Origin: Deltaproteobacteria bacterium
Lineage (GTDB): Bacteria > Bdellovibrionota > Bdellovibrionia > Bdellovibrionales > JAMPXM01
NCBI GenBank assembly: GCA_017302795.1
Contig: JAFLCB010000002.1
Span: forward strand, 372,001 to 436,000
Direction of reading: 5' to 3'
DNA length: 64,000 bases
Under the pieces are notes generated by a model. That model saw only the letters and a list, made by a program, of their open reading frames with translations, made no database searches and was not told the origin of the DNA. Position 1 is the first letter of the stretch, and every line of letters begins with the position of its first letter. This document shows positions 1 to 64,000 of this stretch, one piece after another. The position numbers and the translations under genes were made by a program.

Positions 1-4
1 GAAA

Positions 5-1030
5 GTGGCGGACCAAAAAGCGGGATTCAAATCTGCTCTTGACTCCGTTCAGCCGCCGCCAGCTAAACCACCTGGCGTAGTCGCCAAAGCAGCAATGCCT
101 GATGCAACTCCGACGGATGCGATAAACGCTGTTGAGCTTTCTTCTTCTTCTCAGCCCGAGCGTGCACCAACGAAACCGGTGACCGCCGATGACGAAAAGA
201 CGATCGCGGCCGCACAAACAACCTCGCCAGCGATGCGTCAAAATACAAGTGATAGTCCACGGCCAATTTGGCAGGACGCAAAGACCGAAGTCATTTCGAA
301 GATGACCTCGGGCGATAATCCGGATTCAGATCCTGAGGGCGAGCAGTTTATGCCAACGGAAATTCGACCGAATTCTCCGGGCGCACGGTTTCGCGAACAA
401 TCACGTCAGGCTCAGCCAGGTGCTGCGATATTCTCGTCTGCAGAGGCAGCGCTTCGGCAGTCCGAAAATCTTCGGGTTGCTCAGAAGCGAATTTCTGATC
501 TGGAAGGTGAACTCGAGCGCGTGCGTCGTGAAAATGAAAGCTTGCGGTCGGCCGGAGAAACGCTTCGACGACGAATGGACGAGCTGCAAAGCAATGCCGA
601 AAATGCAGAAATGAACACCCAAGAGGCAAAAAAGATTGCTGATGAAGAGCGCAAAGTCCTTCGTGGCCAAATAACTAGTCGCGATCGAGAAATCAATGAA
701 CTGAAAAGTCGAATCGACGACGCCGAAGGTCGCTTGGAATCGAATTTCCGGAAAATTCGTGTTCGTGAACGCGACCTCGAACACCGAATTGAGATCATTA
801 AGGCCGAAAGTCAGTCGATTGCAGCCAGCAAAGATCGCATGATCCTCGAGCTGAAGCGGCAAATTGACCAAATTTCATCCGAGTTGAATCATGCAAAAGC
901 TCAAGTGCAAGAGACGTTTGGTCAGTTCAAAGAACGACAAGAAACAGCCCGTCGTGCGGTTCGTGCTTTGCGAATTGCGCTGACAGTGTTAGAGGGCGAA
1001 GAGGAATCTGGTTCAAGAAAAGCCGAGTAG
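5..1030 (+). CDS. Coiled-coil protein with disordered N-terminus, unknown function
   Basis: Not recognised as a named family. The first ~145 residues are low-complexity, rich in Pro, Ala, Ser and Thr, and look disordered. Residues ~145 to 330 are a long heptad-type coiled coil rich in Glu, Arg, Lys, Leu and Gln (for example LEGELERVRRENESLR). There is no signal peptide or membrane segment, so it is probably cytoplasmic, perhaps a scaffold. The start is taken as GTG at 5, but the frame is open to the window edge, so the gene may begin further left. It ends 12 bases before the phosphoesterase gene and probably shares its transcript. Coding is well supported; function is unknown. Confidence 0.75.
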   Translation: MADQKAGFKSALDSVQPPPAKPPGVVAKAAMPDATPTDAINAVELSSSSQPERAPTKPVTADDEKTIAAAQTTSPAMRQNTSDSPRPIWQDAKTEVISKMTSGDNPDSDPEGEQFMPTEIRPNSPGARFREQSRQAQPGAAIFSSAEAALRQSENLRVAQKRISDLEGELERVRRENESLRSAGETLRRRMDELQSNAENAEMNTQEAKKIADEERKVLRGQITSRDREINELKSRIDDAEGRLESNFRKIRVRERDLEHRIEIIKAESQSIAASKDRMILELKRQIDQISSELNHAKAQVQETFGQFKERQETARRAVRALRIALTVLEGEEESGSRKAE

Positions 1031-1042
1031 GACTCAGTTGAA

Positions 1043-2122
1043 GTGAAGCGCATTAAGGTCGTCATCTCAGATTTGCATTTAGGGCGCGGGCGCACACTGG
1101 AAGGTGGGGCCACGAATTCGCTTGAAGAGTTCTATTTTGGGAAAAAGTTAGTCGAGTTTTTCAACTACTATTGCTCGGGTGAGTTTCGCGACTCAGAAGT
1201 TGAAGTTGTCATCAACGGTGACTTCCTAAATTTTCTTCAGACGGACTATCGTGGCCATTTTCTGACTGTTGTTACCGAGGGCGTTGCTGTTGAACAGCTT
1301 CGGTCCATTTTGGGTGGCCACCGAGATGTTTTCGAATCGATGAAGAGTTTCGCGAGTTTTCCTAATCATTTTATTACCTACATCGTTGGTAATCACGACC
1401 AGGCAATGTTGTGGCCGGCGACTCGGCAAGTTTTCAACGAAGCGATTGGTACTGACATCCGTTACAAAAACATAGTTTACTTTTTTGATGGCGTGCACGT
1501 TGAACACGGTCACATGCACGAAGCGGCGAATCGACTAGACCCGAAGCGATTTTTTTTAAAGCGCAATTTACCTGAACCCATTTTGAATCTGCCGTTTGGA
1601 TCGCATTTCTTTGTCGATTTTGTTTTAAAAATTAAACATAAACATTCTCATGTCGACAAGGTCCGTCCGTTCAACGCTCTGATCCGATGGGCCATCTTCA
1701 ACGAACCGCGATTTACCGTGTATGCGTTTTTCAAACTGACATTGTACTTCTTGAAGGCGATGTTTTGGTCGGATCCTCGGCGGCACATTTCACTGCAAAG
1801 CGTTTTGCGAGTTCTGGCCGAGAGCGCGATTTTTCCTGATCTCAGCGAGTCGGCGCGCCGCGTTCTAAATGACGAACGGGTGCACACGGTGGTTTTTGGC
1901 CACTCTCACGTCTATCAGTACCGTCAATGGGGATTAAACAAAGAGTACTTCAACACGGGAACATGGACAGACATCACTTCATTGGATATTGAATCACTTG
2001 GTAAGATCACAAAGCTCACGTATGTTCTGATTGAGTACCCAGACGATGGCGGTCGGCCGCGAGGGCGCTTAAAAGAATGGCGCGGATACCATAGGATTGA
2101 AGAGGATGTCGCAGTCTCTTAG
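1043..2122 (+). CDS. Calcineurin-like metallophosphoesterase
   Basis: Binuclear-metal phosphoesterase of the calcineurin/LpxH superfamily. The metal-binding series is visible in order: SDLHLG (residues 9-14), NGDFLN (58-63), GNHDQ (116-120), HGH (155-157) and FGHSH (about 285). At 359 residues it is longer than LpxH (about 240); the extra part is a hydrophobic, aromatic-rich stretch between the third and last motifs, about residues 165-255, which could be a membrane-facing cap. The substrate cannot be read from sequence; a lipid or nucleotide phosphoester is plausible, and LpxH-like UDP-diacylglucosamine hydrolysis is possible but unproven. GTG start preceded by AGGA. The last 17 bases overlap the next gene. 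Confidence 0.85.
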   Translation: MKRIKVVISDLHLGRGRTLEGGATNSLEEFYFGKKLVEFFNYYCSGEFRDSEVEVVINGDFLNFLQTDYRGHFLTVVTEGVAVEQLRSILGGHRDVFESMKSFASFPNHFITYIVGNHDQAMLWPATRQVFNEAIGTDIRYKNIVYFFDGVHVEHGHMHEAANRLDPKRFFLKRNLPEPILNLPFGSHFFVDFVLKIKHKHSHVDKVRPFNALIRWAIFNEPRFTVYAFFKLTLYFLKAMFWSDPRRHISLQSVLRVLAESAIFPDLSESARRVLNDERVHTVVFGHSHVYQYRQWGLNKEYFNTGTWTDITSLDIESLGKITKLTYVLIEYPDDGGRPRGRLKEWRGYHRIEEDVAVS

Positions 2123-3389
2123 ACACAGTACAAATTCGCCCGAGATCTGGTCGTTAAAACTTTCGGCCCCACCGGCGCAATCGCTTGTTGAACAAGGCCT
2201 TAAGGCATTTCATGCTATTTTGGCGAGGCAAGAAATTGGTTTTACCCGCCTCTCGGCGCGCGCTGATCAGGGGACGATCGATGGCGCTCAAGTCGCAATC
2301 GACGCGCGGGCGAAGGAAATCGCTCGCGTATCTAAACACATGGTTGTCATCGGGATGGGCGGTTCAAGCCTTGGAACCCGGGCGCTGTTATCAGCGGTTC
2401 CTAGCTCTTTAGGGCGGGGGTCGGTTTCGTTTCTCGATAATATCGACGGAGACCGATTTTGGAGCTGGCTTCGTGGACTTCATGACTTGGGCTCGATTCA
2501 CTGGGTTTTGATTTCGAAGAGCGGCAACACCGTCGAAACACTGGGAATGGCAGATTTGATAGATCAACAGCTACGACTTTCTGGGCATCGGCGCTTGAGC
2601 AGCGTTGCGACGGTCGTTTCTGAGCTGAAAGAAAGTCCGCTGACAAAATGGGCCCGTCGCGAATCAGTGCCTGTGCTTGAGATCCCGATGGATGTCGGTG
2701 GACGGTTTTCAGTTTTGTCTCCTGTCGGCCTCTTGCCTGCTGCTTTTGTAGGACTTCGAATTGATCGAGCTCTCGAGGGAGCAGCGTGGGCACTTGAATC
2801 CCCCGGACTTGTGGCGCAAATGGCCGCAAAGTCATTGGAGTCGTTTTTGCGCGAGGAATGGGTGACAATGCTCTGGTCCTACTCGGACGGGCTGCGCGAT
2901 TTTGGCGGTTGGTGGCAGCAGCTATGGGCAGAGAGTCTAGCAAAAAAGGTCAATCGCCACGGAGGTCCAGCACCTCGAGTGAGTACACCGATCGCGGCAG
3001 TAGGGGCGTGCGACCAACACTCGCTCCTGCAGCAAGTGATGGAAGGGGCGCCAGACAAATTTGTTTGGTTCCAGCGAGTTCTTGCCGCAGAAACCGGTGG
3101 TCCGCTTCTGGAGAGAACATTGTTTGAAGGCCAAGAATATATGGTCGGCAGATCTCTCGCCGATCTATTTCGTGCAGAGGCAGACGCTACGGAGCAAGCG
3201 ATGTCCGAGGCGAACGTTCGCTCGGCGAGTTTAACTGCCGAAAAACTGGATGAGCGATCGATGGCGGCGCTGTTTATGCTTTGGCAAATGACAATTGCCG
3301 TTATGGGCGAGGTCCTAGACATCAATGCGTTTGATCAGCCCGGGGTCGAGCGCGGAAAAGTAATCGCTCGCCAATCACTCAAGAGTTAG
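2106..3389 (+). CDS. pgi: Glucose-6-phosphate isomerase
   Basis: Interconverts glucose-6-phosphate and fructose-6-phosphate in the cytoplasm (glycolysis and gluconeogenesis). PGI signatures are clear: VVIGMGGSSLGTRAL (phosphate-binding SIS fold), ISKSGNTVETL, GGRFSVLSPVGLLPAA, and the QHSLLQQVMEGAPDKF block near the active-site histidine. At 427 residues it belongs to the shorter bacterial PGI class rather than the ~550-residue E. coli type. I chose ATG 2106, with AGGA at 2093-2096 nine bases upstream, over the in-frame TTG at 2097. The gene overlaps the end of the phosphoesterase gene, implying translational coupling. Confidence 0.92.
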   Translation: MSQSLRHSTNSPEIWSLKLSAPPAQSLVEQGLKAFHAILARQEIGFTRLSARADQGTIDGAQVAIDARAKEIARVSKHMVVIGMGGSSLGTRALLSAVPSSLGRGSVSFLDNIDGDRFWSWLRGLHDLGSIHWVLISKSGNTVETLGMADLIDQQLRLSGHRRLSSVATVVSELKESPLTKWARRESVPVLEIPMDVGGRFSVLSPVGLLPAAFVGLRIDRALEGAAWALESPGLVAQMAAKSLESFLREEWVTMLWSYSDGLRDFGGWWQQLWAESLAKKVNRHGGPAPRVSTPIAAVGACDQHSLLQQVMEGAPDKFVWFQRVLAAETGGPLLERTLFEGQEYMVGRSLADLFRAEADATEQAMSEANVRSASLTAEKLDERSMAALFMLWQMTIAVMGEVLDINAFDQPGVERGKVIARQSLKS

Positions 3390-3455
3390 CACGAACGTCG
3401 GGGTTCGTTTGATTCAGTTTTGCGGCAGGACTCAAGGTCAGGTCGTCACGACTTC

Positions 3456-3484
3456 TTGTTCAGGGGGCGCGCGCAATCTAGAAT
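3456..3484 (+). promoter_or_regulatory. Candidate sigma-70 promoter, FHA-GGDEF gene
   Basis: TTGTTC (3456-3461), a 17-base spacer, then TAGAAT (3479-3484). The ATG of the cyclase gene lies at 3492, only 7 bases after the -10 element, with no Shine-Dalgarno sequence in front of it. If the promoter is real, the transcript would be leaderless or nearly so. Seen by eye only. Confidence 0.4.
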
Positions 3485-3491
3485 AGATTCG

Positions 3492-4526
3492 ATGGCGCAA
3501 CAGAAGAAGTTCAAAAATCAGAAACCGATTGATACAGATGAAGTAGTGGATCTCAATCCTGATGACTTGCCGGACGATGAGTCGGTGACCGTCACCAACA
3601 CGCTAGACAATCCTGACGAGTCCGAGAAAACGGTTATTTCGGCCGGCGCCACTATGAATCGCCGAATTGCGGAGGCTACAAAGACTCCACCCTCGATCAT
3701 GATGCTTGAGGGCCCAGCGGGCTACGTTGGGAAGCAATGGCCTATCGAGAAAAATGAGTTGATTATTGGTCGATCGATGACCTCGCAAGTTTTCGTCGAT
3801 GACAAGTCTGTTTCACGTTCGCACACGAAAATTATTTTGAAAGACAATGACGTTTACGTCATGGATCTCGAGTCATCGAACAAAACGGTTGTCAACGACG
3901 AAGCAATTCCTCCGATGACGGCAATGAAGTTGAAAGACAACGACACAATTAAGACCGGTAACGTGCTCTTCAAGTATCGAGAGCGTGGAAGTTTGGAAGC
4001 GCATGCGCATGAACGGCTTCAGGAAAAATCGGAACGCGATCCACTGACTGGCGCGTATAATAAAGGTGCCCTTGCACAGCGCGGCCAGGAAGCTTTTAAG
4101 CGCGCGAAGCTTTTGAAAGTTCCAATTTCAATTGCCGTGTTTGACATCGACTTCTTCAAAAAAATCAATGATGACCCAAATTTCGGTCACCCAGGCGGCG
4201 ACTACGTTTTGAAAGATCTTGTAAAGGTTATTTCTACGAAGCTCATTCGCGCGGATGACTTCTTGGCAAGATACGGCGGGGAAGAGTTTGTCGTTATTCT
4301 GTTCGGCTCGAACCTACAACAGGCGGTCGAAATCGGTGAACGGTTACGGCTTACCATCGAGTCGCATACGTTCGTTTACAACGGGCACACCATTCCAGTG
4401 ACGATCTCAGTTGGCGTTGCGGCAAAGCAGCCAGAAATGTCAACATGGGAAGAGCTTTTCGCGGTTGCCGACACGGCTGTTTACGCTTCTAAACGCACCG
4501 GCCGAAACCGCGTCACTTCGGCTTGA
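3492..4526 (+). CDS. dgcB: FHA-GGDEF diguanylate cyclase, DgcB-like
   Basis: Makes cyclic-di-GMP from two GTP. An acidic, disordered tail (1-70) is followed by an FHA domain (about 75-160) with the phospho-threonine-binding residues IIGRS (91-95), SRSH (108-111) and SSN (128-130). The GGDEF domain (about 180-340) has RDPLTGAYN, FDIDFFKKIND, an intact GGEEF active loop (262-266) and the inhibitory RxxD site (R253-D256) five residues before it, so product feedback is expected. In Bdellovibrio bacteriovorus an FHA-GGDEF protein, DgcB, is required for prey invasion and its FHA domain binds its own phosphorylated N-terminal tail. The same arrangement here suggests an orthologue; Thr47 in EKTVIS is a candidate phosphosite (inference). 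Start at ATG 3492. Confidence 0.9.
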   Translation: MAQQKKFKNQKPIDTDEVVDLNPDDLPDDESVTVTNTLDNPDESEKTVISAGATMNRRIAEATKTPPSIMMLEGPAGYVGKQWPIEKNELIIGRSMTSQVFVDDKSVSRSHTKIILKDNDVYVMDLESSNKTVVNDEAIPPMTAMKLKDNDTIKTGNVLFKYRERGSLEAHAHERLQEKSERDPLTGAYNKGALAQRGQEAFKRAKLLKVPISIAVFDIDFFKKINDDPNFGHPGGDYVLKDLVKVISTKLIRADDFLARYGGEEFVVILFGSNLQQAVEIGERLRLTIESHTFVYNGHTIPVTISVGVAAKQPEMSTWEELFAVADTAVYASKRTGRNRVTSA

Positions 4527-4549
4527 TGGGTACGGTGCTTGACGATACG

Positions 4550-4570
4550 GCTCCTTGAATAGGAGCATTT
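4550..4570 (+). terminator. Weak hairpin between convergent genes
   Basis: GCTCCT (4550-4555), loop TGAAT, AGGAGC (4561-4566), followed by ATTTAGTT. The 6-bp stem and broken T tract make a weak terminator for the cyclase gene. It lies just outside the stop of the convergent leftward gene. Confidence 0.35.
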
Positions 4571-4572
4571 AG

Positions 4573-5277
4573 TTAAAATGATACATTCGAAACAAACTGA
4601 ATCTCGCAACTCCTAATTGCTCGAACAGCCGAATTTTCATGGTTAAGCTCTACATCCGGTATCTGCGGATTGGCTGGATTTTGTGCCGATTCTCTTTGGC
4701 TATTCTCTTTCTCAGGCGCAAGAACGGGTTGTGATGGAAAGAATGTCGATGCTACCAAGTTTTGCAGTCGAACATTTTCGCCGCCAGAAGTGACCACGCG
4801 AACTTGGCCAAGATCATAGTCGGTTTTGAAGAATACAGCACTTCGATCAGCGTCAATCATCACAAATAAAACCTGACCAGAAGCTTTAGCGCGAATTGCG
4901 ATTTCCTCTAGTATAGTGCCGATAGCTGAAGGACCCGCTTGTTTTATTTTGTCATAAATTGCAGTCGCCACAGCTCGGTTATTAGGATCGACGTTTAATA
5001 AACTCTCGAAGTCGAGGTGAACTTTAATGTTATGCGATTTGCCGTCTTTCCCAATGAACCCAAGCAGGATACCGTTTTTGATGTAGGTCAAATCGGCACT
5101 TCCTGAAGGATTAAGCGCTGCTGGTACATTTAAACCAGTCTCCGCATTAATCACATAATCGGTGGCAATAAAGACCTCCAGCGGAGCACTTTGCGCGATT
5201 GACGTCGTCAGCCCACACACCAATACCGTGGCTGAAACCGTGCGAAAAACTAATATCGAAAGTAAATTTGAAAGCAT
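4573..5277 (-). CDS. Secreted hypothetical protein
   Basis: Not recognised. An N-terminal signal peptide is evident (hydrophobic LVFRTVSATVLVCGLTTSI, then AQSA cleavage-like residues near 30). The mature part is a mixed alpha/beta sequence of about 200 residues ending in a Pro/Asn/Gln-rich tail and one cysteine, so export to the periplasm or outside is likely. I prefer ATG at 5277, preceded on the minus strand by the purine-rich AGGGGGACG, over the in-frame GTG at 5307, because it places the hydrophobic core correctly. It is a single-gene unit with a TATATAAG-like element about 50 bases upstream. Confidence 0.7.
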   Translation of the reverse strand: MLSNLLSILVFRTVSATVLVCGLTTSIAQSAPLEVFIATDYVINAETGLNVPAALNPSGSADLTYIKNGILLGFIGKDGKSHNIKVHLDFESLLNVDPNNRAVATAIYDKIKQAGPSAIGTILEEIAIRAKASGQVLFVMIDADRSAVFFKTDYDLGQVRVVTSGGENVRLQNLVASTFFPSQPVLAPEKENSQRESAQNPANPQIPDVELNHENSAVRAIRSCEIQFVSNVSF

Positions 5278-5853
5278 TCTCGTCCCCCTATTTTTCAAGC
5301 GAAGCACGCTTGGCCCGCTGTTCTGCTTATATAGATGGAAACAGAGAAGATGGAACGGGAAACTTTAACCCTATAGGTTTGACTCGATCGCAAAAGAGAA
5401 ACTGTGCGACGGTATTAGGGAATGTTTGGCTTCGGGCCACTGTGTAACGAAAAGGAATCTTTGGCCAACCATCACTTTTCATCGAGGAGCAAAGTGCGCC
5501 CACCTTTTCGACACTTCCTGAGAAGAGTTCACTGTGCAGGGATGTTATGTCCTAACAGAACTTTAAAAAATCTGAACTTTTCTGTTCCTATTCGTTTTTA
5601 TCAGGCAGCCGCGAATGCGAAGAACTTCTGGACGAAGTGACAGAACATGGCACCTCAAATGCTATGTATTTGTTTGCCCGGAAGGCTTTGGCCTTAGTGG
5701 GAAGTCGATGAGTCTACGCTGAGCAGCCAAGGGACGCTGTTCACCGGAAACGGCCTCGAAGACCAAGTAAGAAATAAAAAGTCGCCTAGACTTTAACCGA
5801 GTTTCCGACCGTCTGTGTCTCATGCACGGTGACAGCGGTCCATAGGAGGCGTG
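5278..5853. other. 576-base gap with no credible gene
   Basis: No reading frame here looks coding: the 72-codon frame at 5422-5640 has no Shine-Dalgarno and no protein-like composition. The left part should hold the promoter of the leftward secreted-protein gene. The right part (about 5690-5840) is rich in complementary segments and is described separately as a candidate structured leader of the ECF sigma gene. Small hairpins also occur at 5544-5558 (TGTTA/TAACA arms) and about 5692-5705 (AAGGC/GCCTT arms). Confidence 0.5.
5745..5840 (+). ncRNA. Candidate structured 5' leader of the ECF sigma gene
   Basis: An outer stem CGGAAAC (5745-5751) pairs with GTTTCCG (5801-5807) and encloses a perfect hairpin AAAGTC-GCCTA-GACTTT (5778-5794). 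Next to it is a second stem-loop: GACCG/CGGTC (5807-5811 with 5836-5840) continued by CTGT/ACAG after a one-base bulge. This last helix ends three bases before AGGAGG (5844-5849), the ribosome site of the sigma gene, so it could affect its translation. It resembles no RNA family I know. The pairing is seen directly; function is inferred. Confidence 0.35.
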
Positions 5854-6696
5854 ATGAGCGCAAGCCTTAGGAGCCTAGTTCTAGAGAAGTCCGATTCGAT
5901 CGCACTTGATCGGGAAAGTGGTCGCGTGAGTGATCGAGACGTTGCGAAAGCAAAGTCGCCGGTAAGTCAGTCGTTGTTAAAGACGACGGTCGCAAGGGCG
6001 AACAAGGAAGCCGCCGAGTCGGTGGTCCTTTCGGATCTAGAGCTTGTTGATCAGGTGAAGGTTGGCAACCGAAAGGCCTTCACGGAACTGGTTCGCCGTC
6101 ACCAACGCGGTCTCTTGCGCATCGTTTTACGACTGACGCGAGAACTGCCACTGGCGGAGGATATCGTGCAGGAAACGTTTATTAAGGCTTACGAAAAGAT
6201 GGTGCTGTTTGAAGGCCGTTCAAGCTTCAAGAGCTGGCTCTATCAAGTGGGATTGAACACAGCGAAGAATCGCTTCCGTTCGCGCCCTCCGGAAGAATTC
6301 ACAACGGATATCGTTCAAGGCGGCGTTGATGCTGGTGCGGAACGCGATCTAGTTAAAGGTGATGTGTCGCGACTGCTTCGTGCCCAAGTGGATTTGTTAC
6401 CAGAACGTCAACGTATTGCGATCACTCTTCGGGTGTTCGAGGATTTGAGCTTCAAAGAAATCGCTCAAATCATGAACTGCCCTTACGACACTGCGAAAGC
6501 GAACTACCGTCATGCCCTTTTGAAACTTCGTGAGAAGTTTGAGCTTGAAATGGGCACCGGTGGAGATCTTGAAAACTGGAATTCTCTATTCAGCATGGAC
6601 AGCGACGCTGGCTCGCCTTTTGAATCGTCTGGTAATTCAGGTACCGGTTCAGGTGGGTCTCGCGGAGCACAAGACCAACGGGAGGTAGATCTGTGA
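5854..6696 (+). CDS. ECF-type RNA polymerase sigma factor
   Basis: Alternative sigma factor of the sigma-70 ECF group (RpoE-like), directing RNA polymerase to stress or envelope promoters. Region 2 (about 65-145) shows LRLTRELPLAEDIVQETFIK and SFKSWLYQVGLNTAKN; region 4 (about 180-230) is the helix-turn-helix with LPERQRIAITLRVFEDLSFK. It carries an unusual ~60-residue N-terminal extension and a Gly/Ser-rich C-terminal tail (total 280, against about 190 for typical ECF factors). ATG 5854, four bases after AGGAGG, is chosen over the overlapping GTG at 5851. Its stop overlaps the next start (GTGA), the usual sign of a sigma/anti-sigma pair. Confidence 0.92.
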   Translation: MSASLRSLVLEKSDSIALDRESGRVSDRDVAKAKSPVSQSLLKTTVARANKEAAESVVLSDLELVDQVKVGNRKAFTELVRRHQRGLLRIVLRLTRELPLAEDIVQETFIKAYEKMVLFEGRSSFKSWLYQVGLNTAKNRFRSRPPEEFTTDIVQGGVDAGAERDLVKGDVSRLLRAQVDLLPERQRIAITLRVFEDLSFKEIAQIMNCPYDTAKANYRHALLKLREKFELEMGTGGDLENWNSLFSMDSDAGSPFESSGNSGTGSGGSRGAQDQREVDL

Positions 6697-7358
6697 GTCA
6701 CGAACGACTATGGCCAAAGCATCCTAATGTGGACGTGAGTATCGACTTATTAGAAGGCGAGCTCGATCAAGAGTTTGAAAAGGATTTGGAGATTTGGCTG
6801 AATAGCTCCGAGGGCAGCACGTCAAACATCAAAGAGGAATTGGAGATCTTGAGCCAAATCCGACAGTCCTTAAAGGACTCGGACGATGTGGCGGTACCTG
6901 AAAGCGGTCACTACTATGACGCTCTCGAGGCGCGAATTATGGGAGCCCTTGATCAGGCCATTGAATTGGGCGAGGTGGAAGATCGATCAAAATCTGTTCC
7001 GACGGAACTCGTTGCTTCTCAAGCGGCAGGAGATTCACGTGGGCGACAGGTTCGCCGCGGAATGGCTACGCGGGCAGGGCATCTTGCTGTTCTAGCGGGA
7101 CTTGCGCTTCTGATGACCGGAAAATGGCCGCTGGCGATTGATGGTGCTGCACCATTGTCGAGTCTCGGAGCTCGGTCTTCTACGAGCACGGAGCTACTTG
7201 AAGCTACGCGATCGGCAGGTCCTTCGGTTTTGGCCAACACCGTCATGAGCTTTGAATCTGATTCGGATCTCGCGCTCGAGCTTGCAGCACGGGAAAATGT
7301 CGCCCGCCTTATGGTTGCGATGAACAGTCAAAATGCGGGCGGCCAGTCGGTCGACTAG
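6693..7358 (+). CDS. Putative anti-sigma factor, single-pass membrane protein
   Basis: Translationally coupled to the ECF sigma gene. The first ~125 residues are acidic and hydrophilic. One hydrophobic segment (about 128-145, LAVLAGLALLMTGKWPLAI) is followed by an exported-looking Ser/Ala-rich part. That topology (cytoplasmic sigma-binding part, one helix, periplasmic part) and the position fit an anti-sigma factor. The typical zinc-binding HxxxCxxC motif is absent, so the assignment rests on context. GTG start at 6693. Confidence 0.65.
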   Translation: MSHERLWPKHPNVDVSIDLLEGELDQEFEKDLEIWLNSSEGSTSNIKEELEILSQIRQSLKDSDDVAVPESGHYYDALEARIMGALDQAIELGEVEDRSKSVPTELVASQAAGDSRGRQVRRGMATRAGHLAVLAGLALLMTGKWPLAIDGAAPLSSLGARSSTSTELLEATRSAGPSVLANTVMSFESDSDLALELAARENVARLMVAMNSQNAGGQSVD

Positions 7359-7372
7359 ACCGCAATCCTCGT

Positions 7373-7400
7373 TTGATCGACCAGCCAATCACTGTATAAA
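7373..7400 (+). promoter_or_regulatory. Candidate sigma-70 promoter
   Basis: TTGATC (7373-7378), a 16-base spacer, then TATAAA (7395-7400), upstream of the small exported-protein gene starting at 7412. The predicted transcript start would lie only a few bases before the GTG. Seen by eye only. Confidence 0.4.
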
Positions 7401-7411
7401 ATTATAGAACA

Positions 7412-7984
7412 GTGAAGCTGGTCGAAATTTTTCGTTCAATATCCCAATCGGTTTTCTTTGCACCTCGTTTTGCAACGCGGTTTGTGACAGTGCTTTGTTT
7501 TGTCACAACCTGCCTAGCGGTCTTCTCAAGTTTGGGCTCGGCTAGCACGATGACAACCGAGCAGATGGTCGATCGGGAGCGAAAACGCCTCGAAGAAGTT
7601 TTTATCTGGAAAATGTCCGAAGAGCTTCGCCTCTCTGTCGAAATCGAAACGACGTTTGCCGAGGCAATCCGCGCACTGAACCGTGAAAAGTACTCGGCCA
7701 ATTCGGAAGTCTCAATGGCTTTGGTCGCGCTGGAAAAATCGAAATCTCCGAAAGAGCGCGATCAAGCCTTGAAGAGATACGAGCGCGCTTGGCGCACCTA
7801 CGGCGAACTTCCGATTCGCGAAGTCAGCCGAATGAAGCCAATTTTAGGCGTGGAAAAGCTTGGTCAGTATCTTGTGGCAAAGTCACAAATGGCTGAGAGG
7901 CTGAAAGCGCTTTCTACGAATACCCCACCAAACAACTTGGTGAAACCTCCCCCGACCGAGGCAGCTTCGTCCGAGGCGAAGTGA
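7412..7984 (+). CDS. Small exported helical protein
   Basis: Not recognised by name. A basic N-region and a hydrophobic core (FVTVLCFVTTCLAVFSSLGSA) form a signal peptide with cleavage near residue 45. The mature part (about 145 residues) is predicted helical, charged and rich in Glu, Arg and Lys, ending in a Pro-rich tail. Small helical periplasmic proteins next to ECF sigma/anti-sigma pairs are often stress sensors of the Spy/CpxP sort, but no LTxxQ motif is visible here, so that is only a suggestion. GTG start at 7412; no good Shine-Dalgarno. Confidence 0.7.
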   Translation: MKLVEIFRSISQSVFFAPRFATRFVTVLCFVTTCLAVFSSLGSASTMTTEQMVDRERKRLEEVFIWKMSEELRLSVEIETTFAEAIRALNREKYSANSEVSMALVALEKSKSPKERDQALKRYERAWRTYGELPIREVSRMKPILGVEKLGQYLVAKSQMAERLKALSTNTPPNNLVKPPPTEAASSEAK

Positions 7985-7987
7985 AAC

Positions 7988-8005
7988 GGCTAAAGGAGTT
8001 TAGCC
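7988..8005. terminator. Perfect hairpin without T tract
   Basis: GGCTAAA, loop GGAG, TTTAGCC: a perfect 7-bp stem, three bases after the stop of the rightward gene and about 45 bases beyond the stop of the convergent leftward gene. No run of T follows on either strand, so it may be a transcript-end stabiliser rather than an intrinsic terminator. Confidence 0.4.
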
Positions 8006-8048
8006 TTGGCAGCGGACATCCATCGTATTCTTTATTTCAATGGCGTGG

Positions 8049-8510
8049 TCATTTGCCACGCATTTCATCGTAGCGACAAGACACCAATTGGACGTGTCGC
8101 TTTCTGTGGTGAGGACTCTCAGTGACTTCACTTTTTTGGGCCTGTTTGGTGTTTTTTGCCTTCGACTCGTTAAAAATTGCGCCGGCGGCGCCGTGAGAAT
8201 GAATGCTCAGCCCGACCACTTCTTTTTTTGAAGGATCCGGACTCATCCAATTTTGGATCTGAAGCGCAGCAGACTGGTTGCTGTCTGCGCGGATGATAAC
8301 CACCTTGGCTTCGGGATCAAACTTTGCCCAGTAGTCTGCGAAACGGGCCTCGTCGAGGTAGGGCGCAGTGGCGCCTCCTCTTTCATCATTTTCCGTCGTG
8401 TTGACGACAAAAATTAGTTTCTCTTTTTTCTCGTCAGCTTGGGCTTTAAGGAAAAAAACCGAGAAGGCCAAAATCAGGAAAGCGAGAGTAGTCTTCAATC
8501 TATTTTCCAT
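8049..8510 (-). CDS. Small secreted hypothetical protein
   Basis: Not recognised. It has a clear signal peptide (MENRLKTTLAFLILAFSVFF, cleavage near AQA-DE). The mature protein contains an FVVNTTEND strand and the VVGLSIHSHGAAGA motif, reminiscent of alpha/beta proteins with a conserved His-Ser-His-Gly turn. After residue ~118 the sequence becomes basic and irregular (ESPHHRKRHVQLVSC), so the C-terminus might be degraded; no clean continuation was found in another frame. It overlaps the upstream aminopeptidase gene by 11 bases and is probably co-transcribed with it. Confidence 0.6.
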   Translation of the reverse strand: MENRLKTTLAFLILAFSVFFLKAQADEKKEKLIFVVNTTENDERGGATAPYLDEARFADYWAKFDPEAKVVIIRADSNQSAALQIQNWMSPDPSKKEVVGLSIHSHGAAGAIFNESKAKNTKQAQKSEVTESPHHRKRHVQLVSCRYDEMRGK

Positions 8511-9597
8511 ATGCTTTAAGGTCCGCCTCGGGGTCCTTCGACTTTTCTAAGGACTTTGCAAATTCCATAAACTTCAACGGATCGCGTTTCATTTTTTCGA
8601 ATGTCACGTCAAAGTCCGACATGTCGTAAACATATGTTTTCCAGGCGAGCAGGGAGGCATTGTTCAGTCTCGCGGGATCAAGATCTCGCCTCAGGCGCTC
8701 TCGATATTTTCCGTTTCCAAGCTTTGGTGCGAGATCCTTTTCGAATGCGGCCAGTATTTCTGCGAGGCGATTTTTCTTTAGCTCATCGAAACCAGGTGTC
8801 TCGGCGCTTTGCAGAGGATACCAGCTCTTGAGGCGATCGATTTCCTTGGAAATAAAAGCCGAAAACGCCTTGTCGTCTTGGCGTTCAGCAGCCGCGGCAA
8901 TCAGCGTTGGGCTTTTTGCGCCTTCTTTTTCTTTAAAGTAAAGCTCGGCACCAATATCGCCGATGAAAGTCGCTAACCGTTCGTTGAAGTCCGCTTGCGA
9001 TTTAATGTAAAGGGTTGCGTGAACTGATTCGTGAATAATCAGATTGACGAGATCATAATCAGAATAGCGAAGCATGCTTGACAGTACTGGGTCGTCAAAC
9101 CAGCCAAGTGTTGAATAGGCGGTGGCGCCTCGCACGTAGGTGTCGAGGCCTTTTTCTTTAAGACTCTTTGCTTCTTCCTTAGCATCGTCGGGATTGAAGT
9201 AGCCCTTGTACGGAACGGCCCCGACGATGGGGAATGTCCACAGATGTGGTTCAAGACGATCTTTTGCGGCCGCACTTACGATGTATGAAACGTAAGGTCG
9301 ATCAAGATGGACAAAGCTCGAGTAATTGCCATTTTTTTTTAGCCCAAGAACACGTTCTCCAAACGATTTTGCTTCAAGTGCCAACCGCAACTTTTTTAAG
9401 TCTTCAGGATTTAGCGCCCGGTCTTTTTCCGGCGAATTCAAAATCTCTTCAATCGAATCGCGACTTAAAAGAAGATCGGCCTGCGACCAGGCACTTTTGA
9501 TGAGATAGCCAGCGTGACAGCCAGTGAGAGCGAAACAGGCGGACATCGAAACTACCGCGGCGACCAGGGCGGTAGTCGGAAATTTTAGAAGAGCCAT
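8500..9597 (-). CDS. Putative zinc aminopeptidase lipoprotein
   Basis: Matches the conserved bacterial 'putative aminopeptidase' family (Pfam Aminopep type) from memory. It has a gluzincin-like motif HESVHATLY (about residues 188-196) with a following glutamate in NERLATFIGD, plus family-like blocks GAVPYKGYF and ATAYSTLGWFDDPVLSSM. The N-terminus is a lipoprotein signal ending in the lipobox LTGC, so it is probably membrane-anchored in the periplasm. ATG 9597 is chosen because it starts directly at the signal peptide; it overlaps the upstream barrel gene by 13 bases. In-frame codons further upstream, to 9690, lie inside that gene. Confidence 0.82.
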   Translation of the reverse strand: MALLKFPTTALVAAVVSMSACFALTGCHAGYLIKSAWSQADLLLSRDSIEEILNSPEKDRALNPEDLKKLRLALEAKSFGERVLGLKKNGNYSSFVHLDRPYVSYIVSAAAKDRLEPHLWTFPIVGAVPYKGYFNPDDAKEEAKSLKEKGLDTYVRGATAYSTLGWFDDPVLSSMLRYSDYDLVNLIIHESVHATLYIKSQADFNERLATFIGDIGAELYFKEKEGAKSPTLIAAAAERQDDKAFSAFISKEIDRLKSWYPLQSAETPGFDELKKNRLAEILAAFEKDLAPKLGNGKYRERLRRDLDPARLNNASLLAWKTYVYDMSDFDVTFEKMKRDPLKFMEFAKSLEKSKDPEADLKAYGK

Positions 9598-10199
9598 GTC
9601 AAGCCAACGCGGCCGGAATAGTCGATTGTCACAGGTGTTTGTGATAGTGGCCGGCTTGTCCAGGCTTCCGCGCCTACTTTCAATGACCATTCTTTTGTGA
9701 GAGTAAGTTTAAATCCAATTCCCGCACTGGGAACAAGTGCCGGTGGGTCTTCGATGGGGGTTCCCGGGAAGACAACGTTGTTAAGCCACGTTTGGCTTGT
9801 GATTCGTTTTTCTAGTATGTAAACGGCGCCGACTTTCACATAGGGCCTCAACGTGGCTTCGCGCGGCCCAATTGTAAGAACAAAATCGAGGCCCATCATT
9901 TTGTAGGTCATGTTGGTCAGTTGACCGTCGGCTTGGTTTTCGCCAATCATCCGCCGGTTTTTTCCGTCCGTGTAGCTAAGCTCAATCGCTGAACTTTCAT
10001 CGAAATAGTAAGACAGCGATCCCGTTAAAGATTGTGATTCGTCGTAAGCATTCTCGCCGATGTTCGAGCGCTTGTAGCTTCCAGATGCGCCAACTTCAAT
10101 AAAGTTGGCTTTGGCCTTCGATGGCCCAAGACTAAGAAAAACGAACACCGTCGTCAGAATGGTGAAGACGATCTTTCGAAGGTTGTACGCTCGTATCAT
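9585..10199 (-). CDS. Outer-membrane beta-barrel protein
   Basis: A 204-residue protein with a signal peptide (FTILTTVFVFLSLGPSKAKA) followed by alternating amphipathic strands typical of small OmpW/OmpA-type barrels: SLSYYFDESSAIELSYTDG, LRPYVKVGAVYILEK, and a C-terminal strand ending in Trp-Leu-Phe (GRVGLTWLF), where the last aromatic residue is the usual BAM recognition signal. Cargo or role is unknown. ATG at 10199. It is the first gene of a leftward group with the aminopeptidase and the small secreted protein. Confidence 0.8.
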   Translation of the reverse strand: MIRAYNLRKIVFTILTTVFVFLSLGPSKAKANFIEVGASGSYKRSNIGENAYDESQSLTGSLSYYFDESSAIELSYTDGKNRRMIGENQADGQLTNMTYKMMGLDFVLTIGPREATLRPYVKVGAVYILEKRITSQTWLNNVVFPGTPIEDPPALVPSAGIGFKLTLTKEWSLKVGAEAWTSRPLSQTPVTIDYSGRVGLTWLF

Positions 10200-10263
10200 T
10201 CTTCAAGTTTACTTCAATGCCGGATTGAGATTGCGTCCAGATTTTCTGACATCATTGCTGATC

Positions 10264-10286
10264 AAAAATCTAGACCACGGTCTAGA
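10264..10286 (-). terminator. Intrinsic terminator overlapping the stop codon of the TonB-like gene
   Basis: TCTAGACC (10269-10276), AC, GGTCTAGA (10279-10286): perfect 8-bp arms. Read leftward it is followed by five T (complement of 10264-10268). The TAG stop codon of the leftward TonB-like gene (10282-10284) is inside the stem. Confidence 0.75.
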
Positions 10287-11310
10287 GGTCTTCTGAAGTA
10301 TCAGTGTCCGGAGTGTTTTGTGTGCGTTTCGCTAGCGGAGGGACCTGATCGACGTGAAAAGAATAAAGAAGTCGAATGGTGCCGTCAGGCTTCAACATTT
10401 CTCGTGGGGGATTGGGAATCATCCGGGCTTCACGAAAGGCTAAGAGGGGGGCCGTATCGAGATCTTTCGAGCCTGATTCCTGGTGAATAATGGCGCGGAC
10501 AAATTCACCACGGCGATCTAAGACGATTTCTATATTGGTCAAAAAATCACTTCGCCCAATTGGCACATCGCCGCCGCCATAAAGTGCTGCTTTAACGTAC
10601 CTTACCCAGCGGTGGCGAATTTGTTCTTCAACCCGCGCGTAAAACGTGTAGTAGGTGAACCGATCGGTGTTGAGCGCAGTGAAATCGCCAATTTTTACGT
10701 CACTCGGTAAAAGCTCACCACTTGTCGAAACTCCCGGAATTCTTCTTGGATCCGAAGGAAGAAGCAGCTCATCCGGTCTTGTTGGCGAAACTGCAGCACG
10801 GTCTCGTTCAGAAAGAAACCTTTTGACGAGAACTCCATCCAGTGCGGATTGAAGGTTTTCTTCCGGTTCTCGCAAGCGTCTTGAAGATTCGGATTTTTTA
10901 TTCGCAGCGGTCTTTGGTTTCGCAGGCTGCTCTTTCGGTCTCGAGTGTTCGGTGCTTTCGGAATTAGAGCGGTTTTCCGTGAGGCCACTGCGGGCTGCTT
11001 GGGATTCTTCCTTCACAGTTTGCCGATCAGCCGAAAGAAAACGTCGCCGAGCCTCTTTTGAATCAGGAATGAGCGCCTCGGGTGGAAGATCTGTTTTTCG
11101 AACGATTTGGGTTTCAGGATTTCGCCACTCGCTAGAAAGGGTTTTCGTAGGTTCAATCCATTCTAGAAGAATGGGTTGCTGTTTGCGGCTTGTTGTTTCG
11201 TAGTTGGAGGCGAGTTTCCAAGTCGCGACCGACGTCACGACGTGAATAAGTATGCTGAGACTTATTCCAAGAAAAACCCGCGCCCAGAACTTCGACTGTT
11301 CGTCGGGCAT
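10282..11310 (-). CDS. TonB-family protein, orphan
   Basis: Has a single N-terminal membrane helix (about 9-30, VFLGISLSILIHVVTSVATW), a long charged, Ser/Glu/Arg/Pro-rich linker (about 60-200) and a C-terminal TonB-like domain (about 225-325: FYARVEEQIRHRWVRYVKAA, IVLDRRGEFVRAIIHQESGS, and LDTAPLLAFREARMIPNPP). TonB proteins transmit proton-motive force from ExbBD to outer-membrane receptors; no ExbBD or receptor gene is adjacent, so its partner is unknown. ATG 11310 is preferred since it sits just before the helix; the frame continues upstream to a TTG at 11409. Its stop codon overlaps its terminator. Confidence 0.82.
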   Translation of the reverse strand: MPDEQSKFWARVFLGISLSILIHVVTSVATWKLASNYETTSRKQQPILLEWIEPTKTLSSEWRNPETQIVRKTDLPPEALIPDSKEARRRFLSADRQTVKEESQAARSGLTENRSNSESTEHSRPKEQPAKPKTAANKKSESSRRLREPEENLQSALDGVLVKRFLSERDRAAVSPTRPDELLLPSDPRRIPGVSTSGELLPSDVKIGDFTALNTDRFTYYTFYARVEEQIRHRWVRYVKAALYGGGDVPIGRSDFLTNIEIVLDRRGEFVRAIIHQESGSKDLDTAPLLAFREARMIPNPPREMLKPDGTIRLLYSFHVDQVPPLAKRTQNTPDTDTSEDL

Positions 11311-11361
11311 TTTGGGGTTCTTGCTAGAATCATTTGCACCGTTCAGATGAATCTCCCCAAG

Positions 11362-11420
11362 CCATCGTAAGTACGATGGAATCTCATAACAATACACCTC
11401 GACCGTCAATATGTCGAGGT
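11362..11420. repeat. Two inverted repeats upstream of the TonB-like gene
   Basis: CCATCGTA-AG-TACGATGG (11362-11379) and ACCTCGAC-N9-GTCGAGGT (11396-11420), both with perfect 8-bp arms. They lie in the divergent promoter region between the leftward TonB-like gene and the rightward PilZ gene. They could be operators or leader hairpins. Confidence 0.5.
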
Positions 11421-11541
11421 TTGAAGTCCCAGCAAAAGGTCCAGGACCAATTCAACAGGGTCTGTGACCAAATCAACGGAGATGACTCAAGTTAGGACGA
11501 TTTGAGGCCGAAAAGATATCACAGGGGTAGGGGGGAATTTC

Positions 11542-12093
11542 ATGACTCGCACGTCAAACGTGATCGACATCTCTAAACGTCAAAAAAGCCGTAAAAAGCA
11601 GGATATCAGTCAATCGAATGAACAAGGCTCAGGCCCAGACTCGACCACTTCCGCAGCAGATGTCGTGGATATGACCGAGCGCCGCGAGGCGATCCTCTCT
11701 TCCGAGCGCCGTCAGGTGAAGCGCACCATTTTATCTGAATTTATTGGAGCCTTCATTCTTGTGCCCGAAAAAGGTCTTCAGCGCGTATCGATTTATGACA
11801 TTTCAGAAAGAGGTGTCGCCTTTGATATGGATCTCACAGGTGGTGGTATGCGAGAAGGCGAAGAAGTTGCGATGCGAGTTTACTTGAACCAGTTCACCTA
11901 CTTCCCATTTATTGTTTCCGTTGCTAACGTGCGGGTACTTCCCGATGAAGGCGTCACTCGTCACGGTTGCAACTTTCAAAAAGAAACTCCCAACCAAGAT
12001 GCCTTGGGGCATCTGGTAAAATTCATCGAGACCGTCAGTGCTTCGCTTCGTACGGATCATGGCGACGTCATGGTTTCAGGCATTCGCCGCTAG
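11542..12093 (+). CDS. PilZ-domain protein, c-di-GMP receptor
   Basis: A ~50-residue polar N-terminal tail precedes a PilZ domain (about 53-175). Both c-di-GMP-binding motifs are intact: RRQVKR (the RxxxR arginines, about 53-58) and DISERG (DxSxxG, about 90-95). It probably signals by protein contact, since there is no output domain. The start ATG 11542 follows a strong purine-rich ribosome site (GTAGGGGGGAA). It is a monocistronic unit closed by a strong terminator. It is one of two PilZ proteins in the window. Confidence 0.88.
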   Translation: MTRTSNVIDISKRQKSRKKQDISQSNEQGSGPDSTTSAADVVDMTERREAILSSERRQVKRTILSEFIGAFILVPEKGLQRVSIYDISERGVAFDMDLTGGGMREGEEVAMRVYLNQFTYFPFIVSVANVRVLPDEGVTRHGCNFQKETPNQDALGHLVKFIETVSASLRTDHGDVMVSGIRR

Positions 12094-12136
12094 TCTATTT
12101 GGACGTCGCTTAAAAAAAGCCACTGTTAGACGCACT

Positions 12137-12161
12137 GCCGCCCAAACGAGGCGGCTTTTTA
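12137..12161 (+). terminator. Strong intrinsic terminator after the PilZ gene
   Basis: GCCGCC (12137-12142), loop CAAACGA, GGCGGC (12150-12155), then five T and an AT-rich tail. Confidence 0.9.
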
Positions 12162-12224
12162 TTTGGTTCGACAAGACGTCGGTCTTGGTCTGCAATTAAA
12201 ACAGAATTGGGAGGGCCCAAAGCT

Positions 12225-13574
12225 GTGGTAGTTGCACCAGGACAAGCCGGAATCGAAAGTGGAACCCGTAACCGTAAAATCGTCGTCGATACCAACGTCA
12301 TCTTGTTTGATGCCTTGGCGATCAAAAAGTTTCAAGACGCCGACATTCACATCCCGATCTCCGTGATCGAAGAGGTCGATCGCTTTAAGCGCGACCTCGG
12401 CGAAAACGGAAGAAACGCGCGGCAGTTCAGTCGCTTCATTGACGAGCTTCGCGAACTGGGGCCTTTGGCCAAAGGCGTTGCTCTCGAATCATCTAAGTCG
12501 ACCGTTTTTATCAACACCGATGCCAACCATCAAGAGATGCCAAAAGAGTTGAATCCTGAAAAGGCTGACAATCGCATATTGGCGACCGCTCTTTTCATAC
12601 AGGCGAAATATCCAAAAGCCTCGGTGGAGCTTGTCACGAAAGACATCAACCTGCGCATTCGCGCCGATGTTTATGGCGTCTTTGCCAAAGACTACGAACC
12701 AGAACGCGTTGAAATGGACGAGATGTATCAGGGCCATCGAGAAATCGATGTTCCGCCGACCATCATCGAAGAATTTTACGCCGAGAAAATTATCACCAGC
12801 GACACATTCTCGTTGAAGGCGAATCAGTACGTAGTGATGCGGGATAGTTCGAATCACGCCCATTCGGCGATTGGTCGCTACAGCGAAAAAGAAGGCGGAA
12901 TTGTTCCAATCATGGTTCCTAACGAATCGATCTGGGGTATTCATCCGAGAAACGTTGAACAAACGTTTGCCATGGATTGCCTCTTAAACGACGAGATCCT
13001 TTTTGTTTCGTTGGTTGGAAAAGCCGGTACGGGAAAGACGCTGATGGCGCTAGCGGCAGGCCTTTTCAAAACGCTCGATGAAGGTCGTTTCCAACGGCTT
13101 TTGGTAAGCCGTCCAATTTTCCCGATGGGTCGCGATATTGGTTATCTTCCAGGCGACGTTGAACAAAAGCTGAATCCTTGGATGCAGCCTATTTTTGATA
13201 ACGTCGAATTCTTGATGGGGGCCGACAAAAAAGCTGCTGGACGTGCTCAAGAGCTGATCAATCAGGGGATGCTGAATATCGAGCCGCTGACGTATATCCG
13301 TGGTCGCTCGATTCCCAATCAGTACCTGATTGTCGACGAAGCCCAGAACCTGACGCCGCACGAAATTAAGACAATCGTGACGCGCGCGGGGCAGGGAACA
13401 AAAGTCGTCTTGACCGGAGACGCCTATCAGATCGACAACCCCTACGTCGACAGCGCCACTTCTGGTTTGACCTACTCGGTTGAGCGCATGAAGGGGCAGC
13501 GAATTTCGGCCCACGTCACTCTGTCAAAAGGTGAACGGTCGGAGCTCGCTGAGCTTGCGGCAAATATCTTGTAA
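12225..13574 (+). CDS. PIN-PhoH family ATPase/ribonuclease
   Basis: An N-terminal PIN domain (about 15-150) has acidic residues in VVDTNVILFD, SVIEEVDRFK and ADNRILATAL. The C-terminal PhoH ATPase (about 240-449) has Walker A GKAGTGKT, Walker B LIVDEAQN, and sensor-like VVLTGDAYQID. This is the YlaK/PhoH2 layout, in which PIN-PhoH proteins act as ATP-dependent RNA-processing enzymes. Function here is inferred from the family. GTG 12225 is favoured because GGGAGG (12209-12214) is 10 bases upstream; the in-frame TTG at 12207 lies before that site. Confidence 0.9.
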   Translation: MVVAPGQAGIESGTRNRKIVVDTNVILFDALAIKKFQDADIHIPISVIEEVDRFKRDLGENGRNARQFSRFIDELRELGPLAKGVALESSKSTVFINTDANHQEMPKELNPEKADNRILATALFIQAKYPKASVELVTKDINLRIRADVYGVFAKDYEPERVEMDEMYQGHREIDVPPTIIEEFYAEKIITSDTFSLKANQYVVMRDSSNHAHSAIGRYSEKEGGIVPIMVPNESIWGIHPRNVEQTFAMDCLLNDEILFVSLVGKAGTGKTLMALAAGLFKTLDEGRFQRLLVSRPIFPMGRDIGYLPGDVEQKLNPWMQPIFDNVEFLMGADKKAAGRAQELINQGMLNIEPLTYIRGRSIPNQYLIVDEAQNLTPHEIKTIVTRAGQGTKVVLTGDAYQIDNPYVDSATSGLTYSVERMKGQRISAHVTLSKGERSELAELAANIL

Positions 13575-13626
13575 GTAGACATTTTGTAAGTAGGTCGGCG
13601 AAGCCGATCGACATAAAACCTGAGGT

Positions 13627-13649
13627 CGCCAAACATGAACTGTTTGGCG
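13627..13649 (+). promoter_or_regulatory. Perfect hairpin in the leader of slyD
   Basis: CGCCAAACA, loop TGAAC, TGTTTGGCG: a 9-bp perfect stem, 26 bases before the slyD start and without a T tract. A shorter helix TCGGC-GAA-GCCGA (about 13595-13607) and a repeated TTGTAAGTAG (13569-13578 and 13584-13593) lie just upstream. It could be a leader structure or a stabilising 3' end of the PhoH transcript. Confidence 0.4.
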
Positions 13650-13674
13650 GCTGTCGTTCGTGAAGGAGCGAAAA

Positions 13675-14160
13675 ATGATCCTGAATCTGAATCCCCGAGT
13701 TGTGAGCTTCCATTACACCCTGAAAAATTCGAAAGGCGAACAACTAGAATCTTCCTTTGGTTCAGATCCATTGATGTTCCTTGAGGGCGTCGGCCAAATT
13801 ATTCCGGGCCTTGAAAAAGAACTTCAAATGATGAAAGCCGGCGACAAGAAAGTGATCACGGTTAAAGCGACGGATGCCTACGGCGAAATCGAAGCGGACA
13901 TGATCGTTGAAGTCCCGCGCGAAAAATTGCCAAAGAAAGATGTCGAAGTTGGCGATCGCTTTCACGCAGACGCGGGCGATGGAAGCGCACAAGTCGTGAT
14001 GGTCACGAAAGTGACGGAAACTCACGTCACGATCGACGGCAATCACCCTCTTGCTGGCCAAGATCTAACATTTGAAGTGGAAGTCGATTCCACACGCGAC
14101 GCGACCAAAGAAGAACTCGAACACGGCCACGCCCACGGCGCCGGCGGACATAACCACTAA
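13675..14160 (+). CDS. slyD: FKBP-type peptidyl-prolyl isomerase SlyD
   Basis: Cytoplasmic prolyl isomerase/chaperone with metal-binding ability. It shows the SlyD order: an FKBP half (VSFHYTLKNSKGEQLESS), GQIIPGLEKELQMMKAGDKK, the inserted IF chaperone domain (about 68-125, YGEIEADMIVEVPREKLP), then NHPLAGQDLTFEVEV, and a His-rich tail (HGHAHGAGGHNH) fit for Ni/Zn binding. Length (161) is normal when the short tail is considered. ATG 13675 follows AAGGAG by 7 bases; an in-frame GTG at 13660 precedes that site and is rejected. Confidence 0.93.
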   Translation: MILNLNPRVVSFHYTLKNSKGEQLESSFGSDPLMFLEGVGQIIPGLEKELQMMKAGDKKVITVKATDAYGEIEADMIVEVPREKLPKKDVEVGDRFHADAGDGSAQVVMVTKVTETHVTIDGNHPLAGQDLTFEVEVDSTRDATKEELEHGHAHGAGGHNH

Positions 14161-14174
14161 AAAAATCCCCATTT

Positions 14175-14230
14175 ATACGAGGATACACGCATACACGTAT
14201 ACGCTCATACGAGTATGCACGTATATAGGT
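14175..14230. repeat. Seven degenerate octamer tandem repeats
   Basis: Seven consecutive 8-base units, each beginning AT: ATACGAGG, ATACACGC, ATACACGT, ATACGCTC, ATACGAGT, ATGCACGT and ATATAGGT. The first five begin ATAC. The block sits between slyD and the RNase HI gene and ends inside the possible longer N-terminus of the latter (ATG 14215). Confidence 0.8.
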
Positions 14231-14265
14231 TGCTCACGGCGGCCCTCTCGACCTACGATTTCCAC

Positions 14266-15060
14266 ATGTCTGAAAATAATAGTACTAGTACTGACACAGA
14301 TTCCGTCGACCTGGAACTCGCGCAGTTTCTAAAATCAGGAACATTGATTTACACAGACGGTGCTTGCTCGGGAAATCCTGGTCCTGGCGGCTGGGGTGCG
14401 ATTGTCGTTCGGCCTGATGGCCGGGTGAAAGAGTTAGGGGCGGGTGAGCCTTCGACCACAAATAATCAAATGGAAATGCTCGCAACGATATTGGCTTTGC
14501 GGGAAGTTCGCGACGACGATGCGCAAGTCATGATCTGCACGGACTCAACTTATGTTATACGCGGGATCACGCAGTGGATCTGGGGTTGGCAGAAACGCGG
14601 CTGGAAAACGGCCGAAGGCACGGACGTCGTTAACCGTGAACTGTGGCAAGAGCTGGCGCGAGAAGTTAGAAGTCGAGAAGATCGCGGAAAAATTGTTTGG
14701 CGATACGTTCGCGGCCATATAGGTGTGCCTGGCAACGAACGAGTGGATAAAATCGCGGTCGAGTTTTCTAAGGGCGGTCGCCCGCGTTTATTCAACGGTT
14801 CGATTTTAAATTACAGCGTGGCGGTTCACGATCTTCCCCCGGCGGAAGCGCTGCCAGAACCAAAACCGAAAGCAGAAAAAAAACCGGTCTATTCCTACAT
14901 CAGTCTTCTTGGTTCACAGCCGATGCGGCACAAGACGTGGCCCGAATGTGAACGCCGGGTAAAAGGTCAGCCCGGAGCGAAGTTTAAAAAAGCCCATACG
15001 GCCGAGGAAGAATCGGAAATCCTTCGCTCGTGGGGGATCGATCCTTCGCGGTTGCCCTGA
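14266..15060 (+). CDS. rnhA: Ribonuclease HI with C-terminal extension
   Basis: Cleaves RNA in RNA-DNA hybrids. The RNase H fold (about 20-165) keeps the acidic active site: D in IYTDGACSGNPGPGGWGA, E in NNQMEMLA, D in ICTDSTYV and the last D in GNERVDKIA. A ~95-residue C-terminal extension has YSYISLLGSQPMRHKTWPEC and GQPGAKFKKAHTAEEESEIL, resembling the viroplasmin-like extra domain carried, usually N-terminally, by some RNases HI. ATG 14266 gives a natural short N-terminus. ATG 14215, inside the octamer repeat, is the alternative; neither has a good ribosome site. Confidence 0.92.
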   Translation: MSENNSTSTDTDSVDLELAQFLKSGTLIYTDGACSGNPGPGGWGAIVVRPDGRVKELGAGEPSTTNNQMEMLATILALREVRDDDAQVMICTDSTYVIRGITQWIWGWQKRGWKTAEGTDVVNRELWQELAREVRSREDRGKIVWRYVRGHIGVPGNERVDKIAVEFSKGGRPRLFNGSILNYSVAVHDLPPAEALPEPKPKAEKKPVYSYISLLGSQPMRHKTWPECERRVKGQPGAKFKKAHTAEEESEILRSWGIDPSRLP

Positions 15061-15095
15061 CGCCTGATCTCGGCCAAAGGAACTTAACTTTCAGG

Positions 15096-15494
15096 TTATT
15101 GGCAAAACCAGAAGCGCAATGGGCTTTGATTGTGCCAGTAGGCAGAAACAAGCTTTCTTCGGTGATCAAGAATGTAATCCACCATCGATTCGTCGCCACC
15201 ATCAGTGATCGAGATTTTGAAGCCGACTATCTTGTCGTCGGGCGAACGGTACTCGGAAATCGAATCTATATAGACTTCAAACTCAGGCGAAAATTCGGAT
15301 CGGTAATGGCGAAGAGCTGCGCCAGCGACACGATAGGTTTGACGAGTGATATTGACCTCGGTCTTTACGCCGGCAAGCGCAGTACGCAGTCGTTCTCCGC
15401 AAGCCTGGCCCGAAGTCACAGCCTGAGAAAAGGCCGGAAGACCAGCTATAATCGAAACCAAAAAAGTCAGACTCAATAAAGCGTTTTTCACCAA
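15096..15494 (-). CDS. Small secreted hypothetical protein
   Basis: Not recognised. It has a classic signal peptide (MVKNALLSLTFLVSIIAGLP, cleavage near FSQA-VT), then about 110 residues with two cysteines (GQACGERL and the C-terminal FWFCQ) that could form a disulfide in the periplasm. Charged beta-strand-like segments (EFEVYIDSISEYRS, IVGFKISITDGG) suggest a small folded domain. ATG at 15494. Its 3' end faces the RNase HI gene with 35 bases between the stops and no obvious terminator. Confidence 0.7.
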   Translation of the reverse strand: MVKNALLSLTFLVSIIAGLPAFSQAVTSGQACGERLRTALAGVKTEVNITRQTYRVAGAALRHYRSEFSPEFEVYIDSISEYRSPDDKIVGFKISITDGGDESMVDYILDHRRKLVSAYWHNQSPLRFWFCQ

Positions 15495-15693
15495 TCACCT
15501 CGCCGGATTTTATGGACCAATGGCTAGTCGCTATTTCCATAAAAGGCGGCGATGGAAAATGGGTTTGATTGTTTTTCAGTAGGACCAGCTACCGACTATT
15601 GCCCTGGAGATAAGAAATGTCTCAACTCGAGGCGAATTCCTGCCGAAGAGAGAGTGGAGAAGTTTTCAGGGTTTCGTCAGGAGGATGGGTCCC

Positions 15694-15996
15694 ATGAGCA
15701 TGCGAGAATCAAACGTAAAACATCTGCAGGGTAACCTTCAATTCGTATTTGATGCGCTCTATGAACTAGGCGTGATCGATCCGGTACTCAAAATGGATTG
15801 GGCACAGCACCTCGAGCATATAGAAAAGAATACCTTCGCTATTCGCCGGGCTGTTGAGATCGTGAATGGCTGCGGAAACGATCGCCAACGACTGTTTTTA
15901 GAACTCGGCCGAATGGATTCGCAAACTTTGGAGCTTTTAGCTGTCGAAGTGGCCCGTGAATATGCCGGTTATCATACTCGTGCGGTCGTACACTGA
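15694..15996 (+). CDS. Small helical hypothetical protein
   Basis: Not recognised. A 100-residue soluble, mainly helical protein (LQFVFDALYELGVIDPVLKM, WAQHLEHIEKNTFAIRRAVE, DSQTLELLAVEVAREYAGYH) with no signal peptide. ATG 15694 is chosen because AGGAGG at 15679-15684 is 9 bases upstream; ATG 15685 is too close and ATG 15700 is also possible. It is 12 bases upstream of the exported cupredoxin-like protein gene and the cpaF gene, so the three likely form one operon. Confidence 0.72.
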   Translation: MSMRESNVKHLQGNLQFVFDALYELGVIDPVLKMDWAQHLEHIEKNTFAIRRAVEIVNGCGNDRQRLFLELGRMDSQTLELLAVEVAREYAGYHTRAVVH

Positions 15997-16008
15997 CTTG
16001 GAGAGAAC

Positions 16009-16620
16009 ATGACTTCGATGAAATTAAAAGTACTCGTTAATGTTTCAATCGTGTTTGCAGCCGTGGTATTTTCAAATCCCGTCTTCGCGGAATGGTCGAT
16101 TGACCTTTCTCGTCGGACGCAACAAATGCGTAAACAGGAACTCAATCGTTCGCCTGCGGCCGTTAAAAGGTACGATGGTGAAGGTGCGCAAAATGTGAAA
16201 GTCGAAGGTCTTCCCGCAGCCGAGGAAGGCGAGCCCGAGCGATCATTTGTGGATCGAATTTTCGATCCAGGCGAGCCCACTCAAGATATCGTTATTCTCA
16301 ATACCGAGCGCGGGTTTGTGCCGAACACAATTCGGATACGAAAAGACGGCCGCTATATGGTGCATGTTGTGAATGTGAATGAGAAAGAAAAGAACGTCAG
16401 TTTTATATTGGACGGATTCTCAGAACACCACGCGACGTTTTTTGGAAAAGTGAAAACCTTTAAGCTTGAACCCCGAAAAGAGGGGGTCTATTCGTTCATG
16501 TCTCCAGAGACAGCCGTCGAAGGTCGCTTCATTGTGTTTACCTCGGGCCCTCAGGCTCCTGGCGTCAGGCTTCCATCCACAGCCGCAGTGAGTAGACCAC
16601 AAAGCGCAGAAGGCGAATAA
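16009..16620 (+). CDS. Exported cupredoxin-like protein
   Basis: A signal peptide (VLVNVSIVFAAVVFSNPVFA) is followed by a charged linker and a beta-rich domain (about 90-185: RGFVPNTIRIRKDGRYMVHV, ILDGFSEHHATFFGKVKTF, KEGVYSFMSPETAVEGRF) with the strand order of a cupredoxin. The type-1 copper cysteine is missing, so it may not bind copper, although the HH pair is present. The tail is Pro/Ser-rich. ATG 16009 follows GGAG by 5 bases. It lies 4 bases before cpaF, so a periplasmic role linked to that ATPase's machine is possible (inference). Confidence 0.68.
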   Translation: MTSMKLKVLVNVSIVFAAVVFSNPVFAEWSIDLSRRTQQMRKQELNRSPAAVKRYDGEGAQNVKVEGLPAAEEGEPERSFVDRIFDPGEPTQDIVILNTERGFVPNTIRIRKDGRYMVHVVNVNEKEKNVSFILDGFSEHHATFFGKVKTFKLEPRKEGVYSFMSPETAVEGRFIVFTSGPQAPGVRLPSTAAVSRPQSAEGE

Positions 16621-16624
16621 GAAT

Positions 16625-17767
16625 ATGAGCAGTGCTAAAGGCAATATGTCCAATGTCGCTGCTGAAGCGGTCCAAAACAATCTTGGTCCGGTTCAGCATC
16701 TGCGTGAAGATTCAACCGTCAGCGAGATTCTGATCAATGGCCCGGATGAAATTTTCGTCGAGCGAAAAGGAAAACTAGAAAAAACCGACGCGAAGTTTCG
16801 TAGCGAAGACGACTTGGTCGCTGCTGTGAATGCGATTGCCAATTCTATTGGAAGAAGGATCTCAGAGGAAGAGCCAAGGCTGGACGCGCGTCTTCCAGAT
16901 GGGTCACGTATTCACGCGGTTCTCAAACCATTGGCGAGCTGCGGAACGATCGTTTCAATTCGCAAATTTTTTCAAACAAAAATGACGTTCAAAGACTATA
17001 TCAAAATGGGCGCGATCACTCCAGATGCGGCCAATTTTTTAGAAATCTGCATGTTTTTGGGAAAAAATATTCTGGTGAGTGGTGGAACTGGTTCGGGAAA
17101 AACGACGCTCCTCAATCTTCTTTGCTCGCGGATTCCACGCGGTCAGCGGGTCATTACGATTGAGGATTCGCGCGAACTGAATCTCGAATACGAGCATGTT
17201 GTCAGTTTTGAAACCCGAATGCCGAACGAACAGGGGAAATACGAAGTTTCGATGCGGGACCTTTTGAAATCCGCACTTCGTCTTCGTCCAGATCGCATCA
17301 TTGTCGGGGAGGTTCGTGGATCAGAAGGTCTCGAATTGATTCAGGCAATGAACACCGGACACAAAGGCTGTCTTGGAACCGTTCACGCCAATACCGCGGC
17401 CGATGCAATGGTTCGAATCGAAACTCTGGCGATGGGTAGCGATGCGAAAATTTCTGAGAAAGCGATGCGCTACACAGTGGGCAGTGCGATTCACTTGGTC
17501 GTACAGATTTCGCGACTTTCTGATGGAAGTCGGCGCATCATGGAAATCACTGAGTGTCTTGGTTTGGACGAAAACTTTAATTTCGTGATGAGTCCGATCT
17601 TCTCGATGGGGCCTTTGGTTCGCGGTCCAGAAGGAAAGCTTTCGGGGCAAATCGAACCTACGGGCGTGATCCCGTCCTTCATGAACGAAATCGAAGACAA
17701 CAAAATTCCATTTCCACGCTCAAAGTTCGTTGCTCCTAGCAGGGGTGGCGCGTCAAAAGCGGGTTAG
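16625..17767 (+). CDS. cpaF: CpaF-family secretion/pilus ATPase
   Basis: Hexameric traffic ATPase of the type II/IV secretion superfamily, CpaF/TadA group, which powers Tad pilus assembly. The N-terminal domain contains VSEILINGPDEIFVERKGKL. Walker A is GGTGSGKTTLLN (about 153-164), then the Asp box (VITIEDSRELNLE), Walker B (RIIVGEVRGSEGLEL) and the His box (GHKGCLGTVHANTAADAM). No other tad/cpa gene is near, so it is an orphan here; partners would be elsewhere or replaced by the small neighbours upstream. ATG 16625. A strong hairpin follows the gene. Confidence 0.92.
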   Translation: MSSAKGNMSNVAAEAVQNNLGPVQHLREDSTVSEILINGPDEIFVERKGKLEKTDAKFRSEDDLVAAVNAIANSIGRRISEEEPRLDARLPDGSRIHAVLKPLASCGTIVSIRKFFQTKMTFKDYIKMGAITPDAANFLEICMFLGKNILVSGGTGSGKTTLLNLLCSRIPRGQRVITIEDSRELNLEYEHVVSFETRMPNEQGKYEVSMRDLLKSALRLRPDRIIVGEVRGSEGLELIQAMNTGHKGCLGTVHANTAADAMVRIETLAMGSDAKISEKAMRYTVGSAIHLVVQISRLSDGSRRIMEITECLGLDENFNFVMSPIFSMGPLVRGPEGKLSGQIEPTGVIPSFMNEIEDNKIPFPRSKFVAPSRGGASKAG

Positions 17768-17780
17768 GTTCGCACTGATA

Positions 17781-17803
17781 CTATGCGGCGCCTTGCCGCA
17801 TAG
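17781..17803. terminator. Hairpin after cpaF
   Basis: CTATGCGGC, loop GCCTT, GCCGCATAG: a perfect 9-bp stem located 13 bases after the stop. No T tract follows, so it is at best a partial terminator or 3'-end stabiliser. Confidence 0.5.
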
Positions 17804-17824
17804 CGCCCTAGTTAGAAACTTCTC

Positions 17825-18922
17825 GTGATTTTCTCATTCCTTACGCCGTTTTTTCCACTACAACGTTGGTCGGTGCAACCACCTTTACTCTTAAGCTGCA
17901 AGTTAACCCACGCTGCGCTCAGATACCTCGAACGCCGTGGTGAAGATCTCGAGCCACTCTACGAGCGGTTCGATTGGCCGTTGCATTATCTTCGCGATTC
18001 TTCCTCCTGGCTGGAGGCCGATCGCCTCGAGTATGTACTCACTGCCCTAGAAGAACTGTACGGTGCGCGAGTACTTGCGGAAACTGGAAATAGTTTTTTT
18101 GAGGCAGTTGCCTATGCTTCGCCACAACTGCGAGCTTGGGGTGCGCTCGACAGCGTGCTTCGAATCGTGCCCGGCGTGCGCGAACTCTATCATCAGCCCG
18201 ATCGGTTTTTGGGAAGTTTCATTTCACCACAGCCTATGATTCAGGGCCTCAGTCACACTTCAGAGAAAACTGTTTTTCGGATCGACTTTTCGGACGATCG
18301 AATGCCAAGAACGGCAAAGTATTTACGAGCAGCGCTTGAGTCTTTGCCAGAATACATCGGTAAACCGCGCTCTCACGTAACTTGGAGCCACGGGCATGTC
18401 TCGATCGAATGGTCCGATCGCCAAGTCCCCTTTGTTCCCATGACTTTGCAAACGGAAACGCCTTCGTTAAGCCCGGAACTTCTTCGAACGATTCTCGTCG
18501 ATCTCGCAAATGCGCAGCGTGAACTCGATTTAACTCGTCGAGCGCTTCAGGAGCGAGACGCTGAGTTGGCGACTCTGACTGCCAGTCGCAAAGAAGATCA
18601 GTCGGATGACCGGATCAAGTTAGCGCTACATGAAATCTACAAGCTTGGAGACTATTTTGCGAGAGCCCAACAAATCGTAACGTTGTTGCGCTCAACGTCG
18701 ACTCGAGCGGCAGGCACGTTGGTTTCTTCAAGTTCGGAAGCGATGGTACGACGTACCGCTTGGGATCGAGTCGCCACGGAAGCGCCGCTTGCGATTCGAC
18801 GAGCGGCTAAATTATTACAGGGCGAAGTTATAGATGATGCGCCCGCAGATTATTCTAACTTTGCTACAGATGCCGATAAGCCTAAGACCAACCCTCGCAC
18901 CCCTAGCTTTTTTGACTCATAA
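17825..18922 (+). CDS. Uncharacterised cytoplasmic protein with coiled-coil segment
   Basis: Not recognised. The N-terminal ~200 residues are globular ([60 protein letters not shown]). The pattern resembles the ligand-binding N-terminal part of some AraC-type or heme-NO-binding sensor proteins, but this is impressionistic. A coiled coil (about 220-262) is followed by a helical C-terminal part and a polar tail. No DNA-binding or enzymatic motif was found. GTG start at 17825 without a clear ribosome site, so the N-terminus is uncertain. The stop is 10 bases before the enolase start. Confidence 0.7.
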
Positions 18923-18932
18923 GGAGACTCTC

Positions 18933-20210
18933 ATGTCCACGATCAATGCTGTTTTCGCCCGTGAAATTTTAGATAGTCGAGGAAATCCGACTGTTGAAGT
19001 CGACGTTTTACTGGCATCCGGTGTAATGGGGCGCGCGGCCGTACCAAGTGGGGCTTCGACTGGTGCGCATGAGGCGGTGGAACTTCGCGATGGCGATAAA
19101 AGTCGTTATCTCGGTAAGGGTGTAACGAAGGCTGTCGGCAGCGTGAACAACGTGATCGCGGATGAAATCGTAGGCCTTGATGCCTTTGATCAAGAGGGTC
19201 TTGACAAGGCGTTGATTCAAATCGACGGAACTGAAAACAAAGCGAAACTTGGTGCCAATGCGATGCTCGGTGTCTCGCTTGCGACCGCTAAAGCAGCCGC
19301 ACAAGAAGCTGGTCTGCCGCTTTATCGCTACATCGGTGGAGTTGCCGCTTGCCGACTGCCAGTTCCGCTGATGAACATTCTTAACGGCGGTGCTCACGCA
19401 GACAACGGTCTCGACGTTCAAGAGTTTATGATTGCGCCAGTGGTCGGCGGAAGCTTTCAAGAATCTCTTCGTGCGGGCGCTGAAGTTTTTCACACTTTAA
19501 AGAAAATTTTGTCGACTAAGGGTCTTTCGACAGGCGTCGGTGACGAGGGTGGATTTGCTCCTAAATTGAAATCCAATCGCGAAGCTCTTGAGCTGGTTTC
19601 CGAGGCCATTTCTGCCGCTGGGTACAAAATCGGAAAAGATATATTTCTCGCACTCGATGTTGCCGCTACAGAACTTTTCGAGGGCGGAAAATATCGTTGG
19701 GAAGGTCGTCAGCTGACAGGCGAGGAACTTTCAGGAGTTTATCGTCAATGGGCGAAGGACTTTGCACTAGTCAGTATCGAGGACGGTTTTTCCGAAGACG
19801 ATTGGGGCTCTTGGACCGCCTTCACAAAGTCAGAAGGCGCGAAGATGCAAATCGTGGGCGACGATCTCTTTGTGACAAATCCAAAACGGGTAGCGCGGGG
19901 AATTCAGGAGAACGCTGCCAATGCATTGTTGGTGAAGGTCAATCAAATCGGAACTTTATCAGAAACAGTGGAAGCAGTTCGGATGGCGAGCACTAATCGC
20001 ATGCATACTGTGATGTCGCATCGATCTGGTGAAACAGAAGATTCAACGATTGCCGATTTATCCGTAGCACTTTCGTGCCAGCAAATTAAAACCGGAAGCC
20101 TTTGTCGCGGTGAACGCACGGCGAAGTACAATCAGCTTCTGCGAATTGAAGAGGACCTCGGTGCGACTGCGAAGTATTGGGGACGGGATGCGTTCTTCAG
20201 CAAAGGGTAA
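18933..20210 (+). CDS. eno: Enolase
   Basis: Converts 2-phosphoglycerate to phosphoenolpyruvate. Full-length (425) with the family blocks [35 protein letters not shown], the [17 protein letters not shown] lysine block, and [15 protein letters not shown] near the C-terminus; metal-binding aspartates and glutamates lie in [14 protein letters not shown] and [12 protein letters not shown] 18933 follows AAGGAGA and starts at the conserved N-terminus; frames further upstream lie inside the previous gene. It is followed by a terminator and then ftsB, the same gene order as in many proteobacteria. Confidence 0.97.
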
Positions 20211-20238
20211 AGGGTAATTGTTTTGCGACTTAGGGCCA

Positions 20239-20265
20239 GCTCGGTGACTTCCGAGCGTTTTTTTT
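20239..20265 (+). terminator. Intrinsic terminator after enolase
   Basis: GCTCGG (20239-20244), loop TGACTT, CCGAGC (20251-20256), then G and eight T. Confidence 0.93.
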
Positions 20266-20342
20266 AGCCGTTTAAAAATGACAATCCGGACGTTCAACAT
20301 AAACAATAGTGAAGGGTCGACCATCGGGGAGCTTCGCTCGAT

Positions 20343-20708
20343 ATGATTGAAAAATTCTCTACGTGGGCAAAGATTTTTCGCGATTGGTTGCAAAGTCCGC
20401 TCAGCGTTCTCATGATCGTCGGCACGATTTCATTCGGTGCGGTGCTTGTTGATGGGACCTTGTTTCGATTGTGGAGCTTGGCGCGAGATCGCGATCAGCT
20501 GATGGATCGGCTCGTGAGTCTTAAAAAGTCAATTGCGGACAAAGAGAAACGATTCGCAGAATCTCATCGGCCGGAATTTATTGAGCGTCAGGCTCGTGAA
20601 AATTTGGACTTTGTTCGAGATGGCGACTTGGTATTTATTTTTTCTAATAGCGACGCCGACTTAGGCGCTGTTGCTAATGGCTCATTGCCGCAAAACGCGG
20701 CGCGCTGA
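20343..20708 (+). CDS. ftsB: Septum-formation initiator FtsB/DivIC-like
   Basis: Small bitopic divisome protein. There is a short cytoplasmic start, one membrane helix (about 20-38, LSVLMIVGTISFGAVLVDGT) and a coiled coil (about 45-75, ARDRDQLMDRLVSLKKSIAD). The conserved C-terminal FtsB/DivIC pattern is present (FIERQARENLDFVRDGDLVF; the family consensus is ARxxLxmVxxGExv). With FtsL and FtsQ, FtsB activates septal peptidoglycan synthesis. The eno-ftsB order agrees with the assignment. Confidence 0.88.
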   Translation: MIEKFSTWAKIFRDWLQSPLSVLMIVGTISFGAVLVDGTLFRLWSLARDRDQLMDRLVSLKKSIADKEKRFAESHRPEFIERQARENLDFVRDGDLVFIFSNSDADLGAVANGSLPQNAAR

Positions 20709-20746
20709 TTTGCCTATCCGACAATTTATAGTTAAATCTTTTGATT

Positions 20747-21043
20747 ATGGCACAGATTCTTTCGCCCTCGATGATTTCAAGTTTACGGTACAGTCTTGGT
20801 CAAAGTCGCGCTGACTTCGCGCGAATCATGGCTGTGTCTCTTGAAACTGTTTTCGCTTGGGAATCTGGGGCTCAAGTACCAACTGCTTGTGAGACGTCGT
20901 CATTGGTTCGTCTTCATCAGCAATCTGAAGTTTATGCCGAGCGCACGGCTCTTCGACCAGCGATGGAGATCGCACTTCGCGATCGCCATCTGGATCAAAT
21001 TCACTCGGCCGACGTAGTCATTAATTCGCCGAACCTGGCGTAG
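20747..21043 (+). CDS. Small HTH (XRE-like) DNA-binding protein
   Basis: A 98-residue protein whose first ~55 residues are a Cro/XRE helix-turn-helix: MISSLRYSLGQSRADFARIM, then AVSLETVFAWESGAQVPTAC, where VSLETVFAWESG is the recognition segment. The rest is helical with no sensor domain. ATG 20747 is chosen over the TTG at 20741. It ends 6 bases before polA, so it may be co-transcribed with it. Target is unknown. Confidence 0.8.
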   Translation: MAQILSPSMISSLRYSLGQSRADFARIMAVSLETVFAWESGAQVPTACETSSLVRLHQQSEVYAERTALRPAMEIALRDRHLDQIHSADVVINSPNLA

Positions 21044-21049
21044 GATAGA

Positions 21050-23692
21050 ATGAACAGAAAAAAGTGCCTGTATCTAGTGGACGTCAGTTCGATGTTCTTT
21101 CGCGCGTTTTACGCCATTCGTCCTCTGTCGAGTCCATCGGGATTGCCGGTCAATGCTATTTACGGTTTTCTCACGATGACGATCAAGCTCATGCGAGAAA
21201 TCCGACCAGACTATATTGCTTTTTGTTTCGACCGTCCTGAACCAAGCTTCAGAAAAGAGATGGACATACGGTACAAAGCGAATCGGACCGAGATGCCAGA
21301 AGATCTTGAACCTCAGATGCCCTGGTTTAGAAAGTTATCAGAGGCACTCGGGGTCAAGTGTTACGATAAGCTTGGCTTCGAAGCGGATGATCTTATCGGC
21401 ACACTTACCAATCGGGGTCTCAATGAGGGTCTTGATGTTGTGATTGTGAGCGGCGATAAGGACTTCGCGCAGTTGATTCAACCTGGCGTCACGCTCTACG
21501 ACACGATGAAAGACGTTCGGTACGATTCTGCCGCCGCATTAGAAAAGTGGGGCGTTCCGCCGGAGAAGATGATTGATTACTTGGCGCTAGTGGGTGACTC
21601 GTCGGACAACATTGCGGGCGTTGCGGGCATCGGACCGAAGGGCGCTCAAAAGCTGCTACTACAGTTTAGTTCCATCGAAGATATTTATGCGAACCTACAA
21701 GCGGTTATGCCAGAGGGAGTCCGCAAAAAACTTGAGGCTAGCCGCGACGAAGCCATTCTGGCTAAAAAGCTTGTAACGATTGTTCAAGACGTAGCAATCC
21801 CGTTTGTTGCGGAAGAATTGAAGTTGAAGCCGATCGAGCGAGAACACGTACTGCCAATGTTCGAAGAGCTTGGATTCAAAAGTTTGGCCAAACAGCTTTT
21901 TGGTAGCTCAGAAACGGGAAAAGGAAGTTTCCCTCAAGCGTCGGCGGTAGAATCATCACCAGTAATGTCGGCGCCGATGTCGGAAGCTGCTTTGCAATCG
22001 CCGAGTGCTTCATTTGTTGCGCCGGTTTCGGCTGGCGGGGCTGGTTCACCGCTTCAACCAGGTCCCTATTGGAAAGAAGAGCGCCTAGAGATCTCCGAAC
22101 TCAAAGCGAAACTTGCCGTCCGCCCGACTCCTTCTGAAATCTGGGTTATTCATTCCGAGCGAGGAATAATTGTCGGTTTCGATGGTTTTGCTTATCAGCT
22201 AGCAGGTAACCCTGATGATTTACCAGAGGCGCTCGCGGGCCAAATTTTACTTGGACATGATTTGAAGGACTTTGCCCACCGCTATCGGCTTCGGGACTTT
22301 TCCGTCGGTTGGGATTCACGCCTTGGCGCCTATGTCGAGCATGCCGGTTCAATTGAAACAGTCCATGAGTTGTTCACAAAGTACATTGGACTCTCTCTTC
22401 CGGAACTTGCCTCTTCGTCTCAGTGGCTTGCGTGGAGCTTTGCTCTCAAGCGCGCAATCGAGTCAAAGCTGTCTGTTTATGGGGGAGAAAAAGTGCTTGT
22501 GGATTACGATCTGCCGCTTGTGCCTATTCTTTATCAAATGGAGTCTCGAGGCATCATGATCGACCGGGAACTTTTGAGTGCTTACTCAAAAGAGTTAACC
22601 ATTGATGTTCAAGCGGTCGAGATAGAAATTCACAAACAGTGTGGCGAAGTCTTCAATATCGGAAGTCCGAAGCAGCTTGGTCAGATTCTATTTGGGAAAA
22701 TGGGACTGCCTTCTGGTAAAAAAACGAAAACTGGTTTTTCCACCGATAACGAAGTTCTAGAAGCGATCGAACATCCTGTTGCGAAAATGATTTTAGATTG
22801 GCGCGAGCTCACGAAGCTCAAGTCCACCTATGTGGATGCGATCCCTCTGCTTGCAGATTCGAGAGGCCGCGTTCATACCACTTTCAATCAGGCATTAACT
22901 ACGACGGGACGACTTTCTAGCACGAATCCCAATCTCCAAAACATTCCAATTCGCACCGAGCGCGGTGCACGAATTCGCAAGAGCTTTATTGCGCCAGCTG
23001 GTCGTAAGCTTTTAAGCGCCGATTATAGCCAAATCGAACTCAGGATATTAGCGCAAATTACCGACGACCCAGGATTGGTGCGAGCTTTTGAACAAGGCCA
23101 CGATATCCATGCGGCAACCGCGAGCGAAGTTTTTGAAGTCAAATTAGAGGCGGTGACTTCTGAAATGCGACGGCAAGCCAAGGCTGTAAATTTCGGTCTT
23201 GCTTACGGACAAGGTGCTTTTGGTCTTGCTGAAACTCTAGGCGTGTCGCGAACCGAAGCGCAGAATATTATCAATCGATACTTCATGCGCTTTGCGAAAG
23301 TAAAAGACTACATGACCGAGACCGTCGAACTCGCCAAGAAAAACGGGTATGTCGAAACGATATTTGGCCGACGCCGTTACATTTTGGAATTTCAGTCTAA
23401 AAACGGTGCCGTTCGAAAGTTTGGCGAGCGCGCGGCGATCAATGCACCAATACAAGGTGCGGCAAGCGACTTAGTCAAAAAAGCAATGATTGACGTCGAG
23501 AAACAAATTGCGGGACGCAAAGATATCGAGATGCTGCTTCAAGTGCACGATGAACTTGTTTTCGAAGTCGACGACGGAATCTCGCAAGATGTTTTGGATG
23601 AGGTGAAATCGACAATGCAAAATGCAGCGAAATTTAAAGTGCCGCTGGTTGCAAATATAGGCATCGGTCAGACTTGGCAGGATGCTCACTAA
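21050..23692 (+). CDS. polA: DNA polymerase I
   Basis: Gap-filling and repair polymerase, 880 residues. The 5'-3' exonuclease domain (about 1-290) keeps VDVSSMFFRAFYA, FEADDLIGTL, VSGDKDFAQLI and GDSSDNIAGVAGIGPKGAQ. The middle domain (about 330-470) has the 3'-5' exonuclease fold length, but its first catalytic DxE is missing (WVIHSERGIIVGFDG), so proofreading is predicted lost, as in Taq-like enzymes. The polymerase domain carries LLSADYSQIELRILAQ, RRQAKAVNFGLAYG and LLQVHDELVFEV. A Pro/Ser/Ala-rich linker joins the first two parts. ATG 21050 with AGGA just upstream. Confidence 0.96.
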   Translation: MNRKKCLYLVDVSSMFFRAFYAIRPLSSPSGLPVNAIYGFLTMTIKLMREIRPDYIAFCFDRPEPSFRKEMDIRYKANRTEMPEDLEPQMPWFRKLSEALGVKCYDKLGFEADDLIGTLTNRGLNEGLDVVIVSGDKDFAQLIQPGVTLYDTMKDVRYDSAAALEKWGVPPEKMIDYLALVGDSSDNIAGVAGIGPKGAQKLLLQFSSIEDIYANLQAVMPEGVRKKLEASRDEAILAKKLVTIVQDVAIPFVAEELKLKPIEREHVLPMFEELGFKSLAKQLFGSSETGKGSFPQASAVESSPVMSAPMSEAALQSPSASFVAPVSAGGAGSPLQPGPYWKEERLEISELKAKLAVRPTPSEIWVIHSERGIIVGFDGFAYQLAGNPDDLPEALAGQILLGHDLKDFAHRYRLRDFSVGWDSRLGAYVEHAGSIETVHELFTKYIGLSLPELASSSQWLAWSFALKRAIESKLSVYGGEKVLVDYDLPLVPILYQMESRGIMIDRELLSAYSKELTIDVQAVEIEIHKQCGEVFNIGSPKQLGQILFGKMGLPSGKKTKTGFSTDNEVLEAIEHPVAKMILDWRELTKLKSTYVDAIPLLADSRGRVHTTFNQALTTTGRLSSTNPNLQNIPIRTERGARIRKSFIAPAGRKLLSADYSQIELRILAQITDDPGLVRAFEQGHDIHAATASEVFEVKLEAVTSEMRRQAKAVNFGLAYGQGAFGLAETLGVSRTEAQNIINRYFMRFAKVKDYMTETVELAKKNGYVETIFGRRRYILEFQSKNGAVRKFGERAAINAPIQGAASDLVKKAMIDVEKQIAGRKDIEMLLQVHDELVFEVDDGISQDVLDEVKSTMQNAAKFKVPLVANIGIGQTWQDAH

Positions 23693-23719
23693 AACGAATT
23701 TTCTTTGTACAGCTATTTG

Positions 23720-24382
23720 CTATTTCGCAGTTTCCCAGCCAACAACCCGTCCGCCTTCAAAGTATACGACCCGTTTTTCGGTCATGTAGCCTTCGCTTGA
23801 CGTGACCTGTTCGCTGTAATGCCATTGTTCGTTCCCGTACATCGGGTTTCCGGCAACTTCAACTCCATCCGGGGCCCCCCATGCTTCTCGAACAGCCTGT
23901 TTCGTCATTCCTGCGGCAATATCATTTTCGTCTATCAGCTGCTGCACTTCGGGTGGGTGAGTAACGTTGTCGCCATCGATTCCAACCGAAGCCAAGTAGC
24001 GATCTCGTTTCGTGGTTGAACCGAGTCCAAGAAAGCGAAGTCGTTCGCTGTCATTTTTCAAAAGTGGTTTCGCACGGTAATACTGTTCTTTTTCGGCTCT
24101 GCCTTCAAGTTCGCGTTCGTACCGTTTCAGGGATTGCCGATAGGCGATCGACTTCTCATTCGACGCCAATCCAAGTTCGTTGCGCGCATTTTCGCGCTCG
24201 TAATAGGCGCGATCTTCCTGGGCAGTCACTTGCTCCGACGTGCTCGGACTGTAAGCGTAGCCAGAGCTCATCGATCGCTCGAGACTCGAGCAGCCAGTCG
24301 CAAACGTAGCCACAGCTGTCACCAGAAGAACGAACACAACAACATTCAATTTGATATGGTCCGAGACTTTGGTCCGTTCCAT
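23720..24382 (-). CDS. Lipoprotein with SmpA/BamE-like domain, hypothetical
   Basis: The signal peptide ends in the lipobox ATGC-SS (Cys31). A charged, Arg/Glu-rich helical middle is followed by a C-terminal module (about 150-220: IAAGMTKQAVREAWGAPDGV, NEQWHYSEQV, KRVVYFEGGRVVGWET) that has the helix-helix-strand-strand pattern of SmpA/OmlA/BamE lipoproteins. It probably sits in the inner leaflet of the outer membrane. ATG at 24382. It converges with polA; no terminator is visible in the 27-base gap. Confidence 0.75.
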   Translation of the reverse strand: MERTKVSDHIKLNVVVFVLLVTAVATFATGCSSLERSMSSGYAYSPSTSEQVTAQEDRAYYERENARNELGLASNEKSIAYRQSLKRYERELEGRAEKEQYYRAKPLLKNDSERLRFLGLGSTTKRDRYLASVGIDGDNVTHPPEVQQLIDENDIAAGMTKQAVREAWGAPDGVEVAGNPMYGNEQWHYSEQVTSSEGYMTEKRVVYFEGGRVVGWETAK

Positions 24383-24487
24383 CAGACCTCCTTCAATCCA
24401 TGTCTAAAAACTTATCGGCAGGTTTTGACTCATTTTGAATAGGAAAAGAGTGATGTCGGGCTTTAGGCCATGGCAAGATGTAGAAGC

Positions 24488-25591
24488 ATGGCAGAAGACG
24501 CGAGCACTTCAAGCACAGAAAACAGTCAAGACGGCGTCATTGATCTCGAGAACTTAGTTCGCGACATTGATTCCGTGGACACGGCTGGACCTGTTGAACA
24601 GGGTTCTCGACTAGCGTCCAGTGAGCCCATTCGTGAACCCGCCAAACCCGAAGCGACCATGCCTTCGCCGAAAATTAAAACTGAATCGAAGGTAGAAGTT
24701 AGCGGAGTTTCGGAAGACGAACTCGACGCCGTTCTGATGTTGGAATCACCAGAACTCGCGATCGAGATGGCCGCGATACGTGACGTTGCTAAATCCGCTG
24801 GTCAATCAGAATCCCCCTCCGCTTTAGATGGCGATTCGTCGATCGCGGGCGTCAACGCTCGTCTGACGTTGCGCCAGCGATTGGGATTTCAAGTTTTAAA
24901 AATGGTTTCAGCTGGTCGGCAAGCTAAAGAATTTAGTAAACGCGCGGTGAACGATTCCAAAGGACTATTTCGCGAACTTTTAATCCAAACAAAAGTCAGT
25001 GCAATCGACTCGTTTCATGGGCGAAAGGCTCAAGTAGCTGCGGGCTTTTCTTGGTTCAAGTCCCGAACGTGGCAACAAAGATTCTCAATTTTGTTGGCGT
25101 TTGCGGTTCTCGGTGCGCTCATACTTGTCGTCGCCAAATTTTCACAAGGTAAGCTCTTGCCAAAAACCGAGCGGGAATGGATTGCTTCTTTTGAGGAAAA
25201 GGCGGACGGGGTCTTCACTTACGAGCGTAACGATCCATTCGAAGATTTTAATGACCCCATTCTTCATCCTGAATACGTCGTTGTCATAGAGCGTGTCATC
25301 GTAAACTTGGCAAGAACTCCTGAGGCAGAAGAAGGCTCTAACCCAATGGCCGCATTTGAATTTTATATTCAGACCGACAATCAGGAGTCTGCGATTGAGG
25401 TCAAAGATCGGAATATTGAAGTGCGGGATGTCCTGGCAAGAGCCGTGGAGCGCATGACCTACCCTGAGCTTGCGACCGAGGAAGGTAAGCAGAAGTTAAA
25501 ACTTGTTCTGCGAAAAGATCTGAATTTGATCATGACGAAAGGGCGAGTTCGGCGGGTATTTCTAAAAACAATTGTTTTGAATCCCGAGTAG
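24488..25591 (+). CDS. FliL-domain protein with long cytoplasmic N-terminus
   Basis: A ~205-residue polar, acidic N-terminal region precedes one membrane helix (about 206-222, LLAFAVLGALILVVAKF) and a periplasmic domain matching FliL in order and length: EYVVVIERVIVNL, FEFYIQTDN, VRDVLARAVERMTYPELATE, EGKQKLKLVLRKDLNLIMTK, RRVFLKTIV. FliL proteins surround the flagellar stator and affect its opening. No flagellar genes are near, and typical FliL has only a short N-tail, so this may be a stator regulator for another proton-driven machine. Start chosen at ATG 24488; ATG 24470 is possible. Confidence 0.75.
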   Translation: MAEDASTSSTENSQDGVIDLENLVRDIDSVDTAGPVEQGSRLASSEPIREPAKPEATMPSPKIKTESKVEVSGVSEDELDAVLMLESPELAIEMAAIRDVAKSAGQSESPSALDGDSSIAGVNARLTLRQRLGFQVLKMVSAGRQAKEFSKRAVNDSKGLFRELLIQTKVSAIDSFHGRKAQVAAGFSWFKSRTWQQRFSILLAFAVLGALILVVAKFSQGKLLPKTEREWIASFEEKADGVFTYERNDPFEDFNDPILHPEYVVVIERVIVNLARTPEAEEGSNPMAAFEFYIQTDNQESAIEVKDRNIEVRDVLARAVERMTYPELATEEGKQKLKLVLRKDLNLIMTKGRVRRVFLKTIVLNPE

Positions 25592-25614
25592 CTCGCCCCA
25601 CTCAAGTTGTCTGG

Positions 25615-26985
25615 CTAGGCAATCGCTTCTTTAATTTCAACCAAATCAATCGAGTATGTTTTTAGCCGGTCATGCAGAGTGCTTTTAGGCATCCCTAAGT
25701 CGATGGCCGTTTTTCGTTGATTTCCATTGTTTGCCACTAAGCGACGAATAATCATTTCGCGTTCTATTTCTCGCATCACGCTTCCACCAGCTGACGACGG
25801 GGCTGATGAAATCGGTCCAGCATCTTTGCCTCCAAAAGTAGACATCGAGAGCGCCATTGCAGAATTGGGCGATGGAAGGACGGGATCGATAATCCCTGCG
25901 AGATCTTCGGCCTGAATGTGATGCCCAGGAAAATAGGCGGCTGCCCGCGAGAGAACGTTTTTAAGTTCACGAATATTGCCTGGCCAAGAATGTTTTTTAA
26001 GGTGCTCGATCGCTCCGAAGCTTAGGCGCACGCGCAGTTCTCGGCAGAATATGTAGACGAGATCTACGAAATCCTCCATTCGCTCTGACAGTGCCGGAGG
26101 TTGAATCTTGCAAACATTTAAGCGCCAGTAGAGGTCTTCTCGAAAGCGCCCTAGGGCGACCAACTGGCTTAGGTCTTTATGGGTTGCCGCAAGAATCCGA
26201 ACATCTGTCTCAACTGTGCGATCGCTACCCACCGGACGAATCTCCTTATTTTCAAGGGCTCGCAATAGCTTTGCTTGTAACGACATCGGAAGATCTCCGA
26301 CTTCATCTAACATCAGGGTACCGCCGCGGGCCGATTCGAAAGCTCCCTTTCGGTCGTGTGTTGCACCAGTGAACGATCCCTTTACGTGTCCAAAAAGTTC
26401 ACTTTCAATCAGACTTTCAGAAAGCGCTCCGCAATTGATTGAAATCATCGGACCAGCTTTTCTTCGGGAAGCCTCGTGAATGGCTTTTGCTAAAATTTCT
26501 TTTCCAGAGCCTGTGGGCCCGACCATAAGAACAGGGAAGTCCGTATGCGCAAATGACGGCAGTCTTTGCAGTTGAGTGTTCCAAGATTCGTTTTTCGAGG
26601 TAAGGCCGAATTCCGATTGAAGTCCCAGCCGAAATTGTAGAACTGCCTCACCAACTCGAATTCGGTCCAGGTCGCTCAGCGGCGCTTCGGCAATTCGCGT
26701 GTCGTTGACCCAAACTCCTTGTGTCGATTGAAGATCGCGCACCATCCATTGCGTCCCGCGAAGTTCAAATCGCGCGTGACGTGGATTCACTGTTGGGTCT
26801 TGAATTTTTAGGCCGCAAAGTGGGTCGGTGCCGATCGTCATCATAGGAGTCAGGGCGGTCACGTTTCGCGCGCCGGTCCTGTGCATAGAAACTAGAAAAG
26901 CTGGCTTCATTGATTGAGCGGACGGGTGCTGAGACTCTGGCAATACTGGTACGGACTGTTGAAGTACATCGGTCGTTGATGGCAT
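25615..26985 (-). CDS. FHA-domain sigma-54-dependent transcription activator
   Basis: Enhancer-binding protein for RpoN. An FHA domain (about 45-120: MMTIGTDPLCGLKI, NPRHARFEL, DLQSTQGVWVNDTRI) replaces the usual receiver. The AAA+ domain (about 130-365) has Walker A GPTGSGKE, ELFGHVKGSFTGA, Walker B GTLMLDEVGDLP and the arginine-containing WPGNIRELKN. The C-terminal Fis-type HTH is NQRKTAIDLGMPKSTLHDRL. The sigma-54-contacting loop is GSFTGA rather than the standard GAFTGA. Phospho-threonine signalling is the likely input. The window also encodes RpoN. Confidence 0.93.
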   Translation of the reverse strand: MPSTTDVLQQSVPVLPESQHPSAQSMKPAFLVSMHRTGARNVTALTPMMTIGTDPLCGLKIQDPTVNPRHARFELRGTQWMVRDLQSTQGVWVNDTRIAEAPLSDLDRIRVGEAVLQFRLGLQSEFGLTSKNESWNTQLQRLPSFAHTDFPVLMVGPTGSGKEILAKAIHEASRRKAGPMISINCGALSESLIESELFGHVKGSFTGATHDRKGAFESARGGTLMLDEVGDLPMSLQAKLLRALENKEIRPVGSDRTVETDVRILAATHKDLSQLVALGRFREDLYWRLNVCKIQPPALSERMEDFVDLVYIFCRELRVRLSFGAIEHLKKHSWPGNIRELKNVLSRAAAYFPGHHIQAEDLAGIIDPVLPSPNSAMALSMSTFGGKDAGPISSAPSSAGGSVMREIEREMIIRRLVANNGNQRKTAIDLGMPKSTLHDRLKTYSIDLVEIKEAIA

Positions 26986-27014
26986 AAAAACCCCTTTTGT
27001 GAAAACTGGCTGCT

Positions 27015-27033
27015 GGACCGTGATGCAAGGTCC
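27015..27033. promoter_or_regulatory. Small inverted repeat in the divergent promoter region
   Basis: GGACC-N9-GGTCC (27015-27019 and 27029-27033) between the leftward FHA/sigma-54 activator gene and rightward engB. It could be an operator, but the 5-bp arms are short enough to arise by chance. Confidence 0.25.
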
Positions 27034-27167
27034 GACACTTGGCCGGAAGGGGATGAGCTCGTGTGGGGAACCCTTTGATTCGATTTGAAGCTCAGTTTTC
27101 CGTCAAGATCCTACACTTAGAATCCGCGGTCTAAGATTCCGGACAAGAAAATTGTGTGTTAGGTCTA

Positions 27168-27773
27168 ATGTCTATGGCAGGTCGTTTTCAGTTCATTACT
27201 TCGGCAGTAGAGATTTCGGGTTGTCCCATCGATTCAATGCCCGAAATAGCAGTACTTGGGCGTTCAAATGCAGGCAAAAGTACTTTGATCAATGCGTGGG
27301 CGGGGTCGCAAATCGCGAAGACCAGCGCAAAACCGGGCAAAACCCGATTGATCAACTTCTTCCAAGGGGCAAAGTATCGTTTGGTCGATTTTCCTGGTTA
27401 TGGTTACTCCAGTCGCTCAGGTGACGAACAGGCCACATGGGCTGGGATGATCGAATCGTTTTTGTCATCGCGAGCGAATATTAGCGGTGCGCTTTTGCTG
27501 ATGGATTGCCGGCGAGAGTGGTCGGAGGACGAAGCACTCCTCGTTCAGTTCATGGCGCGCATCAGAAAGCCGGTCTGCGTTGTTTTAACGAAGTCTGATA
27601 AGTTGAATCGCCAGGAAGAAAACTCCATTCGAGCTAAATTCAAGGCGATCAAAGGTGTCGAAGCGATCTATTTCGTCTCGAGTACTAAAAAGACGGGGTT
27701 GATTGAGTTGGAAGATGGAATTTTCCGATCCTGGATCGGGAAACGTACGGCCACCGACGGAGCGGATACATGA
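27168..27773 (+). CDS. engB: Ribosome-biogenesis GTPase EngB (YihA/YsxC)
   Basis: Essential small GTPase that helps assemble the 50S subunit. G motifs: G1 GRSNAGKSTL, G2-type KPGKTRLINFF, G3 DFPGYGYSSRS, G4 TKSD and G5 SSTKKTG. Length 201 is standard. ATG 27168 is chosen; ATG 27174 and a TTG at 27156 are alternatives. Its stop overlaps the next start (ATGA). Confidence 0.95.
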   Translation: MSMAGRFQFITSAVEISGCPIDSMPEIAVLGRSNAGKSTLINAWAGSQIAKTSAKPGKTRLINFFQGAKYRLVDFPGYGYSSRSGDEQATWAGMIESFLSSRANISGALLLMDCRREWSEDEALLVQFMARIRKPVCVVLTKSDKLNRQEENSIRAKFKAIKGVEAIYFVSSTKKTGLIELEDGIFRSWIGKRTATDGADT

Positions 27774-27985
27774 TCCTGGTGCTGTTCAGTGCCTCGATTG
27801 GCCTGACACTTGTGTTTCTTACTTTCTTTTTCTGGAACCGGTTAGCATTGGGAAAAACCGAAGCGTGGCTGCATGGACTTGTCGGTGCCTTATTGGCATG
27901 TATGCTGTTTGTAATGTGTTTTGCTTTGGGAATTTGGTTTTCAATTTCTAGGCTAAAGGGGTTGGGATGGATGCCGTCGGTGTAA
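27770..27985 (+). CDS. Small two-helix membrane protein
   Basis: A 71-residue protein with two membrane segments (ILVLFSASIGLTLVFLTFFF and LVGALLACMLFVMCFALGIW) joined by a short charged loop (NRLALGKTEAW). The start overlaps the engB stop by four bases and the end overlaps the kdsB start by 19, so translation is coupled in an engB-X-kdsB-pyrG-kdsD transcript. Not recognised; the compact overlaps and lack of stops argue that it is real. Confidence 0.65.
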   Translation: MILVLFSASIGLTLVFLTFFFWNRLALGKTEAWLHGLVGALLACMLFVMCFALGIWFSISRLKGLGWMPSV

Positions 27986-28776
27986 TTCCGTCGCGCTTTG
28001 GTGCGACTCGATTTCCAGGAAAACCCTTAACCCGAATTGCTGGAAAACCGCTCATCCAACACGTCGTTGAGGGGGCGTTGAAGTCAAAGCGGCTTTCTCA
28101 AATACTGGTGGCGACCGACCATCCTGAAATCGCAAAGGTTGCTGAAGCCGCGGGTGCGCGCGCCGTTATGACGGATCCAGATCTGCCCAGTGGAACGGAT
28201 CGCACATGGGCAGCGCTTTTGACGGCGGGTCTTACGAAAGCAGATGTCGTGGTCAATATCCAAGGTGACGAGCCGCTGATCGAAGGTGGGCCGCTCGATT
28301 CTTTGGTTCAAGCCTTTGACACTCGAGCCGACCTGGATATGGCGACTCTTGGTCGAGAAATGGATCTTTCAACCGCTGACGGCATCGAAAGCCTCGTGGC
28401 GATGACGACGGCCAAAATCGTCGTGGACGAAAACGATCAAGCGCTTTATTTTAGTCGGTTGCCGATTCCATTCACGAGACTTTCTGTCTCTGAACTTCAG
28501 GTTCTTTTGACCGGCGAGCGCGGGGAAGCGATAAAACAGCAGTCAAGGAAATCTGTCCTCAAACACGTTGGAATCTATGCCTTTCGGCCAAGATTCCTGC
28601 AAAAGTTCTGTGCCGCTCCGCCGTGTGGCTTGGAGGTTTTTGAAGGGTTAGAACAGTTGAGAGCATTAAGTCTTGGCGCCCGAATTCATGTAGTTCGTAC
28701 GCACCATGAAAGCTGGGGAGTTGACACCCCGGGGGACGTGGAAAAGATTGAGAGATTGTTGAACCGAAGGAGTTGA
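27967..28776 (+). CDS. kdsB: 3-deoxy-manno-octulosonate cytidylyltransferase
   Basis: Activates Kdo with CTP to CMP-Kdo for lipopolysaccharide inner core. Motifs: VIPSRFGATRFPGKPL (nucleotide-binding loop), ILVATDHPEIA, SGTDRTW, VVNIQGDEPLI, and ALYFSRLPIPF. Length 269 is close to the usual ~250. ATG 27967. Next to pyrG, which makes its substrate CTP, and near kdsD, an earlier step of the same pathway; kdsA is not in the window. Confidence 0.93.
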   Translation: MDAVGVIPSRFGATRFPGKPLTRIAGKPLIQHVVEGALKSKRLSQILVATDHPEIAKVAEAAGARAVMTDPDLPSGTDRTWAALLTAGLTKADVVVNIQGDEPLIEGGPLDSLVQAFDTRADLDMATLGREMDLSTADGIESLVAMTTAKIVVDENDQALYFSRLPIPFTRLSVSELQVLLTGERGEAIKQQSRKSVLKHVGIYAFRPRFLQKFCAAPPCGLEVFEGLEQLRALSLGARIHVVRTHHESWGVDTPGDVEKIERLLNRRS

Positions 28777-28779
28777 AAA

Positions 28780-30603
28780 GTGGCAAAGTCAAAAAGCGCC
28801 AAAGCGGCAAAGCGAACCGGAAAAGACCAAGCCACACGGATCTCTCTTTTGAAAAAGACCACGGCGAAGTCGACCAAAAAGTTGGAGCAGAAATTTATTT
28901 TTGTTACAGGTGGGGTTGTATCGTCGATCGGTAAGGGCTTGACGGCGGCTTCTCTTGGGACACTCTTGGAAGCGCGCGGTTTGAAAGTCACAATTATGAA
29001 ATTCGATCCGTATCTGAACGTCGACCCGGGAACAATGTCGCCGCTTCAGCATGGCGAAGTTTTTGTCACCGAAGATGGAGCTGAAACGGATCTTGATCTT
29101 GGACACTATGAGCGCTTCACGTCGATCACGGTTCATCGCGCGAATTCAGTTTCGACGGGACAAGTCTACGAAGCCGTCATCGCAAAGGAACGTCGCGGTG
29201 ATTATTTAGGCGGAACGGTCCAAGTCATTCCACATATCACCGATGAAATTAAGGCGCGGATGTTCGAAGCGGCGCAAGGTGCGGAAGTCGCGATCGTGGA
29301 GATCGGCGGGACTGTTGGAGATATCGAAAGTCTTCCGTTCCTAGAAGCGATTCGCCAAATGCGTACAGATTTGGGTCACGAAAATTCTTTGTTTATCCAT
29401 GTTACCTACGTTCCGTATATCGCTGCCGCCGGCGAACTAAAGTCAAAGCCAACACAGCACTCAGTGAAAGAGCTCCGCGAAATCGGAATTCAACCGGATT
29501 TTTTAATCTGCAGAAGCGAGCGAGTGATTCCGAAAGAAGTAAAAGCGAAGATCGGCCTTTTTTGTTCGGTTCGACCAGAGAATGTCATCGGCGCCTACGA
29601 TTGTTCGACTATTTACGAAGTTCCTTTGATGCTTCACGAGCAAGGATTTGATGCCAGTGTTTGTGAACGACTAGGTGTCGAAGGTGACGAACCGGACATC
29701 CAGCCTTGGCGCGATATTGTATCGACACTTCGCAATCCCGGCCAAGCGGTAAAAATTGGCGTCGTTGGCAAGTACGTGGATCTCAAAGAAAGTTACAAGT
29801 CTTTGAATGAAGCAATTGTTCACGGTGGAATTGCGAACAATACCCGTGTTGAACTGAAGTGGGTCGATTCGGAATTGTTGACGGAAAACAATGTTGATGA
29901 GGCCCTCAATTCTGTCGACGCTGTCCTGGTTCCCGGAGGGTTCGGTGAGCGCGGAGCTGAGGGAAAAATTGTGGCGATTCAACATGCTCGTGTGAACCAG
30001 ATTCCGTTTTTTGGAATCTGCTTTGGCATGCAGCTAGCCGCGATTGAATTTGCGCGAAATGTTTGTGGCATTCCCGATGCCACTTCGCGCGAGTTTTCTG
30101 GCGATAGAAAAACAGGATCACGAAACTTCGTTATCGACTTCATGGAGGAGCAGCGAACGATCAAAGATAAAGGCGGAACGATGCGCCTCGGTTCGTACCC
30201 ATGTTCGCTCCAGGAGGGCACGATCGTCCATCGTGTTTATGGGAAGTCTCTGATTCACGAACGTCACAGGCACCGTTACGAGTTTAATAACAAGTACCGT
30301 CCGTTGTTTCAGAAGAATGGAATGACATTGGCTGGGATTTGCGAGGACCGAGATCTCGTCGAGATCATCGAGCTTGCGACCCACCCATGGTTTGTTGGAG
30401 TTCAATTTCACCCAGAGTTCAAATCGCGCCCAACTTCGCCGCATCCGCTGTTTAGCAGTTTCGTCGAGGCTGCGCTGACCAACAGGCAGAGTAAGATGTT
30501 ATCGGCCAGCAAAAAGAAGTCTCAGCAAAGCCTGAAAGCTACGCCTAAGCGTGCACCACCGAAACTTCCTGCGAAAAAGCGAACGCTTGCTGCGCGTACT
30601 TAG
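28780..30603 (+). CDS. pyrG: CTP synthase
   Basis: Converts UTP, ATP and glutamine to CTP. The synthetase half starts at [20 protein letters not shown] (about residue 38) and includes [20 protein letters not shown]. The glutaminase half has [12 protein letters not shown], the nucleophile in [11 protein letters not shown] and the His-Glu in [10 protein letters not shown]. At 607 residues it exceeds the usual ~540 because of a basic N-terminal tail (~37, Lys/Ala-rich) and a basic C-terminal tail (~30, Lys/Pro-rich). GTG start at 28780. Confidence 0.96.
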
Positions 30604-30610
30604 GAGTGAG

Positions 30611-31606
30611 ATGAAGCTAGAAATCGATACGGCCTCAAAGGTTTTAGAAATTGAAGCGCGGGGATTGGACCGATTGCGTGAGCGACTATCAACAGAGCCG
30701 CAGGCTTCGAGTTTTGTACGTGCGATTGACCTCCTAGCCGCGTGTAAGGGGAAGGTCATAATTGCTGGCATGGGGAAGTCAGGATTGATCGGCAGAAAAA
30801 TTGCTTCAACTTTCGCATCGACAGGCACACCGTCTTTCTTTCTTCACCCAGCGGAAAGCTCGCACGGTGATTTGGGAATGATCGCAGCAGATGATGTCGT
30901 GATAGGCATTAGCTACAGCGGTGAAGTGCCAGAATTGGAAGCTCTCTTGCGTTTTGTTGCTCGAAAAAACCTGCCTCTGATTTCGATGACGGGCAAAGTT
31001 GGAAGCACACTTGGTCGCGCTGGTACTGTCAGTCTGGATGTGAGTGTTGCAGAAGAGGCTTGCCCGATGGGGCTTGCGCCGACAGCGTCGACGACAGCGA
31101 CCCTTTCGATGGGCGACGCGCTTGCCGTTGCGACGTTGCAGAGGAAAGGTTTCAAGCCAGAGGATTTCGCTGAGCTCCACCCAGGAGGAGCTCTTGGGCG
31201 TCGACTGTTAACGCGCGTTTCCGATGTCATGCACACGGGTGATGCTCTTCCTTTAGTTTCGATGAACACGCAAATGCGGGACGTGCTTGCGACGATGACA
31301 CAGAAAGAAGTGCGTGGTGTTGCAGGTGTACTCGACGAGAAAAATCAACTGATAGGCATTGTGACAGACGGAGATCTTCGACGAAGATTGGAAAAAAGTC
31401 TTAACCCTTTGGACGATAAAGCTATCGATTTAATGTCTCGTGCGCCAAAGACAGTTGATCATAATGAAATGGCGGAACGGGCACTTTTCATGATGGAGCA
31501 GTTCAAAATTCAGACGCTATTTGTTGTGAATCGTGACTCGGCAGAACCCGGACGTCCAGTTGGACTTCTCCATTTACAGGACCTGCTACAGGCAAAACTC
31601 AGGTAA
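30611..31606 (+). CDS. kdsD: Arabinose-5-phosphate isomerase (KpsF/GutQ family)
   Basis: Makes D-arabinose-5-phosphate, the first committed Kdo precursor. The SIS domain (about 35-175) has VIIAGMGKSGLIGRKIASTF, HPAESSHGDLGMI and SYSGEVPELEAL. Two CBS domains follow (about 205-331: VMHTGDALPLVS and LMSRAPKTVDHNE), the standard KdsD/KpsF architecture and length. ATG 30611 is preceded by TAGGAG; reading frames further upstream run inside pyrG. Last gene of the engB-kdsD group. Confidence 0.94.
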   Translation: MKLEIDTASKVLEIEARGLDRLRERLSTEPQASSFVRAIDLLAACKGKVIIAGMGKSGLIGRKIASTFASTGTPSFFLHPAESSHGDLGMIAADDVVIGISYSGEVPELEALLRFVARKNLPLISMTGKVGSTLGRAGTVSLDVSVAEEACPMGLAPTASTTATLSMGDALAVATLQRKGFKPEDFAELHPGGALGRRLLTRVSDVMHTGDALPLVSMNTQMRDVLATMTQKEVRGVAGVLDEKNQLIGIVTDGDLRRRLEKSLNPLDDKAIDLMSRAPKTVDHNEMAERALFMMEQFKIQTLFVVNRDSAEPGRPVGLLHLQDLLQAKLR

Positions 31607-31676
31607 ATATCTGGTAAAATCAGATGAATTCAGACTAATTACGTTAAACAAAACAAAATGTCCGCCGCAATACTCG

Positions 31677-31710
31677 ACGTTGGGATAGCCCTCAACGTTC
31701 TCTTTCTTTT
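31677..31710 (+). terminator. Probable terminator after kdsD
   Basis: ACGTTG (31677-31682) pairs with CAACGT (31693-31698), continued by GG/CC after a one-base bulge, and is followed by a pyrimidine-rich TCTCTTTCTTTTC. It separates kdsD from the gliding-type operon. Confidence 0.55.
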
Positions 31711-31772
31711 CAATGGGTTAACCTAGGGTCACACTGTTGACGTAGGTATCTGTTCGGAAGGTGGGAGTCTTC

Positions 31773-32528
31773 ATGCGTCGATTTTTTTCTCGCGCAGCGG
31801 CTATAGTTTTATTTTTGCTCGCAAATCTGGCGAATCCAGAAGTGGGGCAATCCGAGGTGATTCAGTTTCCCTCCGAAGAGTTGGCGACCGAATCTGTATT
31901 ACCAGTATTCGACCAGCCAGCAGTTGTTCGTAATCGCGTGGTCGAGTTAGCGAAGCGTTTTGAATTCGGTATACTAATGGGCTACGCACTGACGGAGCCA
32001 TTTTATAATCCACTTCAGCTAGGAGCGACGTTTTCCTATCACATCAATGAAGAACACGGAATTAACATCTTCGGGACCACGTTCTTGGAAGGTCTGTCGG
32101 GCGAAGCCGCGCAGTTGAATCCCATCCCTAACTCCAGTCCCCCAGTAAACGCCAATCTCCAGTATGGGCCCTCGCCCAAGTACTTAGTGATCGGCAGCTG
32201 GCAGTATTCCGCTTATTACGGAAAGCTTTCTTTCACCAAAGACTATGTGATGAATCTCCATTTGTATGGTTTAGCGGGAATCGGAATGTACGGGTTAGGT
32301 GACGCCTCGAAACCGGTGCTTGCGGTGGGGCTTGGACAGAAGTTTCATTTTTCACCGTCACTTTCTTTGCGATTTGATCTTCGGGCAATGACTTACATGG
32401 GGCCGGATCCGACTTCGATCCGACTGGATAATAAAACAGGGCCTCAACCTACCAGCGCGTTCGAGGACAAATTGATGCTCGAGGGGCTTTTGAATGTGGG
32501 TTTGAGCTACATGCTTCCCAGCTTGTGA
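31773..32528 (+). CDS. Outer-membrane beta-barrel protein, Glt-operon type (first)
   Basis: A signal peptide (RAAAIVLFLLANLANPEVGQ) and about 225 residues of alternating strands (FEFGILMGYALTEPFYNP, LGATFSYHINEEHGINIF, LSLRFDLRAMTYMGP, with the C-terminus VGLSYMLPSL). It belongs to the outer-membrane beta-barrel group found in Myxococcus glt/nfs and Bdellovibrio loci (GltA/GltB-like), from the fold and the neighbours. ATG 31773, five bases after GGAG. First gene of the operon; overlaps the next region by a GTGATG junction. Confidence 0.78.
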   Translation: MRRFFSRAAAIVLFLLANLANPEVGQSEVIQFPSEELATESVLPVFDQPAVVRNRVVELAKRFEFGILMGYALTEPFYNPLQLGATFSYHINEEHGINIFGTTFLEGLSGEAAQLNPIPNSSPPVNANLQYGPSPKYLVIGSWQYSAYYGKLSFTKDYVMNLHLYGLAGIGMYGLGDASKPVLAVGLGQKFHFSPSLSLRFDLRAMTYMGPDPTSIRLDNKTGPQPTSAFEDKLMLEGLLNVGLSYMLPSL

Positions 32529-32554
32529 TGTTCGACTTTGAAAGGCGTCTAGTG

Positions 32555-33418
32555 ATGAATGAGTTAGTTTTTAGAATTTTACTTCTTGTGCCATCTATCG
32601 TGTTGGCGATGACATTTCATTCTCAATTCGCTTTTGCTCAAGCAACGTTTAGCGATGTTCAGCCAGACGAAGTCATGTCGTCAGTGCCGGGTGAAATGGA
32701 TGCGATTGAACAACTGTATGCGGAAGACCCAGGAAAAAAAACCACCGAAATTATAGAAGACGGAAAACCAAAACAGATCACAGGGCCCAAGTCTGACACT
32801 GAAATCAAAGGTGTATCTGACCTGTCTTCGCTGTCTGAATTCAAAGATATCGCCGTTATTCAAAAGCGGTTCCTGCCGAAAACGCAGCGGTTTGAAGGCT
32901 TCGGTGGAATCAACGGTATTCTCAACGACAAGTTTTTTACCAGTGTCGGTGTCAACGGGCGACTTGGTTACCACTTCACAGAGCGTCTTGGAGTTGAGCT
33001 ACTCGTCATGGTTCTGGCGACTGGTGAACGCGATGTGACCAAAAGTCTTCGTCAGGAGCGAGGTGTCGTAACAACGAACTTTGTTTCTCCGCAAAATTAT
33101 TATGGAGCGGACATACGTTGGACACCGGTGTACGGGAAGATGTCATTTTTGAATAGCAAGATCACAACCTTTGACCTGTATTTTTCGGGCGGCGCCGGAA
33201 TCACAAACACCAATCAGGGCGGATCAGAGCCAACTATTCACTTTGGAACTGGGCAGGTCTTCGCGATCACGAAGTCGGCAGCCTTCCGATGGGATTTTTC
33301 TTGGAACTTCTATAATGCCAAATCCGGTGTCGCGGGTGCGCAGCAAAACTCTCTCTATAACAATCTTTTCCTGACCTTGGGCGCGAGCTTCTTCTTTCCG
33401 GAGGCAACATACAGATGA
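32555..33418 (+). CDS. Outer-membrane beta-barrel protein, Glt-operon type (second)
   Basis: A paralogue-like second barrel. The signal peptide ends near FAFAQA. An acidic, Pro/Ser-containing periplasmic-looking stretch (to about 105) precedes strands RFEGFGGINGILNDKFF, GRLGYHFTERLGVELLVM, FDLYFSGGAGITNTNQGG and a C-terminal LTLGASFFFPEATYR. The barrel domain matches the first protein in style. ATG 32555 is chosen for the signal peptide and AAAGG upstream; ATG 32528 is possible. Overlaps the TPR gene by 4 bases. Confidence 0.78.
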   Translation: MNELVFRILLLVPSIVLAMTFHSQFAFAQATFSDVQPDEVMSSVPGEMDAIEQLYAEDPGKKTTEIIEDGKPKQITGPKSDTEIKGVSDLSSLSEFKDIAVIQKRFLPKTQRFEGFGGINGILNDKFFTSVGVNGRLGYHFTERLGVELLVMVLATGERDVTKSLRQERGVVTTNFVSPQNYYGADIRWTPVYGKMSFLNSKITTFDLYFSGGAGITNTNQGGSEPTIHFGTGQVFAITKSAAFRWDFSWNFYNAKSGVAGAQQNSLYNNLFLTLGASFFFPEATYR

Positions 33419-35316
33419 GAAAACCAAAAATGTTGATACGCTATGTGCTTGCCGCAAGTACCGCCCTCGGCCCGCTAACGGTTGTAGCGCCAATGAATGT
33501 TCAAGCTGCTGTAAGTCCGATTGCTGGCCCGGCCAGTCTTGGACTTGATTCTGTTCAAGGGAAATCTGCTGATCAAGTGGAAACCATTCTCGCGATTCTG
33601 GGCGATCTCGATCGGCTTTCAGCGCTTGAGCCAAGTTTCGGAGAAATAGAAGAAGCCTCAAGCGAATCTACTCTCGAAGATGAGCTTATAGAAGTCGTGG
33701 CGCAAGCCGGACAGAAAAAAAGAACCTCAAAGAAAAAGTCGACACAGACAAAATCAGGAAAGGCATCGGCCCCTGGGCGGGCAGGGACACAGGCGCCGCG
33801 CCGAGTAGCGGATCCTCGTGCGGCGATGATCAAGCGGGAAGAGGACCGCGGCCGACAAGCGGTGCGACGCGGAGACTATTTTGAGGCATCAAAAATCTTC
33901 TTTGGTCTTTTAGAAAAAGAGAAAAATCCACTTCGACTCTTGCAAATCCGCTTCATTCTTGGCCGCACGCTTCAAGAGCTGAAGCTTCACCAAGTGTCCG
34001 CGTTTCCCTATTACGAGATCATTAGGTCTGAAGGTAAAACGAATCCAAAAAATAAATATGTTCGCCAGTCGTTGGAGCGTCTAACTGTCGCTGCGGATCA
34101 ACTGGAAAGCGACATTCTTCTCAATTACGCTGTGAAACAAATTAATGAGGAAGACTTTCCGGCCTCCAATCGGGATATGCTGTTCTTCCGACGGGGTGAG
34201 GTGAGATCGAGGGACGGCGACTTCGTCGAAGCGGCAAAAGAGTTCAACCGAGTCCGGAGCACTTCGATTTTCTACAACCGCGCTCGTTATCAAATTGCTC
34301 TGTCCCTGGTCGAGGCCGGTCAGTTAGAAAAAGCAGAGAATGTCTACGCCGCACTTGCGGAAGTTTCTTCCGATGCGGGAGTTACAAATAAAGTCCGGGT
34401 AAATGCAATGATGGGAAAGGCCCGGACACTTTATCAAAGAAAACTCTTTGCCGAGGCGATCGACTCTTACCGCGAAATTCCCCGAGACACTGAGCAATGG
34501 CACGATGCTTTGTTTGAATCGACGTGGGCGCTTCTGCAGGACGGTCGATTCCGCTCAGCCCTTTCAAACTTTCACTCGTTGCACTCTCCTTTTTATGATG
34601 ACTTTTATCAGCCAGAATCGCTTCTGTTGCGGGCGATTGTGTATCATTACATTTGTCGCTATGACGAAATGGAAACAACTTTGCGGCTCTTCGAGCGTGT
34701 CTATGGTCCTGTTAGCCGCGAACTGCGATCTACTCTGATGTCGACTTCGCCGAGTTCGGCAGTTTCGCTGTACAGAGAAGTTCGAAAGATCGATGAATCT
34801 TTCGAGGAACTCAAAAAAACCGCAAAGGCGAAACGGCAGTCGCAATCACAGGTTCCTTTTTTGGTAGCGAAGCAGGTATTGCGAGAAGGCGATGTGAGGA
34901 GAAATCTATCCTACATTCGAAACCTCGAAATGGAGCGAAAGAAAATTGATCAAGCTCCCGCGACTTGGCGAGAATCGCGAGTTGGCCGGTACGCACGGCG
35001 AGTGGTCGAGCGCCGGATCGATGCGACTCAAGCCGCCACTGGTCGCTTGATCAGACGTCACCTCGAACGCATTCAGGTGGAACTTTCGGGACACTTTGAG
35101 CAATCGAGTTTGATTCGTCTGGATATGCTTTCGGGTAAAAAAGAATCCGTGAAAAAGGAAATTGTCGGCAAAGGTCTACTTCGAGACACAGTCGACGATC
35201 AGCAAGATCGAAACTTCTATATCCAGAATGGTTATGATTTTTGGCCCTTCAAAGGCGAGTACTGGTTGGACGAAATCGGCAACTACCATTACCTCGGTGT
35301 AAAGGCGTGCGAGTGA
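33415..35316 (+). CDS. TPR-repeat exported protein (GltC-like)
   Basis: An exported protein of 633 residues. Signal peptide (VLAASTALGPLTVVAPMNVQ), a Lys/Ser/Thr-rich linker (about 100-135), then tetratricopeptide repeats (about 140-430), for example RGDYFEASKIFFGLLEKEK, DGDFVEAAKEFNRV and KLFAEAIDSYREIP. A long helical segment and a C-terminal WPFKGEYWLDEIGNYHYLGV follow. In Myxococcus the periplasmic TPR protein GltC sits with two barrel genes; order and domains agree. Assignment to GltC is by analogy. Confidence 0.8.
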   Translation: MRKPKMLIRYVLAASTALGPLTVVAPMNVQAAVSPIAGPASLGLDSVQGKSADQVETILAILGDLDRLSALEPSFGEIEEASSESTLEDELIEVVAQAGQKKRTSKKKSTQTKSGKASAPGRAGTQAPRRVADPRAAMIKREEDRGRQAVRRGDYFEASKIFFGLLEKEKNPLRLLQIRFILGRTLQELKLHQVSAFPYYEIIRSEGKTNPKNKYVRQSLERLTVAADQLESDILLNYAVKQINEEDFPASNRDMLFFRRGEVRSRDGDFVEAAKEFNRVRSTSIFYNRARYQIALSLVEAGQLEKAENVYAALAEVSSDAGVTNKVRVNAMMGKARTLYQRKLFAEAIDSYREIPRDTEQWHDALFESTWALLQDGRFRSALSNFHSLHSPFYDDFYQPESLLLRAIVYHYICRYDEMETTLRLFERVYGPVSRELRSTLMSTSPSSAVSLYREVRKIDESFEELKKTAKAKRQSQSQVPFLVAKQVLREGDVRRNLSYIRNLEMERKKIDQAPATWRESRVGRYARRVVERRIDATQAATGRLIRRHLERIQVELSGHFEQSSLIRLDMLSGKKESVKKEIVGKGLLRDTVDDQQDRNFYIQNGYDFWPFKGEYWLDEIGNYHYLGVKACE

Positions 35317-35318
35317 TC

Positions 35319-38300
35319 ATGAAGAACAAGTTTATATTCCTCTCTATTGGAACAGTGTCGCTACTCACTTTGTCGGCGGCGCACGGTTTGAATTCTCAGC
35401 CGGCTGTCGATCCAGGCACGCCGTCGATTCGCCAGGATGCAGCTAATGTAGGTAAGAAAAAGACCGCGAAGAAATCTCAGCTGGCAGCACCATCGGCTTC
35501 GAAAAACCAATCAGGCTCTAGGGCATCAATCGGTGGAAGTCTTAAGCGGTCTGCACTTCCCCAATCGCGCGCACTTCAAACTCCAGAGGCGACACGTACC
35601 CGGAGTATTGGCACTGTTAAGCCTCCGCGTTCCAATTCATTTTACGACGCAGGCACGAAGGAAGCAGAGTACGAAAAGCTTTTAGACCGAGAGATCAATG
35701 CTCTGTTTCGCGCGTCAATGAAGGCAAAGAAGAGTCCACAGCGTGGTGAGATTTGGTTAAGGTTGGCCGAGCGCTATGTAGAAAAGGCGCGCTTGGTCGA
35801 GTTTCGCATGCAAAATGAATACGACCAGGCTGTAAAAGCATTTGTCGAAAAGAAAACGAGGATTAAACCGCGCCTCGATACTAACAAAACTCGTGAGCAC
35901 AATAAAAAGGCGATTCAGCTTTACGACTGGTTCGTTCGCGACTTTCCAAACGATCCAAAAATCGATCAAGCGCTATTTTTCCTCGGCTACAATCATTTCG
36001 AAATGGGAAATACGAAGCAGGGTGAAGACTTTTATCGGCAGCTGGTCAGTCGATATCCCGAAAGCATTTATGTGACTGAATCGCATTTTGCGCTTGGCGA
36101 GTTCTATTTTGAAAATGAAGTATGGCGTCAGGCGTTTGATAACTATCAAAAGGTCATTCAGGCCAAGCGCGCACGCCTAGCTTCGTTTGCTTATTATAAA
36201 GCGGCGTGGTGCTTGTACCGCCTCAGTAAAACTACCGACGCACTAAAGTATCTCGAGCGGGTGATTCGAATGAGCAAAGCCGCAGATGCGGCCTCCAATG
36301 TCCCCGGCAGGAAGTCTATAAATCGCATTCGACTTGCCATTGAAGCTCTAAAGGACTACGTACCGTTCTACGCAGAAGTCGGCAATGTCGATCAAGCTTA
36401 CGACGACTTTGTTCGCGTTTCTGGCGACGAGCGCGCGGCGACACAGATGTTAGAAAAGTTGGCCTATCTCACCGCAGATCAAGGCAGTCGCCAAATTGCA
36501 GCGAAGCTGTTTAGACAATTGATAAGTTTCAACATAACTGGCGAGCGAGCGGCCGAATACCAGTATCAAATTGTTCTCACGTTCGCTACATCGGACGCGC
36601 GTGAGTTTCGTCGACAGTTAGAAATGTGGCTTGAAAACTTTGGCCCCGCTTCTTTATGGGCGCAAGAAAACAGGAAGAACCAGAAATTGGTAACGGACGT
36701 CGCCCGTCTTCAGGAAACCACTCTTCGAAATCATGTGTTGCAGTTGCATCAGACGGCACAAAATTCGAGAGCTCGATTTTCGCAAGAGGTCGCACACGGT
36801 GCCTACATGCTCTACGTGAAGCATTTCTCGGATTCGCCACAGATCGCAGAGATGCAGTTTTTCCATGCGGAACTGCTGTTTGACATGGGACGCTTTAACG
36901 ATGCAGCCAGGCTGTATGTTTACGCAGCCGACAAAGATACAAAAGGACAGTACAAAGAGCGCGCGCAGTTGAATGCCGTCTTGGCATTCGAAAAGATTTT
37001 ACCGTCCGATCAAGAGATCGAAGCACGTCGTGGAAAGTCGCTGGAAAAGATACAATTGGATCCTGCGGTCGAACAGTTTGTTCGCTCAGCGCAGCGCTAT
37101 ATCACCGCGTTTCCGAAAGGTGAAAAAGTCGGTGATATAGAGCGCCGGTTGGGTGTCATTTATTACAGCTACAACTATTTCGACGAAGCGATTCCGATCT
37201 TCGAGAAGACGCTGTATGGCGACCCAGCTTCAGCGAATGGGGAAATTGCCGGCAACTTGATTCTCGATATCTATAAACTGAAAGACGACATGATTGGTTT
37301 TGCCGATAAGGGCACCCAGTTTATGGCAAACCCGGCAATTATGAAGACAAAGTTTGGTCAGCAAGTAAGGCTTTTGATGGAAAAAGCCAACTACGCGAAA
37401 GCTGAAAAACTTGCAGCAACCGGGGATCACTCAAAAGCGGCGAAAGAGTTTGAAAACTTTGTCGGTATCACGAAGAGCGAGGATCTTGCCCTAGCCGCGA
37501 GATTCAAGGCAGCCGCGAGTTACGAGAAAGCTGGTGACCTTGCTGGGGCAGCGAAGAACTATCAGCTTGTGCTCGCCACACCAGGAAAAGATCCTAGAAC
37601 CAAGAGTCTTCATAACGACGCTCGCAACGCGCTTGCAAAAATCTACGAACAGACGGGGCAATTGGACCTGGCGGCAAAACAGTTTGCTGCCTATGCGGAT
37701 GCCAACTCGAAAGATCAGAAGGCCATCAACGGATTCTTTAACGCTGCAGTTATCTGGGATGGTCTTGGGAATACGCAAGAGGCGAGTTCTAATTACGAGC
37801 TTTACAGAAAATACTCGAAGCGAGCCGACCGGATCGACACCTATTTTTTAGAGGCAGAAATGTGGCAGCGCAGGAAGCTTGAAAAGCGCGCGGCGCAGTT
37901 CTTTAAGCTTTACCTCGACAGCGGGGGGCGCGATGAAGCGAAGCGAATCGAAGCGACATTCTTAATTGCTGATACTGATCGAAAAGCAGGGGCATTTACC
38001 AAGTCCATGAAGGGATACAGCTCGGTTCTGTATATGCATAAAAATGGCTCGCCTCTGGTGCGAGAAGCGACCGTTAAGTATCTTGCGGAGGCTAGGTTTG
38101 AAATTGCTCAGCCACTGAAAAACGATCTGGCGGCAATTCGCTTCGGTACAAGTGATAAATCACAGGGTGCGGCTGCGGCGCAGGTCCAAGCAGGAATTAA
38201 GAAGTATCTCGAGGCGATGAAAGAGATTATTCGTCTTGATTACGGTCCGATGATTGTTGCTGCCTTGGCGAGTACCGGGCAAGTGTACGACTTGGTCGCG

Positions 38301-38567
38301 CAGAAGTTCGAAAAAATTCCGACACCGTCTGGATTGGCCGGCGAAGATGCAAAAAAATATCGCGAATTGATCCAAGTCGAGGTGGTGCGATTTAAAAATG
38401 AAGCGAAGACCTCTTATCAGGCCGCCGTAGACAGATCGTTAGAATTTGAGACCTATGGTCCGTGGACCAAAGCAGCGCGGATTGGTCTGTCAGCCTACGA
38501 TGCGAAATTTAACGACGCGGGCGATCTTGCAGTTGATGTCAACGCTGGCGATTGGATGGGGCTATGA
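35319..38567 (+). CDS. Large TPR-repeat exported protein (GltD-like)
   Basis: A 1082-residue exported protein. Signal peptide (FIFLSIGTVSLLTLSAAHG), a low-complexity linker (20-105), then at least a dozen TPR-type helix pairs across the rest: FFLGYNHFEMGNTKQGEDF, AWCLYRLSKTTDALKYLERV, LGVIYYSYNYFDEAIPIFEK, and AASYEKAGDLAGAAKNYQLV. Length and position match the giant TPR protein (GltD/PglI-like) of gliding loci, a periplasmic scaffold linking motor and outer-membrane parts. ATG 35319 overlaps nothing and follows the previous stop by two bases. Confidence 0.8.
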   Translation: MKNKFIFLSIGTVSLLTLSAAHGLNSQPAVDPGTPSIRQDAANVGKKKTAKKSQLAAPSASKNQSGSRASIGGSLKRSALPQSRALQTPEATRTRSIGTVKPPRSNSFYDAGTKEAEYEKLLDREINALFRASMKAKKSPQRGEIWLRLAERYVEKARLVEFRMQNEYDQAVKAFVEKKTRIKPRLDTNKTREHNKKAIQLYDWFVRDFPNDPKIDQALFFLGYNHFEMGNTKQGEDFYRQLVSRYPESIYVTESHFALGEFYFENEVWRQAFDNYQKVIQAKRARLASFAYYKAAWCLYRLSKTTDALKYLERVIRMSKAADAASNVPGRKSINRIRLAIEALKDYVPFYAEVGNVDQAYDDFVRVSGDERAATQMLEKLAYLTADQGSRQIAAKLFRQLISFNITGERAAEYQYQIVLTFATSDAREFRRQLEMWLENFGPASLWAQENRKNQKLVTDVARLQETTLRNHVLQLHQTAQNSRARFSQEVAHGAYMLYVKHFSDSPQIAEMQFFHAELLFDMGRFNDAARLYVYAADKDTKGQYKERAQLNAVLAFEKILPSDQEIEARRGKSLEKIQLDPAVEQFVRSAQRYITAFPKGEKVGDIERRLGVIYYSYNYFDEAIPIFEKTLYGDPASANGEIAGNLILDIYKLKDDMIGFADKGTQFMANPAIMKTKFGQQVRLLMEKANYAKAEKLAATGDHSKAAKEFENFVGITKSEDLALAARFKAAASYEKAGDLAGAAKNYQLVLATPGKDPRTKSLHNDARNALAKIYEQTGQLDLAAKQFAAYADANSKDQKAINGFFNAAVIWDGLGNTQEASSNYELYRKYSKRADRIDTYFLEAEMWQRRKLEKRAAQFFKLYLDSGGRDEAKRIEATFLIADTDRKAGAFTKSMKGYSSVLYMHKNGSPLVREATVKYLAEARFEIAQPLKNDLAAIRFGTSDKSQGAAAAQVQAGIKKYLEAMKEIIRLDYGPMIVAALASTGQVYDLVAQKFEKIPTPSGLAGEDAKKYRELIQVEVVRFKNEAKTSYQAAVDRSLEFETYGPWTKAARIGLSAYDAKFNDAGDLAVDVNAGDWMGL

Positions 38568-39451
38568 TCGTCATATCAAAAAAATCTGGAACTGGTTGGA
38601 AATTGAAACTGTCGACAAGTGTACTCGTCGGCGTGGTCGCCGCAGCTTGCTCGTCCGGTCCGAAACCAGAGCCGGTGGTAACTGGTGCAGGTCCAAAAGC
38701 CGGAAGCACCGTGCCTCTACCGGTAGGCGCCGGCAAAGACGGCGAATCGGGTGGCGCCTCTGTGACGGGTGCTGGCATTCAGAAGTACGCGAACCTGTCG
38801 GAAGCACTTCGAGGAAGTAAAACGTTGAACGTTCAAGACGAGGCAGCGCGAATTTTAGTCGCGAATCCGGAGGATGTGGTCGCTTTGAATGCGCTAGCGA
38901 TGTGGAACTACCGACAGAAGAAAATTGGCGCCGCAAAACTTTTGTTGGCGCGAGCAATTGAAAAAGGTCAGCCAAACGCTTCGATTCACAACAACTACGG
39001 GTTGATGTTGTTGTCAGAGGGCGACGAACTGGCTGCGGCCGAACATTTCAAGAAAGCACTTCGACTGGACGAAGGTCATGCGGAAGCGAATGCCAATCTC
39101 GGTTCGCATTACGCAAAGGGCGGCGACTGGAAAAAAGCATTGCCGCGCCTAGAGCGGGCATGGACAGCGGGCCGTCAGGATTCCTCCATCGCCAACAACT
39201 ATGCACTAAGCTTGAAAGGCGAAGGCGATCACGAGAAAGCTCGCCAGGTATTTGAAGATGCGGCCAAACGTAACAATAAAGATCCGATCTTACTTCTCAA
39301 CTATGCAAGCTTGTTGATTGAAACAATGAACAGGCCCAAGGAAGGGCTACCGCTTGTTTACCGAGTAAAGTTCCTTGAGACTGAGAGGAAGGATGTGTTG
39401 AACCGTGCAAACGTGTTGGAACGCAAGGCGAGTGGCACATCGACACCATAG
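38564..39451 (+). CDS. TPR lipoprotein (GltE/AglT-like)
   Basis: A lipoprotein signal (LKLSTSVLVGVVAAACSSG, lipobox AAAC) and a Pro/Gly linker precede TPR units: ALAMWNYRQKKIGAAKLLLA, NYGLMLLSEGDELAAAEHFK, ANLGSHYAKGGDWKKALPRL, NYALSLKGEGDHEKARQVFE. Matches the outer-membrane TPR lipoprotein AglT/GltE of Myxococcus and Bdellovibrio gliding loci by domain and position. ATG 38564 overlaps the previous stop (ATGA). Confidence 0.8.
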   Translation: MIVISKKSGTGWKLKLSTSVLVGVVAAACSSGPKPEPVVTGAGPKAGSTVPLPVGAGKDGESGGASVTGAGIQKYANLSEALRGSKTLNVQDEAARILVANPEDVVALNALAMWNYRQKKIGAAKLLLARAIEKGQPNASIHNNYGLMLLSEGDELAAAEHFKKALRLDEGHAEANANLGSHYAKGGDWKKALPRLERAWTAGRQDSSIANNYALSLKGEGDHEKARQVFEDAAKRNNKDPILLLNYASLLIETMNRPKEGLPLVYRVKFLETERKDVLNRANVLERKASGTSTP

Positions 39452-39470
39452 ATTGTTTGAGGCAGGCAGC

Positions 39471-39815
39471 GTGTTGAATTTCATCTTGAGCTTAAAGATT
39501 CGGTCTAAAAGTTTTTCGCTGGCGCTTGTTGGTGTGGCAGTTCTTTTGATGATCCCATCGGCGTTCGCTCAAGAAAACTCAGGAGCTGCAACGGGGAAAA
39601 AAGGTCAGAAGCGCACGACGATCAACTTTGAAGATCAGCTGATCGAAGGCAGAACGCAAAAGCCCGAGCTTATTGTTTTGCTCCAGAATCGAATGAACAA
39701 CTCTCGTCGACTTTTCAAACTCCGGGAAAACTTTCTTCCTGAAATGCGGAAGACGTCAGAGGATGTCGGGCGCGCCGAATCGAATGCGCGCGGAAGTGCG
39801 GAGCCAGCGAAATGA
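39471..39815 (+). CDS. Small exported protein (GltF-like)
   Basis: A 114-residue protein with a signal peptide (FSLALVGVAVLLMIPSAFA) and a conserved-looking core INFEDQLIEGRTQKPELIVL followed by LLQNRMNNSRRLFKLREN. A short gene of this type lies between the TPR lipoprotein and the FHA-TonB gene in gliding clusters, suggesting a GltF-like periplasmic adaptor. GTG 39471 is chosen because GAGGCAGG precedes it and the signal peptide starts there. Overlaps the next gene by 4 bases. Confidence 0.72.
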   Translation: MLNFILSLKIRSKSFSLALVGVAVLLMIPSAFAQENSGAATGKKGQKRTTINFEDQLIEGRTQKPELIVLLQNRMNNSRRLFKLRENFLPEMRKTSEDVGRAESNARGSAEPAK

Positions 39816-41956
39816 GTTCGCCCATAAAGCAGCCAATAGTTCTTCGCGTACACAAAAACGGCGCTCTCGTAGGGGTGAAGCAGTTTTTGGATAACCAAAT
39901 CGTTATGGGGCGTCAGAGCGACCTTCAGCTACCGCTCGAAGGCGATTCGGTTGCGGTTATTCATTGTGCGATTGAGAACAGAGATGGCGCTTGGTTTATC
40001 GCCGACCTCGGATCTGAATCAGGAACAAAAAAGAATCAAGAGACGATTTTGGATTCGGCGATTCAATCTGGCGACACGATTGAAGTTGGTGAGTATAAAA
40101 TTGAATTTTTCATTGGAATTCCAAAGCCCAAAGCGCCGCCCGTTGAAACTGCCGTACCTTCGGTAACGACACCTCCGCCCTCGACGCCTTTAATGGTCTC
40201 AACACCTCCGCTTACGCGTGCTCCTTTGTTCCCTCCGCTTGGGACCAACTCCAGAGAACAAGCTGTAGTCCCAGAATCAAGGCCAGCAAAACCGGCCGAG
40301 TTTTCGAGGCCCATTGATCGCCCGACTGTCGATATTATTTCTGGATCTGGAAATTTAGAGACTGTTGCCGCGCGACCGATTCGAGCTTCGGTTCGCCCTC
40401 ACGGTCATAAGAAAAAGGGGCGCAAAACATTTGCGCCTCCAAGTCGCTATCAGAACGTCAAAGAGTTTGTAAAGCCAACCAAGGGCTCTGTCGTTGAAGT
40501 GATGGTCGCGTGGCGCGAGCGAGTGATTGCTACCTACTCCTTTTCAGAAAAAAAGATTGTCACCATTGGAAGCAAGCCGTCTTGCGATGTGCCCGTTCCG
40601 GTTATGGGTTCACGCCTGCGGTCAGCTCCCATTGTTAAAGTAGATCAACCTGCAACGGTTTTCATTCTGCCTGAGTCCACCGGCGAACTTGTTCGCGGTC
40701 AAAATTCTCAGCCGTTTTCCGAACTCAGTCGCACTGGGAGAATCGGGCGAAGCGGCGAACTTTCGACGTTAGTTCTTGAGCAAGGCGAGCTTGTCAAAAT
40801 GGATGTTGGTGAAGGTATTTCCATCATCATCCGTTACGTTAGTGAAGCCCCAAAGCCTCTGATGGCGCCTCTTTTCGATTTAACAACGAGTGAAATCACT
40901 GGCGTCGTGTTGGCAATGGCGCTGGTCGCCGTTCTTAGTCTCTATATGTACCTTTATTCGCCGACCAAGGAGCTTCCGCCAGAAGCAGGTCTCGATGAAC
41001 CACTTCGAACTGCAGTGATGCTGGTAAAGCCAACTCCGATCCCCCCTCCCTTGCCGCCGGTTGAGCAAACAAAGGTCGTCGAAATTCCCGCGACCCCGGT
41101 TCCAACTCCGCCACCGCAAGTGGTTCGTTCGACGCCTTCTCCGGTAAAAACGGAAATAAAGCAAAAGCAAACACAGGCACAAGTTTTAACTCAAGTTAAA
41201 ACGAATCCTGGGCAGGCGGCGAACGCGGCTGCGAACAAAAACAAAACCGGACCGCGCACTCAAACATCTGTGAAGCAAGGCGGAGCGATAAAAACGACCG
41301 ACCAAAAAGCTTCTCAGATGCAGTCGAAACCAAAGGACGTTTCCAAAGCGGGCATTTTTTCGACTTTCGGCGGCGGCGGCGCGCAAAATACCCTCGCGGG
41401 TTCGACAACGGGTTCGGGAGAACTAGCAGGCCTGTCGGCGTCAGCCACTGGTCGAAGTGGCTTCAACGAAAATCGAACCGGTGAAGGTTTAGGTTCTGCA
41501 ACCAAAGATACGGGCCAAGGTGGGACCGGAAAGTCCTTAGAGGGAATAGTCGGCGGAATCAAAACCGAAGGACGTGGCGGCGGAAATGCCGGCTATGGCA
41601 CTGGTGGGCTTGGTGGCCGGGTTGGCGTAAAAGTAATTCCGGGCGGCGAAGGCGAAGCGTTTTCTGGAACGATTGATCGCGAGGCAATTCGCCGAGTTAT
41701 TTTGGCAAACTACCGGGTGATTAAAACTTGCTATGAAAAGGAACTCAATCGAACGCCTGATCTAGTGGGTAAACTAGTTATCGAGTGGGACATCGGTGAG
41801 AAGGGCGCAGTTTTACGCACAGCTGTTCAGCGCAATGAGTTGGGCAATAAGGCGGTGGCAGATTGTTTGATGGGCCGATTGAGAATGTGGAGATTTCCGG
41901 AACCGCCGACGAACGAAGTAGTCACCGTCGCGTATCCGTTTGTTTTTTCGAATTAA
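39812..41956 (+). CDS. FHA-TonB transducer protein (GltG-like)
   Basis: An N-terminal FHA domain (about 25-100: VMGRQSDLQL, DLGSESGTKK) whose usual SxxH loop is altered to VAVIHC. A Pro-rich linker and a second FHA-like segment follow (about 230-345, VTIGSKPSCDVPV). One membrane helix (about 364-383, VLAMALVAVLSLYMYLY) leads to a long Pro/Lys/Gln/Gly-rich periplasmic arm, then a TonB/AgmX-type C-terminal domain (about 620-714: DREAIRRVILANYRVIKTCY, LRMWRFPEPP). This is the layout of Myxococcus GltG/AgnA, which couples the AglRQS proton channel to the envelope complex. ATG 39812. Confidence 0.85.
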   Translation: MSSPIKQPIVLRVHKNGALVGVKQFLDNQIVMGRQSDLQLPLEGDSVAVIHCAIENRDGAWFIADLGSESGTKKNQETILDSAIQSGDTIEVGEYKIEFFIGIPKPKAPPVETAVPSVTTPPPSTPLMVSTPPLTRAPLFPPLGTNSREQAVVPESRPAKPAEFSRPIDRPTVDIISGSGNLETVAARPIRASVRPHGHKKKGRKTFAPPSRYQNVKEFVKPTKGSVVEVMVAWRERVIATYSFSEKKIVTIGSKPSCDVPVPVMGSRLRSAPIVKVDQPATVFILPESTGELVRGQNSQPFSELSRTGRIGRSGELSTLVLEQGELVKMDVGEGISIIIRYVSEAPKPLMAPLFDLTTSEITGVVLAMALVAVLSLYMYLYSPTKELPPEAGLDEPLRTAVMLVKPTPIPPPLPPVEQTKVVEIPATPVPTPPPQVVRSTPSPVKTEIKQKQTQAQVLTQVKTNPGQAANAAANKNKTGPRTQTSVKQGGAIKTTDQKASQMQSKPKDVSKAGIFSTFGGGGAQNTLAGSTTGSGELAGLSASATGRSGFNENRTGEGLGSATKDTGQGGTGKSLEGIVGGIKTEGRGGGNAGYGTGGLGGRVGVKVIPGGEGEAFSGTIDREAIRRVILANYRVIKTCYEKELNRTPDLVGKLVIEWDIGEKGAVLRTAVQRNELGNKAVADCLMGRLRMWRFPEPPTNEVVTVAYPFVFSN

Positions 41957-41987
41957 CGTATTTAGCTAATGAGACCAGGGGGAAATA

Positions 41988-42680
41988 GTGGAACCGACAT
42001 CAACAGCCGCCGCAATGGATGCAGCAATGGCTTACGAATCAGGAAACTTTTTTATTACGGCATTCAAGGTCGGTGGACCTGCAATGATAGTCATTGCGGC
42101 GATCGGCGCATTGACGATTATGCTGTTGATCGAACGCATGTGGGCGCTGAAAGGATTGAGCGTTGATAAAAATGATTTCAACGAACATCTTTTTGGGATG
42201 GTTCTTCGCGGCGATATTCGTCAGGCGATTACTTACTGTGACTCGAAGTCGGCTCCGCTGACGAACACTCTGAAGGCTGGCCTAATCCAAGTTATGAACC
42301 AAAGACCAGACGAAGAGATTCAAGTAGCGATGGATGCGGCGGTCCTTCGGGAAACACCGCGCATCGAGGGATGGGCTGCGTTCTTAGCCGTCTTCGGTAA
42401 CTTGGCGACATTGGTCGGTCTCGTCGGAACGATCATGGGTATGATCAAGTCCTTCGCAGGTGTTTCGAAGGCGGGAGCTGCCGAAAAGGCGCAGCTGCTT
42501 TCAGAGGGTATTTCCGAAGCCCTCCACTGTACAGCAGCGGGTCTTATGGTCGCGGTCATAGCGATCCTCGCTTATGGGTATTTCCAGGTTAGAATCGGTC
42601 GCATCATCAACGACATGCAGGAGTCCAGCATGTCGATGATGAATCTCGTCGTCGCAAATCGCGATAAAGTGAAAGAGTAA
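41988..42680 (+). CDS. MotA/TolQ/ExbB proton-channel protein (AglR-like)
   Basis: Inner-membrane proton channel subunit, 230 residues, three membrane helices (about 27-47, 125-150, 175-200). The TolQ/ExbB core is visible: MNQRPDEEIQVAMDAAVLRE, GNLATLVGLVGTIMGMIKSF, and EGISEALHCTAAGLMVAVIA. With two TolR/ExbD proteins downstream it would form the motor of the gliding-type complex (AglRQS in Myxococcus). GTG start at 41988, preceded by AGGGGGAAATA. Confidence 0.9.
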   Translation: MEPTSTAAAMDAAMAYESGNFFITAFKVGGPAMIVIAAIGALTIMLLIERMWALKGLSVDKNDFNEHLFGMVLRGDIRQAITYCDSKSAPLTNTLKAGLIQVMNQRPDEEIQVAMDAAVLRETPRIEGWAAFLAVFGNLATLVGLVGTIMGMIKSFAGVSKAGAAEKAQLLSEGISEALHCTAAGLMVAVIAILAYGYFQVRIGRIINDMQESSMSMMNLVVANRDKVKE

Positions 42681-42689
42681 AAGACGGCT

Positions 42690-43163
42690 ATGGCACAAAC
42701 CGAAGGTCGAAACAGTAGCGGTCGCAACGCGAATACAGAAGTGAACCTGATTCCGTTCATCGATTTGATGAGCGTTCTGATCACATTTCTTCTGATCACA
42801 GCTGTTTGGACCCAAGTTTCAATGATCCAGCTAGGAAGTTCGATCTACGGAAAGAAGACCTCTGATCAAATCACTCCTCCTCCGCCAATTGCTGATATTC
42901 CCCTCCGGCTAGACGTGAAGGATTTCGGATTTAGATTGATCGTCGGGCAAGATAAGTACACGTTCGAAAAGAAAAATGGTGAGTGGGTCACCGAGGAGCT
43001 AAACGAGCGATTAGCGGTCGTTCGCCAAATGTATCCGGATAAAGCAGATGCGACGATCACCGTCGATAACGAAGTTCCCTATGAAAAACTGATTTTGGGA
43101 ATGGATGCACTTTTGAAGGGCAGCTTTATCTCGATCAGTATCGCGACAGTTGAGTCCGAATAG
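42690..43163 (+). CDS. ExbD/TolR-family protein (AglS/AglQ-like), first
   Basis: A 157-residue bitopic stator subunit. The membrane helix (about 20-42) carries the protonatable aspartate in PFIDLMSVLITFLLIT. The periplasmic part includes VTEELNERLAVVRQMYPDKA and TITVDNEVPYEKLILGMDAL, typical of ExbD. ATG 42690. The second ExbD gene follows 19 bases after the stop. Confidence 0.9.
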   Translation: MAQTEGRNSSGRNANTEVNLIPFIDLMSVLITFLLITAVWTQVSMIQLGSSIYGKKTSDQITPPPPIADIPLRLDVKDFGFRLIVGQDKYTFEKKNGEWVTEELNERLAVVRQMYPDKADATITVDNEVPYEKLILGMDALLKGSFISISIATVESE

Positions 43164-43182
43164 AAAAGAGCAGGATTTACTT

Positions 43183-43767
43183 ATGGCTATATTTGTTCCA
43201 GGTCTTCGCGACCGACACCAGCGTCCGCTTAGCGGCAAAGGAGCTCGCAACATCGTTGCGATGTTATCTTTGACTGCGATGGTCGATATGTTCACTGTTC
43301 TCGCAGTATTCCTTTTGCAGAACTATCAGACAACGGGTGACGTAATAGAGCTATCTGATGAAGTTGTACTTCCTAAGGCGGCAAAGGTTCGTGAGTTGAA
43401 GCCTGCGACTGTTGTTGTGATCTCGAAAGGAAAAATACTCGTCGACAAACTTCAAGTTGCGACGATCGACGAAGTGAAAGCGATCGAAGAAGTGACTGTT
43501 CTGCCAAATCTTCAAGCAAGAGTTCAGGATGCCTTTCGGATACTTGAGGAAAGAAATCGTGTTGCAGGCTTGTCGCAGATCAGACAAGCAGTCAGTCAAG
43601 GGCGCGGCGAAGACCCGGCGCGTCCAGAAGATTTTCGTCGAGTAACAGTGCAAGCCGACCGTGTGATCGACGCAGGAACTGTGAAAAAAGTGATGTACAC
43701 GCTGACGGAAGCAGGAGCTTCGGAAATCAATTTCGCTGTTCTTCGCGATGATTCTCGCGTTCAGTAG
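43183..43767 (+). CDS. ExbD/TolR-family protein (AglS/AglQ-like), second
   Basis: A 194-residue stator subunit with the conserved aspartate in LTAMVDMFTVLAVFLLQNY (about 26-46) and an extended periplasmic part (GKILVDKLQVATIDEVKAIE, RRVTVQADRVIDAGTVKKVM). Two different TolR/ExbD proteins with one TolQ/ExbB is the AglRQS pattern. ATG 43183 follows AGGA by 7 bases; an upstream in-frame GTG at 43150 lies inside the previous gene. Confidence 0.9.
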   Translation: MAIFVPGLRDRHQRPLSGKGARNIVAMLSLTAMVDMFTVLAVFLLQNYQTTGDVIELSDEVVLPKAAKVRELKPATVVVISKGKILVDKLQVATIDEVKAIEEVTVLPNLQARVQDAFRILEERNRVAGLSQIRQAVSQGRGEDPARPEDFRRVTVQADRVIDAGTVKKVMYTLTEAGASEINFAVLRDDSRVQ

Positions 43768-43775
43768 CTGAAAAG

Positions 43776-44486
43776 TTAAGCTGCGATAGGCTCTTCATCG
43801 TGAAAGCGGCGAATGTGCTCGGTGATGATGGCTTTGTTCTCGGCAGTGATATCTAAAAACTTCACTCCAGCATCACCTGTCCGAGAAACATAAATTATTT
43901 CTCCAAGCGCGTGAACAGTAGAGGGAAACTCTCGGCTTTTGATGGAAATTTGGACTTTGTCGCCGCGGTTTAAGGCGCCCGCATTTTTAACACCGAATCC
44001 GCCGATACTTACCGTCAGCGCCTGAAGAACTTGCGCCGCCATACTGCTGCCGACCGCTGTTAGAGCAACTTGTCCAAGAAGCGGTGCGCGGGGGTTTTCT
44101 CGTCGACTGATTCCCACGAGATCCATAACTTCCGGAACTTCGAAAAGTGGAAGCCATTTTACCAGTCCGGTACCCCAAAGCGTGACGATATCCCAGCGAT
44201 TTAGGCCGCGGAGGTGGTCAGCCAATTCGCCTTGGGTCAGCGGTCCAATCGGATGTCCTGAACCTGAATCGCAGTACCATACCCGACTGTCAGAGGATTT
44301 TTGAATTGCTTGAATTTTAATAGAAATAGATTTCCACTCTGAAATCGGCGACCACTCGTTGGTTCCTCTTGCCCAAATAAGGCATTCGGGCCCTAGGGAT
44401 CCGGATTCAATATTTTTCTCTACTTCATCGGCGGAAAACGGACCCAGAACCGCCCCATCTCGATGAACAAACCACGAAGTCTTCAT
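43776..44486 (-). CDS. GYF-GYF-PilZ protein, candidate c-di-GMP receptor
   Basis: A 236-residue soluble protein with three modules. First GYF (about 3-50): WFVHRDGAVLGPFSADEVEK and LIWARGTNEWSPISEW. Second GYF (about 68-115): WYCDSGSGHPIGPLTQGELA and VTLWGTGLVKWLPLFE. PilZ domain (about 125-232): the RxxxR arginines in RRENPRAPLLG, then TVSIGGFGV, where the usual D of DxSxxG is T, and GDAGVKFLDI. GYF modules bind proline-rich peptides, and the neighbouring gliding operon encodes proline-rich FHA-TonB protein; Myxococcus GltJ also carries a GYF module. A role in c-di-GMP control of the motor is inferred. ATG 44486; converges on the operon end. Confidence 0.85.
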   Translation of the reverse strand: MKTSWFVHRDGAVLGPFSADEVEKNIESGSLGPECLIWARGTNEWSPISEWKSISIKIQAIQKSSDSRVWYCDSGSGHPIGPLTQGELADHLRGLNRWDIVTLWGTGLVKWLPLFEVPEVMDLVGISRRENPRAPLLGQVALTAVGSSMAAQVLQALTVSIGGFGVKNAGALNRGDKVQISIKSREFPSTVHALGEIIYVSRTGDAGVKFLDITAENKAIITEHIRRFHDEEPIAA

Positions 44487-44543
44487 AGTGACGCTATCGG
44501 CTGAAACTGAGTTTTTCTTAAGGATGTGTTAGTCTGGCCTTCA

Positions 44544-45644
44544 ATGAGACAGTCCTTGCTCGATATTCTTCGGTCCGCCTTTCACCGCCGCAACCTCGTA
44601 ATTTCGTCGCTGCTATTTCTGATTGTCGTTATTCAGCTCGTAGTTTTAATGCCTCGGGACCTCGATCTTCGTGAACTTGATCCCGACAAAAGTCGAGCGG
44701 TAAAGGCCGGCCGCAAAAAGCAGGTTCCGAAAGAAACAACGGCGAGTCTAGGCACATCCATCACGGATCTTGCTACCCAAGGCGCAGGCGGTCAAATTCT
44801 GCGCGGAGTACATTCGATTGAAGTCAATTCGGACGGGAAGGGCTGGGAACTCTGGGCTGATCGCGGGGTTCGACCGAAGGACTCTGGTGAGTGGAAAATT
44901 GAAACTGTCAGAGTGAAATTTTACGCTTCGAACGGGGTCACTTACAATGTGACCGGTCGTACCGGTGGCGTGAACCCGGCGACCTATGATTTGTGGATCA
45001 AGGGAAACGTTGAAACAAAGTCATCAAATGGGTACATCTTCAAATCACCAAGCGTGGTGTATAATTCTAAGCTGAAAAAGCTGACGTCTTCCGAAGCGGT
45101 AGAAATGATCGGACCAACCGACTCCGAGGGAAGTCGCCTCGAATTGAGCGGTGAAGACATGTTTGCAGATTTGAACTCCAACGAAATAAGAGTGAACCGC
45201 AAAGTTCAAGCGAAGAAGCGCGTGCATGGCGAAAAAACAGCGCAAATTCAATCTACGGCAGCGCAGTTTTCTGGAGCAACAAATCTTGCTGCTTTTACTG
45301 GTGGAGTTACAATTGATGTCGAAACCATGCGCATAACCGGGCCCGAGGCCAAATTCACATATGATTCGAAACGCAACGCGCTGGAATCACTGATGGTGGC
45401 AGGCGGAGTGAAAGTAACCGATTCCGACAAGTTCGCAACGAGCGGCTCTCTTTCCGTTTACTTTAAAGATGATCGCTACATTTTTAAAGGGTCGCCTCGA
45501 GTTGTGCAAAATGAAGATGAATTGATAGGCGATGAAATTGTTTTTCTTCAAGGCGGAAAGCAAGTGCAGGTCATAAACGCGAAGGCTCAAGTTGATCCAG
45601 CTCGTGCAACCGGAACTCCGCGACCGGATAGGAGGGTTCCATGA
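44544..45644 (+). CDS. Fused LptC-LptA lipopolysaccharide-export protein
   Basis: The N-terminal membrane helix (about 20-38, [18 protein letters not shown]) is followed by a periplasmic LptC-type beta-jellyroll (about 85-220: [52 protein letters not shown]). A second OstA/LptA-like module follows (about 225-350: [51 protein letters not shown]). Normally these are two genes, lptC and lptA. LptB follows by a 4-base overlap, which supports the call. ATG 44544 chosen; GTG 44526 is possible. Confidence 0.8.
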
Positions 45645-46363
45645 TTCAGCTTACAGTTCGAGGAATTGCAAAAGCCTTCAAGAGTCGAAAAGTCGTCGAT
45701 GGTGTTTCTTTTCAAGTGGATGCTGGTTCTGTAGTCGGGTTACTTGGTCCCAACGGCGCTGGAAAAACGACAAGCTTCTATATGGTTGTTGGTCTGGTCA
45801 CCCCTGATGCCGGTGAGATCTTGTTGGGCGAACAATCAATCTCCCAACTGCCGATGTTTCAACGCGCCCGAATAGGTTTAAGCTATCTTCCTCAAGAGGC
45901 ATCGATATTTCGACGTCTAACGGTAAAAGAAAATATTTTGGTGGCACTTGAAGCGCAGGGAGTTGCAGGAAATGCCAAGCTAGAGAAATTGGAATCGCTG
46001 CTCAACGATTTCAATGTAAAGCACATACGTGATTCCTACGGCTATGCCCTTTCGGGTGGGGAGCGCCGTCGGGTCGAGATCGCAAGAGCGCTTGCAGGAG
46101 AGCCCAAATTCATTCTCCTCGACGAGCCTTTCGCCGGGATTGACCCGATCGCTGTCGGCGATATTCAGGAAATTATTCGCCAGCTAAAAGCTCGTGGCAT
46201 TGGGGTCCTGATCACAGACCATAATGTTCGAGAAACTTTAGGGATCTGCGATTATGCCTATATAATGAAAGACGGACGAGTGCAGGTCGAAGGCGCAGCC
46301 AACGAAATTGCAAATTCCGAACTCGCGCGGAAGTTTTATCTCGGCGAGAATTTTAGACTGTAA
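45641..46363 (+). CDS. lptB: LPS export ABC transporter ATPase LptB
   Basis: Cytoplasmic ATPase of LptB2FGC that drives lipopolysaccharide extraction. Walker [13 protein letters not shown]-loop [19 protein letters not shown] (the [13 protein letters not shown] block is typical of LptB), signature [19 protein letters not shown], Walker [17 protein letters not shown], and the H-loop [17 protein letters not shown] 45641 follows TAGGAGGG and overlaps the lptCA stop. It is followed by rpoN, as in many proteobacteria. Confidence 0.96.
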
Positions 46364-46387
46364 GCTTTTTTAGTTCGAGGTGACGAG

Positions 46388-47821
46388 ATGGCAATGAGTC
46401 AAAAGATGGGCCTGAAGATGGGGCTCGGAATGCAGTTGCGGATGACTCCGCAGTTGCAGCAAGCCATTAAACTTCTTCAACTTTCACGCCTTGAGCTTGA
46501 GCAAGAGGTTCGGAAAGAGCTTGAAGACAACCCAGTGCTCGAGGAATTCGCTGATGGTCCAGATGAGATCACGAATCCCGGCGTGCAAGCCGAAGCGAAC
46601 GAGAACACTGAGCAGTCGCGCGAGCAACAAGATCCCCAGAAGCAAGACGAGATCAACTGGGATGAATATTTCGATGCTACGTATAAGCCTATGCCGAATA
46701 TGTCGGGTGGCAACGAAGAGATCATGAACTATGAAAACCTCATCACGACACCGCAAAGTCTTTATGATCACTTGATGTGGCAGATGCGGAACTCCGGTTT
46801 TTCTGATGAAGAGCAAACATTGGCAGGGATCTTGATTGGGTACGTCGATGACGATGGCTATATCACTGTTCCGATTAGTCAGATTGCTGAGGACGAAGGG
46901 ATTGATGCAGCCAATTTAGAGAGCGTTCTTCCTTACGTGCAAGAATTCGATCCGCCAGGCGTTGGCGCACGCGATCTTCAGGAATGTCTCATTATCCAGG
47001 CGCGCCACGTTCAAGAGGACACGAAAGATGTTGTCAGCTTAATTAAAAATCATTTCAAAGATTTGGAAAAGCGCAACTTTGCGGGGATTGCCAAAGCTCT
47101 CAACACGTCTGTCGAGGATGTGGCGGAAATGGCAAAACTTATTTACTCGATGGATCCTAAGCCAGGACGAGCCTTTATTCAGCCAGACACCCATTATGTT
47201 CAACCCGACGTGTTCGTCTACAAAGTTGGCGACGAATATATGGTTTCGCTCAATGAAGACGGACTTCCGCGCCTGAGAATTTCGAACTTCTATCGAAATC
47301 TTTTGGCGGGAAAATCGCAAAAAGGCGAGACCCAGGACTTTGTCACCAAGAAGCTTCAAAGTGCTGTTTGGTTGATCAAATCCATTCATCAGCGCCAGCG
47401 TACGATCTACAAAGTGTCAGAATCGATCGTGAAGCGGCAGCGAGAGTTTTTTGACAAGGGTCCGTCGTTTTTAAGACCGATGATATTGCGGGACGTAGCT
47501 GACGATATTGGTATGCACGAATCCACTGTCAGCCGCGTCACCACCTCAAAATACATGCATACTCCTCAGGGCATTTTCGAACTTAAGCATTTCTTCAACT
47601 CTGGAATCGGAACGGATGACGGCGAAGCGCTTGCGAGCGAGTCGGTAAAAGTGAAGATTAAAGAGCTTATAGTGGCTGAGGATACGAAGGATCCGCTTTC
47701 GGACCAGCAGATTGTGGAAATGCTGAAACGAGAGGGTATCAACATCGCGCGACGCACCGTAGCCAAGTATCGCGAAAGTCTTAAAATCCTCCCGTCGAGT
47801 CGAAGAAAGAAGTATTTCTAA
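46388..47821 (+). CDS. rpoN: RNA polymerase sigma-54 factor
   Basis: Alternative sigma factor requiring AAA+ activators. Region I is glutamine-rich (MTPQLQQAIKLLQLSRLELE). The core-binding part contains LIWQ-like DHLMWQMRNSGFSDEE and EFDPPGVGARDLQECL. The DNA-binding domain has FLRPMILRDVADDIGMHEST and the RpoN box ARRTVAKYRE near the C-terminus. 477 residues, full length. ATG 46388 follows GAGGTGACG. The FHA-type activator at 25.6 kb is a likely partner class. Confidence 0.96.
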   Translation: MAMSQKMGLKMGLGMQLRMTPQLQQAIKLLQLSRLELEQEVRKELEDNPVLEEFADGPDEITNPGVQAEANENTEQSREQQDPQKQDEINWDEYFDATYKPMPNMSGGNEEIMNYENLITTPQSLYDHLMWQMRNSGFSDEEQTLAGILIGYVDDDGYITVPISQIAEDEGIDAANLESVLPYVQEFDPPGVGARDLQECLIIQARHVQEDTKDVVSLIKNHFKDLEKRNFAGIAKALNTSVEDVAEMAKLIYSMDPKPGRAFIQPDTHYVQPDVFVYKVGDEYMVSLNEDGLPRLRISNFYRNLLAGKSQKGETQDFVTKKLQSAVWLIKSIHQRQRTIYKVSESIVKRQREFFDKGPSFLRPMILRDVADDIGMHESTVSRVTTSKYMHTPQGIFELKHFFNSGIGTDDGEALASESVKVKIKELIVAEDTKDPLSDQQIVEMLKREGINIARRTVAKYRESLKILPSSRRKKYF

Positions 47822-47825
47822 GCCG

Positions 47826-49385
47826 ATGATTATAGCGGCGATCGCAGGGGCCGTGATCGGTGTCCTCTGCGTTATTCTAATTTCTCGACTTCAAAAATCG
47901 AGCCTCCTTCGTGAGGCGCAGGCGGAAGCGTCTGCGCTTATGGATGAAGCGCGCGATTTCGCCGAGAGTTTAAAAGAAGAAACTGAATTAAAAGGTGAAG
48001 AAATCTCGGACCTGGTTTGGTCAAGACATGAAGCAGAGATTACAAACCTCGAAGCTAAGGTGAAAGAACTCGACGAGCGCTTGAGAGCAAGACGCAGTCA
48101 AGTAGATCGCGAGTACAATACCGATCGCCGCGAAGTGGATCAGAGTTTCGAAACTTTACAAAGTGCCGAGACCGTCGTTCGCGAAAAAGAAAGCCGTCTA
48201 CGGGCTCAAAAAGAAAAGATCCTGTCGCTCACTCAAGAGTTTCGAGAAAAGTTGAAGCTGGTCGCTGAGCTAGATGTGCCTTCTTTGAAAGCTGATTTGG
48301 TCGAAAAGGCTCTCTCGGAAGCTAACATTGAAGCTGCTCGAAAGGCGTCTGCTTTCGAAGAAGAAATTCGTTTAGGGGCAGAACAGATAGCTAAGAAGAT
48401 TTTGTACACGGCATTGAATCGGTTCCCGCGACCGGCACCTACCGAACGTGGAATAGGCATTGTTGAAATTCCTAACCCTGACGTTAAGCGCCGAATGGTT
48501 GGTGAGAATGAGACAAACATTCGCGAACTCGAACGCCTGACCGGCGTCGGCCTCACAATCACGGAAAAAAACACCTTTCAACTTGCGAGCTACGATCCAG
48601 TGGGCCGTGAGATCACCACTCGGACGCTAGAAAAATTGCTTCACGAAAAAGCGCCCAACGCAGACACAGTTCAGCGATTGTTTGAGAAAACCTCCGGCGA
48701 AGTTCATCGCCGGGTCGAGAACGACGGCAATAAAATTGCTGCGGAGCTTGGTGCGCGCGATCTCAATCCCGAAATCAAAAAGCGTCTTGGCCAGCTTCGC
48801 TACCGTTATAGCTTTGCTCAAAATCAACACTACCATGTCGCCGAAGTCGGCTGGCTGTGCGGCATTCTTGCTAGTGAGCTTGGCGGCTCCGACCGTTTTG
48901 CTGCAAAACGCGCGGGTCTCCTGCACGATGTCGGAAAGTCTATGGATCATGCCATCGAAGGTGGTCACGCCGTCATTGGTGCGGATTTTATTTCTAAATT
49001 TGGTGAAAAGCCTGAAATCGTGCACGCAGTTAAGTCCCACCACTATGAAGAGCAACCGACGAGCGACCTCTGTTATCTCGTTATTGCGGCCGATGCGATT
49101 TCGGGGGCTCGGCCTGGTGCGCGGCGTTCGACGGTGAGTGTTTACAACCAGAAAATCGAAGTTCTTTCGGGTATCGCAGAAGGGTTCCCTGGCGTCCTTC
49201 GCACCTTCATCTTCAATGCGGGCCGCGAAGTGCGCGTGACGGTTGATTCTCGACGAGTCTCTGATTCTAAAGCTTTAGAATTGTGCCGACAAATCGCAGA
49301 TAAAGTAGAAGAAGAGTGTCAATATCCCGGGCAAATCAAAGTCGTTGTCGTCCGGGAAACCGCGGCTAGTGCGACCGCGCGTTGA
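47826..49385 (+). CDS. rny: Ribonuclease Y
   Basis: Membrane-anchored endoribonuclease in mRNA decay. An N-terminal helix (1-20) is followed by a coiled coil (about 25-200), a KH region (about 205-270: PNPDVKRRMVGENETNIREL) and an HD domain (about 320-430: QNQHYHVAEVGWLCGILAS, LLHDVGKSMDHAIEGGHAVI, and AADAISGARPGARR). The HD metal residues are intact, but the KH GxxG loop (GREG in most RNase Y) reads GENE, so RNA binding by KH may be altered. ATG 47826, 4 bases after the rpoN stop. Confidence 0.93.
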   Translation: MIIAAIAGAVIGVLCVILISRLQKSSLLREAQAEASALMDEARDFAESLKEETELKGEEISDLVWSRHEAEITNLEAKVKELDERLRARRSQVDREYNTDRREVDQSFETLQSAETVVREKESRLRAQKEKILSLTQEFREKLKLVAELDVPSLKADLVEKALSEANIEAARKASAFEEEIRLGAEQIAKKILYTALNRFPRPAPTERGIGIVEIPNPDVKRRMVGENETNIRELERLTGVGLTITEKNTFQLASYDPVGREITTRTLEKLLHEKAPNADTVQRLFEKTSGEVHRRVENDGNKIAAELGARDLNPEIKKRLGQLRYRYSFAQNQHYHVAEVGWLCGILASELGGSDRFAAKRAGLLHDVGKSMDHAIEGGHAVIGADFISKFGEKPEIVHAVKSHHYEEQPTSDLCYLVIAADAISGARPGARRSTVSVYNQKIEVLSGIAEGFPGVLRTFIFNAGREVRVTVDSRRVSDSKALELCRQIADKVEEECQYPGQIKVVVVRETAASATAR

Positions 49386-49548
49386 GCTCATGAGCCTGGC
49401 TGTCTCAATTTGAGATTCCGAAGAATCGCCTCATTCTAAAGTCTAGTTTTCCAGACCGACGGCCGATGAGAAATCACCTAGTGGTGTTGTTCTTTCGGCC
49501 TCAAGGCAACACCTCAAAATCAGTGGCCAGTATGGAAAGGACTTGTTC

Positions 49549-49932
49549 ATGAAGGTCGGCTTTGCCTTCCGCAGTGTAGATACCTCGGACCTCCTCATGG
49601 AATACATGACTGAGCGGCTTGAGAAGCTGCAGCGATTCGAGCTAAATCCGATGGATGTGCATGTGGTCGTTTCAATGGTGCGTCACGAATGTTCGATTGA
49701 GGTGACGATGCTGGAAGGACGTCGAAAGTACAAAGCGAACGCCGTTTCCGACGACTTCTATCGATCCGTTGAAATGTGCGTGAATAAACTGCAGCGCCAG
49801 CTGTCGAAAGAGCGTCGTCGCCAGCACGATATTAACCAAAGGCGTCCAGAAAAAAGTGTGGAGGGAAAGCTCTCGCGGCTTACTCCACAGCTTGAGGTCG
49901 ACTTCTCGCGCGACTACAAAAAGACCGGCTAG
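49549..49932 (+). CDS. hpf: Ribosome hibernation promoting factor, short form
   Basis: HPF/YfiA family protein that dimerises or inactivates ribosomes in stationary phase. 127 residues (short HPF class). KVGFAFRSVDTSDLLMEYMT, LEKLQRFELNPMDVHVVVSM, and the C-terminal KANAVSDDFYRSVEMCVNKL match the S30AE domain. ATG 49549 is seven bases after AAAGGA; an in-frame TTG at 49543 is rejected. It sits near rpoN, a common arrangement. Confidence 0.9.
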   Translation: MKVGFAFRSVDTSDLLMEYMTERLEKLQRFELNPMDVHVVVSMVRHECSIEVTMLEGRRKYKANAVSDDFYRSVEMCVNKLQRQLSKERRRQHDINQRRPEKSVEGKLSRLTPQLEVDFSRDYKKTG

Positions 49933-49971
49933 CTTTACCGCACCTGGTTTTTCTTTTTCACTTTCGCTTAG

Positions 49972-49997
49972 GGCCTCATTTTGAGGCCTTTCGTTTG
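49972..49997 (+). terminator. Intrinsic terminator after hpf
   Basis: GGCCTCA (49972-49978), loop TTT, TGAGGCC (49982-49988), then TTTCGTTTG. A perfect 7-bp stem with a short T-rich tail. Confidence 0.75.
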
Positions 49998-50025
49998 ACC
50001 CGTTCTGGTAGGCTCTGATAGCACA

Positions 50026-51207
50026 ATGGTCATGAAAAATTACTTGTTCACCAGCGAGTCCGTCTCTGAAGGCCATCCCGATAAAGTAGCTGATCAAATC
50101 AGCGATGCAGTTTTAGATGCCATGTTGACGAAAGACCCTAAGGCTCGCGTTGCCTGTGAAACAATGGTCACGACGGGAGTTGCTATCGTGGCGGGCGAAG
50201 TGACAACTTCAGCCTACGTCAATATCGCGGAAGTTGTTCGCAAGGTCGTTACTGATATTGGTTACGACAGTGGAGAAAAAGGCTTTGATGGTAACAGCTG
50301 TGCCGTCATGGTCACACTCGACAAGCAAAGCGCAGACATCGCAAAAGGTGTCGACGCGCACACATCACAAACCGGCGAACAAGGTGCTGGCGATCAGGGT
50401 TTGATGTTCGGTTATGCCGTCAATGAAACTCCCGAATTCATGCCACTTTCCATTTCCATGTCGCATAAAATTTTGCAGAACCTGGCGACTGCGAGAAAGA
50501 GTAAAAAAGTCGACTTTTTGTGGCCCGACGCGAAAAGCCAAGTCACCGTTGAATATGCCGACGGAAAAGTAAAGCGTGTCGACGCAGTGGTCGTTTCAAC
50601 TCAGCATTCGCCTGATGTGACTAATGAAGTTCTGCGTAGCTATGTCATTGACGAAGTTGTTCGAAAAACTATTCCGGCTAGTTGGATCGATTCAAAAACT
50701 AAGTTTCACATCAACCCGACCGGTCGTTTCGTGGTCGGCGGACCGCATGGCGATTGCGGACTGACTGGTCGCAAAATTATTGTCGACACCTATGGAGGTC
50801 ACGGCGCGCACGGCGGAGGGGCCTTTTCAGGAAAAGATCCCTCGAAGGTTGATCGCTCGGCGGCGTATGCCTCACGTCACATCGCCAAAAACATCGTAGC
50901 AGCTGGACTCGCAGAAAAGTGTCTGGTTCAGGTCGCTTATGCCATCGGTTTAGCTGAACCAGTTTCACTGATGGTGAATGACTTTGGGACAAGCAAAGTG
51001 GGCGGCGAAATCCTAGCAAAGGCGGTACGGGAAATTTGGAGTCTCAAACCGGCCGCCATTGTTGAGCGTTATGACCTCTTAAAGCCGCGTTATTTAAAAA
51101 CGGCCTCCTACGGGCATTTTGGTCGCAACGAGCCCGAGTTTACTTGGGAAAAAGTAGATCAAGTTGATGCGCTCAAGGACGTCGTAAAAACGCTTTCAAG
51201 GTCCTAA
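50026..51207 (+). CDS. metK: S-adenosylmethionine synthetase
   Basis: Makes S-adenosylmethionine from methionine and ATP. Motifs: [56 protein letters not shown] and [20 protein letters not shown]. 393 residues, normal length. Starts at 50026 or the in-frame ATG 50032, without a clear ribosome site. Single-gene unit followed by the repeat island. Confidence 0.97.
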
Positions 51208-51402
51208 TGTGTCGCTTCGGCCTCTGGCCTACGCTGCTTTCGATGCAGGGGCATCGGAAGATTTCCGGGTGTCGCTTCGGCTTGGCGACCCTCCACAGGA
51301 GGGCCCCGCCAAGGGCCTACGTCTCGGGTGAGTCTCGCTCCTTCGAAGCTCTCACCCTCGTTCGATGCAGGGGCATCGAAAGATTGTTGATGTCGTTCCG
51401 CC
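51207..51402. repeat. Interspersed-repeat island with hairpins
   Basis: Two copies of TTCGATGCAGGGGCATCG (51239-51256 and 51361-51378), each followed one base later by AAGATT, each folding as CGATGC-AGGG-GCATCG. The sequence TGTCGCTTCGGC occurs at 51210-51221 and 51270-51281, with a degenerate copy (TGTCGTTCCGCC) at 51391-51402, so each hairpin is followed by it at a spacing of 5-6 bases. Between them is a large hairpin: CTTGGCG/CGCCAAG (51281-51287 and 51307-51313) enclosing CCCTCC-ACA-GGAGGG (51289-51303). The layout resembles a REP/BIME-like element. Confidence 0.75.
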
Positions 51403-51420
51403 TGGGCGCATTATGAATTT

Positions 51421-51453
51421 TGTTGCTATAGATATATGGCAACATAATGTTGC
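51421..51453 (+). promoter_or_regulatory. Palindromic operator upstream of the RHH gene
   Basis: Half-site TGTTGC (51421-51426), then GCAACAT-A-ATGTTGC (51439-51453), a perfect 15-base palindrome. The first TGTTGC and GCAACA form a second inverted pair separated by 12 bases, which contain TATAGATATA, a possible -10 element. The regulator gene starts 33 bases downstream, so autoregulation by the encoded ribbon-helix-helix protein is likely (inference). Confidence 0.6.
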
Positions 51454-51485
51454 TTGGGTTCGAAACATCGGCTAACTCCGGTCGA

Positions 51486-51773
51486 ATGAAGAAAATTGCG
51501 ACCACGGTTTACATCACAGAAGATCAACAGCAGCTCCTAAAAGAGCTCAACCGCCGCACCCGAGTTCCAATTGCTGAATTTATTCGCGAAGGAATTGATC
51601 TCGTTTTAGAGCGGCATTCTGCTCAACTTCCGGGACAAATGGGACTTCAGATGAAAACTGAATCTGGTGTGAATTTAATCAGAAATAGTTCTGCGAGAAA
51701 CAGTTCGAGTGTTGGCGGCATAGTCAGTATATTGGACGAAATCAATTCCGTGCCAAACGAGACAAACAGTTAG
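51486..51773 (+). CDS. Ribbon-helix-helix DNA-binding protein
   Basis: A 95-residue protein with an N-terminal Arc/CopG-type fold: strand [17 protein letters not shown], helix [18 protein letters not shown], helix [10 protein letters not shown] polar, Ser/Asn-rich tail follows. No toxin gene is beside it, so it looks like a stand-alone regulator rather than an antitoxin. ATG 51486 gives the natural N-terminus; an earlier in-frame ATG at 51447 lies within the palindromic operator. Transcribed toward lepA. Confidence 0.82.
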
Positions 51774-51793
51774 AGACTAGGCGTAAAGTAAAA

Positions 51794-53596
51794 ATGCACG
51801 AACTTTCCCGCATCCGAAATTTCTCGATCATCGCCCACATTGACCACGGTAAATCTACGTTGGCCGATGGCCTTATGCAGTACACCGGTTCTCTTTCCAA
51901 CCGCGAAATGAAAGCTCAGTTTTTGGACAATATGGAGCTCGAGCGAGAGCGTGGAATCACAATCAAGGCTCAAACTGTGCGGCTTCTGTACAAAGCCGAC
52001 GATGGGATCGAATATCAAATCAATCTCATCGATACTCCCGGGCACGTTGATTTTAGCTATGAGGTATCAAGAAGTTTGGCCGCCTGCGAAGGCGCAATTT
52101 TAGTGGTCGATGCCGCCCAAGGTGTCGAGGCTCAAACATTGGCAAACGTGTATCTTGCCATGGAAAACAATCTCGAGATTATTCCGGTACTGAATAAAAT
52201 CGATCTTCCATCGGCCGACCCAGAGAGTGTCAAAAAGCAAATCGAAGAAACGATTGGCTTAGACGCGAGCGAAGCTGTCATGGCCAGTGCGAAAGAGAAA
52301 ATCGGCATCAAAGAGATTCTGGAAGCGATCGTCAAAAAGGTCCCTCCTCCGAAAGGCAATCGCACGGACACAGTTCGCGCACTGATTTTTGACTCGTGGT
52401 TTGATTCTTATCAGGGTGTCGTCGTTTTGGTACGTGTCATGGACGGAACATTGAACAAAGGCGATCGTATCAAGTTCATGCAAACCGATCGCGATTACGA
52501 AATTTTGAAACTGGGTACATTCTCGCCGTTTCCGCTCGAAGCTCCGGCTCTGGGTTGCGGCGAAGTGGGCTTTATCGTTTGTGGAATTAAAGACATTCGC
52601 GATGTTCAGGTGGGTGACACCGTTACGTCTGCCAAGAAACCAGCTTTGGAGCCACTCTCGGGATTCAAGCGCGTGACACCGATGGTTTTCTCCGGAATTT
52701 TTCCGGTGATCGCCAGCGACTATGAACAACTAAAAGATGCGCTCGAAAAGCTGGTTTTGAACGATTCCTCGTTAACCTATGAAGTAGAAAAGTCAGCAGC
52801 ACTTGGGTTTGGCTATCGCTGTGGATTTTTAGGCCTCTTGCACATGGAAATCGTTCAAGAGCGTTTGGAGCGCGAGTTTGGCCTTAACCTTATCACGACG
52901 GCACCGACTGTCGTTTACAACATTACGACATCGGACGGTCTCACGAAGAAGCTTGAAAACCCTGCTTTGATGCCGGACCCGACTAAGATTGTCAAAATGG
53001 AAGAGCCGATCGTTCGCGTTGTCCTCCACACCCCGAGCGAGTTTATTGGAAACATTCTTAAACTCTGCGAAGACAAGCGCGGCGTTCAGGTTAAAATGGA
53101 CTACGTCACTGAAAAGAAAGTGATGATCGAGTACCGGATTCCGATGAACGAAATTGTTATGGATTTCTATGATCGGTTGAAGTCCGTAACTAAGGGCTAC
53201 GCTTCAATGGAGTATGAGGTCATAGGTTTTGAAGAGGCTGATCTTGTAAAACTTGATGTCCTTATAAATTCCGAGCCCGTGGATGCGTTGTCATTGATTG
53301 TGCATCGTTCAAAGGCGCAGAATCGCGGGCGCGCTTTGGTTGCTAAGATGCGCGAACTGATCCCGCGTCAACAATACCAAGTCGCGATTCAGGCGGCGAT
53401 CGGTGCCAAAATTGTTGCTCGCGAAACGGTGAGTGCCATGCGAAAAGACGTCACGGCTAAGTGTTATGGTGGCGACATTTCGCGGAAGCGCAAACTTCTT
53501 GAGAAACAAAAAGAAGGCAAAAAACGCATGAAACAGTTCGGTTCCATCGAACTTCCACAAGAGGCGTTCTTGGCGATTTTGAAAGTTGAAGATTAG
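51794..53596 (+). CDS. lepA: Elongation factor 4 (LepA)
   Basis: Ribosome-associated GTPase of 600 residues. G motifs: [28 protein letters not shown]. The EF4-specific C-terminal part is present: [19 protein letters not shown]-type sequence ([20 protein letters not shown]) and [23 protein letters not shown] 51794. It is followed 12 bases later by a signal peptidase gene, as in the classic lepA-lepB order. Confidence 0.97.
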
Positions 53597-53608
53597 AGAG
53601 GAAGCTCC

Positions 53609-54427
53609 ATGGCTAGCGGTGAAGTTAAAACAGAAGAGGGAAGTACTGCGGAGTCGATACCCCCATCCGCGTTTCGCGCTTTTGTAGAGGGTTGGGGTTC
53701 ATTTTTCTTTGCGATTTTGCTAGCGCTGGTGATTCGCTGGGGATTGATTGAGGCCTACGTTATTCCGTCGGCTTCGATGCTTCCTTCGCTCTTGATTCAC
53801 GACCACATTTTCGTCAATAAGGCTGTCTATGGAATTCGCATCCCATTTACTGAGAAATGGCTTTGGCAGTTTAAAATTCCAGCGCGCGGAGAAGTGATCG
53901 TTTTTAAATATCCAGAGGATAAAGAAACTTTTTTTATCAAGCGGGTCATTGGCCTTCCTGGCGACCGCATTCTTTATGAAAACGGCCGTCTTTTCATCAA
54001 CGATCAGCCCATCGAAATGACTTCACCTGGTGATGCCGACGACTGGGACATGCTATCGCCGGCAAATTTTGGAAACGAAGACTTTCAAAATCCCCTTTAC
54101 GCGACCGACAGCAAGGAAAACTACGATCATTTTTCGGAAAAGTTGGGTGAGCATTCGCACTCAGTATTGCTTCGAAAAGACGGTGGCTTCGTTAGAACCG
54201 CAGGACCCTGGGTTGTTCCAGAGGGACACCTCTTTATGATGGGAGACAATCGTGACAATTCTCACGATAGTCGCCGGTGGCGCAGTTCTCCGTTTTTGCC
54301 GATGGAGAATATATTAGGGCGCGCGATGTTTGTCTGGCTAAGTTGCGACCGCGCATTGGAAAGCGCGAAGTTTTTGTGCAGTCCAGCGACAATTCGGTGG
54401 AAACGCTTGTTTCATTCGGTGAATTAG
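53609..54427 (+). CDS. lepB: Signal peptidase I, copy 1
   Basis: Removes signal peptides of exported proteins. One N-terminal membrane helix (about 30-48), then box B with the catalytic serine (AYVIPSASMLPSLLIHDHIF), box D with the catalytic lysine (FFIKRVIGLPGDRI) and box E (HLFMMGDNRDNSHDSRRW). 272 residues; a ~40-residue insert lies between boxes D and E. ATG 53609 follows GAGGAAG. It is the copy with the canonical GDNRDNSxDSR box, and the likely housekeeping LepB. Confidence 0.95.
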   Translation: MASGEVKTEEGSTAESIPPSAFRAFVEGWGSFFFAILLALVIRWGLIEAYVIPSASMLPSLLIHDHIFVNKAVYGIRIPFTEKWLWQFKIPARGEVIVFKYPEDKETFFIKRVIGLPGDRILYENGRLFINDQPIEMTSPGDADDWDMLSPANFGNEDFQNPLYATDSKENYDHFSEKLGEHSHSVLLRKDGGFVRTAGPWVVPEGHLFMMGDNRDNSHDSRRWRSSPFLPMENILGRAMFVWLSCDRALESAKFLCSPATIRWKRLFHSVN

Positions 54428-54450
54428 CAAGCTGAAATGATGTGGGGCAA

Positions 54451-55200
54451 ATGAACAGTGAGCAGGACCTTGAAGAAGGAAAAAGTCGCAAGGGCACCTG
54501 GCCGCAGGCGCTACTCTCGTTTGCTGTATCAGTAGTTCTTCTTCTGACCTTTCGGTGGGTGGCTTTTGAGCCCTACGTGATTCCGTCCGGTAGCATGCTT
54601 CCGACACTGCGGATACTTGATTTCATCTACGTTAACAAATTTGCGTATGGCTTACGGTTGCCTTTTTCTAGCCAGTGGCTTTGGGAGAGAGATCTTCCCA
54701 GTCGCTGCGACGTCGTGGTGTTTCGGTCGCAAACGACCGAAGGCCAATTTGTTATTAAGCGGGTGATGGGTTTGCCGGGCGAAAAAGTAGAGCTCCTAGA
54801 AAGCGGGCGAATTCGCATCGACGATCAGCTGCTGCCCGTTGAGCGAATCGGCGAAAATGATGATTCGGTTTTGAGCCGTGAAAGTTGCGATGCCAAGGGC
54901 GGCGAGAGAACGCATGTGATGCAAACCTCCCGTCTCTTGCAGGACCTCGAAGTTGATCCGGTTGTTTATGCGGTTGTTGTGCCTCCAGGGCAAATGGTTT
55001 TATTTGGAGACAATCGGCACGAATCTGCCGACTCGCGGGTTTGGGGCGCGCTGCCGAGAGAGCAGCTGCTGGGGCAAGCGCTGGGGATTTGGTTGAGTTG
55101 CGAAGAATCGATGTCGGGATTGCCTCGCGTCTGCAATCCCGCAACAATTCGATGGAGTAGGTTGTTTCAGGATCTAGATCAGTCCGCCGAGGGGACTTAA
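54451..55200 (+). CDS. lepB: Signal peptidase I, copy 2
   Basis: A second paralogue of 249 residues. N-terminal helix (about 15-35), catalytic serine in EPYVIPSGSMLPTLRI, catalytic lysine in FVIKRVMGLPGEKV, and box E MVLFGDNRHESADSRVWG, modified from GDNRDNS. ATG 54451 is chosen over the GTG at 54442. It sits 23 bases after copy 1, and copy 3 follows 6 bases later. All three share the box order but have different sequences between boxes D and E. Confidence 0.93.
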   Translation: MNSEQDLEEGKSRKGTWPQALLSFAVSVVLLLTFRWVAFEPYVIPSGSMLPTLRILDFIYVNKFAYGLRLPFSSQWLWERDLPSRCDVVVFRSQTTEGQFVIKRVMGLPGEKVELLESGRIRIDDQLLPVERIGENDDSVLSRESCDAKGGERTHVMQTSRLLQDLEVDPVVYAVVVPPGQMVLFGDNRHESADSRVWGALPREQLLGQALGIWLSCEESMSGLPRVCNPATIRWSRLFQDLDQSAEGT

Positions 55201-55206
55201 AGCGCC

Positions 55207-55947
55207 GTGAATAAAGACGAAGCGATTAAAAAATATCGACGCATTTTTCTCGGAGAATTTGCTGAAGCTATCGTTGCAGCGATTGTCGTGGCGGTTGTTC
55301 TGCGCTTCTTTTTTGTTTCGGTTTATCGGGTGCCGACTGAATCTATGCAACCGAGTTTGATTCCAGGGGACTTTATCATCGCATGGAAAACATCCTATGG
55401 TGTGCCGGTGCCGTTTTCGGACAACGGGAAATGGGGCGAGCGTTTGCCGGAGCGAGGCGATATTGTTGTTTTTCGACTCCCGCATGAAGAGGCGCTCTTT
55501 GTTAAGCGGGTGATTGGACTTCCGGGCGACCGAATTGCTATCGAAAATGGCAAAGTCAGGCTCAATGACGTCACGATTACCGCAAGTCCTTTGGCGGATT
55601 CGGGTCAAAGCAGCGGGATGTTAACGTCGATGGAGTTCACTGGAAAGTCGACTCACGTCGTCATGAGGCGGTCCGAAGCTTCAGAGGCGGACTTTTTAGC
55701 TCCGTTAGTCGTCCCTCCGGGTGAAATCTTTGTCCTAGGAGACTTTAGATCGGAAAGCGTCGACTCGCGTCAATGGGGGACTGTGCCGATCTCGTCAATC
55801 GAAGGGCGCGTGGCCCGCGTGGCGTTTTCACTCATTTTGAAAAACAGCCGGGACGGCGAGCTTGCGGAATTGAAAGCGGGACATGGTGAGGAGCTTCGTC
55901 CGACTGGGACCGTCCGCTGGGACCGAATCTTTCACAGGGTGGAGTGA
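55207..55947 (+). CDS. lepB: Signal peptidase I, copy 3
   Basis: A third paralogue of 246 residues. Membrane helix (about 16-36, AIVAAIVVAVVLRFFFVSVY), catalytic serine in YRVPTESMQPSLIPGD, catalytic lysine in LFVKRVIGLPGDRIA, and box E IFVLGDFRSESVDSRQWG, the most diverged (GDFRSES in place of GDNRDNS). The Ser/Lys dyad is kept, so it should be active, probably with different substrate preference. GTG start at 55207. Last gene before the pyrimidine operon. Confidence 0.93.
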   Translation: MNKDEAIKKYRRIFLGEFAEAIVAAIVVAVVLRFFFVSVYRVPTESMQPSLIPGDFIIAWKTSYGVPVPFSDNGKWGERLPERGDIVVFRLPHEEALFVKRVIGLPGDRIAIENGKVRLNDVTITASPLADSGQSSGMLTSMEFTGKSTHVVMRRSEASEADFLAPLVVPPGEIFVLGDFRSESVDSRQWGTVPISSIEGRVARVAFSLILKNSRDGELAELKAGHGEELRPTGTVRWDRIFHRVE

Positions 55948-55984
55948 AGTTTTTAAGAGTATGGCTTAGAATTGACGTGAATTC

Positions 55985-56014
55985 TTGACCCCCGACTCCG
56001 GCGGGAACTACGAT
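55985..56014 (+). promoter_or_regulatory. Candidate sigma-70 promoter, pyrB operon
   Basis: TTGACC (55985-55990), an 18-base spacer, TACGAT (56009-56014), then eight bases to the pyrB ATG at 56023, with no Shine-Dalgarno. A leaderless transcript is implied if correct, leaving no room for an upstream attenuator or riboswitch. Confidence 0.45.
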
Positions 56015-56022
56015 TCAGTCTA

Positions 56023-57003
56023 ATGCCGATTTTGGGTCGATCCCTTCTCGATACCCGCACACTTTCTAAAAACGACATCGACGAAATCTTTTTGAAAGCC
56101 GATGGTCTTGCGCCATTGGTAAAATCGATGGCAGCACGAAGAACCAATGATCCTTTTCCTGGAAGAGTGCCAGTGGTCTGCTGCCTTTTCTTCGAGCCAA
56201 GCACCCGGACACGGATGAGTTTTCAAATGGCGGCGTATCGGCTTGGTTACGAAGTTCTAACGATGGAACTTTCTGCAGGCTCGTCGCTTTCAAAAGGCGA
56301 AACATTGACCGACACGGTTTTGAACTTCGCGGCGATGAAGCCAGACGTACTAGTTGTTCGGTACGGAAATTCTCAAGAACTAGATCAATTGCTTCCTACT
56401 CTCGAGATTCCGGTTATCAACGCAGGTAGCGGAACTTTAGCGCACCCCACTCAAGGCTTGTTAGACGCCTACACGCTTCGGTCGGAGTGGGGCGACTTGA
56501 CCGGCAAGAACGTTTTGATTTTTGGCGACGTCCTGCACAGCCGAGTCGCTCGTTCTGGTTTTGACGTTTTGACAAAATTGGGGGCTGTGATCGGCGTGAC
56601 TGGGCCGGAGCGAATGATGCCACCGCCAGCAATGCGGGAATCACTTCACCGCGAATATGGAATGCGGTTTTTTGATACTTTGGACGAAGGGCTTCCGTGG
56701 GCGGACGCCACGATGGGCCTTCGAGTGCAGCTCGAGCGGCATGAGGCTAAAGAGCTCGACCTCGAGTTCACCAGCGATTACCACGAGCGCTATGGCTTAA
56801 CGAAAGAGCGTTTGGAAGAATTAAAGCCGGGCGCATTGATTCTACATCCCGGCCCCATTAATCATGGAGTCGAATTCAGTGAATCAGTGGTTCGCGATGG
56901 CCGCAGTCGGGTGCTGTCGCAAGTGACAAATGGTGTGACAGTGCGGGCTGCGCTACTTGCAATGGTTTTGGGCGATGACGTCGAGAGGAATCTAAAAAAA
57001 TGA
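56023..57003 (+). CDS. pyrB: Aspartate carbamoyltransferase, catalytic subunit
   Basis: Makes carbamoyl-aspartate in pyrimidine synthesis. The carbamoyl-phosphate loop is CLFFEPSTRTRMSFQMAAYR; SAGSSLSKGETLTDT, HPTQGLLDAYTLRSEWG, and GDVLHSRVARS follow; the C-terminal HPGPINHGVEFSESV is typical of ATCase. 326 residues. No pyrI regulatory chain or pyrR is beside it. ATG 56023; overlaps carA by 4 bases. Confidence 0.96.
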   Translation: MPILGRSLLDTRTLSKNDIDEIFLKADGLAPLVKSMAARRTNDPFPGRVPVVCCLFFEPSTRTRMSFQMAAYRLGYEVLTMELSAGSSLSKGETLTDTVLNFAAMKPDVLVVRYGNSQELDQLLPTLEIPVINAGSGTLAHPTQGLLDAYTLRSEWGDLTGKNVLIFGDVLHSRVARSGFDVLTKLGAVIGVTGPERMMPPPAMRESLHREYGMRFFDTLDEGLPWADATMGLRVQLERHEAKELDLEFTSDYHERYGLTKERLEELKPGALILHPGPINHGVEFSESVVRDGRSRVLSQVTNGVTVRAALLAMVLGDDVERNLKK

Positions 57004-58070
57004 GTCGCGGATACTTAGTGCTCGAAACAGGTGAAGTGTACGAAGGCCAATTTCGCGGTGGCGAGGCGAGGGCGGGCGAAGTTGTATTTAATACGTCGCA
57101 CTCGGGCTATGAGGAAGTTGCGACGGACCCTTCCTATTACGGGCAGATCATGGTGATGACGGCCCCTATGCAAGGGAATTACGGTACAGACGCTGCAGTT
57201 TGGGAATCCCGAAAGATGTGGATTGAAGGTTTCATCAGCGTCGAGATTCAAGAGTCCGAGCGAGACGGTTCTTGGCGGCGCCAGTTGGCCGAAGCGGGCA
57301 TTCCGATCCTTAGCGATTTGGACACACGCGAAATCGTGATGCGCCTTCGCGATCAGGGAACTCCTTGGGGTGCCATCGTGAAAGCAGAAAACCCAGAGCT
57401 CGCGCGGGCTGCCGCACGACCCTTGATTGAAAATAAAAAGAAAATCGACACCGATTGGGTCTATGCAGTTTCACGTAAAATAGTCGAAAAGCGCACTGGA
57501 TTGAAACCCGGCGGTCCCCGTATCGCGATGCTTGATTACGGGGCGAAGGAAAACATTATTCGCGAACTCTGCGCTCGCGCCTCCGAGGTTGCCGTTTTTC
57601 CGTCTCGCGCTACCGCTGCAGAGATTCGTCAGTGGAATCCAGACGGAATTATGCTTTCCAATGGACCTGGAGACCCGAGTGCGGTGATCGGTGCAACGGA
57701 AACGATAAAAGAGCTTTTAGGATGGAAGCCGATTTTTGGAATCTGCATGGGGCATCAGATCCTATCTCGGGCGCTAGGCGCAAAGACCTACAAACTTCCG
57801 TTCGGTCATCGCGGTAGCAACCACCCGGTCAAAGACGATCTTCTTGGCTCGGTTTATGTGACGTCTCAGAATCACGGCTATGCTGTCGATGCGAAGACGT
57901 TGCCTGCCGATGTGCGGGTGACACACGTAAATTTAAATGATGGCTCGGTTGAGGGCGTGGAATGTTCGAGCAAAATTTGCTTCAGTGTTCAATACCACCC
58001 CGAAAGTCATCCTGGACCGCATGAGGCTGTGCGACTTTTTGATTACTTCGTTGAGAGGATTCAAAAATGA
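57000..58070 (+). CDS. carA: Carbamoyl-phosphate synthase, small (glutaminase) subunit
   Basis: Releases ammonia from glutamine for CarB. The N-terminal CarA domain is GYLVLETGEVYEGQFRGGEA, EVVFNTSHSGYEEVATDPSY. The class-I glutaminase has the nucleophile cysteine in PIFGICMGHQILSRALG and the His/Glu in SVQYHPESHPGPHE. 356 residues. ATG 57000 overlaps pyrB and its own stop overlaps the next gene, showing tight coupling. Confidence 0.95.
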   Translation: MSRGYLVLETGEVYEGQFRGGEARAGEVVFNTSHSGYEEVATDPSYYGQIMVMTAPMQGNYGTDAAVWESRKMWIEGFISVEIQESERDGSWRRQLAEAGIPILSDLDTREIVMRLRDQGTPWGAIVKAENPELARAAARPLIENKKKIDTDWVYAVSRKIVEKRTGLKPGGPRIAMLDYGAKENIIRELCARASEVAVFPSRATAAEIRQWNPDGIMLSNGPGDPSAVIGATETIKELLGWKPIFGICMGHQILSRALGAKTYKLPFGHRGSNHPVKDDLLGSVYVTSQNHGYAVDAKTLPADVRVTHVNLNDGSVEGVECSSKICFSVQYHPESHPGPHEAVRLFDYFVERIQK

Positions 58071-58804
58071 GTTCAGAACTAGTTTCTGCTGGCGCGGCGG
58101 CTGATGGGGTTAGTCGGCATGAACCTGCAGGTCGAACCGAAATTGTCGACTTCGAGCCACTCATCGACCGACTGATCATTCATTTTACGGGAGATGCTTG
58201 GCGAGCAGAGGTCGCTACCGCCAAAAAAGAATTCTTCCAGGATGCGGGCATCATGGACGAAAGAATGGACCATTTCGAAATGCGCATGACGCAATTTTTG
58301 GATTGGTACATGTTCACTCGCCGACTGGCAGGCCGGCTCGTAACGCCCGCTCAGTACGCCCTTGAGATTGACGATTTTGCGATGACATCTCATGAACGAG
58401 TATTCTTTGAGTGCCTTTCGGAAACTCGGCATGGGCTTTTTGAGTATCTCCGACTGCGCGGGACGGACATAGCGGTTCGAGATTTGTTTATTGATAAAGA
58501 AGTCATCATTCGCGAATCGCAAGTGAATATCGGTTTCACGCGCGAGGAAGTGTTCGATGCTCGTCTTATTCCATACGGTGATGACTTCATTTTTGCGCGC
58601 GCATTTTGCTTTCATCCTGCGGAAGCGACGACTTTTATCCGCTCTGAAATTGAAAAAATTCAAGAAGTTGAAGATGAAAAAGAGAGTCACGAAGCTTTTG
58701 AATCGTTGCTCCTGAGATTGATGAAGATGCGATACAAGTACGAACAGTTCCGGCATCTAAAACTTGAATATATCTACACGAATGAAAAAAAGGTGAGGTT
58801 CTAG
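58067..58804 (+). CDS. Uncharacterised protein between carA and carB
   Basis: Not recognised. A 245-residue soluble, acidic, helix-rich protein: [59 protein letters not shown], then an alpha/beta part ([40 protein letters not shown]) and a charged C-terminal helix. No signal peptide, membrane helix or known catalytic motif was seen. It overlaps carA by 4 bases and carB starts one base after its stop, so it is made with the synthase. The insertion of a gene between carA and carB is unusual. Confidence 0.78.
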
Positions 58805-58805
58805 C

Positions 58806-61800
58806 GTGCCAAGGCTTCAAGACGTCCGGAAGGTATTGATTCTAGGAAGCGGCCCAATCGTTATTGGGCAAGCGTGCGAGTTTGACTACTCGGGGACGCA
58901 GGCTTGTAAAGCGCTGATGCGCGAGGGACTTGAAGTCATCTTGGTGAACTCAAATCCTGCGACCATCATGACGGATCCAGAAATTTCGACGCGAGTTTAC
59001 ATCGAGCCTCTGACCGTGCCGTTCGTCGAAAAAATTATCGAACGTGAGCGTCCAGATGCCGTCATTCCAACCCTTGGTGGACAAACCGCATTAAATTTGG
59101 CGCTGCAATTAGCCGATCAAGGTGTCCTGAAGAAGTATGGCGTTCGTTTACTTGGTGCGGATCCAGAAGTGATTCGATCGGCAGAGGATCGAGAGATTTT
59201 TCGAAAAATTCTCGACAAGGTCGGCGCCAAATACCCGAAAAGCGAAATGGTCCGCAACTACCAACAGGCGATGGATGTTGCGAATACTCTTGGCTATCCG
59301 TTGATCCTGCGTCCGAATTATACACTTGGGGGCGGTGGAGGCGGCGTCGCTTACACACCAGATGAATACGAACGCATGATTACAAAGGCGTTAAAAGAAA
59401 GTCCGACTTCTGAGGTGCAGGTTGAGGAGAGCATTTTAGGCTGGAAGGAATTCGAGCTTGAGGTGATGCGCGACAAATCTGGAACTTTTGTCATCATTTG
59501 CTCGATTGAAAATTTTGACCCGTGTGGAGTGCACACGGGTGATTCCATCACTGTGGCTCCTCAACAGACTCTTACTGATCGCGAATACCAAGCGATGCGA
59601 GATGAAGCCCGAAAAATCATTGAAGAAGTCGGTTTAGCTACTGGCGGCGCCAACATCCAGTTCGCAGTTCATCCCACAACTGGCGAACGGGTAGTAATTG
59701 AAATGAATCCGCGCGTTTCTCGGTCATCGGCCCTTGCCTCTAAGGCCACAGGCTTCCCAATTGCGAAAATTGCGGCACTTCTAGCTGTTGGATACCACCT
59801 AGACGAAATTCGAAACGACATCACGAAAACTACGCCGAGCTGCTATGAACCTGCTTTAGACTACGTAGTTACAAAGATTCCTCGCTTCGCTTTTGAAAAG
59901 TTTCCGGGTTCTCAAGATTCGCTGACGACGCAGATGAAATCGGTCGGCGAGGTAATGGGAATTGGACGGACCTTTAAAGAATCGTTTATGAAAGCGGTTT
60001 CGTCACTCGAGTCACGGGTCGAAGGCCTCGCACCAGTTTCGTTTTCTGAAAAGTTACTGTCGCACCCCAACAGCCAACGTCTGTTTCACATTGCTCAAGC
60101 ATTTCGCGAAGGCTGGACAGTGGCGCAAGTCGCGACTGTCACTCAAATAACTCCGTGGTTTCTGGAACAGGTCGAAGAAGTTATTTTGCAGGAAGCGGAA
60201 ATTGCCGAAGCAAAGAACCTCACACCTCAGTTTTTGCTCAAGACTAAGCGGCTAGGAATTTCAGATGCGGCGATTGCACGACTGAGATCCGATAAGACGC
60301 CCGAAATTCGTAAACTTCGACACGAAATGGGACTTCGGCCCGGATACTCTCAGGTGGATACATGCGCGGGCGAATTCCGCTCGGAGACTCCGTATTTTTA
60401 TTCAAGTTATTGGCCGAAACCCAATGCTGCGCCAAAGGCATCTAAACCGAGAGTTGTTATTCTTGGAAGTGGTCCCAATCGAATCGGACAAGGAATCGAG
60501 TTTGATTACTCTTGCGTTCGCGCTGTTAAGCGCTTCCAGCTTGAAGGTCGACATGTAGTGATGATCAACTGCAATCCGGAAACAGTTTCGACTGATTATG
60601 ACACCAGTGATGAACTTTACTTTGAACCCTTGACGGAAGAATCGGTCATCGAAATTTTGGATCGTCTGAAGCCCGAAGGCTTTGTCGCCCAGCTGGGCGG
60701 ACAGACACCCATTAATCTGGCCAGAAAGCTTGTCGAAGCAGGGCACTCTTTGATGGGATCATCACTGGAATCGATAGACTTGGCCGAAGATCGCGGCCGC
60801 TTTGCCAAAGTATGCAACGAGCTTGGAGTTAAAATTCCAGCTATACGAATCCCTGCATCCGGAATGGCCGGCGATTTAGAAGAGTCGACCGAAATTGCAG
60901 CTCGAATTGGTTATCCGATCATTTGTCGACCGAGCTATGTCTTGGGCGGCCGGCGAATGGAAGTCGTCGAGAACGAAGACGAACTCGCAAGCTACTTTGA
61001 TCGTCATGGAGATTTTATTTCGGCGGAAGAACCTTGCTTGATGGATCAATTCCTCGAAGGTGCCTTAGAAGTGGATGTGGATTTGGTTCGAGGTGTCGAT
61101 TGGACGGTGATCGGCGGAATTGTGGAACACATCGAAGCGGCCGGCGTGCATTCAGGTGATTCGATGGGAGTTTTACCGCCGCAGCGGTTAAAATCCTCAA
61201 CCTGTGAAATGATCGAAGAAATTTCGCGACAGTTAGCAGATCGCATCGGAACAATCGGCCATCTCAACCTTCAGCTAGCCGTTAAGAACGATCAGGTCTT
61301 TATTCTCGAAGCGAATCCGCGCAGCTCGAGGTCGGTCCCGTTCGTTAGTAAAGCGACGCGAATTCCAATGATCGACCTCGGTGTGTTGGCAAGTCTCGGT
61401 CGAAAATCGAGCGAAGTGCAGCCGACGAAGTATCAGTGGGAAAAAACGCCGTATGTCAGCGTAAAAGGCGTCGTGTTTCCGTTCAAGAAGTTCCCCGAGT
61501 CCGATTCGATCCTCGGGCCCGAAATGAAATCGACGGGTGAGAGTATGGGGCGAGGGAGCGATTACGCGGAAGCTCTTTTGAAGGCGTCCATCGCGAGCCA
61601 CATCAATATACCTCCGACTGGTGAAGTCTTCTTATCGCTTCGTGACCGCGATAAAGATGTCATGCTTGGTCTGGCCCGGTCTTTGGTCGGCATGGGGTAC
61701 AAGCTCTCTGCCACTTCCGGAACTGCCAAATTTCTTTTCAACGAGGGCATTGATTGTGTTCCGGTAAAGAAAGTGCACGAAGGTCGACCAAACTGTGTTG

Positions 61801-62009
61801 ATAGAATCCGCTCTGGGCAAGTCGCTCTTGTCGTCAACACGACTTCTGGCCGGCGTGCAGTTGAGGCAAGCTTTGATATTCGTCGTAGCTGCATCGACTT
61901 CTCGATCCCGTGTATCACGGAAAGTCACGCTGCCGAGGCGCTTTTGACTGCAATAAAGAAGCACAGGTCGAGGGAATTTACAGTTCTCGCACAGGATAAA
62001 ATGATCTAG
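58806..62009 (+). CDS. carB: Carbamoyl-phosphate synthase, large subunit
   Basis: Makes carbamoyl phosphate from bicarbonate, ammonia and two ATP. Two homologous ATP-grasp halves: the first with [32 protein letters not shown], the second from about 545 with [34 protein letters not shown]. An oligomerisation domain lies between, and a C-terminal MGS allosteric domain follows (about 940-1067, [20 protein letters not shown]). 1067 residues, normal. GTG start at 58806. Confidence 0.97.
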
Positions 62010-62021
62010 CCTGTAAACGCC

Positions 62022-62960
62022 ATGGTGGGCATTTACAAAGTATCCAAAATTTCATTGGGTTTAATTCTCGGGCTTCTTTGTGCCGGAAATTTGTTTGCGT
62101 CGAAATCTGAGCCGGCCCCCAAATTGGCTGATCCGGAGGGCCCCTGGAAGAATTCTGTTATTCGTTTGGGGTTCATACCTGGCGAAGGGGTGGCAGATCT
62201 AAAGCTAAAGGGCGAAGATCTTGCGAAAATGATCGGTAAGAAGACTGGCATCGTGGTTCAGCCTTATATCGGAACTAGCTACAGCGATCTCATCGAGAAA
62301 ATCGCACAGAAAAAAATTGATATCGCTTTCTTGAGTGCCCTCTCCTATGTCGAGGCCGAGAGCCAAGTTGGCCTCAAGGTTTTATTGAAGAAGGTTTGGG
62401 ATAAAGGCTTTTATTACAGCGTGATACTTTCTGACTCGCGATCATCAATACGATCGTTGAAGGATCTAAAGGGTAAGCGCTTGGCTTTTGTTGATAAGAA
62501 ATCTGCTTCTGGATACCTGTATCCGCTGATGGCGCTAAGCAAGTCAGGTTTGAAAGTACCGGATGACTTTAAGGCCGTTGTCTACTCCGGAAGTCATGAC
62601 CAGTCTGTTCATGCTCTAAAAGTAAAAGCGGCCGATGCAATCGCGGTATTCTCGAATGATCCGAAAGGGAAAGATTCGGCGTGGACGCAACACCAGGGGG
62701 CACTAAAGGATGTTCGGGTTGTTTGGGGAAGCGCTGCAATTCCCAATGATCCCCTTTGTGTACGAAACGATTTTTACGAAATGAATCCGAAACTAACTCA
62801 CGATTTTATGTTTGGGCTTATTGAGCTAAATGAAGATCCTCAGTTAGGCGCAGAGTTTCGACGACTTCTGGGAATCAAGTCCCTTATGACGGCAACGTCG
62901 GGACAGTATGAACCTGTCCGCGAAATGCACCGTGAAATCATCTCTCGGGAGGCGAAGTGA
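62022..62960 (+). CDS. PhnD-type periplasmic binding protein
   Basis: Substrate-binding protein of the phosphate/phosphonate (PhnD) type-2 periplasmic fold. A signal peptide (ISLGLILGLLCAGNLFASKS) is followed by IRLGFIPGEGVADLKLKGED, PYIGTSYSDLIEKIAQKKID, IAFLSALSYVEAESQVGLKV, LKDLKGKRLAFVDKKSASGY, and VYSGSHDQSVHALKVKAADA, a typical PhnD series. The ligand could be phosphonate, phosphite or another oxyanion. The next ATPase belongs to an exporter-like ABC-2 family, so the binding protein may serve a permease elsewhere. ATG 62022. Confidence 0.85.
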   Translation: MVGIYKVSKISLGLILGLLCAGNLFASKSEPAPKLADPEGPWKNSVIRLGFIPGEGVADLKLKGEDLAKMIGKKTGIVVQPYIGTSYSDLIEKIAQKKIDIAFLSALSYVEAESQVGLKVLLKKVWDKGFYYSVILSDSRSSIRSLKDLKGKRLAFVDKKSASGYLYPLMALSKSGLKVPDDFKAVVYSGSHDQSVHALKVKAADAIAVFSNDPKGKDSAWTQHQGALKDVRVVWGSAAIPNDPLCVRNDFYEMNPKLTHDFMFGLIELNEDPQLGAEFRRLLGIKSLMTATSGQYEPVREMHREIISREAK

Positions 62961-63859
62961 GCAATTCAGCAATTGTACTTGAGGTCAATGGCTTAAAAAA
63001 GTCTTACCGCAGTCCACTGACTCGTAAAAAAGTGGAGGCACTTAAAGGCGTAAGTTTCACAATTCCAGCGGGAACAATCACCGGTTTCCTTGGCGCCAAC
63101 GGCGCAGGTAAAACGACCACGATTAAATGCCTTCTTGAGCTCGCTTTTGCTGAAGCAGGCGAGGTTCGATTTTTTGGCGAGAAGGGGCTTTCGAAAGATG
63201 CAAAATCGAAGATCGGCTTTTTGCCAGAGCGCCCCTATTTTTACGACTATTTGACGGGCAGAGAGTTTTTAAAGTTTTACGGTCAGATCTCTGGGCGAAT
63301 TAGCAGTGGGGATTTGCCGTCACGCATAAGTGCTTTGTTGGAAAGAGTTGGCCTTTCGCATGCGGGCGACCGGCCACTACGAAGCTATTCAAAAGGAATG
63401 CTGCAGAGAATCGGGATTGCTCAGGCGCTCATTCATCGTCCGGAGTTTATTATTTTAGATGAACCGATGACAGGTTTGGATCCCGATGGTCGCCATGAAG
63501 TTCGAGAAATTATTCTTGAGGTAGCAAAACAGGGCACAGCTGTCTTTTTCTCCAGCCATTTGCTTCCCGATGCGGAAACTCTCTGCGAGCGATTGGTTAT
63601 ACTAAAAAAAGGCGACTTGATCTATCACGGCCGAACCGACGATTTGATGAAGCAAATTGATACTGAGTGGCGAGTCCTCTATCGCCCTAAAGGCCTCGGA
63701 GGCCCCGCCATAGAGAAGCTTCTTAAGCATCAATCAGAGTTACAGATGGAAATTGATAGAATTCGACAAGCCGATGGAGAAATTTTGGAAGTGGGGCCAA
63801 AACGAGTTTCGCTAGAAGAGATATTCGTCCGTATGGCGTTTGATAAGAAAGAGGCATAG
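62957..63859 (+). CDS. ABC-2 type transporter ATPase
   Basis: A 300-residue ATP-binding subunit of the NatA/DrrA/CcmA-like group. Walker A FLGANGAGKTTTIK, Q-loop KIGFLPERPYFYDYLTGREF, signature LRSYSKGMLQRIGIAQALIH, Walker B FIILDEPMTGLDPDGR, and H-loop VFFSSHLLPDAETLCERLV. A C-terminal ~80-residue regulatory part is typical of this class. GTG 62957 overlaps the PhnD stop by 4 bases. Transported substrate unknown. Confidence 0.93.
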   Translation: MSNSAIVLEVNGLKKSYRSPLTRKKVEALKGVSFTIPAGTITGFLGANGAGKTTTIKCLLELAFAEAGEVRFFGEKGLSKDAKSKIGFLPERPYFYDYLTGREFLKFYGQISGRISSGDLPSRISALLERVGLSHAGDRPLRSYSKGMLQRIGIAQALIHRPEFIILDEPMTGLDPDGRHEVREIILEVAKQGTAVFFSSHLLPDAETLCERLVILKKGDLIYHGRTDDLMKQIDTEWRVLYRPKGLGGPAIEKLLKHQSELQMEIDRIRQADGEILEVGPKRVSLEEIFVRMAFDKKEA

Positions 63860-63861
63860 GA

Positions 63862-64000
63862 ATGAACTCGATCATCGTAATTGCCGGAAATACTTTTCGG
63901 GAAGTTATTCGCGACCGAATTCTTTATGGCCTAGTTGTTTTTGCCGTTATGCTTTTATTGCTCTCGCTTGCCCTCGGGCAGCTTTCTTTTGATGAAAACT
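63862..64000 (+). CDS. ABC-2 type permease, truncated by the window end
   Basis: Begins ATG two bases after the ATPase stop: MNSIIVIAGNTFREVIRDRI, then a hydrophobic helix ending the window (LYGLVVFAVMLLLLSLALGQ). The motif ANTFREVIRDRI-like start followed by the first membrane helix is typical of ABC-2 permeases (NosY/GldF type). Only the first 46 codons are present; the rest lies beyond the window. Confidence 0.8.
   Translation, partial: MNSIIVIAGNTFREVIRDRILYGLVVFAVMLLLLSLALGQLSFDEN

Follow-up and report, generated by a model that had tools for sequence, protein, structure and literature searches.

GYF-PilZ proteins beside two Glt-type motor operons suggest a route for a second messenger to the motor

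Two separate clades of GYF-PilZ proteins are linked, across the class, with two separate motor operons. The member in the window (the 64,000-nucleotide stretch of DNA analysed here), GGP1, has an association with Glt-type motors much broader than this single window shows. The placement of these proteins beside or inside two motor operons suggests that they are a route by which a second messenger reaches Glt-type motors. We give slightly better than even credence to GGP1 being a soluble regulator that acts from the cytosol on an envelope motor of the Glt/Agl type, with cyclic-dinucleotide sensing by its PilZ domain and contacts to the motor platform through its GYF modules.

GGP1 is a true gene of the regulator type. 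An open reading frame on the minus strand, encoding 236 aa, has exactly the limits that the earlier note gave, 43776-44486. Its features are as follows.

43776..44486, minus strand: GGP1, GYF-GYF-PilZ protein, 236 aa (ORF call, Pfam, AlphaFold)
44334..44474, minus strand: GYF module 1, residues 5-51, resembling the GYF of Myxococcus GltJ/AgmX (Pfam, NCBIfam, PDB)
44136..44279, minus strand: GYF module 2, approximately residues 70-117 (second Pfam stretch, conserved residues, AlphaFold)
43812..44105, minus strand: PilZ domain, residues 128-225 (Pfam, Foldseek)
44088..44102, minus strand: RxxxR motif, R129-R133 (family alignment)
43998..44015, minus strand: altered DxSxxG motif, T158-V-S160-I-G-G163 (family alignment)

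Two GYF modules followed by a PilZ domain had been read from the sequence, with an HMM search proposed as a check; the search matched both domains above the curated cut-offs. GYF_2 was found in two stretches, the best at residues 5-51 (Pfam, E = 1.7e-15; 57 bits, cut-off 25.8), and PilZ at residues 128-225 (Pfam, E = 5.8e-8; 33.4 bits, cut-off 22.5). The GYF model matched the GGP1 site at 4.8e-11 in a genome-wide search and matched 0 of 14 control genomes. The residues of the GYF core (G15, P16, W38 and W45) are invariant, the second module has the conserved residues W70, G81-P82, W104 and W111, and in the AlphaFold model its strands and helix follow the same pattern as those of the first. The AlphaFold2 model (42-sequence alignment; mean pLDDT 92.1, pTM 0.59) is confident for the domains and not for their relative placement. 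The proposed kinship with the GltJ GYF domain also held: residues 3-53 match NCBIfam gliding_GltJ (NF033761, 8.6e-8) over the GYF part of that model, and the nearest solved GYF structure by sequence profile is the Myxococcus AgmX/GltJ GYF domain (7z3c, 3.6e-7). For the PilZ domain, the nearest solved structure by sequence profile is that of Alg44, and the best Foldseek match of GGP1 is the Alg44 PilZ domain with c-di-GMP (2e-7), with MotI, a Bacillus motility inhibitor, and YcgR among the best fold matches. A PHROGs search gave no match, and a single-protein scan with GGP1 returned only three named relatives, all from uncultured Bdellovibrionota.

The gene lies tail to tail with the last gene of the neighbouring operon, the GGP1 stop being 8 bp from the end of ExbD2.

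31761..33418, plus strand: two outer-membrane beta-barrel proteins (OMP_myx_plus, GltA/GltB type; NCBIfam TIGR04565, 3.9e-24 and 4.5e-35)
33415..35316, plus strand: GltC-like TPR protein (NCBIfam gliding_GltC, 6.1e-51)
35241..38567, plus strand: large TPR protein of the operon (annotation of the motor operon)
38552..39451, plus strand: GltE-like TPR protein (NCBIfam gliding_GltE, 2.9e-14, among general TPR matches)
39405..39815, plus strand: CglF-like protein (NCBIfam gliding_CglF, 7e-9)
39812..41956, plus strand: GltG/PglI-like protein (NCBIfam GltG, 6.1e-76, below the equivalog cut-off; myxo_SS_tail, 9.8e-29; AlphaFold)
41988..42680, plus strand: ExbB/MotA-like protein, AglR-type (Pfam MotA_ExbB, 6.3e-29)
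42690..43163, plus strand: ExbD1, AglQ/AglS-like (Pfam ExbD, 4.3e-14)
43150..43767, plus strand: ExbD2, AglQ/AglS-like, last gene of the operon (Pfam ExbD, 3.4e-9)
44526..45644, plus strand: LptC-LptA fusion (LptCA), divergent from GGP1 (Pfam, synteny)

Homologues of GltC, GltE, GltG, CglF and the AglRQS-type proteins stand together in one operon beside GGP1, and the convergent gliding-motor operon recognized from the letters is Glt/Agl-like by curated models. Since the gliding models matched below their Myxococcus equivalog cut-offs, the products are homologues rather than strict equivalogs. The FHA-TonB protein said to be encoded next door does belong to this operon, but three motor genes intervene; it is GltG-like, without a TonB_C match, and its tail is an AgmX/PglI C-terminal domain. 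Beyond the LptC-LptA fusion come genes for LptB, RpoN and an RNase Y-like protein. GGP1 thereby lies antisense between two plus-strand gene blocks (window 43767-44526), with a gap of ~40-60 bp to the LptCA start. This antisense layout is kept across families and could allow transcriptional interference.

A 42-sequence GGP1 profile found matches, most of them full-length, in 139 of the 144 genomes of the class. Outside family f9, GGP1 was convergent with ExbD2 in 36/40 informative primary copies (convergence within ~8 kb, mostly ≤100 bp; two copies cut by contig ends and two loci representing second copies were omitted), and the arrangement was present in seven further families outside f9, one locus (L157) belonging to a different order of the class. 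In f9, apparently the family of Bdellovibrio, a proven glider, GGP1 was near the motor in 0/30 copies. The f9 label requires two changes on a FastTree tree, so that few GGP1 relocations are needed. In genera g58, g35, g65 and g66 the GltG-like gene is mostly kept and full-length GGP1 is absent; no GYF_2 domain was found in the small genomes of g58 (G117-G120), where the GltG-like gene is retained, which argues that GGP1 is an accessory regulator and not a core part. The tie to Glt/Agl loci that the earlier note looked for holds across families, with f9 as the exception. At one locus an apparently tandem-duplicated GGP1 of 413 aa, with three GYF and two PilZ matches, sits at the Glt/Lpt boundary (L102:9096-10337), and at another a 934-aa ORF with GGP1-like pieces, possibly a fusion, adjoins LptCA (L159:5199-8003).

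The genome that supplied the window has two more GYF-GYF-PilZ genes besides GGP1, at the following loci.

L024:8004-12327 (own genome C2, 58-62 kb): second Glt-like motor operon, GGP2-ExbB-ExbD-ExbD-GltG, with GGP2 as its first gene
L025:7327-12394 (own genome C3, 302-307 kb): third GYF-GYF-PilZ gene, then genes for a VWA-like lipoprotein (assigned by reading the sequence, without a domain match) and a 1025-aa TPR protein, and a barrel

The second motor operon is near-universal in the class, and GGP1 and GGP2 are well separated both by profile score and by tree. When 40 loci were gathered by the second-system ExbB alone, to avoid bias, a GYF-PilZ gene (GGP2) lay within ~3 kb on the same strand in 37, usually directly upstream of ExbB; one of these loci comes from another order. 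With a few such genes in each genome, we estimate the probability of this linkage by chance at <1%. Homologues scattered without any link to Glt/Agl loci, which the earlier note held up as the case against its reading, are not what was found, either for GGP1 outside f9 or for its paralogue. At L109, motor genes of the L024 type and genes of the L025 type are joined in one cluster.

Part of this arrangement has a precedent. Hobley 2012 (PMC3271064) counts four gliding operons in Bdellovibrio, one of which has a PilZ gene, Bd1482, at its 5' end, and suggests it as a possible receiver of the signal of DgcA (Bd0367); in the available text Bd1482 is put forward only as a PilZ candidate, with no mention of GYF modules, of conservation throughout the class or of the GGP1 of the first system. 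From operon order, Bd1482 is probably the operon-borne GGP2 of the second system, and each of its likely equivalents in our set (L128, L133) shows PilZ with a single GYF match. The earlier note knew of no described protein with this order of domains. That stands in so far as the literature search returned no paper with both 'GYF domain' and 'PilZ domain' and none combining Bdellovibrio, PilZ and GYF (the 2024 GltJ switch and 2016 Bdellovibrio c-di-GMP network papers lay outside the search), but the PilZ gene at a gliding operon had been flagged in 2012. Neither a PilZ protein controlling a motor nor a PilZ gene at a Bdellovibrio gliding operon is new; the GYF-PilZ architecture and its conserved placement with two motors seem not to have been described in the literature searched. 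PlpA, PixA and PixB of M. xanthus are likewise PilZ proteins whose mutants have gliding defects; they differ from GGP1 in architecture, with no GYF module reported (PMC8316039). According to the available text of PMC3271064 and PMC9140294, gliding of B. bacteriovorus requires the GGDEF protein Bd0367. Lowry et al. 2022 (PMC9140294) showed that gliding depends on the cGAMP which Bd0367 makes, and that two gliding genes, bd1480 among them, have lower expression in its absence. No confirmed receptor taking this signal to the motor is named in the available text of the literature examined. A conserved GYF-PilZ protein beside two Glt-type motors throughout the class is a direct candidate receptor for the gliding signal.

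GltJ/AgmX of Myxococcus xanthus shares with GGP1 a homologous GYF module and an association with the Glt/Agl motor. Unlike GltJ, GGP1 is a separate soluble protein with two GYF modules and a PilZ domain, without a membrane helix or AgmX tail, and it scores 31.7 bits against the 450-bit cut-off of the GltJ equivalog model NF033761, over the GYF part only. No GltJ above the cut-off was found in the own genome, where no ORF combines GYF with an AgmX tail, and Bdellovibrio has been reported to lack GltJ (PMC3169522). With full-length GltJ absent, a separate protein probably provides the GYF modules in trans. Two loci, L026:6634-8076 and L027:6376-8511, encode GYF proteins that seem to have a transmembrane segment but lack an AgmX tail. 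Both GYF cores are intact in motor-abutting copies: the second G-P core is retained in 31/31 ExbD-abutting copies and 24/25 GGP2 proteins, and in 7/30 relocated f9 copies, 13/30 of which keep W104. As the f9 copies share ancestry, this decay of the second module with relocation is a correlation and not repeated evidence.

The mechanism we infer for GGP1, including its ligand, docking site and effect on the motor, would run as follows. The PilZ domain would sense a cyclic dinucleotide: c-di-GMP, or perhaps 3',3'-cGAMP in view of the change in the second motif. The two GYF modules would grip short stretches containing proline where the motor platform faces the cytosol; candidates are the GltG linker, the N-terminus of ExbD or, for the second system, the tail of ExbB. 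By analogy with YcgR and MotI on the flagellar stator, the messenger level might then alter assembly or activity of the motor. YcgR of enterobacteria and MotI/DgrA of Bacillus are similarly PilZ proteins whose target is a proton-channel motor, in their case flagellar MotA; their N-terminal domains are of the YcgR_N type rather than GYF modules. In Myxococcus the GYF module is part of GltJ itself. GGP1 would provide it in trans; if this is true, a GYF contact of the GltJ type can come from a separate protein and be combined with a nucleotide sensor.

In the earlier note, the dock for GGP1 was the proline-rich arm of the GltG-like protein, and docking would bring the motor under c-di-GMP control. 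The parts of that protein (AlphaFold) are these.

GltG-like protein: FHA domain, residues 9-101; linker, 102-225; beta domain, 227-343; transmembrane helix, 359-382; arm, 386-606; then the AgmX/PglI C-terminal domain
40115..40486, plus strand: cytosolic Pro-rich linker of the GltG-like protein, possible GYF docking site (24 Pro in 124 residues)

The model has low confidence outside the domains, and the topology is deduced from it. Because the TonB-like arm comes after the transmembrane helix, it would be periplasmic; among the proline-rich parts only the cytosolic linker would then be reachable for GGP1. This linker, disordered in the model and 19% Pro, keeps such docking conceivable, and a TFAPPS-like motif is widespread in GltG linkers. 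However, the motif is missing from some GGP1-linked GltG proteins (L085, L102), and the second-system GltG, whose operon does encode a GYF-PilZ protein, has almost no Pro-rich cytosolic linker. We therefore rejected linker docking as a general rule, and consider the version with c-di-GMP control doubtful as a whole. No single proline motif was common to both motor systems. The C-terminal Pro-Pro tail of the second-system ExbB was not adopted as a dock since it does not track GGP2 cleanly: it is present in ~33/48 of these proteins, the f1 family keeps GGP2 with an ExbB lacking the tail, and the three loci without GGP2 keep the tail. The ExbD2 N-terminus, conserved and PG-containing in sequence, is a candidate dock.

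Alternatively, GGP1 could belong to the LptCA-LptB(-RpoN) side and tune LPS export, its motor neighbour being merely positional. Its link to LptCA is as good as that to the motor: LptCA lies within ~400 bp of GGP1 in nearly all non-f9 loci, also at those without a nearby ExbD2 (L089, L108, L156). We nevertheless find this quite improbable, as the GGP2 clade sits in a motor operon without Lpt genes in the same 37 of 40 loci, the first GYF module of GGP1 resembles that of GltJ, and in most f9 loci examined LptCA still directly follows ExbD2 while GGP1 is elsewhere, apart from both. Another possibility is that the PilZ domain no longer binds nucleotide and GGP1 is a constitutive scaffold joining motor parts via its GYF modules. 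Here the second motif is what speaks for it: the D/N position of DxSxxG is S/T in most GGP1 proteins, with one D among 75, and E in 19/25 GGP2. Against it, R129, R133 and G163 are invariant in 100/100 family members and S160 is retained in 90/100, more than a dead site would need, and PixB PilZ domains without the second-motif Ser still bind c-di-GMP (PMC8316039). A scaffold of this kind is rather unlikely in our judgement, and regulation of the motor by a sensing PilZ domain is the reading we keep.

The RxxxR arginines and the T in place of D that the earlier note had seen are R129/R133 and T158. In the family alignment, the first cyclic-dinucleotide motif is intact and the second carries changes that are family-specific. 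Replacement of D by S/T was rejected as unique to the GYF-PilZ family, since other PilZ proteins of the own genome also vary at this position. With the second motif altered throughout the family, the c-di-GMP control supposed earlier is in doubt: binding of c-di-GMP becomes uncertain and 3',3'-cGAMP a candidate ligand. A bolder proposal casts the GYF-PilZ proteins as the missing gliding receptors for 3',3'-cGAMP, in which S/T for the guanine-reading D/N would admit adenine and cGAMP from a Bd0367-type enzyme would switch the Glt motor via the GYF contacts; we think it improbable. The own genome encodes a receiver-GGDEF protein (L188, C1:106663-107136) with NDGNDHLFGSYVL, having Ser at the hybrid-promiscuous position, like Bd0367. 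This one residue, at the presumed corresponding position, makes a cGAMP-making enzyme plausible there. A GGDEF domain also lies in the same window as GGP1, at 4035-4511 (L189).
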